In this document: positions 1 through 34,259 of the stretch, piece by piece
Numbering within the stretch: position 1 is the first letter of the stretch
Layout: each line of letters starts with the position of its first letter
Assembly: GCA_035709005.1 (NCBI GenBank)
Contig: DASTFB010000005.1
Location: 1-34,259, forward strand
DNA length: 34,259 nucleotides
Reading direction: 5' to 3'
DNA from: Candidatus Methylomirabilota bacterium
Lineage (GTDB): Bacteria > Methylomirabilota > Methylomirabilia > Rokubacteriales > CSP1-6
The notes under the pieces: model-generated
Seen by the model: only the letters and a program-made list of their open reading frames with translations
Told to the model about the DNA's origin: nothing
Database searches by the model: none
Position numbers and translations under genes: made by a program

Positions 1-2
1 GT

Positions 3-41
3 GACCTGACCGAGCGCCTGGAGGCCGAAGCGCCGTTTTAG
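3..41 (+). CDS. C-terminal tail of an upstream gene (partial)
   Basis: One frame is open from the left edge and ends in TAG at 39-41, encoding the tail DLTERLEAEAPF. The charged, leucine-spaced tail looks like the end of a soluble protein, but twelve residues cannot identify it. In Bacillus, dapA precedes an RNase J gene and an FtsK-family gene, so a dapA-like neighbour is possible; that is inference from gene order only. Confidence 0.35.
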   Translation, partial: DLTERLEAEAPF

Positions 42-290
42 GTTGGAGGGGGCACGCGGCGCGCCCCCTCCAGACCTCCCCATTCGCGCGAGGCACGACG
101 ACCGACCCTCTCCAAACCTGATTTTTAGCCTGGAGGGAGCCCCAGGTGGCCCCCTCCAGACTTCCCCATTCGCGTGGGGTGCGACGACCGTGCCCTCCTC
201 CAAACCTGATTTTTTAGCCTGGAGGGGGCCCCAGGTGGCCCCCTCCAGACCTTCCCGTTCACGCGGGGTGCGACCGCCGTGCCATCTCCA
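41..290. repeat. Tandem ~88-bp repeat, about three copies, each with a GC-rich palindrome
   Basis: Three similar units begin near 41, 128 and 217. Each has a palindrome of the type CTGGAGGGGGCC...GGCCCCCTCCAG (third copy near 219-246, 12-bp arms, 6-nt loop). Each continues with a shared tail close to CCTCCCCATTCGCG, GGGGTGCGACGACCG and, in the first two, CTCCAAACCTGATTTTT. A diverged single copy lies at 17350-17410. The hairpins are not followed by a T-run on either strand, so they are poor intrinsic terminators. They resemble REP-type intergenic repeats. The stretch holds no convincing gene. Confidence 0.85.
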
Positions 291-337
291 CCGTTCCGGG
301 TCGCGCCGGCCCGAAATTCTGCGCGCTGCCTGCCGAG

Positions 338-346
338 TGCTACCAT
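338..346 (+). promoter_or_regulatory. Possible extended -10 element upstream of the RNase J gene
   Basis: TGCTACCAT at 338-346 matches a TGn plus -10 pattern (TACCAT, four of six bases to TATAAT). No good -35 is visible about 17 bp upstream. If real, transcription would begin near 353, after the two upstream ATGs (345, 348), which fits the downstream GTG start at 372. Weak evidence. Confidence 0.3.
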
Positions 347-359
347 GATGCCGCCAGCG

Positions 360-366
360 AAAGGAG
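360..366 (+). promoter_or_regulatory. Ribosome binding site deciding the RNase J start
   Basis: AAAGGAG at 360-366 lies five bases before GTG 372. The in-frame ATGs at 345 and 348 have no comparable site, so GTG 372 is the preferred start. Confidence 0.7.
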
Positions 367-371
367 TCCAG

Positions 372-2036
372 GTGCCGTCTCTGACCGAGCCCGCCGTCCG
401 CCTGATCCCCCTGGGCGGCCTCGGCGAGATCGGGCTCAACATGATGCTCGTCGAGTTCGGCGACGATCTCATCGCCGTCGATTGCGGTCTCATGTTTCCC
501 GACGCCGAGCAGATGCCGGGGATCGACTACATCATCCCGGACTTCTCCTACGCCCTGGCCAAGCGCCAAGGTTTCCGCGCCGTCGTGCTGACCCACGGCC
601 ACGAGGACCACGTGGGCGCGCTGCCCTACCTGCTGCGCCAGGCGCGCCTGCCCGTGTACGGCACCCGGCTCACGCTGGCTCTGGTCGCCGACAAGCTGCG
701 CGAGCACGATCTGCCGGCGGCGGATCTGCGCCTGGCGCGGCCGCGGGACCGGATCGAGATCGGCCCCTTCACGGTGGAGCCGATTCGGGTTACCCACTCC
801 ATCGTCGACGGCATCGGCCTGGCGATCGGAACTCCGGTCGGCACGATCGTTCACACCGGCGACTTCAAGCTCGACGCCACGCCACTGGACGGGGAACCGC
901 CCGACTATGGGCGATTCACCGAGCTCGGCGAGCAGGGCGTGCTGGTCCTCTGCTCCGACTCCACGAACGTGGACCGCCCGGGCCACACGCCCTCCGAGGC
1001 GGAGGTCGGGGTGGCGCTCCGGGGGCGGTTTCAGCGCGCGAGCGGACGGGTGATCGTGGCGACCTTCGCGTCGCACATCCATCGCATCCAGCAGGTGCTC
1101 AGCCTGGCGGCCGAACACGACCGGCACGTCGCGTTACTGGGCATGAGCATGCAAAAGAACGTGGCCATCGCCGCGGAGCACGGCTACCTGACCGTCCCCC
1201 CGGGCGTGCTGCTGCCTCTGGAGGAGCTGGCCGCGCTGCCACCGCGGCGCCAGGTGATCCTCTCCACCGGCAGCCAGGGAGAACCCCACTCGGCGCTGGC
1301 CCTCATGGCCGCGGGCGAGCACAAGGCGATCCAGATCGAGCGGGGCGACCTCGTGATCATCTCGGCGCGGGTCATCCCGGGCCACGAGCGGACCATTGGA
1401 CGGGTGGTCAACGGGCTGCTCCGGCTCGGGGCGGAGGTCCTCAGCGAGGACAACGCCTTCGTGCACGTCTCCGGTCACGCCAGCCAGGAGGACCTCAGGC
1501 AGATGCTCGCCCTGACTCGCCCCCGCTACTTCGTGCCGGTGCACGGCGAGTACCGTCACCTCCTGGGGCACGCGCGGTTGGCCGAGACCGCGGGGCTGCC
1601 GAGCGAGCGGGTCTTCCTGCTCGAGGACGGCATGGGTCTGGAGGTGACCAAGACCGCGGCTCGTGTGGTCGGTCGCTACCCCGTCGGGCGCGTGCTGGTG
1701 GACGGCAAGGGCGTCGGCGACATCGGGGCGGTCGTGCTGCGCGACCGCCAGCTCCTCGCTCAGGACGGGCTCGTCACCGTCGGGCTCGTCGTCGGCCGCG
1801 ACGGCGCCGTCAAGGCCGGACCCGAGATCGTGTCGCGGGGCTTCGTGTACGTGAAGGAGAACGAGCCGCTGCTGGACGAGCTGCGGGATGCCGTCCGCGC
1901 GGCGCTGGACGGGCGCGAGCCCGCCGCCTTCGACCGCGAGGCCATCGCGGCGCTCGTCCGGGTCACCGTCCGGTCGTTCATCAACCAGCGCTTTCAGCGC
2001 AAGCCGGTGGTCTTGCCCGTGATCCTGGAGGTGTGA
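372..2036 (+). CDS. rnj: Ribonuclease J (metallo-beta-lactamase/beta-CASP)
   Basis: A 554-residue protein of the RNase J family, which combines 5'-3' exonuclease and endonuclease activity in mRNA decay and rRNA maturation in the cytoplasm. The MBL core shows the zinc motif HGHEDH (residues 75-80), the HTGDFKLD segment, the beta-CASP segment ILSTGSQGEP and the late HVSGH motif (365-369). The C-terminal region ends in the helical KPVVLPVILEV tail typical of the family. Length is normal (about 550). GTG 372 is chosen because AAAGGAG lies five bases upstream, whereas the ATGs at 345 and 348 lack a site. The stop TGA shares its A with the ATG of ftsK (TGATG), so the two are probably translationally coupled. 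An RNase J/FtsK pairing also occurs in Bacillus. The identification is firm; whether it is essential here is unknown. Confidence 0.95.
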   Translation: MPSLTEPAVRLIPLGGLGEIGLNMMLVEFGDDLIAVDCGLMFPDAEQMPGIDYIIPDFSYALAKRQGFRAVVLTHGHEDHVGALPYLLRQARLPVYGTRLTLALVADKLREHDLPAADLRLARPRDRIEIGPFTVEPIRVTHSIVDGIGLAIGTPVGTIVHTGDFKLDATPLDGEPPDYGRFTELGEQGVLVLCSDSTNVDRPGHTPSEAEVGVALRGRFQRASGRVIVATFASHIHRIQQVLSLAAEHDRHVALLGMSMQKNVAIAAEHGYLTVPPGVLLPLEELAALPPRRQVILSTGSQGEPHSALALMAAGEHKAIQIERGDLVIISARVIPGHERTIGRVVNGLLRLGAEVLSEDNAFVHVSGHASQEDLRQMLALTRPRYFVPVHGEYRHLLGHARLAETAGLPSERVFLLEDGMGLEVTKTAARVVGRYPVGRVLVDGKGVGDIGAVVLRDRQLLAQDGLVTVGLVVGRDGAVKAGPEIVSRGFVYVKENEPLLDELRDAVRAALDGREPAAFDREAIAALVRVTVRSFINQRFQRKPVVLPVILEV

Positions 2037-4210
2037 TGGCAAGCGCGATCGGCGTGAGCGAGCGGCCCCGGCGGAGCCGCCGGCGCAAACCGGTCGGCCG
2101 GTGGCGACGCGAGGTCAAGGGCATCGTCCTGCTCGTCATCGCCGGATTCGTGTTGATCGCGCTGGCGACGGTGGACCCCGCGCGGAACCCCACCGAGCAG
2201 GGAGGGCCGGTCGGCCCCGTCGGCATCTGGCTCGGCTGGACGCTCCTGGGCATGCTGGGCTATGCCGCCTTCCTGCTCCCCCTGGTGCTGGCGCTGCTCG
2301 GGATCCGCGTGTTCGTCGGCCCGGTCACCGGCGCGGGTTGGGTCCCGTTTGCCGGGTTGGTCGTGCTGGTCCTGAGCACGACGGGTCTGCTCACCGAGGC
2401 CGTGCCGATCTGGGCGCCCGAGGAGACGGCGGCCGGCGGGCTCATCGGGTGGGGGCTGACCCAGATGCTCGACGCCGCCGTGGGTCGCGTGGGGACCTGG
2501 CTCGTCCTCGTCGCCGGCCTGCCCATCGGCGTGCTGTGCATCACCCAGGTGTCCTACAGGGCGCTGTCGCGCGCCCTCGGAACGCGGCTCACCGCCTGGC
2601 AGCGGCGTGGCAGGGCCCGGGTGGGCAACACCGGCGCGGCGCCCATCCCGGCGAGCGCCGTCGCCGCCCCCCTGCCCGAGCCCACGCCGGCGAGCGAGGA
2701 CCTCCAGCCGCTGGTCGTGGTCGAGCCCCGTGCCCGCGCTGCCAGCGGTCCGGCCTCCCAGGAAACCTTCGAGTTCGCCCGGAACGATGCGGCGGTGTTT
2801 CAGCTGCCCGTCCTGAGCCTGCTGCGCAGCCCGGAGACCGCGGAGCACCAGCTGAGCCGGGAAGAGCTGCAGGAGAACGCGGAGACGCTGCGGCGCAAGC
2901 TCCTGGACTTCGAGGTCGAAGGCCGCATCGTGCAGGTCAGCCCGGGCCCGGTCATCACCTCCTACGAGTTCGAGCCGGCGCCCGGCGTCAAGATCAGCCG
3001 GGTCGTCAACCTGGCCGACGACCTGGCGCTGGCTCTCAAGGCGGCGGCCGTGCGGATCGTCGGACCGATCCCGGGACGGGGGACGGTGGCCATCGAGGTC
3101 CCCAATGCCGAGCCGGCGCTGGTCTATCTCCGCGAGATCTTCGCCGCGCCGGAGTTCACGCAGTCCAAGCGGCGCTTGCCGCTGGCCCTGGGCAAGGACG
3201 TCACCGGCGGGCCCGTCGTCTCCGATCTCACCGCGATGCCCCATCTGCTGATCGCCGGCGCCACCGGGACCGGGAAGTCCGTCGGTCTCAACGCGATGAT
3301 CTGCTCCATCCTGTACACGATGACGCCGGCCGACGCGCGCTTCCTCATGATCGACCCCAAGCGGCTGGAGCTCACCGTGTACGAGGGGATCCCGCATCTG
3401 CTGGCCCGGGTCGTCACCGACGCCAAGGAGGCTGCCGCCCGGCTGCGCTGGATCGTGGGCAAGATGGACGAGCGCTACGCGCTGCTCCAGGCGCGGCAGG
3501 TGCGGAACATCGAGGGCTACAACAAGGTGGTGGAGCCGGCCGAGCGGCTGCCCTACTGGGTCGTGGTGATCGACGAGCTGGCCGACCTCATGATGGCCTC
3601 GGCGGGAGATGTGCAGACGGCCCTCGTTCGGCTCGCCCAGATCGCGCGGGCCGTCGGCATCCACCTCATCGTCGCCACCCAGCGCCCCTCGGTCGACGTG
3701 GTCACGGGCCTCATCAAAGCCAATTTCCCGACCCGCATCGCCTTCCAGATGGCCTCCAAGGTCGATTCCCGCACGGTGCTCGACGCCAATGGCGCCGAGC
3801 AGTTGCTGGGGCGGGGCGACATGATCTTCATTCCTCCGGGAGCGGGCCGGCACATGCGGGTGCACGGCGCCTGGGTGTCCGACGACGAAGTCAAGGCCGT
3901 GTGCGAGTTCCTTCGCGCGCAGGGCACGGCCGTGTACGAGGAGGTGAAGCTCCCCGCCGACGGCGAGCCGGGCGGCGAGTCCGGCGAGGGGGCCGAGCGG
4001 GACGACCTCTACTGGGAGTGCGTGCGGCTGGTCATCGGCCAGCGGCAGGCCTCCATCTCGTTCCTGCAGCGCCGGATGGGCCTGGGCTATCCGAAGGCGG
4101 CCCGCTTCATCGACATGATGGAGCAAGACCGGATCATCGGGCCCGGGCAGGGCGCAAAGCCCCGGGAGATCCTGGTCGGTCCGGACTTCCTCGCCAAGCT
4201 GGGCAAGTAG
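2036..4210 (+). CDS. ftsK: DNA translocase FtsK/SpoIIIE
   Basis: A 724-residue septal DNA pump that moves chromosome termini through the closing division septum. The N-terminus is basic (RPRRSRRRKP) and is followed by about four membrane segments within residues 30-180. A short Pro/Ala-rich linker leads to the alpha/beta motor with Walker A GATGTGKS (about 408-415) and Walker B VVVIDE (about 509-514), plus the conserved ATQRPSVDVVTG segment. The last ~70 residues form the winged-helix gamma domain (ISFLQRRMGLGYPKAARFID) that reads KOPS-type polarity sequences in characterised homologues. The linker is short, so the protein is closer in size to SpoIIIE than to E. coli FtsK. The start overlaps the rnj stop by one base. 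The stop codon abuts, with no intervening base, the stop codon of the convergent gene at 4211. Confidence 0.96.
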   Translation: MASAIGVSERPRRSRRRKPVGRWRREVKGIVLLVIAGFVLIALATVDPARNPTEQGGPVGPVGIWLGWTLLGMLGYAAFLLPLVLALLGIRVFVGPVTGAGWVPFAGLVVLVLSTTGLLTEAVPIWAPEETAAGGLIGWGLTQMLDAAVGRVGTWLVLVAGLPIGVLCITQVSYRALSRALGTRLTAWQRRGRARVGNTGAAPIPASAVAAPLPEPTPASEDLQPLVVVEPRARAASGPASQETFEFARNDAAVFQLPVLSLLRSPETAEHQLSREELQENAETLRRKLLDFEVEGRIVQVSPGPVITSYEFEPAPGVKISRVVNLADDLALALKAAAVRIVGPIPGRGTVAIEVPNAEPALVYLREIFAAPEFTQSKRRLPLALGKDVTGGPVVSDLTAMPHLLIAGATGTGKSVGLNAMICSILYTMTPADARFLMIDPKRLELTVYEGIPHLLARVVTDAKEAAARLRWIVGKMDERYALLQARQVRNIEGYNKVVEPAERLPYWVVVIDELADLMMASAGDVQTALVRLAQIARAVGIHLIVATQRPSVDVVTGLIKANFPTRIAFQMASKVDSRTVLDANGAEQLLGRGDMIFIPPGAGRHMRVHGAWVSDDEVKAVCEFLRAQGTAVYEEVKLPADGEPGGESGEGAERDDLYWECVRLVIGQRQASISFLQRRMGLGYPKAARFIDMMEQDRIIGPGQGAKPREILVGPDFLAKLGK

Positions 4211-6100
4211 CTACCTGCGCTCCTGGATGCCCGGACCGTCCGAGGGCGCGCCGGGGGAGGGCTGCGCATCCCGTCGCGGCCTCACCACGGACCGTCCGGG
4301 GAAGAGACGCTTCGCGGGTTCGCCCGGCAGCCGCTCCGTGTCCACGCGTGGCGACGGGGTGGCGGGCCGAGGCGCGACGCCGGCCGGCGCTCCTGGACGC
4401 GACTCCACGCGAGGCGACGGGGTCGGTTGAGGTGCGGCTGGCCGGCGCGCAGGTCGCGCCTCGCCTTGCGCGGGCGGCGTCACCGGCCGAGGGGCCGCGC
4501 CTGGCTTCGCCGCCGCCGGTGCCTGCCTCTCGAAGCCTGGTGGCTGGAGCGATCGGGGGCGCTCGATCGTGCTGGGGCCGAACGCCGGGCGCGGAGCCAC
4601 GGCTGCATCTGGTCGCGCCGGTTTCGGCACCAGCCGCGGCGTCGCCGTCGGCGCCTTCTCCTCGATCCCGTGAGGCTTCAGCCAGCGTGCCGGGTCCTCG
4701 GGCCGGCGGGTGCTGATCACCGGCCGCTTGAGCGCCGTCTGGGGCGGACGCGGGGCGCGGACGACATGGGGCGTGAGGCTGGCGCGAACGGGTGAGAAGC
4801 CAACCGTCTCGCGTATGGGCTCCAGGCGGCGCGGGTCCACGCCGCGGACGCGGACGCGAGTGATCGGCCCACGGCCGAAGCGCTCCCGCGGGATGACGAT
4901 CACCCCGTGCTGGATGCCGACGTTTCGGTACACCGTGATGCTGGCGGCGGTCACGACGGTAGTGCGCGTCATGACGACGTTGTTGACGATCCGCGGCCCG
5001 CCCCAGCCCGCCCACCACGGCACCCCGATGAAGCCGACCGGGCCCCACCACGGAACGAGCGGCTCTCCCCACCCGAGGGCGACCCAACCTACCGCTGGCC
5101 CGGCGACGCTGACCGTCACGCCCGGCCGGCTGCCGAGAAAGGCCACCAGGGCCGGCGCATAGACCGGAGCCACCACGATGGGCCCGGGCGCCCACGCCCA
5201 GTAGCCGCTGACGAACACCCAGCGGCCATAGTGATAGGGCGCCCAGCCCCACGGGGCCGTGTCCACCCAGGTCCAGCCGAAGCCAGGGTGCCACGTCCAG
5301 GCTCCAGTGCTGTACGGCGCCCAGCCGGCCGGCACGTTGTCGGGCACCCAGACCGGGCCGTAGGGCTCGAGGACTCGCCAGGTGCCGTAGTGATCCAGGT
5401 CGTCGATGCCGTAGATGCCGCCCGACACGTAGCGCGCGCTCACCGAGTCGATGAGCTGATCGGTGCGGGCGTAGTTCCAGCGGTCCCACTCGTCGAGCGG
5501 CGGTGCGACGGACGTGGCGACCTGCGCGCCCTCCGTGCCCGACACGATGGCCTCCTCGCTCGGGGCGATGGCAGCCGCGGCACCATTCGCGGGCGTGACG
5601 GTAGCCCGGCCGCCCCGGCGGGTGATGAACGAGGTCCGGTTCTCGGCGACGGTGACGCGGTAGTAGCCGGTGCGCTCGATCGTGAAGGCGCCGTTCGGGG
5701 TGTCGACCTCGACGGTGTGTCCCGGGTCGAGCCTGCGGACGTCGACGGCGACGTGGCCGGTAGTGACCTTCAGCTGAAGGAAGTCCGGCTCCAGGTTCGC
5801 CAGGCCCAGCTGGGTGTTCGCCCAGGTGCGCACCCACGCGCGGGTTCCGATCTGGATCTCCAGATTACCGGGCGCTCCGGTGTACAGCTCGTCGCCCGGG
5901 GCAAGCGGCGTGTTGATCTGCGCGGCCACCCAGTTCTCGGCACCAGGCCGCCAGAAGGACACCTGTCCATCGACGAAGCTGAGACGTGGCGGCGTCGTCG
6001 GGTTGCCGGCCGCGAGCGGTCCCTCTGCGGTCCAACCCACCGACGACACCAGCAGAGCCAGCACCGTCGCAATCACCGCCGGGGTACGGGTGCGCAGCAT
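4211..6100 (-). CDS. Secreted FecR-domain / DUF6600 Trp-rich protein
   Basis: A 629-residue exported protein. It has a signal peptide (about residues 1-25, hydrophobic AVIATVLALLVSSVGW). A FecR-like beta domain follows (about 35-180; FVDGQVSFWRPG, GDELYTG and similar). Next comes a Trp/Tyr-rich block (about 205-330) with repeated GWAPYxxGxW units, as in DUF6600 proteins. A long Pro/Ala/Arg-rich, probably disordered tail (about 400-629) closes it. FecR-type domains outside iron signalling often sit on surface or matrix proteins; the role here is unknown. ATG 6100 is chosen because GGAGG precedes it by five bases; GTG 6106 would overlap that site. Two exact 17-bp direct repeats lie 30-63 bp upstream. 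The 3' end touches the ftsK stop, leaving no room for a terminator. Family call is good, function open. Confidence 0.82.
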   Translation of the reverse strand: MLRTRTPAVIATVLALLVSSVGWTAEGPLAAGNPTTPPRLSFVDGQVSFWRPGAENWVAAQINTPLAPGDELYTGAPGNLEIQIGTRAWVRTWANTQLGLANLEPDFLQLKVTTGHVAVDVRRLDPGHTVEVDTPNGAFTIERTGYYRVTVAENRTSFITRRGGRATVTPANGAAAAIAPSEEAIVSGTEGAQVATSVAPPLDEWDRWNYARTDQLIDSVSARYVSGGIYGIDDLDHYGTWRVLEPYGPVWVPDNVPAGWAPYSTGAWTWHPGFGWTWVDTAPWGWAPYHYGRWVFVSGYWAWAPGPIVVAPVYAPALVAFLGSRPGVTVSVAGPAVGWVALGWGEPLVPWWGPVGFIGVPWWAGWGGPRIVNNVVMTRTTVVTAASITVYRNVGIQHGVIVIPRERFGRGPITRVRVRGVDPRRLEPIRETVGFSPVRASLTPHVVRAPRPPQTALKRPVISTRRPEDPARWLKPHGIEEKAPTATPRLVPKPARPDAAVAPRPAFGPSTIERPRSLQPPGFERQAPAAAKPGAAPRPVTPPAQGEARPARRPAAPQPTPSPRVESRPGAPAGVAPRPATPSPRVDTERLPGEPAKRLFPGRSVVRPRRDAQPSPGAPSDGPGIQERR

Positions 6101-6129
6101 GGACACCTCCGCCTGGTAAGACGACGGTC

Positions 6130-6163
6130 GGCCGGAAACTGTTTATGGCCGGAAACTGTTTAT
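6130..6163. repeat. Perfect 17-bp tandem direct repeat upstream of the FecR/DUF6600 gene
   Basis: GGCCGGAAACTGTTTAT occurs twice without a gap or mismatch (6130-6146, 6147-6163). It lies in the 94-bp gap between the methyltransferase stop and the FecR/DUF6600 start. The half that reads ATAAACAGTTT on the minus strand is locally AT-rich. A 17-bp period is about one and a half helical turns. It could be a double regulator site or a recent slippage duplication. Confidence 0.9.
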
Positions 6164-6194
6164 GAAGGAGCCTGCGCTGGCGGGGTCGGGGCAG

Positions 6195-6893
6195 CTAAGG
6201 GGCGGGAGCGGGGCGGGTAACGGACGGGGCTCGCCAGGCCCGGGACGTGAGACCCCGGCTGCTGGCCGCCACGCTGGGCTCCGCTTCGCGAGGCCGGGCA
6301 GGGTCCGGCTTCCGGAAGACCATCTCGCGGAGCCGGGACTTGAGGAGGATGGAGTCCGACACGCGAAGCCGATCGAACAGCCGGATGATGTCGCGATTCT
6401 CCAGAACCCGCTCGCGGGCGCACGCCCCGGGGGAACGCTGGTAGCGCAGGTGCTCGTCGTCCTCGATGATGTAGCGCGTGTAGCAGCGCTCGTTCGAGGC
6501 GACAGTGCTGAAGAAGATGTGGAGCGCTCCCTCCGGCTTCAACAGGCGGATCAGCTGCCCGGCCAGGACCGTCGCCGCCCCCGCCTGCAGATAATCGAAG
6601 AGGTCCCAGCACAGCACCGCATCGATGCTCTGGTCAGGCAGGGGCAAGCGCGTGGTCAGAAACTGGGCAAACCGATCCAGCATCCCCATCTGCACGTGGC
6701 GGTCGAGATCGGCGTACAGGTCCTCGACGTGGATCTTGCAGCGGATCCGCTCTCCGAGGAAGGCGATGTTCGGGCCGATCCCGGGGCCGAGGTCCAGCAG
6801 CTCGGCGGGCCCGCGAGCCTCGATCACGTTCAGGAACTTGGCCAGCGCCGGGCTGCGAACGACCTCCAACGGTTCAGACGCTGGCCAGCTCAT
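6195..6893 (-). CDS. Class I SAM-dependent methyltransferase-like protein
   Basis: A 232-residue soluble protein with a Rossmann-type methyltransferase fold. Motif I, LLDLGPGIG, is at about residues 32-40. An acidic strand end (HVEDLYADL, about 56-63) sits where the ribose-binding residue is expected, and IDAVLCWDLFDYL (about 90-102) resembles motif IV. The segment LLKPEGALHIFF matches the usual post-motif strand. The target is not evident. The C-terminal 35 residues are Pro/Arg/Ala-rich and look unstructured. The start ATG lies 20 bp inside the end of the upstream bactofilin gene, so translation is probably coupled, and the pair may act in the same envelope or cytoskeletal process. I am sure of the fold, not of the substrate. 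Confidence 0.78.
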   Translation of the reverse strand: MSWPASEPLEVVRSPALAKFLNVIEARGPAELLDLGPGIGPNIAFLGERIRCKIHVEDLYADLDRHVQMGMLDRFAQFLTTRLPLPDQSIDAVLCWDLFDYLQAGAATVLAGQLIRLLKPEGALHIFFSTVASNERCYTRYIIEDDEHLRYQRSPGACARERVLENRDIIRLFDRLRVSDSILLKSRLREMVFRKPDPARPREAEPSVAASSRGLTSRAWRAPSVTRPAPAP

Positions 6894-7419
6894 CGCGGGT
6901 CGACGTCACCGGGACGATCGGCTTGCCGTCGTGCTTGCTCGCCGAGGTCGTCCGCCCCAGCGGAGCGCTGCCGTCCTTCCGTTGCATGTCGATGCTGCCG
7001 CGGAAGTGGGCCCCGTCGGCGATGGCCACGCGGGGCGCCACGACGTCGCCTTCGACCGAGCCGTTCTGCCCGATGTCGACCTTTTCCGTGGCCGTGAGGT
7101 TGCCGGTGACCTGGCCCAGCACGACGATGGACTTGGCGAAGACCTGGGCCTTGATGCGGCCGTTCGCTCCCACCGTGAGGATGTGGTCGCGGAGCTCGAC
7201 CTTGCCTTCGACCTGGCCCTCGATGGTGAGATCCTCGCCGCCGGTCAGCTCGCCCTTGATGACGATGCTCTTTCCGATGGTCACGAGCTCATCTTTCATA
7301 GGTTTCTGTACCCCTCGCACCGGCTCCGGCGCTGCAGGCGTCACCGTGGACTCGTACGCTGTCGACCCCGAGTAGCCCGTCGTCGCTGCCGGCCGTGGTG
7401 CCTCATCTCGTTTCCACAT
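6874..7419 (-). CDS. Bactofilin (polymer-forming cytoskeletal protein)
   Basis: A 181-residue bactofilin. A disordered N-terminus (about 1-40, Pro/Ala/Thr-rich) precedes the beta-helical DUF583 core (about 45-145). The core has repeating hydrophobic strands such as IVIKGELTGGEDLTIEGQVEG and VVLGQVTGNLTATEKVDIG. A basic, Ser-rich tail follows. Bactofilins polymerise without nucleotide and scaffold cell-wall or envelope enzymes at the membrane. ATG 7419 is chosen because GGAGGG lies seven bases upstream and MWKRDE is a typical beginning; the longer frame to 7488 has no ribosome site. It overlaps the downstream methyltransferase by 20 bp. It is followed on the same strand by the FecR/DUF6600 gene, suggesting an envelope-related group. 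Confidence 0.9.
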   Translation of the reverse strand: MWKRDEAPRPAATTGYSGSTAYESTVTPAAPEPVRGVQKPMKDELVTIGKSIVIKGELTGGEDLTIEGQVEGKVELRDHILTVGANGRIKAQVFAKSIVVLGQVTGNLTATEKVDIGQNGSVEGDVVAPRVAIADGAHFRGSIDMQRKDGSAPLGRTTSASKHDGKPIVPVTSTRDELASV

Positions 7420-7514
7420 ATGTTCACCCTCCGTCCATTGTGGAACGGCGCCCCCGCTACGGATGCGAAAAACAGAAGGCCAATCCATCAGTCAGTCGGA
7501 ATTTCGGAGCGCCC

Positions 7515-7520
7515 AGTATA
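7515..7520 (-). promoter_or_regulatory. Candidate -10 box in the bactofilin/LVIVD divergent gap
   Basis: The 214-bp gap 7420-7633 separates the divergent bactofilin and LVIVD genes and is less GC-rich than its surroundings. On the minus strand TATACT (7520 to 7515) matches five of six -10 bases, but no clear -35 is found at 16-18 bp. A TTGACA on the same strand at 7603-7598 lacks a matching -10. Treat as a weak candidate for the bactofilin promoter. Confidence 0.3.
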
Positions 7521-7633
7521 CGGCAGGCCTCCAGCGAGGCCCCAAAACCCGGCGACGCGCGTAAGCTCTTGAAAAGACAGGCGATCCGTCGAGCGTTTGT
7601 CAAGGTCCAGCCGATGACGTAGGATGCCGGGCC

Positions 7634-8866
7634 ATGGCTACCACTTCCGACCGCGACAAGGGCTCGGCCAAGAACATGCGCCTGCTGTCTCACCACACCC
7701 TGGACGGCTTCGGCAACTGCGGCGAGGGCCTGGCTGTCCAGATCACCCGGGACCAGCGCCGGATCCTGTGGATCGCCCACGAGTCGCCCCCCAAGAACGT
7801 CACGGCGGTGGACGTCACCAATCCGCGCAAGCCGAACGTCGTCGTGCAGACGGATCTCCCGCACGACAAGATGCGCTCCAATTCCCTGGATGTCGTCGGC
7901 AATCTCCTGGTCGTGGCCTATCAGACGGGCGCTCCCGGTCTGACGCCGGCCGGCTTCGAGATCTTCGACGTGGAGGACCCGGGCAAGCCCCGCTCCATCG
8001 CGCTGTTCGATGCCGCCGGGCCCTCCTCTCGGGGCGTTCATCATCTGTGGTTCGTGGATGGCGCCTACGTCCACATCGCCTCCGGCGCGGCCGACTTCGT
8101 GCCCCGCAACCGGCGCGATGATCAGTGCTATCGCATCGTCGATGTGCGGGAGCCGACCCGTCCCCGGGAAGTGGGGCGGTGGTGGCTGCCCGGCACGCGC
8201 GAGGGTGACACCGAGCCGCCGCTACCCCGCCATCCCGTGTACGACAGCGGCTATCGAGCCCACAACACCAACGTATACCCACGCCGCCCCGATCGGGCCT
8301 GGATCGGTTATCTCGACGGCGGGGCGGTCATCCTGGACATCTCCGACATGGCCCACCCCCGGATGGTGAGCCGCTGGGATTATCACCCGCCGTTCCCGGG
8401 CTTCTGCCACACCGTCCTGCCGTTCCTGGACCGCGGCCTCATGATCGTGAGCGACGAGTCGACCAAGCCAGCGGGCCAGGACTGGCCCAAGCTGGTGTGG
8501 GTGGTCGACGTGCGAGACGAGACCAAGCCGGTGCCGATCAGCACGTGCCCGATCCCGCCCGTCAAGAGCTTCGCCGGGCGCGGTGGCCGCTACGGCGCCC
8601 ACAACCTCCACGAGAACCGGCCCGTGCCCGGGGCCATGGTTTCCGAAGACATCGTGGTGGGAACGTTCTTCAACGGGGGAGTCCGGGTCTTCGACCTCAA
8701 GGACCCGTTCCGTCCCCGGGAGGTCGCCTGGGCCGTGCCGCCGGCGCCGCGAAAGTCACCGGCCAAGGCCATCCAGCTCAACGACGTCTTCGTGGACGAC
8801 CGCGGCATCGTCTTCACCGTCGACCGCCTGATCGGCGGCCTCTACGCCTACGAGCTGAAGCTCTAG
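7634..8866 (+). CDS. LVIVD-repeat beta-propeller protein
   Basis: A 410-residue protein built of repeated blades of the LVIVD type. At least six recurrences of the pattern (hydrophobic)-D-x-x-(D/N)-P-x-x-P are visible: VTAVDVTNPRKPNVV, FEIFDVEDPGKPRS, YRIVDVREPTRPREV, AVILDISDMAHPRMV, VWVVDVRDETKPVP and VRVFDLKDPFRPREV. LVIVD proteins fold as beta-propellers and are usually binding or scaffolding proteins; no catalytic motif is recognised. There is no signal peptide, so it is probably cytosolic, although many relatives are exported. ATG 7634 has a poor ribosome site; an internal ATG at 7676 (MRLLSHH) is an alternative. The stop overlaps by three bases the stop of a decayed acyl-CoA dehydrogenase fragment on the other strand. 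Confidence 0.8.
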   Translation: MATTSDRDKGSAKNMRLLSHHTLDGFGNCGEGLAVQITRDQRRILWIAHESPPKNVTAVDVTNPRKPNVVVQTDLPHDKMRSNSLDVVGNLLVVAYQTGAPGLTPAGFEIFDVEDPGKPRSIALFDAAGPSSRGVHHLWFVDGAYVHIASGAADFVPRNRRDDQCYRIVDVREPTRPREVGRWWLPGTREGDTEPPLPRHPVYDSGYRAHNTNVYPRRPDRAWIGYLDGGAVILDISDMAHPRMVSRWDYHPPFPGFCHTVLPFLDRGLMIVSDESTKPAGQDWPKLVWVVDVRDETKPVPISTCPIPPVKSFAGRGGRYGAHNLHENRPVPGAMVSEDIVVGTFFNGGVRVFDLKDPFRPREVAWAVPPAPRKSPAKAIQLNDVFVDDRGIVFTVDRLIGGLYAYELKL

Positions 8867-9006
8867 CAGACGCGGTAGTTCTCGGCGGGAACGCTGGCCG
8901 CCGCGTCGCAGTGTCCGGCCCGCCCGGCGAAGCGCTCGCGGGCCAGCGCGGCCGCCCGATCGATGATGGCGCGCTGATGCTCGTCGAGCGGCGGCAGAAG
9001 AAACAT
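8863..9006 (-). pseudogene. Truncated N-terminus of an acyl-CoA dehydrogenase gene
   Basis: On the minus strand, 47 codons from ATG 9006 read like the first helix of acyl-CoA dehydrogenases. The segments LDEHQRAIIDRAAALARERF and AAASVPAENYR match the usual pattern (helix, then PxENYxxL), and a premature TAG follows at 8865-8863. A normal protein of this family has about 380 residues, so only the beginning is left. The fragment lies between two convincing plus-strand genes and its stop overlaps the LVIVD stop. It is probably the stump of a gene whose remainder was replaced. A small expressed peptide cannot be excluded. Confidence 0.55.
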
Positions 9007-9030
9007 CAGCGACGAAGCGCCCACCACAGC

Positions 9031-9060
9031 TTGACACGCCTCCAGCACGCATGGTATCGG
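9031..9060 (+). promoter_or_regulatory. Candidate promoter of the cupin gene, possibly giving a leaderless mRNA
   Basis: A perfect -35 TTGACA (9031-9036) is followed after 18 bp by TATCGG (9055-9060), preceded by TG one base upstream (TGG-TATCGG, extended -10 type). The ATG at 9067 is only six bases beyond, so a transcript would begin at or near the start codon. No Shine-Dalgarno sequence is visible before the ATG. The -10 match is only three of six. Confidence 0.4.
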
Positions 9061-9066
9061 CGGCTC

Positions 9067-9564
9067 ATGGTGGAACCACTGACCGAGATGCTCGCGCGCC
9101 GGATCGTCCGCTTCGTCGACCGCCGCCCCGACTGGGACGCCTTCGCCGATGCCCGCGTGGAGGGGTACCGCCGCGCCCAGCACCGCTACATCGGCGCCGG
9201 CGCGTCGGGCAAGGCCGACGCCAGCGTCATCCCGGCCGAACACTTCACGCTGAGCGTGATGTTCGTGCCGCCCGGCCAGGGCAACGCGCCCCACACCCAC
9301 GAGGTGGAAGAAGTGTTCTTCGTCCTGGAGGGCAAGGTGCGCGTGTTCATCCAGGATGAGCGCGGCGCCCGCGCCGAGGCCGTGCTCGGACGCTGGGATT
9401 GCGTGTCGTGCCCGGCCAACGTCGTGCACGGCTTCGAGAACGTGGGGCTCGAGCCGGCCTACCTTCAAGTGATGTTGGGCAAGGCCCAGCCCGCCCTCAT
9501 GAGCTACGCCGACGCCGAGCTACAGCGAACGCGCGACGCGCATCTGTCCGCGCCGCGCCCCTGA
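9067..9564 (+). CDS. Small cupin-domain protein
   Basis: A 165-residue single-domain cupin. Cupin motif 1 is clear: PHTHEVEEVFFVLEG, with the two His and the Glu that bind a metal. The motif 2 His is in NVVHGFENVG. N-terminal to the barrel is a ~60-residue helical region (TEMLARRIVRFVDRRPDWDAF). Stand-alone cupins act as dioxygenases, isomerases or small-molecule sensors; the reaction here cannot be told. The region 8867-9066 upstream has a strong -35 and an old gene fragment. There is no ribosome site at ATG 9067, consistent with a leaderless message. The gene converges on the cyclase-family gene, 13 bp away. Confidence 0.82.
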   Translation: MVEPLTEMLARRIVRFVDRRPDWDAFADARVEGYRRAQHRYIGAGASGKADASVIPAEHFTLSVMFVPPGQGNAPHTHEVEEVFFVLEGKVRVFIQDERGARAEAVLGRWDCVSCPANVVHGFENVGLEPAYLQVMLGKAQPALMSYADAELQRTRDAHLSAPRP

Positions 9565-9577
9565 TCGAGCGCCCGGT

Positions 9578-10516
9578 CTATTTCACCGCGAGCGGATTCA
9601 CCGGCGTGCCCACCGCCCCGGTGATCGGCAGCGGCGGTGCCACGAACTGGAACTCGTACACCCCGTCGCGGCCGCAATCCTCGGCCAGCGCGTCGAGGTC
9701 GAAGATCTCGCCGACGAGCAGCCCCATGTGCGGGATGAGGATCTGGTGTAGCGGCTGATAGCTGTCGGGGAGCTCGTTGGGCCGCACCTCCATGCCCCAG
9801 GTGTCGGTGGCCAGCGCGGCCAGCTGGTGGGCGTGGATCCAGTCGGCCGTGTGGAACGACAGGCCGGGGGCGTCGCCGCCCGCGTAGTCGCCCCAGCTCT
9901 TGCGGCGCCGGCACATGGCCATCTGGCCGGTCCGGACCAGCAAGGCGTCGCCGCGGCCCACCGACACCCGGTGGGCCTGAACGGCCGCATCGAGATCCTC
10001 CGCCGTGATGGCGTAGCCGGGCTCCAGCCACTCCACGCCCTTGACGCGGGGGATGTCCAGGAGCACGCCCCGGGTGACGATGAAGCGGGCCATCTTCTCG
10101 ATCCCGTTCTTCTTGGCGCCTTCGCTGGAGACCAGGTTGGCGTCGTATCCGTTGTAGAGCTTGCCGTCCAGGAAGCAGTGCGAGAGCGCGTCCCACTGGG
10201 TGGCGCACTGCAGGGCCATGATCACCATGTCGTCGGCGAAGCCCACGCCGCCCGGGCGCTTGAAGGCGCCGGTGGTGAAGTCGGGGCCGGTCAGGATCAT
10301 CCGGTGGATGGGGTTGAAGCGCCGTGGTTGATTGATCTGGGGCCCGGTGCTGTCCAGCGGGATGGCCAGCGAGAACGTCACGCCCCGCTTCACCAGCCGG
10401 CTGGCCCGCACGATCGTGTCGGGCGTGATGTAGTTGAGCGTCCCCAGCTCGTCGTCGTGGCCCCACTTGCCCCAGTTGCTGCACCGCTGACCGGTCTCGC
10501 GGATCAGGTCGCCCAT
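9578..10516 (-). CDS. Cyclase-family (kynurenine formamidase-like) hydrolase, variant metal motif
   Basis: A 312-residue member of the cyclase superfamily (PF04199), whose studied members include bacterial kynurenine formamidase and isatin hydrolase. The diagnostic motif HxGTHxDxxxH appears at about residues 103-113 as QCATQWDALSH. The Asp and last His remain, but the two His ligands are Gln. From memory, Gln variants occur in the longer (~310 aa) subfamily, so this may be a normal subfamily trait. ATG 10516 has AAGGAGG ten bases upstream. It is the last gene of the leftward catabolic run, 32 bp after amidohydrolase A. Context suggests hydrolysis of an amide or lactone product. Fold assignment is good, the reaction is unknown. 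Confidence 0.8.
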   Translation of the reverse strand: MGDLIRETGQRCSNWGKWGHDDELGTLNYITPDTIVRASRLVKRGVTFSLAIPLDSTGPQINQPRRFNPIHRMILTGPDFTTGAFKRPGGVGFADDMVIMALQCATQWDALSHCFLDGKLYNGYDANLVSSEGAKKNGIEKMARFIVTRGVLLDIPRVKGVEWLEPGYAITAEDLDAAVQAHRVSVGRGDALLVRTGQMAMCRRRKSWGDYAGGDAPGLSFHTADWIHAHQLAALATDTWGMEVRPNELPDSYQPLHQILIPHMGLLVGEIFDLDALAEDCGRDGVYEFQFVAPPLPITGAVGTPVNPLAVK

Positions 10517-10548
10517 GCGCGCACGTCCTCCTTGTCGGTGGTCGCGAT

Positions 10549-11976
10549 CTAGCAGACGGGGCGGTGCACGAGCTCGGCGGCGATCTTGCGCGGGATCAGC
10601 TGGCCGTCGCGCGCGTCCCGCACGAGCCGGCCGCTTTCCACGAGCACCTGGCCACGTAGTAGCGTCATGACGGGCCAGCCCCGCACCTCCCACCCCTCCC
10701 AGGGACTGTAGTCGCTCACGTGGAAGTCCTCCCGGGTGAGCGTCTTGCGGATGCTCGGATCGATCAGCACCAGGTCGGCGTCGCTGCCGGGGGCGATGAC
10801 GCCCTTGCGGGGGTACAGACCCAGGATGCGGGCCGCGTTGGTCGAGGTCACCGCGGCGAACCGCTCGAGGGACATCCGCCGCTTGACCACGCCCTCGGTG
10901 AACACGATTCCCATCCGGGCTTCGGCGCCCAGGTTGCCGCCGGTGACGTCCTCGATGGTCTTGCCGCGCAGCTTCAGCTCCAGGGACGTCGGGTACTCGT
11001 CCGTGCCGGTGGTGGACACGCCGTCGCGGACGAGCCCGTCCCACAGCGCGGCCTGGTCTTCGGGGTACTTCAGGGACGGATACGTGTGATAGCAGAAGCC
11101 CCGCGGCTTGCGGTAGTCCTCGGCCGAGAAGCAGGCGTAGTGGTGAAGCGTCTCGGCGTAGACCGGCAGGCCCTTGGCCCGGGCCTCGAGCACGGCCTCC
11201 ACGCCCTCCTTGGCCGAGGTGTGCACGAAGTAGACGGCGACACCGGTGGCCTCGGCCACGTGGATGGTCCGGCGGAAGGCCAGCGCCTCGGAGAGCTTGT
11301 TGTGGACGAGGGGCAGGTTCCAGCCTTCCATCCGCCCCTCTTCGCGCAGCCGCTCGTACATGAACTGCACGACGTCGTTGTCCTCGGCGTGAACCACCAT
11401 GATCCCGCCCCGGCCGGCCACCTTCTCCATGGCCAGCTGGATGCGTCCGAAGTCCAGGCGATACGAGTGGCGCTTGGGGTGCGGGGGCAACACGTCGTTG
11501 GTGAACACCTTGAAGCTGGGGAACCCGGCCTGGATCGCCTCCGGGAGCTGGTCGAAGACCTTCAGCGGCAGCGCGCCCTGCAGCGTGACGTGGAAGCTGT
11601 AGTCCACGTAGGCGTTGCCCTTCCAGCGGGCCGCTCGCTGCTCGATGGTGGTGGGGACGTCGGTGCCCGGCCGCACGAAGCAGAAGTCTACGTGGGTCGT
11701 GGTCCCCCCGAAGGCCATGCCCCGGGTGTCGTCCTCGGGGCCGAGCGTGAAGAGCCCCTCGTCCGGGTGCATGGCGATGAAATGGGCCAGGTGCGTGTGG
11801 GGCTCCACGCCGCCGGGCACGACGATCTTGCCGGTGGCGTCGATGACGCGCCCGGCCTCGGGCAGCGTGCCGGGTACGGCCACCGCGGCGATCGTCTGAC
11901 CCTGCACCGCCACGTCCCAGGGACCCGCTCCCTGAGGGGTCACCACCTGCCCGCCGCGAATGACCAGGTCCAGCAT
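10549..11976 (-). CDS. Hydantoinase/dihydropyrimidinase-like amidohydrolase A
   Basis: A 475-residue cyclic amidohydrolase. Family ligands are seen as HTH (residues 60-62), the carboxylated-lysine motif SFKVF (K156), H196 (VVHAEDND), H252 (FVHTS) and D326. Two usual features are altered. The SDH motif is TDE (325-327), and the Tyr normally five residues after the metal Lys (SFKxFxxYK) is absent, the sequence being SFKVFTND. It may therefore act on a different ring or an acyclic amide. Of two nearby ATGs, 11976 is chosen because TAAGGAGG ends right at ATG 11982 and gives six-base spacing only to the second; the protein then begins MLDLVIRGG like its relatives. The ribosome site includes the stop codon of the MmgE/PrpD gene, 11 bp upstream of the start. 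Paralogous to amidohydrolase B at 13343. Confidence 0.88.
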   Translation of the reverse strand: MLDLVIRGGQVVTPQGAGPWDVAVQGQTIAAVAVPGTLPEAGRVIDATGKIVVPGGVEPHTHLAHFIAMHPDEGLFTLGPEDDTRGMAFGGTTTHVDFCFVRPGTDVPTTIEQRAARWKGNAYVDYSFHVTLQGALPLKVFDQLPEAIQAGFPSFKVFTNDVLPPHPKRHSYRLDFGRIQLAMEKVAGRGGIMVVHAEDNDVVQFMYERLREEGRMEGWNLPLVHNKLSEALAFRRTIHVAEATGVAVYFVHTSAKEGVEAVLEARAKGLPVYAETLHHYACFSAEDYRKPRGFCYHTYPSLKYPEDQAALWDGLVRDGVSTTGTDEYPTSLELKLRGKTIEDVTGGNLGAEARMGIVFTEGVVKRRMSLERFAAVTSTNAARILGLYPRKGVIAPGSDADLVLIDPSIRKTLTREDFHVSDYSPWEGWEVRGWPVMTLLRGQVLVESGRLVRDARDGQLIPRKIAAELVHRPVC

Positions 11977-11982
11977 CGCCAT

Positions 11983-11990
11983 CCTCCTTA
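11983..11990 (-). promoter_or_regulatory. Ribosome binding site deciding the amidohydrolase A start
   Basis: TAAGGAGG on the minus strand contains the MmgE/PrpD stop codon and abuts ATG 11982, so it favours ATG 11976 at six-base spacing. This also couples the two genes. Confidence 0.7.
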
Positions 11991-13343
11991 CTTGGCCACG
12001 AGCGCCATGAGGTCGCGGACATCCTTCAGCGACTCGAGCTCGGCCACGGCCCCGATGACCTGCCGGGCCCGGTCGGGCCCGAGCGTCGGGCTGGCCAGGC
12101 CGAGAAACTTCTCCGCCACCACCTCCCGAGGCACGGGATTCTCAGCGTCGCCCCGGACGATCGTCGTCGTCTGAGTCAACACGCGCCCGTCGCGCAGCGC
12201 CACCTGCACTCGGGCGGTTGGCTCGCTCGAGCTGCGCATGGACATGCCGGGATCGCTGCGCACCTCCACCCGTCGGGCCAGCTCGCGCACGCGGGGATTG
12301 GCCCGCGTAGCGTCTCGGAAGGCCGCCACGCCGCTGGCGCCGGTGACGACGAGGGCGGCCACCGCGTAAGGGACCGAGAACTTGGCGGCCAGCATGTTGG
12401 GCGGCTCGGGCTCGCTCATGCGCGTCACGAACGGCACCGAGGTGACGGTGATATGCGCGATCGCCTCCGGCGCGAACCGCTCCCGGCTCAGCAGCGCCTG
12501 GACCGCATCCAGGGCTGGGTGATTGTAGAGACAGCAGGCGTGGATCTTGACGTAGTTGCGCCGGATCCGGTAGACCGCGGGCCGGTCGTCCGCGCCCAGA
12601 TCGTCCAGCGCGCGCTCGGCCTCGAAGCGTTCGCCAAGGATCGTCCCGTAGACGTCGGATACGGCGTCACGAGCCGCGCCGTAGCCACAGTCGAGCAGGT
12701 GGTTGGCGAGAATGCCCTGGAGCGCCGCCCGACCAGGGTAGAGGTTGCGGATCGTGGCGCCCTCGAAGCACGGTGCCCAGGAGTTCGCCGGGCTCATCGA
12801 GGCCGCGAGGTTGATCACCTGCCGCAGGGCCGGCTCGTCGCGCTCGAGCAGGCGGGCCACGGCCACGGCCGCGCCCGCGGTTCCCCAGGTGCCGTGGGAG
12901 TGGACGTGGGGTCGCGCGCTCGTGGCGCCGCCCAGACGCGACGTGATCTCGTAGCCGGCCACGAGGCTCTCGATGAGCCGGCGGCCGTCGGCCCGCTGTT
13001 CCTCACCGACGGCGAGCGCTGCCGGCAGGACGTGAATGGCGGGGTGGCCGCCGCCCCAGCGGTTGCCCTCATCGACCTCGAGGGCCACGCCCGCCGTCGC
13101 GTTGGCGAGCGCGGCGAGCATCGGCTCGCCCCGATCGGCGTGGCCGATCAGGGTGGCGGTTTTCGGACCGGATCGCCCGGAGGCCAGGCCGGCCAGTCGC
13201 GCGTTCTCCGGCAACTGGCTGCCGGCCAGGATCGCGCCGAGCGTGTCGAGTACCACGTCCGTGGCCGCGGTCACGGTCGTATCGCTCAGCTCGGGGAACC
13301 GCGTGCGGGCGGCCAGGCGGGCCAGGCGATCCAGGTAGTCCAC
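11988..13343 (-). CDS. MmgE/PrpD family protein
   Basis: A 451-residue member of the MmgE/PrpD family, which includes 2-methylcitrate dehydratase and cis-aconitate decarboxylase. Typical segments are DTLGAILAGS (about residues 26-36), the conserved EVDEGNRWGGGHPAIHVLPA block and the late MSEPEPPNMLAAKFSVPYAV segment. Members of this family often appear in catabolic clusters with amidohydrolases and importers, where the true substrate is not known. The GTG start at 13343 overlaps the last base of the upstream amidohydrolase B stop (TAGTG), so translation is probably coupled; no strong ribosome site is present. Full length for the family. No prpB or prpC partner is in the window, which argues against the propionate pathway. 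Confidence 0.86.
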   Translation of the reverse strand: MDYLDRLARLAARTRFPELSDTTVTAATDVVLDTLGAILAGSQLPENARLAGLASGRSGPKTATLIGHADRGEPMLAALANATAGVALEVDEGNRWGGGHPAIHVLPAALAVGEEQRADGRRLIESLVAGYEITSRLGGATSARPHVHSHGTWGTAGAAVAVARLLERDEPALRQVINLAASMSPANSWAPCFEGATIRNLYPGRAALQGILANHLLDCGYGAARDAVSDVYGTILGERFEAERALDDLGADDRPAVYRIRRNYVKIHACCLYNHPALDAVQALLSRERFAPEAIAHITVTSVPFVTRMSEPEPPNMLAAKFSVPYAVAALVVTGASGVAAFRDATRANPRVRELARRVEVRSDPGMSMRSSSEPTARVQVALRDGRVLTQTTTIVRGDAENPVPREVVAEKFLGLASPTLGPDRARQVIGAVAELESLKDVRDLMALVAK

Positions 13344-14764
13344 TACCGCACCGCGCCCGCGAGCGGCGGTTGGGGCCGCCCCCGCACCAGATAGCTGCCG
13401 TAGCCGGGCTCCTGCTCGAGCCGCCCCTCGTTCAGGAGGACGCGGCCCCTGAGGAACGTCATCCACGGCCGGCCCCGGATCGTCCAGCCCTCGTAGAGGG
13501 TCCAGCCCGCCATGCCACGGTGGTCGGCGACCCGGATGATGCCCTCCGGTTCGGGGTCGATGATCAGCAAGTCCGCGTCGGCGCCGGGGCGGATGGCCCC
13601 CTTGCGAGGATAGAGACCGAAGATCCGCGCCGGGTTCTCGGCCAGGACGCGGGCCATCCAGGTGATCGGCAGGCCGCGCTTGACGACGCCCTCGCTGAAC
13701 ATGAGCGGCACCATCGTCTCCACCGAGGGCGCGCCGAACGGGATGGACCGGCCGGCGGGATCGACGAAGATGTTCTTCCACCCCGGTTCCTTGACCGCCC
13801 GGGCCCGGGGAGCGTGATCGCTGCCGACGCTGGAGATGTACCCCTCGGCGACGCCCGCCCACAGCGCATCGCGGTCGGGGCCGTCGGCCCGGCGCAGCGG
13901 CGGCCCCATCTTGGCCAGCGGCCCCCACCGCTCCATCTCGTCCTCGGTGAGGAGCAGGTACTGGGGACAGGTCTCGGTCCACACCCGCTGGCCGCGCCCC
14001 TGGGCCTGCTTGATGCGCGCCAGGCCCAATGCGGTGGAGAGGTGGACCACGTAGACGGGCGCGCCGGCCATGGCCCCCATGGCGATCGCCCGGTTGATCG
14101 CCTCCTCCTCCGCCCAGTCCGGGCAGGTCGCGGGGAAGTGTCGGGGCTCGACGCGCCCCTCGGCCAGCGCGCGGTTCTCGAGGTGGTCGATCACGTCGCC
14201 GTTCTCGCAGTGGAGCTGGGCCAGGCCGCCGTGAGCGGCGATCACCTCCATGGCCCGGTAGATGAAGTCGTCGGAGCACATGCGGGGCGGGCGCTTCTTG
14301 TAGGTCATGAACATCTTGAAGGAGCTGACGCCCAGCCGGACCGCCTCGCCCACGCCCTCGAGGATGGGCGGCTGGTTGAACAGAATGAAGTGGAAGCCGA
14401 AGTCGAGCACTGACTGTCGTTCGGTCTCCTGGCGCAGGCGCGTGATCGCCTGGGGCAGCGTCTCGCCGGTCCGGTCGTCGTAGACGGCGAACCCCAGCAG
14501 CGTGGTGAGCCCGGCGTGGGCGGCCGCGATCGGGCCGGCCGTCCAGTCGTCGTACTCGGGGCCCAGGTGGATGTGGCAGTCGATCGCGCCCGGCAGCACG
14601 TATTTGCCCCTCGCGTCGACATAGCGGTCGGCCGGCGGCAGCAGCTCCGGCGGTCCGATGGCGGCGATGCTCTCGCCACGAATGGCGACGGCGGCATCGA
14701 GGACGTCGGTGGCCGTCACGACCTGCCCGCCGTGCACCACAATGTCGACGCGCGGGGTGGGCAT
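13343..14764 (-). CDS. Hydantoinase/dihydropyrimidinase-like amidohydrolase B
   Basis: A 473-residue cyclic amidohydrolase that keeps the complete D-hydantoinase set. H64 and H66 (CHIH), the carboxylated-lysine site SFKMFMTYKK with K150 and Y155, H185 (LHCENGD), H241 (VVHLS) and D316 in SDHAPR are all present. K150 and Y155 fall at the positions used in characterised D-hydantoinases, so ring-opening of a cyclic amide such as a hydantoin, dihydropyrimidine or allantoin-like compound is likely. ATG 14764 overlaps the stop of the binding-protein gene by one base (TGATG). A nine-codon-longer frame exists but lacks support. No carbamoylase or hydantoin racemase is nearby, so the downstream steps are unclear. 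Confidence 0.9.
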   Translation of the reverse strand: MPTPRVDIVVHGGQVVTATDVLDAAVAIRGESIAAIGPPELLPPADRYVDARGKYVLPGAIDCHIHLGPEYDDWTAGPIAAAHAGLTTLLGFAVYDDRTGETLPQAITRLRQETERQSVLDFGFHFILFNQPPILEGVGEAVRLGVSSFKMFMTYKKRPPRMCSDDFIYRAMEVIAAHGGLAQLHCENGDVIDHLENRALAEGRVEPRHFPATCPDWAEEEAINRAIAMGAMAGAPVYVVHLSTALGLARIKQAQGRGQRVWTETCPQYLLLTEDEMERWGPLAKMGPPLRRADGPDRDALWAGVAEGYISSVGSDHAPRARAVKEPGWKNIFVDPAGRSIPFGAPSVETMVPLMFSEGVVKRGLPITWMARVLAENPARIFGLYPRKGAIRPGADADLLIIDPEPEGIIRVADHRGMAGWTLYEGWTIRGRPWMTFLRGRVLLNEGRLEQEPGYGSYLVRGRPQPPLAGAVR

Positions 14765-15798
14765 CAGCGGACCTCGGTCCTGGCTTTCCACTTCACCAGC
14801 GTGGGATCGACCTCCTCGAGCAGCCGCGTGTAGAATACGCTCTCGGCCGGGAACTTCTGCTTGATGCGGTCGAGCGAGTGCAGGAAATCCACGAACTCGC
14901 CCATGCCGCGGTGGATCTTCTCGTTCATCTCCATCGAGTAGATGTTGAGAGCCATGATGTCGCGGGTGAGCGCCTCGTCCGTCTTCATCTCCCGGGCCAC
15001 GATCTTCACGGCGGCGTCCCGGTCCTTGTTGATGGAGTCGGTCGCCTTGCGCAGGGCGCGGAGAACCGCCTTGAGGGTGTTGGGGTTCTCCCTGAGCATC
15101 TTGCCGCTGGCCACCACGCCGGCGTGGACGTGCAGCCAGTCCACCTGGCCTTCCTTGCCGGGAATGTAGCTGCGGTTGCCGGTGAAGTAGACCTTGCCGC
15201 CCGCCTGCTTGACGGCGTTGAACACCCAGGGCGCCCAGGCGGCCATGGCGTCGATGTCGCCCTTGGCCAGCGCCGTCACCGCGTCGGGCGGCGAGAGGTT
15301 CACGAACTGGATCCGGTTGAAGTCGATGCCGTGGTCCCGGCTCATCGCCTGGATGGCCATCGTCACCGAGGCGCCCTTGGGCATGCCGATCTTGATCTTC
15401 TCGAAGTCCTTGGGGGAGCGGACCAGCTCCTGCCCCTTCTTGCCGAGGACGATCTGCTGGGTGCCGGCGATGTCGCTCTGGGGCGCGATGTTGTAGATGG
15501 CCTGCCCGGACGCCGCGATGGGCACGACCATCGTGGCCGTGGCCGTGCCGAGGTGGATGTTACCGGCGCCCCACATGGACGGCAGGTCGGTGCCGGCGAT
15601 GTACCAGCGCGGGTTGACTTTAATGCCCTCGGCCTTGAAGTAACCGAGCTGGTCGGCCACAGCGAACTGCGAGGACATCTGCGCATCGCGCACGAGCCAG
15701 GCATCGATCTCCGTCACCTCGGGCTTGCCTTGCGCGAGGACGTCGCCGACGCCGGGCAGCAGGAGCAGCAGGGCCAGGGCCACGGTGAGCGTCCGCAT
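14764..15798 (-). CDS. NitT/TauT-type ABC substrate-binding protein
   Basis: A 344-residue periplasmic binding protein. A signal peptide (residues 1-22, TLTVALALLLLLPGVG, cleaved near VLA|Q) precedes a two-lobed NMT1/TauA-like domain. The segment FAVADQLGYFKAEGIKV near residue 50 and AMAAWAPWVFNAVKQAGG near 180 are typical. The family binds small organics such as sulfonates, nitrate, pyrimidine precursors or aromatic acids; specificity cannot be read from sequence. AAAGGAG lies seven bases before ATG 15798. It sits between its permease and amidohydrolase B and overlaps the latter, so the imported compound is a good candidate substrate for the amidohydrolases. Confidence 0.88.
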   Translation of the reverse strand: MRTLTVALALLLLLPGVGDVLAQGKPEVTEIDAWLVRDAQMSSQFAVADQLGYFKAEGIKVNPRWYIAGTDLPSMWGAGNIHLGTATATMVVPIAASGQAIYNIAPQSDIAGTQQIVLGKKGQELVRSPKDFEKIKIGMPKGASVTMAIQAMSRDHGIDFNRIQFVNLSPPDAVTALAKGDIDAMAAWAPWVFNAVKQAGGKVYFTGNRSYIPGKEGQVDWLHVHAGVVASGKMLRENPNTLKAVLRALRKATDSINKDRDAAVKIVAREMKTDEALTRDIMALNIYSMEMNEKIHRGMGEFVDFLHSLDRIKQKFPAESVFYTRLLEEVDPTLVKWKARTEVR

Positions 15799-15811
15799 GG
15801 ATTAGCTCCTT

Positions 15812-16573
15812 TCAGGCCGCGGCCTGCCAGCGGAGCATCCGCCGCTCGGCCGCGAGCAACAGGGCGTTGATCAGGGACCCCAGGAGCCCCAACAGCAGGG
15901 CTCCCATGACGATCTGGGCGGGGTTGAAGAAGGTCCGCCCCTCCATTATGAGGTGGCCCAGCCCCGCGTCGGCGCCCATGAACTCGGCGCCCACGATGAC
16001 GAACAGCGCCAGGCCGACACCCAGCCGCAGGGCGACGATGACCCCTGGCAGCGAGGCCGGCAACACCACTCTCCGGATCAGGTCGGCGCGGGAGGCGCCC
16101 AGGCTGGCCGCCGCCCGCAGGAGCATGACGTCGACACGCAGCACGCTGGCGGTCATGGCCACGAACATCGGGAAGAACGTCGTATAGCCGATGAAGGCCA
16201 CCTTGGACGCCTCGTCGAGCCCGAACCACACGAGGAACATCGGCAGGAATGCCAGCGGCGGGATCGGGCGCACGAACTCCATGACGGGCTCGATCATGAG
16301 CCGGAGGGGCGCGCACATCCCCACCAGGAGGCCGAGTCCGAGCGCGGCCAGGGCGGCGAGCCCGAAGCCCTGGGCGACCCGGCCGAGCGACGTCAGGACG
16401 TGGCGGTGGAGTTGACCGTCGCGGGCCGTCTCCACCGCCACTGCGAACACTTCGGCCGGCGTCGGGAGCAGCACAGGATTCATCACGCCCAGGTGCGCGT
16501 TGACCTGGGCGGTCGCGGCCCACAGCGCCAGGAGCCCCAGCAGCGCGGCGCCCCGGGTGACGGCGGTGTTCAC
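15812..16573 (-). CDS. NitT/TauT-type ABC permease 1
   Basis: A 253-residue inner-membrane permease of the SsuC/TauC family with about six hydrophobic segments. The EAA-type coupling loop is LRAAASLGASRADLIRRVVL, near residues 155-175, preceded by the family signature VRPIPPLAFLPMFLVWFG. The GTG start shares four bases (GTGA, 16570-16573) with the end of the ATPase gene. It is clearly paralogous to permease 2 at 17420-18274: both have RPIPPLA, TTFFPMF/ATFFPMF, LRLGV and LLRWQ in register. One ATPase and one binding protein serve the two, so the transporter may use a heterodimeric channel. Confidence 0.9.
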   Translation of the reverse strand: MNTAVTRGAALLGLLALWAATAQVNAHLGVMNPVLLPTPAEVFAVAVETARDGQLHRHVLTSLGRVAQGFGLAALAALGLGLLVGMCAPLRLMIEPVMEFVRPIPPLAFLPMFLVWFGLDEASKVAFIGYTTFFPMFVAMTASVLRVDVMLLRAAASLGASRADLIRRVVLPASLPGVIVALRLGVGLALFVIVGAEFMGADAGLGHLIMEGRTFFNPAQIVMGALLLGLLGSLINALLLAAERRMLRWQAAA

Positions 16574-17340
16574 GGAAGCACCTTGGCGACTTCTTCCTTC
16601 ACGACGCGAGTTATCTCGCTCTCGTACTGTGTGAACTCGGAGGCGAAGCGATCGCGGACCTCCGGCAGCTTGATGGCGAATACCTGTTTGACGCGCCCGG
16701 GGGCCGAGGTGATGACCACGACACGGTCGGCCAGATATACGGCTTCACGGATCGAATGCGTCACGAACAGGATGGTCTTGTGCTCCATCCGCTGGATGCG
16801 GGACAGCTCGTCCTGCAAGACTTCGCGTGTCTGGGCGTCGAGGGCCCCGAACGGCTCGTCCATCAAGATGATGGACGGGTTGTTGGCCAGCGCGCGGGCG
16901 ATGGCCACCCGCTGCTTCATGCCGCCCGAGAGTTGGACGGGAAACTTCTCGGCGTGGGCCCCCAGTCCCACCAGGTCCAGATAGCGCGCCACGGTACGGC
17001 GTCGCTCGGCGGCCGGCCGGCCCTGCAGCACGAGGCCGAACTCGACGTTGCCGGCCACGGTGCGCCAGGGGAACAGCACGTACTCCTGGAACACGACACC
17101 CCGGTCCGCCCCGGGTGCGGTCACGGGCTGACCGTCGATCAGCACGGTTCCCGTGCCAGGCGCCAGAAACCCGGCCACGATGTTGAGCAGCGTCGATTTG
17201 CCACACCCCGAAGGTCCCAGCAGGCAGACGAATTCGTGATCGGCGACCTCGAGGTCCAGATCCACCAGGACTGGCGTCATCTGGCCGGGGGCGCCGAACG
17301 ACTTGCTGACATGCTGGATCTGGATCTTGGCTCCGCCCAT
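16570..17340 (-). CDS. NitT/TauT-type ABC ATPase
   Basis: A 256-residue nucleotide-binding subunit of the SsuB/TauB/NrtD class. It has Walker A GPSGCGKS (residues 42-49), a Q-loop in FQEYVLFPW, the LSGGM signature (138-142), Walker B ILMDEP (158-163) and the switch His 195 in FVTHSIREAVYLADR. All active residues are intact. It overlaps permease 1 by four bases (GTGA). The 79 bp between its start and permease 2 contain a dispersed GC-rich palindromic repeat (17350-17410) also found before the RNase J gene. Confidence 0.94.
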   Translation of the reverse strand: MGGAKIQIQHVSKSFGAPGQMTPVLVDLDLEVADHEFVCLLGPSGCGKSTLLNIVAGFLAPGTGTVLIDGQPVTAPGADRGVVFQEYVLFPWRTVAGNVEFGLVLQGRPAAERRRTVARYLDLVGLGAHAEKFPVQLSGGMKQRVAIARALANNPSIILMDEPFGALDAQTREVLQDELSRIQRMEHKTILFVTHSIREAVYLADRVVVITSAPGRVKQVFAIKLPEVRDRFASEFTQYESEITRVVKEEVAKVLP

Positions 17341-17349
17341 GGCTCACCG

Positions 17350-17410
17350 CTTGGGGGGCACTAGGCGCGCCCCCCTCCAAACCTCCCCCATCCACGCGAG
17401 GTGCGCCGCA
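17350..17410. repeat. Dispersed copy of the palindromic repeat seen at 41-290
   Basis: The stretch has a GGGGGGC...GCCCCCC palindrome (about 17353-17376) followed by CTCCAAACCTCCCCCAT and CCACGCGAGGTGCG. It lines up closely with the unit at 43-97 in the same orientation. It occupies most of the only sizeable gap inside the NitT/TauT transporter genes, between permease 2 and the ATPase. Confidence 0.75.
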
Positions 17411-17419
17411 GCATGAGTC

Positions 17420-18274
17420 TCACCGCGGGTGCTGCCAGCGCAAGAGGTGGCGCTCGAGGAGGCGCACCATGCCGCTGGCGGCGTAGCCGAGCAGGCCGAG
17501 GAGGATGGCCGCCCCCAACATCTGGGGAACGAGAAAGAAGTTTCTCCCGTCGTTGATGAGGAATCCCAGCCCGTGCTCGGCGGCGATGAACTCGGAGATG
17601 ACGATGACGAAGAAGGCCAGCGCCACGCCCAGCCGCAGCCCGGTCATGATGTCGGGCAGGGCCGCCGGCAGGATCACGCGCACGAAGAGCTGCCGGCGGC
17701 CGGCCCCCAGACTCTGGGCCGCGCGCAGCAGCAGCGGATCGATGTGCCGCACCGCGTGCACGGTCGTCAGGAACATCGGAAAGAACGTCGCGTAGGTGAT
17801 GAAGCCCACCTTCGAGGTTTCGCCGATGCCGACCCAGACGATGAACAGCGGGAGCATGGCCAGCGGGGGGATCGGGCGGAGCAGCTCTACGATGGGCTCG
17901 ACGACATTGCGCAGCCAGGGGATGGCGCCGGCGGCCAGGCCTAGCCCGAGGGCGAGCAGCGCGCCGGTACCGAAGCCGAGGGCAACACGCTCGAGGGTGG
18001 CCGCCACGTGCGCCCACAGGTGTCCCTTGCCTGCGAGCTCCAGCACGGCGCCGACGACCACCCAGGGCCCGGGCAAGAAGATGGGATTGAACACCTGGAG
18101 GAGCACGACCAGACCGGAGGCCAGGCTCCACAGGGCGAGGAAGCCCAGCACCGCCGCCAGCCGCAGGCGCCACGCCCGGGCGGGGGCGAGCGACGGTCCG
18201 CGCAGCCCCGACTCCATCAACTCGGGTAGGGTGCTGACGAAGGAGCTCAACACCGGGTGTCGGTCACTCGTCAC
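17420..18274 (-). CDS. NitT/TauT-type ABC permease 2
   Basis: A 284-residue SsuC/TauC-family permease with about six membrane segments and the coupling loop LRAAQSLGAGRRQLFVRVIL. It is similar along its whole length to permease 1 (for example LRPIPPLAMLPLFIVWVG) and has about 30 extra N-terminal residues. The GTG start forms a four-base GTGA overlap with the stop of the SDR gene (18271-18274). The TGA stop is followed by a palindromic repeat before the ATPase. Two permeases with one ATPase imply either a heterodimeric channel or two alternative transporters sharing parts. Confidence 0.9.
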   Translation of the reverse strand: MTSDRHPVLSSFVSTLPELMESGLRGPSLAPARAWRLRLAAVLGFLALWSLASGLVVLLQVFNPIFLPGPWVVVGAVLELAGKGHLWAHVAATLERVALGFGTGALLALGLGLAAGAIPWLRNVVEPIVELLRPIPPLAMLPLFIVWVGIGETSKVGFITYATFFPMFLTTVHAVRHIDPLLLRAAQSLGAGRRQLFVRVILPAALPDIMTGLRLGVALAFFVIVISEFIAAEHGLGFLINDGRNFFLVPQMLGAAILLGLLGYAASGMVRLLERHLLRWQHPR

Positions 18275-19023
18275 ATCATCACCAGACCGCCGTTGACGTC
18301 CAGGGTGGCGCCGGTCATGTAGGCGGCGGCCTCGGAGGCCAGGAACAGGACGCACTGGGCGATCTCGGCCGGCTCGGAGACGCGGCGCATGGGCACGCCG
18401 TCGGCGAGCCGGCGTGACTCCTCCGGGCTGCGCAGCGCCTTCCAGCGCTCGGTGGCCACCGTGCCGGGGGCCACCGCGTTGACGGTGATGCCCTCGGCGG
18501 CGACCTCGCGGGCCAGGTGACGGGTAAAGCCCAGGACGGCGGCCTTGGCGGCCGCGTAGTGCGAAGCCACCGTCACGGCGCCGGCGCGGCCGGCCACCGA
18601 GGACATGTTGACGATGCGCCCGGCCCGCTGCCGCTTCATGAGCGGCAGCACCGCCTTGACGCAGAGGAACATGCTGGTCACGTTGAACCGGAAAATCGCG
18701 TCCCACTCGTCCTCGGGGATCTCCTCGGTGCGGCGAATCACCGAGAAGCCTCCGGCATTGTTCACGAGCACGTCGATGCGCCCCCAGCGAGTCACCACCG
18801 CGTCCACGGTCTCGCGGACATCCCGCGGCGTCGTGACATCGCAGCGGAAGGCCACGGCCTCGCGGCCGCCCGCGGTCAGCTCCTTGGCCAGCGTGTCGAG
18901 GGCGGGGGCGTCGACGTCGAGCAGGGCCAGCCGGGCTCCTTCGCCGGCGAAGGCTCGGGCGATGGCGGCGCCGATGCCCCGGGCGGCGCCGGTCACGATG
19001 ACGACCTGTCCCTGGAATCTCAT
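18271..19023 (-). CDS. Short-chain dehydrogenase/reductase (SDR, FabG-like)
   Basis: A 250-residue classical SDR using NAD(P). It shows TGAARGIG (residues 11-18), the D-containing strand end LLDVD (34-38), NNAG (88-91), N114, and the catalytic S142, Y156 and K160 (YAAAK). An acidic residue at the end of the second strand favours NAD over NADP; that is inference. The substrate is a hydroxy or keto compound that cannot be named. ATG 19023 (MRFQGQVVIVTG) is chosen because it gives normal length; the frame continues to 19053 without a better site. It lies 61 bp after the sugar-type ATPase gene and overlaps permease 2 by four bases, so it links the two transporter modules. Confidence 0.9.
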   Translation of the reverse strand: MRFQGQVVIVTGAARGIGAAIARAFAGEGARLALLDVDAPALDTLAKELTAGGREAVAFRCDVTTPRDVRETVDAVVTRWGRIDVLVNNAGGFSVIRRTEEIPEDEWDAIFRFNVTSMFLCVKAVLPLMKRQRAGRIVNMSSVAGRAGAVTVASHYAAAKAAVLGFTRHLAREVAAEGITVNAVAPGTVATERWKALRSPEESRRLADGVPMRRVSEPAEIAQCVLFLASEAAAYMTGATLDVNGGLVMM

Positions 19024-19036
19024 CGGAGCGGGGTCC

Positions 19037-19051
19037 GCGAGCCCGGCTCGC
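19037..19051. repeat. Perfect 15-bp palindrome between the two transporter modules
   Basis: GCGAGCCCGGCTCGC (7-bp arms, one central base) lies in the 61-bp gap between the UgpC/MalK-like ATPase stop and the SDR start. It may be a small RNA hairpin in the operon transcript or an operator-like site. In GC-rich DNA a palindrome this short may also arise by chance. Confidence 0.45.
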
Positions 19052-19084
19052 ACCGAGGGTGGCCTGCCCGAGGTGCCCGGGGCT

Positions 19085-20158
19085 TCATCGAAGGATTCGC
19101 TCCCCGGTGGCGGTGTCGAAGAAGACCAGCTTGTCGGGACGGAAGACGAAGCGCCGGCGGTCGCCCACGACCACCCGCTCCTCGGCGTCCACCTTGGCCA
19201 CGATCGGGGCCGGGCCGCCGTAGTCCAGGAAGACGAGGGTCTCGTCGCCCATCGGCTCGATGAGGTTGACCGCCGCCGGCCAGCCCTCGCCGTCCGGGGC
19301 GAGCCGCACGTGCTCGGGCCGAACGCCCAGCGTGACGGCGCCGGCGCGGGCGCCGTTGCGGCGGCCGAGATCCAGGCTCCCGCCGGGGGCCTGGAAGCGT
19401 ACGTTCTCGCCGTGCTCGGCCACGGCGCCGTCGATGAAGTTCATGGCCGGCACGCCGAAGAAGCCGGCCACGAACCGGTTCGCGGGGTCGCCGTAGACCG
19501 TCAGCGGCGGCCCCACCTGCTGCACCAGGCCGCGGTCCATGACCACGATGCGATCGGCCATGGTCATCGCCTCGGCCTGATCGTGGGTCACGTAGACGAA
19601 CGTCGTGCCCAGCGAGCCGTGCAGGCGCTTGAGCTCGGTGCGCATCTCCACGCGCAGCTTCGCGTCGAGGCTGGACAGCGGCTCGTCCATGAGGAACACG
19701 GAGGGCTTGGTCACGATCGTGCGGGCCAGCGCCACCCGCTGGGCCTCGCCTCCCGAGCACTGGGCCGGCTTCTTGCCGAGCAGCGCGGTGATGTGCATGG
19801 CGGCGGCGGCGTCCCCGACCCGCCGGCGGACCTCGGCTTCCGGCGTACGCTTGACGCGCAGGCCGAAGGCGATGTTCTCGAACACCGTCATGTGGGGGAA
19901 GAGCGCCAGGTCCTGGAACACCATGCCCAGGTCCCGCTCGCCAGGCTCCACGTCGTTGACCACGCGATCGCCGATGATGACCTCGCCGGTGGTCGGCGTC
20001 TCCAGGCCCGAGATCATGTTGAGGGTCGTGGTCTTGCCGCAGCCCGAGGGCCCGACGAACACCAGGAACTCGCCGTCGCGCACGTCCAGGTTCACGCCGG
20101 CGACGGCGGTGACGCCGCCGAAGGTCTTGACCAGGTTCCGGAGCAGGATGCGACTCAC
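19085..20158 (-). CDS. Sugar-type ABC ATPase (MalK/UgpC/MsmX-like)
   Basis: A 357-residue ATPase of the CUT1 class. The motor has Walker A GPSGCGKT (36-43), Q-loop VFQDLALFPHM, the signature CSGGE (134-138, Cys in place of the usual Leu), Walker B VFLMDEP (154-160) and His 192. The C-terminal ~120 residues form the OB-like regulatory/TOBE domain (LGVRPEHVRLAPDG). The GTG start overlaps the upstream permease stop by four bases (GTGA 20155-20158). ATPases of this class can serve several sugar importers, so this one might be shared. Product class is firm; substrate unknown. Confidence 0.93.
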   Translation of the reverse strand: MSRILLRNLVKTFGGVTAVAGVNLDVRDGEFLVFVGPSGCGKTTTLNMISGLETPTTGEVIIGDRVVNDVEPGERDLGMVFQDLALFPHMTVFENIAFGLRVKRTPEAEVRRRVGDAAAAMHITALLGKKPAQCSGGEAQRVALARTIVTKPSVFLMDEPLSSLDAKLRVEMRTELKRLHGSLGTTFVYVTHDQAEAMTMADRIVVMDRGLVQQVGPPLTVYGDPANRFVAGFFGVPAMNFIDGAVAEHGENVRFQAPGGSLDLGRRNGARAGAVTLGVRPEHVRLAPDGEGWPAAVNLIEPMGDETLVFLDYGGPAPIVAKVDAEERVVVGDRRRFVFRPDKLVFFDTATGERILR

Positions 20159-21111
20159 CGGCGGATCATCCCGAAGCTGAACCCCTTGACCAGGTGCTTC
20201 TGGATCAGGATGCCCAGCACGACGACGGGCACGGTGATGACCGTGCCGATGGCGGCCTGGGGACCGTAGAGCCGGCCCTCCACGGCGCTCTGGAACTTGT
20301 TGAGCAGCACCGGCAGCGTGGTGACCCTCGGGTGGGTCAGCGTGAGGGCCAGCAAGAACTCGCTCCAGTTGAGGATGAAGATGAAGAGGAACGTCACCAC
20401 CATGCCCGAGGCCACCAGCGGCAGCACCACGCGGCGGATCGTGGTGAGGCGTCCGGCGCCCATCAAGCGGGCGGCATGCTCCAGCGTGTAGGGGACCTCG
20501 TCGATGAAGCTCAGCATCATCCAGATCACGAAGGGCAACGTCGTGGCCGTGTAGAGGAGACCGAGCCCCAGGTAGGTGTCGATGAGGGTCAGGCGAGTGC
20601 CGAAGAGCAGGGTCGTCGTGTGGGGGATCATGATGGCGTAGTAGATCAGGATGGGAATGGCGATCACGATGGGCGGCACCATGCGGATGGTGAGGATCAG
20701 GTAGCGGAAGTTCCTCCCGCCCACGCTGAAGCGCGACACCGAGTAGGCCAGGAAGGTTCCCAGCAGGAGCGAGACGAGCGAGCTGGCCGTGCACACGATG
20801 AACGAGTCGGCCATGGCGCCCCAGATGGCGAAGACCTGGTCGGAGGCCGAGCGGGCCAGGTCCCGGCCCATCTCGCTGAAGGCGAAGATCTGCCGGTAGC
20901 TGTACAGGGTCGGCTCGTAGGGCAGCCAGTGGGGCGGCCACGCCACCCACTCCCACGACTCCTTGAAGGACGTGGACACCATCCAGAAGATGGGGAACAG
21001 CACGAAGGCCGACCAGGCGAGCAGGAGCCCGTGGCGGACGCAGGGGAACAGCCGGCGCCGTCCGCGGCCGGGCGGCCGGCGCACCGCCCCGGGGGCGGCG
21101 GTCACGCTCAC
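20155..21111 (-). CDS. Sugar-type ABC permease, MalG-like
   Basis: A 318-residue inner-membrane permease of the CUT1 MalG/UgpE type. There are about six membrane segments; a long basic N-terminus precedes the first (GLLLAWSAFVLFPIFWMVST). The EAA coupling loop is EHAARLMGAGRLTTIRRVVL (about residues 225-245). The C-terminus KGFSFGMIRR is typical. An insertion of roughly 50 residues (LARSASDQVFAIWGAMADSF and flanks) lies after the first periplasmic loop. The GTG start overlaps the previous permease by four bases (GTGA, 21108-21111). Confidence 0.92.
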   Translation of the reverse strand: MSVTAAPGAVRRPPGRGRRRLFPCVRHGLLLAWSAFVLFPIFWMVSTSFKESWEWVAWPPHWLPYEPTLYSYRQIFAFSEMGRDLARSASDQVFAIWGAMADSFIVCTASSLVSLLLGTFLAYSVSRFSVGGRNFRYLILTIRMVPPIVIAIPILIYYAIMIPHTTTLLFGTRLTLIDTYLGLGLLYTATTLPFVIWMMLSFIDEVPYTLEHAARLMGAGRLTTIRRVVLPLVASGMVVTFLFIFILNWSEFLLALTLTHPRVTTLPVLLNKFQSAVEGRLYGPQAAIGTVITVPVVVLGILIQKHLVKGFSFGMIRR

Positions 21112-22085
21112 GTCTGGCGCTCCCGGAGGACGGCGCTCCGCTGCCGCACCAGCAGGTAGATGCCGGCGTAGATCAGGACGGCGAACATCAGCAGCAGGAG
21201 CATCGAGGCCGCGGCGCCGAAGCTGAACTTGTTGAACTGCCATACCTGGCGCCACAGGTAGAAGGCCACGGTCTGCGTGGAGTTGCCGGGGCCGCCGAAG
21301 GTGAGCAGGACCGACTGGTCGAAGATCTTCAGCGCCTCCATGGCGCGGATGACCACGGCGATCACGATCACTGGCTTGAGCAACGGCAACTGCACCCGCC
21401 GGAAGATCTGCCAGCGGCTGGCTCCCATCACGCGAGCGGCGTTCACCAGCTGCTGGGGCAAGGCGGAGAAACCCGAGAGGAAGATGAGGAAGGTGAGCGA
21501 CGTCCACTGCCAGACGTCGGCCAGGATGATCGCCCACTGCGCGGCCACGGGGTGTGAGAGCCAGCGGATGCGCGGCTCGACACCGAGCAGTGACGTCAGC
21601 GGCCACAGGATCTGATTCAGCGGCCCCGAGTCCAGGTAGATCATCGAGAAGTTGTAGCCCACGACCACGGGCACCACCATCATGGGCACGAGGAACAGGG
21701 TGAGGTAGATCCGCCGGCCCCGGAAGCGCTGGGCCACCAGCATGGCCAGCCCGAAGCCGATCAGCAGCTCCAGCGCCACGGCCACTCCGGCGAAATAGAA
21801 GGTGCGGGCCAGCGCCCACCAGAACTCGACGTCGGTCAGGACGTCGACGTAGTTGCCGAGCCCCTCGAAGTACGCCTGCTCGAAGGGGCGGTTGGCCCGC
21901 CACTTGAGCAGGCTGATGTAGACGGTGAGGGCGAAGGGCACGGCCAGCAGGAGGAGGAAGAGCGCCTCGACCAGGACGAAGGGGATGAGGCGGAACACGC
22001 GCTCCTGCGCCAACCACTTCGCGACCGTCCCGCCCCGCCGCGCCGGCACGCCGGCCGCCGCCCGCGTCGCCCTCACCTCAGCCAC
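21108..22085 (-). CDS. Sugar-type ABC permease, MalF-like
   Basis: A 325-residue CUT1 permease with six to seven membrane segments, starting with IPFVLVEALFLLLLAVPFAL. The coupling loop is VNAARVMGASRWQIFRRVQL (about residues 220-240), followed by the family segment LTFGGPGNSTQTVAFYLWR. GTG 22085 has AGGAGG six bases upstream. Its start lies 475 bp from the stop of its binding protein, a gap filled by two palindromic elements; every other junction in this importer is an overlap. That break may lower permease expression relative to the binding protein. Confidence 0.92.
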   Translation of the reverse strand: MAEVRATRAAAGVPARRGGTVAKWLAQERVFRLIPFVLVEALFLLLLAVPFALTVYISLLKWRANRPFEQAYFEGLGNYVDVLTDVEFWWALARTFYFAGVAVALELLIGFGLAMLVAQRFRGRRIYLTLFLVPMMVVPVVVGYNFSMIYLDSGPLNQILWPLTSLLGVEPRIRWLSHPVAAQWAIILADVWQWTSLTFLIFLSGFSALPQQLVNAARVMGASRWQIFRRVQLPLLKPVIVIAVVIRAMEALKIFDQSVLLTFGGPGNSTQTVAFYLWRQVWQFNKFSFGAAASMLLLLMFAVLIYAGIYLLVRQRSAVLRERQT

Positions 22086-22136
22086 GCGTCGCCTCCTGAT
22101 CCCGCGCGTGATCGCCGCGCGTGCCGGCGGGGCGGA

Positions 22137-22285
22137 GGTGGCTGGGGGGTGCCGAGGGGGCTCCCGATACCACGAGGGCGGCGGCCGCAGGGGACCGTTT
22201 GCGGCTGGGCTCCGTCTCCGCGTGAGGCCCGCGTCAGGTCGGCGGGAAACGGGTCTCGGGACCCCCTCGGCACCCCCCAGCCACC
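22137..22285. repeat. Palindromic element E1: 30-bp stem arms around an 88-nt core
   Basis: Arm 22137-22167 (GGTGGCTGGGGGGTGCCGAG and onward) is complementary to 22256-22285 with a single unpaired base. The core 22168-22255, read on the minus strand, contains GACCCGTTTCCC, GGAGCCCAGCCGCA and CCTCGTGGTA in that order. The same three blocks occur in E2 on the plus strand. It lies between the binding-protein and permease genes and contains no convincing reading frame. Confidence 0.85.
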
Positions 22286-22363
22286 CCCACCCCGCCGGAA
22301 GCCCGTGAAGGGATCTGCCTCGGAGAACTGTGGTGCGGCGGAATGTCCGCGCCGTGGGTTGCC

Positions 22364-22525
22364 GCCGGGGGCGAGGTGGGTGTGGGGGAGGGGTCCGGGG
22401 ACCCGTTTCCCTCGCCCGTGACCGTGCGCCCCCTGGCCCGATGGAGCCCAGCCGCAGCGGGTCCGAAGCGGACGGCGACCTCGTGGTAGCCCGGACCCCT
22501 CCCCCATACCCACCTCGCCCCCGGC
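22364..22525. repeat. Palindromic element E2: 36-bp stem arms around a 90-nt core related to E1
   Basis: Arm 22364-22399 is complementary to 22490-22525 at 35 of 36 positions; the exception can pair as G-U on one strand. The 90-nt core (22400-22489) shares the blocks ACCCGTTTCCC, GGAGCCCAGCCGCA and CCTCGTGGTA with E1, in inverted orientation. The outer stem sequences of E1 and E2 differ, but both remain self-complementary. The 78 bp between E1 and E2 hold only a small GCGGA-ATG-TCCGC palindrome. Confidence 0.85.
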
Positions 22526-22560
22526 GCGCCAGGCGACGTGCGAACGTTCGCGCTGCGGCA

Positions 22561-24021
22561 CTAGAACTTGTCGAGGTAGATTCCGCTCTCCACGCCCTGG
22601 CGCCAGGACTGGATCTGCCGGCTGCGCCCGACGTCGTCGGTGACCTTGTTCCAGCCGGTCTCGATCCGCTTGGCCGCCTCCTCGGCGGACGTGTTGTTGT
22701 TCATCACGTCGGCCAGCGCCTTGTCGAGGACGTTGAAGTACTCGTAATTGCCCTCGATCATGAGCAGCGAGGTGGCGTACTTGGAGTTCTCCATGGTCGT
22801 GGCCAGGAACTGCTCGCCGAAGCGCTTCCGGATGGCCGCATTCTTGAGATTCGACTCGCGGAACGGATCCCAGAAGCCCTTGGGATGGGCGATGGCCTCG
22901 TCCCCGACGGTGGGGCCGGTGAACCACTGGATGAACCAGTAGGCCAGCTCCGGGTGCTTGCCGTACTTGCTCACCATGTAGCCGGTGCCGGCCGCCTGGG
23001 GCGACCGCCGCACGACCTTGCCGTCCGGGCCCCGGGTCTGCGGAACCAGGCAGCTGAGCTGCTTGCCCTTGATGAGGCTCTTCTCGTTGCTGTTGGCGAA
23101 CCCGACGATCGAGGGGAACGACATCACCGAGAACGCCTGGCCGCTGGCCCAGAACGGATAGATCTGCGGCGTGCCCCAGCCCTGGATGTCGGGCGGCATG
23201 TACTTGACGATCGAGGCGAACTGCTTGATGGCCTGGATGCCGTGGGGCGTGTTGATCCGGGGCTTCATATCCTTGTCGAACAGCAACCCCCCGAAATAGG
23301 CCGGGAAGTGACGGTACGAGAAGTTGATGGAGCGGTAGCCCATCGCGCCGTAGAGGCCGTTGTCGAAGGTCATGCCCCAGCGCTTCTGCCCCGGCTTGGT
23401 GTGGAAGAAGGCGGCCATCTGCTCCCACTCCTCCATGGTCGCCGGGCAGCCGGGGTCCTTCTTGAACTTCGCCTTGTACTCGGCCTTGACCTGGGGGTTG
23501 TCCAGCAGGTCCTGGCGGAGCACCAGGATCAGGTGGTCGCCGTCGAGAACGAACAGGTAGAGCTTGCCCTGGTAGTGCTGCTGGTACCGCAGTCCCGACG
23601 CCACGCCCGCAAAGTCGGGCTTGCCCCGCTCGGCGTAGCCGTCGAGCGGAACGATCACACCGGCGCCGGCGGCGTCGGGGGCGATGTAGGGGAAGTCGTT
23701 GAACATGTCGAACTGGCCCGTCTTGGCCACCGCCTCGGCCATGATCTTGGCCGGGATGTCGGTGTAGCCGAGCGGGACGATCTTGATCTTGATCCCCGTC
23801 AGCTTCTCCCACCGCTCCGAGAAGTCCGGGAACGAATTGTTGTAGAGCGAGGACAGCAAGATGGTCTGCTCGACGTTTTTCAGGTTGTGCTTCTTGAGGT
23901 ACGCCTTGGCGCCGTTGATGGCGCGCTCCTCGGGTGTGGCCCCCGGCACCGGCTGGGCGTCGGCCAGACCGGCCGCGCCCAGCACCATGACGAGCATCGC
24001 GACGATCACACGAATTGCCAT
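22561..24021 (-). CDS. Sugar-type ABC substrate-binding protein
   Basis: A 486-residue extracellular solute-binding protein of the family 1 (MalE-like) type. The signal peptide covers residues 1-22 (VIVAMLVMVLGAAGLADA|Q). The two-lobed domain has typical segments such as FDMFNDFPYIAPDAAGAGVI, where ligand proteins of CUT1 importers carry F-D-hydrophobic-aromatic residues, and WASGQAFSVMSFPSIVGF. It is larger than average (about 420). AAGGAGG lies five bases before ATG 24021. The next gene upstream is the acyl-CoA dehydrogenase, 16 bp away; downstream are the two palindromic elements. Substrate unknown: sugars, polyols and glycerol-phosphate compounds are all used by the family. Confidence 0.9.
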   Translation of the reverse strand: MAIRVIVAMLVMVLGAAGLADAQPVPGATPEERAINGAKAYLKKHNLKNVEQTILLSSLYNNSFPDFSERWEKLTGIKIKIVPLGYTDIPAKIMAEAVAKTGQFDMFNDFPYIAPDAAGAGVIVPLDGYAERGKPDFAGVASGLRYQQHYQGKLYLFVLDGDHLILVLRQDLLDNPQVKAEYKAKFKKDPGCPATMEEWEQMAAFFHTKPGQKRWGMTFDNGLYGAMGYRSINFSYRHFPAYFGGLLFDKDMKPRINTPHGIQAIKQFASIVKYMPPDIQGWGTPQIYPFWASGQAFSVMSFPSIVGFANSNEKSLIKGKQLSCLVPQTRGPDGKVVRRSPQAAGTGYMVSKYGKHPELAYWFIQWFTGPTVGDEAIAHPKGFWDPFRESNLKNAAIRKRFGEQFLATTMENSKYATSLLMIEGNYEYFNVLDKALADVMNNNTSAEEAAKRIETGWNKVTDDVGRSRQIQSWRQGVESGIYLDKF

Positions 24022-24037
24022 CGCTGCCTCCTTGGGC

Positions 24038-25210
24038 TCAGGCGCCCTGGGGACCCGAGCCGATCCGAAACATCCCTTCCTGAATGCCCAGCGCGCTCTT
24101 GCCGATCGTCTCCAGCATCCGGTCCACCGTCGGCGGCATCAGCGTCGAGGTGCGCACGTCGCGGAAGGCGCGCTCGGCCGGGTAGTCCTTGAAGGCGCCG
24201 CGGCCGCCGGTGACCTGGATCACCTTGGAAGTGACCTCCAGGCTCACCTCGGTCGCCAGGAACTTGGCCTTGCTGGCCAGATTGACGCGCTCGGCGACGT
24301 CGGCCGCCTCCCATGCGGCGGCCGCGTCCGCCAGCACGAGTCGGGCGGCGTCCAGATGAACCACCAGCCCCCCGACATGGCGCTGCACGGTGGGGTCGTG
24401 CGCCACCGGGACGTTCTCGGGCCGGACGATGCGCTTGCGGGCGTACTCCAGGGCGAAGGCCAGCGCGGCCTCGGCCACGCCCGTGTACACCGCCGCATAG
24501 CCGAGGCCGAAGCTCTCGACGATACCGCACTGCAGCGCCGCGCCGGGCCGGCCCAGGGCGGCGTCGCCATTGACACGCACCCCGGTGAAGGTGACGGCCG
24601 GGCTGTAGGTGCCGCGCATCCCCAGCGTGTCCCACTTGTCGTCGATGGCCATGCCGGGCGTGTCGGCCGGCACCAGGGCCAGGCGAAGGGCCTTGCCCAT
24701 ATCGGCCTCGCCCGCGGCCGCGCACCACACCAGGTAATAGGACGCGCCCCGCGCCATCGTGCAGAAGTGCTTGACGCCGTCGATCACCCAGCCGTCACCG
24801 TCCTCGCGGATCGCCGTCTCCATCAAAAACGTGCGCGAGAGGCTCACGGCGGGCTCGCTGCCCCAGCTGCCGAAGAGCTTGCCGGCGCCGACGACCTCCG
24901 CGAAGTACCGGGCCTTCTGGCTGTCGGTGCCCAGGGCGTCGATGAAGCGCATGACCGTCGAGTGCATGTGCAGGGTCATCGCCGTGCTGGCGCAGCCGCC
25001 GGCGATGGTGCGGATCACCGCGACGTAGGTCGGCATGTCGAGGGCCAGCCCGCCGTACCGGGCGGGGACGGCCGCGCCGAGGAGCCCGGCCCGGGCGAGG
25101 GCCCGCCAGCTCTCCACGGGATTGACGGCGTCGCGATCGTAGCCGGCCGCCCGCGGCGCGATCGCCTCCCGCGTGAGCCGGGCGGCGTGCTCGACGAGAT
25201 CTTGACGCAT
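24038..25210 (-). CDS. Acyl-CoA dehydrogenase family protein lacking the usual catalytic Glu
   Basis: A 390-residue FAD flavoprotein of the acyl-CoA dehydrogenase superfamily: N-terminal helices (1-115), beta domain (WGSEPAVSL ... VIDGVKHFCTMA, about 115-225) and C-terminal helices (QVTGGRGAFKDYPAERAFRD near 340). In ordinary members the next segment is YEGTNEIQR with the catalytic Glu. Here it is MPPTVDRM, so that base is missing and a Pro stands there. Members of this type may use another residue or catalyse a different flavin reaction. ATG 25210 is used; AGGAGGA is 18-20 bases upstream with a perfect hairpin between (25212-25228). First gene of the leftward run, under the promoter at 25260-25288. 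Confidence 0.88.
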   Translation of the reverse strand: MRQDLVEHAARLTREAIAPRAAGYDRDAVNPVESWRALARAGLLGAAVPARYGGLALDMPTYVAVIRTIAGGCASTAMTLHMHSTVMRFIDALGTDSQKARYFAEVVGAGKLFGSWGSEPAVSLSRTFLMETAIREDGDGWVIDGVKHFCTMARGASYYLVWCAAAGEADMGKALRLALVPADTPGMAIDDKWDTLGMRGTYSPAVTFTGVRVNGDAALGRPGAALQCGIVESFGLGYAAVYTGVAEAALAFALEYARKRIVRPENVPVAHDPTVQRHVGGLVVHLDAARLVLADAAAAWEAADVAERVNLASKAKFLATEVSLEVTSKVIQVTGGRGAFKDYPAERAFRDVRTSTLMPPTVDRMLETIGKSALGIQEGMFRIGSGPQGA

Positions 25211-25211
25211 G

Positions 25212-25228
25212 CTGCTGGGGACCAGCAG
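25212..25228 (-). promoter_or_regulatory. Hairpin between the ribosome site and start codon of the acyl-CoA dehydrogenase gene
   Basis: CTGCTGG-TCC-CCAGCAG (7-bp perfect stem, 3-nt loop) lies between AGGAGGA (about 25229-25236) and ATG 25210 on the minus strand. Unfolded, the site is too far from the ATG; folded, only one or two bases would separate the hairpin base from the ATG. It may tune or permit initiation. Confidence 0.55.
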
Positions 25229-25259
25229 TCCTCCTCGATATCGCAGCCGTGAGGGCGCC

Positions 25260-25288
25260 ACTATAGGGGCGCGGTCCGACCCTGTCAA
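25260..25288 (-). promoter_or_regulatory. Near-consensus sigma-70 promoter of the leftward catabolic operon
   Basis: On the minus strand TTGACA (25288 to 25283) is followed after exactly 17 bp by TATAGT (25265 to 25260). This matches six of six and five of six consensus bases, with ideal spacing. Transcription should begin near 25253, leaving a leader of roughly 40 nt before ATG 25210. It is the best promoter in the window and heads 14 same-strand genes down to 9578. Confidence 0.75.
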
Positions 25289-25302
25289 TCAGGAGGCCCC
25301 GC

Positions 25303-25321
25303 CTTGCGAGCCGCTCGCAAG
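25303..25321. promoter_or_regulatory. Candidate operator: perfect 8-bp inverted repeat between divergent operons
   Basis: CTTGCGAG-CCG-CTCGCAAG is a perfect 19-bp inverted repeat. It lies about 15 bp upstream of the leftward -35 and 80 bp before the start of the rightward binding-protein gene. The size and symmetry suit a dimeric repressor or activator (TetR, GntR or similar). No regulator gene is in the window. Confidence 0.55.
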
Positions 25322-25401
25322 CTCGTGGCCCTCGCGGTCGGGAATCGTGTAAGATCGGCCCGCTCGACCCCCGGGGCAACCTTCCAGGGTAGGAGGACGA
25401 T

Positions 25402-26685
25402 ATGAGAGCGACGCTTCGTTCACGTACGTGGCGGCTTCGGGCCGCGCTGGTCGGCGCACTGGTCGCGGCGTTCGCGCTCTCCGCAGCGGGGACGCCCGCC
25501 CTGGCTGCCGACCCCATCAAGATCGGCTGCGGCATGGCGCTCACGGGCGGGCTGGCCGCCAATGGCAAGGCCGCGCTGATGGCCATGCAGATCTGGGCCG
25601 AGGACGTCAACAAGAAGGGTGGGATCCTGGGGCGCCCGGTGCAGCTCGTCTACTACGACGACCAGACCAAGCCGGCCACGGTGCCCGGCATCTACACCAA
25701 GCTGCTGGACGTCGACAAGGTCCACTTCGTCGTCTCGGGCTACGGCACCAACCTCATCGCGCCGGCCATGCCCATCGTCATGGAGCGCAAGCTGGTCTTC
25801 CCCGGCCTGTTCGGGCTGGCCAACAACGAGAAGGCCAAGTACCCGGGGTACTACCAGATCATGCCAGCCGGGCCGAACCCGGCGGTGGACTGGACGGGCA
25901 CCTTCTTCGAGGTGGCGATGCGGCAGAAGCCCAAGCCGCAGACGATCGCCCTGGTGGGCGCCGACGCGGAGTTTCCCCACAATGCCCTGGCCGGAGCCCG
26001 CGTGAACGTCAAGAAGCACGGCCTCAAGATCGTCTACGACAGCACGTACCCGCCGACGACGGTGGACTACACGCCCATCGTGAGGGCCATCAAGGCGACG
26101 AATGCCGACATCGTGTTCGTCGCCTCGTATCCGCCCGATTCGGCGGGGATGGTCCTGGCCGCGCACGAGGTGGGCCTGCAGCCGAAGATCTTCGGAGGCG
26201 GGATGGTGGGGCTCCAGTTCGCCGCCCTGCTGACGAAGCTGGGCCCCAGGCTCAACGGGATCCTGAACTACGACGTCTGGGTCCCCGAGCCCACCATGAA
26301 GTTCCCGGGCATCGAGGCCTTCCTCCAGAAGTATCAGGCGCGGGCCGAGAAGGAGGGTGTCGATCCGCTCGGACACTACCTGCCCCCCTTCGCCTACGCC
26401 TACGTCCAGGTCCTCGGGCAAGCCATCCAGGCCACCAAGAGCCTCGACCAGCAAAAGGTCGCCGACTACATCAAGAGCCACGAGCACGACACGATCGTGG
26501 GCAAGGTGAAGTTCGGCCCGAACGGCGAGTGGGCCAAAGGCCGGATGCTTCAGATCCAGTTCCAGGGGATCGAGAGCACGGACGTGGCCCAGTTCAAGAA
26601 GCCTGGCAAGCGCGTCGTCCTGTGGCCGGAGGAGTTCAAGTCGGGCAACCTGATCTATCCGTACGCCAAGGCCATGAAGCACTAG
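25402..26685 (+). CDS. Branched-chain-amino-acid-type ABC binding protein (LivK-like)
   Basis: A 427-residue Peripla_BP_6 protein. A twin-Arg-free signal peptide (residues 1-35, hydrophobic LRAALVGALVAAFALSAAG, cleaved at ALA|ADP) precedes two Rossmann-like lobes. IKIGCGMALTGGLAANGKAAL gives the usual start of the mature domain, and ADIVFVASYPPDSAGMV lies in the second lobe. The class binds amino acids, amides, urea or aromatic acids, so the substrate is open. AGGAGG lies five bases before ATG. No convincing plus-strand promoter was found in 25211-25401; TAAGAT at 25350-25355 is a weak -10 candidate. An 11-bp-stem hairpin follows the stop. Confidence 0.92.
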   Translation: MRATLRSRTWRLRAALVGALVAAFALSAAGTPALAADPIKIGCGMALTGGLAANGKAALMAMQIWAEDVNKKGGILGRPVQLVYYDDQTKPATVPGIYTKLLDVDKVHFVVSGYGTNLIAPAMPIVMERKLVFPGLFGLANNEKAKYPGYYQIMPAGPNPAVDWTGTFFEVAMRQKPKPQTIALVGADAEFPHNALAGARVNVKKHGLKIVYDSTYPPTTVDYTPIVRAIKATNADIVFVASYPPDSAGMVLAAHEVGLQPKIFGGGMVGLQFAALLTKLGPRLNGILNYDVWVPEPTMKFPGIEAFLQKYQARAEKEGVDPLGHYLPPFAYAYVQVLGQAIQATKSLDQQKVADYIKSHEHDTIVGKVKFGPNGEWAKGRMLQIQFQGIESTDVAQFKKPGKRVVLWPEEFKSGNLIYPYAKAMKH

Positions 26686-26704
26686 CGTAGCGTCGACCAG
26701 CGCT

Positions 26705-26744
26705 CCCGGAGGGCGGACCGGCCCCGACCCGCCCGCCCTCCGGG
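26705..26744 (+). promoter_or_regulatory. Hairpin in the binding-protein/permease gap
   Basis: CCCGGAGGGCG (26705-26715) is complementary to CGCCCTCCGGG (26734-26744), forming an 11-bp stem with an 18-nt loop. No T-run follows, so it is not an intrinsic terminator. Its place fits stabilisation of the binding-protein mRNA or attenuation of the permease genes. It ends three bases before ATG 26748 and could hinder initiation there. Confidence 0.6.
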
Positions 26745-26747
26745 CCG

Positions 26748-27629
26748 ATGTGGCGCGTGATCGCCTTCGACCTCCTGGCCAATGCCATCGTCGCCGGGGT
26801 CCTGCTGGGCGGCTTCTATGCCGCGGTCAGCCTGGGGATCTCCATCTCCTTCGGCCTCCTCAACGTGGTGAACATCGCCCATCCCGCCTTCGTCATCCTC
26901 GGCTCGTACGCCGCGTACGTGATGAATACCAAGTTCGGGCTCGACCCCGTCCTGACCGGCGTGCTCTTCGTCCCCGTGTTCTTCGTCCTGGGGGTGGCGG
27001 TGTATCGTGTCTATTACGCGAGCTTCGAGAAGACGGGCGAGGAGTCGCTGCGGGGGCTGGTCTTCTTCTTCGGCATCATCTTCATCATCGAGGTCGGCCT
27101 GCTCCTGCAGTACGGGGTGGACTACCGCCTGGTGGAGGCGCCCTACCTCGGGGAATCGATCCGCCTGGGCCCGATCGGGATCGCCTACCGGCTGCTGATC
27201 CCCTGCCTCGTCGCCCTGGGTCTCACGCTGGCCCTGGCGCTCCTGCTCTCGAAGACGTTCTTCGGCCGCGCCATCAAGGCGGTGTCCCAGGACATGCTCG
27301 CCCTCCGCCTGATGGGGGCCGACCCTATCCGCATCAAGGACATCGCCTTCGGGGTGGCCATCGCCACCGCCAGCATCGCGGGGGCCCTGCTCATCATGAT
27401 CGGGCCGGTGGAGCCGTCCATGAACCGCGAGTACATCGGCCGGGTCTTCGCGATCACCGTGCTGGGCGGGATGGGCAGCCTGGGCGGCACGCTGCTCGCC
27501 GGCCTCATCCTCGGGATCGCCGAGAGCATCACGGCCACGTTCTACGGTCCCTCCTGGTCGCCCGCCGTGTCGTTCGGGGTCCTCCTGCTGGCCCTCGCCG
27601 TTCGTCCCTCCGGGCTGTTCGGGCGATAG
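26748..27629 (+). CDS. livH: ABC permease, LivH-like
   Basis: A 293-residue inner-membrane permease of the LivH type with about eight hydrophobic segments, including AIVAGVLLGGFYAAVSLGIS at the N-terminus. The family segment QDMLALRLMGADPIRIKDIAF and the GGMGSLGGTLLAGLILGI loop near the C-terminus are present. It pairs with the LivM-like permease two bases downstream. No ribosome site is apparent at ATG 26748, which directly follows the hairpin at 26705-26744. The symbol reflects family, not proven leucine transport. Confidence 0.92.
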   Translation: MWRVIAFDLLANAIVAGVLLGGFYAAVSLGISISFGLLNVVNIAHPAFVILGSYAAYVMNTKFGLDPVLTGVLFVPVFFVLGVAVYRVYYASFEKTGEESLRGLVFFFGIIFIIEVGLLLQYGVDYRLVEAPYLGESIRLGPIGIAYRLLIPCLVALGLTLALALLLSKTFFGRAIKAVSQDMLALRLMGADPIRIKDIAFGVAIATASIAGALLIMIGPVEPSMNREYIGRVFAITVLGGMGSLGGTLLAGLILGIAESITATFYGPSWSPAVSFGVLLLALAVRPSGLFGR

Positions 27630-27631
27630 CC

Positions 27632-28579
27632 GTGCGGGGGTGGGCCTTCGCCGTGCTGATGGTCGTGGTGGTGGCCGCGGGGCTGCTGTTGACGCGCGTG
27701 GTGCAGAACCAGTACGTGTACTTCGCCGGCTACGTAGTTTTACAGTACATCGTGCTGGCGACCGCGTGGAACATCCTGGGCGGCTACACGGGCTACGTGA
27801 ACTTCGGCAGCGCCGCCTTCTTCGCGCTGGGCGCCTACACCTCGGTGGTGCTCATCCAGCTCTACTCGGCGCCCCTGCCGGTCCTGCTCGTGGCCAGCTG
27901 CGTCGTGGCCGCAGTCCTCGGCCTCGGCCTCGGCTATCTCACCCTCCGGCTGCGGGACGTGTTCTTCTCCATCGCGACGCTGGCCCTCACCGTGGTGCTG
28001 CAGACCTTCTTCGTCAACTGGGAGTACGTGGGCGGCGCGCGGGGCATCACGGTCCGGCGGCCGGCGACCCTGGCCATCTTCACGAGCTACGTCGAGTTCC
28101 TGTTCGTGGTCATGCTCCTCCTCGCCGTCGGCGCGGTGGCGGTGGCCTGGTGCATCGAGCGCTCGTGGATCGGGCGCGGGCTGACCGCGATCCGCGACAA
28201 CGAGGAAGCGGCCGAGTGCATGGGAGTGCCGACCCTGCGGCTCAAGCTCCTGGCCACGACCATCAGCGGCGGCCTGATGGGCCTGGCCGGCTCCCCGTTC
28301 CCGTACTACGTGACCTTCCTGGAGCCGTCCTCCGCCTTCAACCTGGACTACGCCGTGAACAGCCTGGCCATGCCGATGATCGGGGGAACGACGACGTGGG
28401 TCGGCCCCGTCATCGGCGCGGTGCTGCTGGGCACGGCCCAGCAGCTGGCGACGGTCACGATCTCCTCGGCCCTCAATCTGTTGATCGTCGGGGTCATTCT
28501 CGTCGCGTTCGTCATCCTGGCCCCCGAGGGGCTGGTCGGGCTCGTCCGCCGGTGGCTGCCGCGGCGCCGGGCTGCCTGA
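27632..28579 (+). CDS. livM: ABC permease, LivM-like
   Basis: A 315-residue LivM-type permease with eight to nine hydrophobic segments. Typical features are LATAWNILGGYTGYVNFGSA (about residues 44-63), the coupling loop TAIRDNEEAAECMGVPTLRL (about 180-200) and the C-terminal LAPEGLVGLVRRW. GTG 27632 is chosen because it follows the livH stop by two bases and gives normal length; no ATG fits. The stop shares one base with the ATG of the next gene (TGATG). Confidence 0.92.
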   Translation: MRGWAFAVLMVVVVAAGLLLTRVVQNQYVYFAGYVVLQYIVLATAWNILGGYTGYVNFGSAAFFALGAYTSVVLIQLYSAPLPVLLVASCVVAAVLGLGLGYLTLRLRDVFFSIATLALTVVLQTFFVNWEYVGGARGITVRRPATLAIFTSYVEFLFVVMLLLAVGAVAVAWCIERSWIGRGLTAIRDNEEAAECMGVPTLRLKLLATTISGGLMGLAGSPFPYYVTFLEPSSAFNLDYAVNSLAMPMIGGTTTWVGPVIGAVLLGTAQQLATVTISSALNLLIVGVILVAFVILAPEGLVGLVRRWLPRRRAA

Positions 28580-29304
28580 TGCCCGGCATCCTCCTGGACA
28601 TCCAGGGCGTCACCAAGCGGTTCGGCGGCTTCCGGGCCCTCAACCAGGTGAGTCTGCAGATCCGCGCCGGGGAGCGGTTCGGCCTCATCGGGCCCAACGG
28701 ATCCGGCAAGACGACCCTCATCAACTGCATCTCGGGCACCCTCAAGACCGACGGCGGGCGCATTCTGCTCGAGTCGCGCGATATCACGGGCCTGGCCGCC
28801 CACCGCCGCACGCGCCTGGGCATCGCGCGCAGCTTCCAGATCCCCAAACCGTTCAAGAGCATGACGGTTCTAGAAAATCTGCGCATCCCGCTGGAGTACG
28901 TCGCGCACCGGGACGGGGGCGGCCACGACGCGACCACCGAGGCCCTGGAGATCCTCCGGCTCATGGGGCTCGAGGCCAAGGCCGACGTCACCACGGGCGG
29001 CCTCACCCAGATCGATCTCCGGAAGCTGGAGCTGGCCCGGGCCATGGCCGCGAAGCCGCGGCTCCTGATCGCCGACGAGGCCATGGCCGGGCTGTCGGCC
29101 ACGGAGGTCGACGACATCCTGGCCATCCTGTTCCGGCTCAACGAGCGGGGTATCACCGTCATCATGATCGAGCACATCATGCGGGCGGTCATGCGCTTCT
29201 CGGAGCGCATCGCCGTGCTGGACGCCGGCGAGAAGATCGCCGAGGGCACCCCGGATCAGATCCTCGGCAACAAGACCGTGGAGCGCGCCTACCTTGGCGA
29301 ATAG
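28579..29304 (+). CDS. livG: ABC ATPase, LivG-like, with a divergent signature motif
   Basis: A 241-residue ATPase of the LivG class. It has Walker A GPNGSGKT (38-45), Walker B LLIADE (162-167, followed by AMAGL rather than PxxGL) and the switch His 199 in MIEHIMRAVM. The LSGGQ signature is replaced by LTQID (142-146) followed by LRKLELARAM. Related LivG-like proteins, as I recall, also carry relaxed signatures here, so the protein may still be active with LivF completing the second site. It overlaps livM by one base and the next ATPase by 11 bases. Confidence 0.9.
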   Translation: MPGILLDIQGVTKRFGGFRALNQVSLQIRAGERFGLIGPNGSGKTTLINCISGTLKTDGGRILLESRDITGLAAHRRTRLGIARSFQIPKPFKSMTVLENLRIPLEYVAHRDGGGHDATTEALEILRLMGLEAKADVTTGGLTQIDLRKLELARAMAAKPRLLIADEAMAGLSATEVDDILAILFRLNERGITVIMIEHIMRAVMRFSERIAVLDAGEKIAEGTPDQILGNKTVERAYLGE

Positions 29305-30025
29305 GCTCGTGATCCGGAACGTCTACGCCGGCTACGGCGCCGTCCGCGTCCTGCACGGCGTGTCGATGGAGGTGTGCGAGGGCGAGACGGTCGTGCTCCT
29401 GGGCACCAACGGCAACGGCAAGAGCACCCTGATCAACTGCATCATGGGCATCGTGCGCCCAGCGGCCGGGGAGGTCTACGTGGAGCTGGACGGCCGGCGG
29501 ATCGATCTGGTCGGCAAGGCGCCCGAGGACATCGTCAGCCTGGGGATCGCGCTGGTGCCCGAGGGCCGGCGACTGTTCCCCAAGCTGACCGTCGAGGAGA
29601 ACCTCCTGCTGGGCGCCTACCGCGCGCAGGCTCGCCAGGCCATCGGGCGCAACATCGACTTCTGCTTCGAGGCCTTCCCGATCCTCCGCGAGCGGCGGCG
29701 CCAGCTGGCCGGGAGCATGAGCGGGGGAGAGCAGCAGATGCTGGCCATCGGTCGGGCTCTCATGACGGCGCCCCGGCTGCTGCTCGTCGACGAGCCGTCG
29801 GTCGGGCTGGCGCCGGTGCTCGTGTCCCGGGTGATCACCAAGATCAAGGAGCTGAAGGAGCAGTACCAGCTCACCGTGCTCATGGCCGAGCAGAACTTCA
29901 ATCAGGCCACCCGCATCGCCGACCGCGGCTACATCATCGTCCACGGACAGATCGAGTTCGAGGGACGCAGCACGGCGGAGCTCCGGGGACACGAGCTCGT
30001 GAAGAAGTTCTACCTCGGAGTCTAG
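29294..30025 (+). CDS. livF: ABC ATPase, LivF-like
   Basis: A 243-residue ATPase of the LivF class with Walker A GTNGNGKS (37-44), the intact signature MSGGE (142-146), Walker B LLLVDEP (162-168) and the segment LVPEGRRLFPKLTVEENL typical of LivF. The longest reading starts at TTG 29294, overlapping livG by 11 bases; GTG 29309 is an alternative that would lose five residues. Neither has a strong ribosome site, so translation probably depends on livG. It ends 16 bp before the molybdenum hydroxylase gene on the same strand. Confidence 0.92.
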   Translation: MANRLVIRNVYAGYGAVRVLHGVSMEVCEGETVVLLGTNGNGKSTLINCIMGIVRPAAGEVYVELDGRRIDLVGKAPEDIVSLGIALVPEGRRLFPKLTVEENLLLGAYRAQARQAIGRNIDFCFEAFPILRERRRQLAGSMSGGEQQMLAIGRALMTAPRLLLVDEPSVGLAPVLVSRVITKIKELKEQYQLTVLMAEQNFNQATRIADRGYIIVHGQIEFEGRSTAELRGHELVKKFYLGV

Positions 30026-30041
30026 GCGATCGGGGCTGCCC

Positions 30042-32414
30042 ATGGGGTACGTGGGAACCAGCGTCAAGCGTGCCGAGAGCCCGCGGCTGCTGAGCGGGCG
30101 CGGCCGCTACGTCGACGACCTCAGCTTGCCGCGCATGGTGCACGCCGCGTTCCTGCGCAGTCCCCATCCGCACGCGGACATCCGCCGGCTGGAGGTCGAG
30201 GCGGCCCGCCGCGCCCCCGGCGTGACGGCGATCCTGACGGGCGCCGAGGTGGCCGGGCTCTGCAAGCCGTACCGGGGCATCCTGCTGCACTACCGCGGGA
30301 TGAAGACGGGAGCGATGCTCCCGCTGGCCCGCGGGCGGGTCCGCTACGTGGGCGAGCCGGTGGCGGCCGTGGCCGCGGACAGCCGCGCCGCCGCCGAGGA
30401 CGCCGTCGCGCTGATCCAGGCCGACTATGCGCCGCGTCCGGCCCTGCTCTCCCCGGAGCAGGCGCAGGCGTCGGACGCGCCCCGCATCCACGACGAGCTC
30501 GGCGACAACGTGATCTACGAGACGGAGCTGAGCGCGGGGGACGTCGAGGAGGCGTTCGCCGGAGCCCACCAGATCTACCGTCGGACCTTCCGAGTCGGCC
30601 GCCACACCGGGGTGCCGCTGGAGGCGCGCAGCCTGCTCGCCGACTTCGATCCCTCCACGCGCGGGCTGACGGTGTGGATCTCCACCCAGGTGCCCCACAT
30701 GATGCAGGCGGTGCTCGCCGACCTCTTCGGGCTGGCCGAGCACCACGTGCGCGTCGTCGCGCCCGACGTGGGGGGCTCGTTCGGCATCAAGATCCACGTC
30801 TACCAGGACGACATGGCGGCGGTGGCGCTGGCCATCCGGCTGGGCCGCCCCGTCAAGTGGGTGGCCACCCGGCGGGAGTCCTTCCTCAGCGACATCCACG
30901 CGCGCGAGCAGACGATCGACGTGGAGGTCGCGGTCGCCGCCGACGGGACGCTGCGGGGCATGCGGGGGCGCATCGTCGCCGCGGTGGGGCCGTACTCGGC
31001 CTACCCGCGCTCCAGCGTGGTGGAGGGCGGCCAGGTGCTCCGGCTCCTGCCCGGGCCCTATCGCCTGGAGGCCTACCAGGCGCGGCTGCAGGTGATCGCC
31101 CAGAACAAGGGCATCACCTCGCAGTACCGCGCGGTCGGTCATCCCATCGCTACCGCGGTGACCGAGAGCATGCTCGATCTGATCGCTCGCGATCTGGACC
31201 TCGATCCCGCCGAGATCCGCCGCCGGAACCTGCTCGCCCGAGAGGAGCTGCCCTACACCTCGGCTGGTGGCAACGTGTACGACAGCGGCAGCTACCAGGA
31301 GGCGCTCACCCACCTCCTGGACGTGGCCAAGTACCACGAGCTCCGGCGTGAGCAGGCCGAGGCCCGGGCGACGGGCCGATACCTCGGCATCGGATTGTCC
31401 TGCTTCCTCGAGCTCACCGGTCCGGGCGCGCAGTTCTACGGCAGCGGGGGAGCGCCGATCTCGGGGCAGGAGGGTGCTACGATCCGCCTCGAGCCGTCCG
31501 GCGCCGTGACCGCCCTGGTCGGCGTGACCGACCAGGGGCAGGGCACGACGACGGCCCTCGCTCAGATCATCGCCGACGAGCTGGGCGTCGATCTCGAGGC
31601 GGTGAGCGTGCGGTCCGGCGATACGGCAATGGTCCCCTATGGGGGCGGGACGTGGGCCAGCCGCGGGATGCCGATCGGGGGCAGCGCCACGCTGCTCGCG
31701 GCGCGCGGGCTGGCCGCACGAGTGCGGCGGCTGGCGGCCGCGCTTCTGGAGGCGGATCCCGAGGACATCGAGCTGCGGGCCGGCCGCGCAGCCGTTCGGG
31801 GCAGCCCCGACCGGGGCCTGGCCCTCGAGGAGCTGGCGCGGACGGTGCACTTCCGCTCGAACGAGCTGCGAGGGCTCGAGCCGAGCCTGGAGGCCACGAC
31901 GCACTACACGAATCCTTCGTCCTGGACGTTCACCAACGGGGCCCACCTGGCCGTCGTCGAGGTGGACGTGGAGACCGGTCGCGTCCGGGTCCTGCGCTAC
32001 GTGGCCGTCGATGACTGCGGCCGCATCGTCAACCCGGCCCTGGTCGAGGGGCAGATCGCCGGCGGGATCGCCCAGGGCATCGGCGGCGCGCTGTGGGAGC
32101 ACTGCGCCTATGACGGCGATGGGCAGCCGCTGGCGACGACGCTGATGGATTATGCGTTGCCGACGGCCAGCGACCTGCCCGCCGTCGACGTCCACCACCT
32201 GCAGACGCCGGCCCCCATGCTGGCCGGCGGCTTCAAGGGGGCGGGAGAGGCGGGGACGACGGGCGCCCCGGCGGCGATCCTCAACGCCCTCAACGATGCG
32301 CTGGCCCCTTTCGGGGTCGCGGTGACCGATCAACCGATCACTCCCGAGCGCGTGCTGAGAGCGCTGAGCGCGGGGCGGCGCGATCGCGGGAGCCACGAGG
32401 GAGGGCTCGCGTGA
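30042..32414 (+). CDS. Molybdopterin-binding large subunit, xanthine dehydrogenase/CoxL family
   Basis: A 790-residue molybdenum hydroxylase large subunit. The N-terminus GRGRYVDDLSLPRMVHAAFL and the cofactor segments (DVGGSFGIK near 245, TDQGQGTTTALAQ near 495) are typical. The catalytic base is Glu 736 in KGAGE. The active-site loop reads QYRAVGHP (about 361-368). It lacks the AYRCSFR loop of true form I CO dehydrogenase and resembles a diverged AYRGAGRP loop of the other hydroxylases. These enzymes hydroxylate heterocycles or aldehydes and need an FeS subunit and an FAD subunit; neither is in the window. It sits 16 bp after livF, suggesting that the importer supplies its substrate. Confidence 0.92.
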   Translation: MGYVGTSVKRAESPRLLSGRGRYVDDLSLPRMVHAAFLRSPHPHADIRRLEVEAARRAPGVTAILTGAEVAGLCKPYRGILLHYRGMKTGAMLPLARGRVRYVGEPVAAVAADSRAAAEDAVALIQADYAPRPALLSPEQAQASDAPRIHDELGDNVIYETELSAGDVEEAFAGAHQIYRRTFRVGRHTGVPLEARSLLADFDPSTRGLTVWISTQVPHMMQAVLADLFGLAEHHVRVVAPDVGGSFGIKIHVYQDDMAAVALAIRLGRPVKWVATRRESFLSDIHAREQTIDVEVAVAADGTLRGMRGRIVAAVGPYSAYPRSSVVEGGQVLRLLPGPYRLEAYQARLQVIAQNKGITSQYRAVGHPIATAVTESMLDLIARDLDLDPAEIRRRNLLAREELPYTSAGGNVYDSGSYQEALTHLLDVAKYHELRREQAEARATGRYLGIGLSCFLELTGPGAQFYGSGGAPISGQEGATIRLEPSGAVTALVGVTDQGQGTTTALAQIIADELGVDLEAVSVRSGDTAMVPYGGGTWASRGMPIGGSATLLAARGLAARVRRLAAALLEADPEDIELRAGRAAVRGSPDRGLALEELARTVHFRSNELRGLEPSLEATTHYTNPSSWTFTNGAHLAVVEVDVETGRVRVLRYVAVDDCGRIVNPALVEGQIAGGIAQGIGGALWEHCAYDGDGQPLATTLMDYALPTASDLPAVDVHHLQTPAPMLAGGFKGAGEAGTTGAPAAILNALNDALAPFGVAVTDQPITPERVLRALSAGRRDRGSHEGGLA

Positions 32415-33112
32415 GCGTCTTCCGCCTGTTCTGGGTACTCCTCTTCGTCGCCGCCGGCGCGGGGGGCGTGTACCTGGTGGACCAGATGGTCCTGGCCCCC
32501 GGGCGGGCGCTCCAGCGGCAGCTGGCCGAGCGCGATGCCCAGATCCGCGCCCTCAGCGAGCGGAACCAGGCGCTGGAGGCCGCGGTCCGGCTCCTGCGAC
32601 ACACGGAGCGGCGGGCCCGACTGGTGGTGCTCGATCAGGGGCCCGGTCCGGAGGGACACACCCGGACGCGGGTCCGCTTCACCGAGCTCGACGGGCAGGG
32701 CAACCCGATCGGCGAGCCCCGCGAGCTCACGCTGGACGGGGACGAGGTCTACGTGGACGCCCTCGTCATCAAGTTCGAGGACACCTTCGTGACCGCCGGC
32801 GACGCGCTCAAGGGCAAGGCGCTCCTGCTCTTCCGGCGGATCTTCACCGACCGCCGGCGTCCGGCCGAGGGCGACGTGCTGGACCGCGAGGGCCAGATGC
32901 CGCAGGGCTATGCCGCCGAGCGGGCCCCCACGGCGTTCGAGCGCGAGCTCTGGACGCGGTTCTGGGAGCTGGCCAACGATCCCGAGGAGGCCCGGAAGCA
33001 CGGGATCCGGGCCCTGCACGGCGAGGCCGTCTCGACGCGGCTCCGGAAGGATTTCGTCTACACCATTACGCTGCGCGCGACGGGCGAGCTGACGATCCAG
33101 CCAACCCGCTAG
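32411..33112 (+). CDS. Membrane-anchored coiled-coil protein of unknown function
   Basis: A 233-residue protein that I do not recognise functionally. Residues 5-25 (RLFWVLLFVAAGAGGVYLV) form one membrane segment or uncleaved signal. Residues 33-65 (RALQRQLAERDAQIRALSER and on) form a coiled coil. A soluble beta-rich domain follows with FTELDGQGNPIGEPRELTLD and VYVDALVIKFED, and a C-terminal part with WTRFWELANDPEEARKHGIR. The coiled-coil plus domain layout suggests a periplasmic or outer-face protein anchored in the inner membrane. The GTG start overlaps the hydroxylase stop by four bases (GTGA), so it is translationally coupled to that gene, though this may reflect position rather than function. 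Confidence 0.75.
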   Translation: MSVFRLFWVLLFVAAGAGGVYLVDQMVLAPGRALQRQLAERDAQIRALSERNQALEAAVRLLRHTERRARLVVLDQGPGPEGHTRTRVRFTELDGQGNPIGEPRELTLDGDEVYVDALVIKFEDTFVTAGDALKGKALLLFRRIFTDRRRPAEGDVLDREGQMPQGYAAERAPTAFERELWTRFWELANDPEEARKHGIRALHGEAVSTRLRKDFVYTITLRATGELTIQPTR

Positions 33113-33118
33113 CGCCGT

Positions 33119-33634
33119 TCACGCGTGCATCGGCTGGTCCATGAGCTCGTGCCAGTCAGCCGGGTCGTCGCTGTCCGAACGGATGAGGTAGATTGCGCTC
33201 GCCCGGAACGCCGTCCGCAGCTCGGCGGGCAGGCTTTCGACGATCCCCCGCTTGCGCGCCTCGGAGTACGACCCGTAGACCAGGCTGAGGTGGGGCATGT
33301 ACCGTTCGTCGCCGCGCTGGAACAGCCGCCGGGCCAGGGCGTTGGCGTTCCGTAGCGCCACCGTCTCCTCTACCAGCATGAAGATGCACTGGAAATACTG
33401 GTCGCCCCAGCGCGGCTCCGTGAGAAAGACGTCGAACGGCGCGAGCCGCCGGGCGAGCTCTTCGGTCCGCCGGACGTGCTCCCGTTCCGTGCCCTCGAGA
33501 TGTCCCACCAGAGTCACATGGGGCGCGAACACCGGCGCCGCGAGCTCCCCGGCGAGCCTCCGTATGGTCCGGTCGAGCAGCTCGTAGCTCGCCCCGGAAG
33601 GTTTGACCCACAGATGATAGCTGGGGTGATTCAC
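33119..33634 (-). CDS. Cyclic-phosphodiesterase-like 2H phosphoesterase
   Basis: A 171-residue protein of the 2H superfamily, closest by pattern to the CPDase type (plant and yeast cyclic phosphodiesterase). The N-terminal NHPSYHLWVKPSG and both catalytic motifs are present: HVTL (near residue 39, PHVTLVGHLEG) and HLSL (near 115, MPHLSLVYG). Such enzymes open cyclic nucleotide phosphates, for example ADP-ribose 1'',2''-cyclic phosphate left by tRNA splicing, or RNA ends. The GTG start (33634) is the only reasonable one; its ribosome site is weak. It converges with the preceding gene, six bp apart, and diverges from the VOC gene. Confidence 0.83.
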   Translation of the reverse strand: MNHPSYHLWVKPSGASYELLDRTIRRLAGELAAPVFAPHVTLVGHLEGTEREHVRRTEELARRLAPFDVFLTEPRWGDQYFQCIFMLVEETVALRNANALARRLFQRGDERYMPHLSLVYGSYSEARKRGIVESLPAELRTAFRASAIYLIRSDSDDPADWHELMDQPMHA

Positions 33635-33703
33635 CGGCCCCAGATACTACCCTGGCGATCCGCAGGCCGACTGCGTAGACTCTCATCTGCGCGGAGGTGC
33701 GTG

Positions 33704-34259
33704 ATGGCGGTTCGAGCCCTGCTCCACTATGCCCTGGAGGTCCCCGATCAGACCGTCGGGGACAAGTTCTATCGCAGCTTCGGTCTCGTCGAGGACGCGG
33801 CCCGGGACGGCGCCGTGCACCTGCGCCCCGTGTCGCTGAAGCGCGAGACGGTGCTGCTCTACCCCGGCCCCCGAAAGCGCCTGCACCATCTGGCACTGGG
33901 CGCTGCGGGTGACGAGTTCGAGGCCACGCGCGAGTCCATCCAGCGGGCGGGGGTGCGCGAGGTCGACCCGCCCCGGGGCGGGGCCGAGGGAGGCATCTGG
34001 ATTCGCGACCCGGATGGCAACGCCGTCAACATCCGGCCCGAGGCCAGCGAGGTGCCGCCACCCGACCCCCCGCTGACCCTCAACGCGCCGGGCCACATCA
34101 CCCGAACCGCCAGGCGCGGCTATCCCGAGGAGCAGCCGCCTCGCCCGCGAAGGCTCGGTCACGTCCTGCTCTTCACCGGCAACCTCGAGAGCCAGATCGA
34201 CTTCTACACGCGCGTGCTCGGCATGAAGATGAGCGACCGCGCCCGGTCCGTCGTCGCCT
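33704..34259 (+). CDS. VOC/extradiol-dioxygenase-like protein (3' end outside window)
   Basis: A reading frame from ATG 33704 stays open to the window end (185 codons). GGAGG lies six bases before the ATG. The first VOC module spans about residues 6-112, with LHHLALG and a strong IWIRDPDGNAVNIRP end. A linker follows. The second module starts near 150 (LGHVLLFTGNLESQIDFYTR then VLGMKMSDR), with a His where type I extradiol dioxygenases place the first iron ligand. The two-module layout fits catechol-type ring-cleaving dioxygenases such as BphC, but other two-domain VOC enzymes are possible. The remaining ligands lie outside the window. Confidence 0.78.
   Translation, partial: MAVRALLHYALEVPDQTVGDKFYRSFGLVEDAARDGAVHLRPVSLKRETVLLYPGPRKRLHHLALGAAGDEFEATRESIQRAGVREVDPPRGGAEGGIWIRDPDGNAVNIRPEASEVPPPDPPLTLNAPGHITRTARRGYPEEQPPRPRRLGHVLLFTGNLESQIDFYTRVLGMKMSDRARSVVA

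Follow-up and report, generated by a model that had tools for sequence, protein, structure and literature searches.

The window, the whole 34,259-nucleotide stretch that was analysed, carries a group of ABC transporter genes on the minus strand: a solute-binding protein gene (22561-24009; PF01547, E=8e-18), a permease gene (21108-22085; PF00528, E=2.6e-18), and then a second permease and an ATPase. Two long hairpins, E1 and E2, lie between the binding-protein gene and the first permease, and the domain matches agree with the preliminary description of this site. Each hairpin has 37-bp arms around a core of ~89 nt. In E1 the left outer arm (22124-22160) is 95% complementary to the right (22262-22298), and the core lies at 22168-22256 on the minus strand; in E2 the left outer arm (22363-22399) is 97% complementary to the right (22490-22526), with the core at 22400-22488 on the plus strand. 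The cores were located by their motifs, and the covariance model described below matched 22137-22286 (minus) and 22369-22519 (plus). The computed arms, cores and folds are as first described, two long hairpins with unlike stems whose cores have motifs in common in opposite orientation. The fold z-scores are about -10, and the stability of either hairpin was not matched by any shuffled sequence. E1 and E2 are the only hairpins in the window to score 16 or more, and block-shuffled controls gave none; that such hairpins are a general feature of gene ends was rejected on the grounds that the window has only these two. A conserved inner helix had also been proposed; it is at best weakly supported and was dropped, since the covariation sits in the arms with little in the core columns. 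A search of the window against Rfam gave no match above the gathering score, and the best at E<=10 were at chance level.

E1 and E2 belong to a dispersed family. A covariance model was made from nine source-genome copies, and its search of the source genome gave 16-17 copies of the repeat. Further copies were found when related genomes were searched, the arms being complementary within copies: arm pairing averages 0.93 within a copy and 0.58 between copies sharing the core. Among 95 genomes of the phylum, 29 carry the family; they all lie within one Rokubacteria family-rank group (11 of 33 genera), with copy numbers that reach at least dozens in a genome. In a pattern scan of genome contigs all 80 among the matches listed were Candidatus Rokubacteria. 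No viral contig matched the exact pattern, and a phage origin was rejected on this basis; searches of papers for repeats in Rokubacteria gave nothing relevant. The core motifs recur across genera, and the cores vary among copies by indels of 1-2 nt. Because of these indels there is no conserved coding frame in the core, and the reading frame ATG GAG CCC AGC CGC was dropped.

Other arrangements were also observed. At L384 (G078:C60:59871-60351) three copies in the same orientation stand in tandem at a spacing of ~181 bp, and at L333 and L363 each copy has two half-cores in opposite orientation, which are possibly fold-back intermediates. At least two further hairpin families have other cores (L246, L248-L250, L351, L358, L360 and L364; L362 and L373), and some of these occupy orthologous sites of the E1/E2 family. 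A dispersed repeat of ~110 bp in the left flank of L257 (G031:C67) has dozens of matches in G012, G003, G075, G024 and G021.

Intact relatives of ~261 bp have 25-bp terminal inverted repeats, a CTAG target duplication and no conserved frame; in small size and multiple copies they are also MITE-like. In several genera the hairpin is central in units of ~220-260 bp, whose terminal inverted repeats start with CTAG and are of three types, and in relatives the paired terminal repeats are 218-263 bp apart. The unit is a long palindrome around a non-palindromic core of ~86 nt, and 19 full units, mainly compared within species, align well across terminal repeats, spacers, arms and core. It had been argued that the difference between stems sets these repeats apart from an ordinary MITE. 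This is true of the older copies, whose stems do differ, but recently amplified copies share both stems and terminal repeats.

The insertion site is marked by CTAG. On each side of the core this tetranucleotide is most frequent at a distance of 70-90 nt from the edge, with 33 and 37 occurrences per 10-nt bin against 0.94 expected, an enrichment of ~35-40 fold, and 62 of the 107 CTAGs in the surrounding band overlap a predicted stop codon. One empty site, in G075, reads GCACTGCTAGCC, where the TAG is a stop codon; the same site is filled in G031 as GCACTG-CTAG-(~85-bp MITE)-CTAG-(261-bp element)-CTAG, so that the single CTAG of the empty site compares with a CTAG flanking each insert. The ~85-bp MITE in tandem with the 261-bp element at this one stop codon (L264:2365-2454) has CTAGTGCCGTTCCAAC ends. 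CTAG is about tenfold under-represented in the window (9 against 96 expected from base composition), and at least six of these nine are at TAG stop codons. As CTAG is rare and mostly found in TAG stop codons, copies come to lie directly after genes with the stop codon left intact. For some repeats, therefore, a target nearly confined to TAG stop codons is a simple reason for their presence at the 3' ends of genes.

At the locus itself, the CTAG at 22561-22564 is the TAG stop of the minus-strand binding-protein gene and stands 76 nt from the E2 core edge, which is the usual distance for the family; from this we infer that E2 was inserted at this stop codon. The segment from the right arm to the CTAG (22527-22560) would then be a degenerate right terminal segment: its length fits family members, which have CTAG at a distance of 70-90 nt from the core, and it is without a recognisable terminal repeat, as elsewhere in the source genome. 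No CTAG mark like that of E2 was seen at E1. Terminal repeats could not be recognised in any of the 16 source-genome copies, E1 and E2 included, and few of these copies have a CTAG boundary, so that E1 and E2 are assigned to the intact unit by their cores, their arms and one CTAG.

Presence of the element differs between orthologous sites of sister species. In six relatives whose orthologous binding-protein gene is 41-53% identical, the junction between binding-protein and permease genes is short and the element is absent from all six. For one genus, seven sites of the element were compared across eight other species; the nearest species has most of them, and the others are empty there or have a hairpin family with a different core. 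Unlike cores can occupy the same orthologous site, where one species has a core-less hairpin. At some orthologous sites the core is inverted, in L307/L311 with similar arms; some of these inversions may instead reflect separate insertions into a hot spot. Cores at orthologous sites were called by profile search; those called by a permissive motif scan were discarded, as the profile search gave no confirmation. Of the two readings first offered for these hairpins, that of a mobile element is supported by the multiple copies, the CTAG duplication and the differing presence between sister species.

It is clear that the stems covary, as had been proposed: the arms stay complementary while changing, and mostly through double changes. 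In 22 related pairs of copies, nearly all orthologous, both bases of an arm pair had changed with pairing kept in 132 cases; a change on one side only was counted 48 times (34 breaking the pair, 14 leaving a wobble), and in 11 cases both bases had changed and the pair was broken. Transversions are present in 82 of the 132 compensated double changes (62%), which means that a G-U intermediate alone cannot account for these. Where the arms of two copies are nearly identical (three pairs), nine double changes and no single change were counted; the close pair L253/L271 (flanks 93%) is a counter-case, with five single-side breaks and one double change. Arm identity in the pairs is 535/726 or 0.74, an upper estimate as it is computed from those paired positions that could be aligned, and third codon positions of the flanking genes are on average 0.74 identical as well; at some orthologous sites the arms are beyond alignment and of unequal length. 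Identity in the core, taken over positions outside the search pattern, is 0.78 against 0.74 at third codon positions, so that strong selection on these positions after insertion is not evident.

Mismatches within the arms are unevenly divided, with 126 G·T and 49 A·C on the core plus strand, and the G·T excess is seen whether the setting is sense, antisense or convergent. Shared ancestry of the copies inflates the significance of this excess; a per-copy sign test on a subset agrees with the bias (43:17). Core orientation is also biased (antisense 69, sense 35), and 34 copies lie between convergent genes against eight between divergent ones.

The reading that best accounts for these observations is that E1 and E2 are probably old copies of a CTAG-inserting, MITE-like element specific to Rokubacteria, with arms kept matched mainly by arm-to-arm copying. 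In the relatives the unit is seen inserted at CTAG, mostly that of a TAG stop codon, with CTAG on both sides; after insertion its terminal repeats would decay. During DNA replication the long arms could fold back and one arm could template the rewriting of the other; arms rewritten in this way would drift and yet remain complementary, and the core would at times be flipped. Template switching between inverted repeats reportedly homogenises their arms, with inversion of the spacer between them (PMC8604942), and compensatory changes of several bases at once in RNA stems are also reported from it (PMC8794818). The effects on arms and on spacer are both found here, by comparison of sequences rather than as observed events. 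Since together they are the published signature of template switching, selection on an RNA is not needed to explain them, and we take template switching to be the main cause of the arm covariation. The mismatch bias counts against template switching as the whole explanation, as a symmetric DNA correction does not predict an excess of G·T over A·C; such an excess would be expected of a hairpin formed by plus-strand RNA or single-stranded DNA, or of a mutation process specific to one strand.

The strand-biased mismatches and the bias in core orientation are the reason that an RNA role keeps a low probability. According to this explanation, hairpin and core form a structured RNA, cis-acting or small, whose paired bases are selected, giving covarying stems; the recurrence of core motifs across genera is also consistent with it. 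The preliminary description had seen in the covariation a sign of such selection, a conclusion that is not supported when the rate of change in the arms is close to that of third codon positions, when most changes are double and in large part include transversions, and when some orthologous sites have the core the other way round. Furthermore, the non-fixed core positions are barely above third codon positions, Rfam gave no match, either orientation occurs, even side by side in the window, and at many orthologous sites the element is missing or a different hairpin family is present. An RNA under selection is therefore unlikely. A little less doubtful is that arm, core and arm form a module with a function of its own on one strand, where it would act as a hairpin of RNA or of single-stranded DNA; several unrelated MITE types would bear this module, different core families would renew it at the same gene ends, and template switching would keep its stems perfect.

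Two further explanations appear very improbable. The elements are very stable intergenic hairpins that adjoin stop codons and are rare between divergent genes, as would be expected if they stabilised or terminated mRNA at gene 3' ends in the manner of the malE-malF REP, the analogy first drawn for this site; CTAG targeting accounts for that location, though, and the elements are far longer than REPs. The Y1 transposase (PF01797) is absent from the element-bearing genomes except for two partial matches in G031, so the analogy fails on family grounds and membership of the REP/RAYT group was rejected. A side effect on mRNA stability is possible even for a MITE. Alternatively, the core could be the mobile unit and insert into the tips of existing palindromes such as MITEs or terminators, the arms being its target, in a way comparable to the IR-replacing transposition reported for IS1272 (PMC5678879). 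The same core is indeed found in units with three terminal-repeat types, and the unlike cores and core-less hairpin at one orthologous site are of the kind that it predicts. Yet recent copies have arms, spacers and terminal repeats in common as one unit, the insertion boundary is CTAG rather than the core edge, and a clean empty-tip palindrome with the same arms was not found.

For the MITE-like element, a candidate autonomous relative is a 1.9-kb stretch (L232/L319; G013:C148:1088-3000) that encodes a 544-aa protein and has inverted ends like those of one MITE type. The protein has no match in Pfam, NCBIfam or the PDB. Distant relatives of it occur on plasmids of actinobacteria and of the Burkholderia group. 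An attempt to tie the protein to the elements through these relatives failed, as they are without these element ends, and for this reason it is only a lead.

Stem covariation is commonly regarded as the strongest sign that an RNA is functional. The paired changes seen here do not by themselves prove such an RNA. The family provides hundreds of natural long hairpins at orthologous sites, with arms that are rewritten together, roughly as fast as neutral sequence changes, and with known divergence of the flanks, and it can therefore be used to test what covariation DNA template switching alone makes in bacteria.

Among known systems, IS1272, reported to transpose by replacing inverted repeats (PMC5678879), is alike in that its transposition is tied to inverted-repeat targets, but it makes no target duplication, whereas here there is a CTAG duplication and a stop-codon site. 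REP/BIME elements and their RAYTs (PMC2817692, PMC3733652) are also intergenic palindromes by gene 3' ends, sometimes in pairs of opposite orientation; the present elements differ in length, architecture, terminal repeats and CTAG duplication, and their carriers essentially lack the Y1 transposase. With template-switch quasipalindromes (PMC8794818, PMC8604942, PMC7202029) they share multi-base compensatory stem changes and inversion of the enclosed sequence, the differences here being arms of 35-60 bp, cores of ~86 nt, and natural dispersed repeats of an uncultured soil bacterium in which the process is deduced by comparison. The elements are also like bacterial MITEs in being short and multicopy, with terminal inverted repeats, a target duplication (here CTAG), no conserved frame and nearly identical recent copies. 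Unlike these, the Rokubacteria elements have a very long inner palindrome with a conserved non-palindromic core, combine one core with several terminal-repeat types, and have as their target mostly the TAG stop codon.
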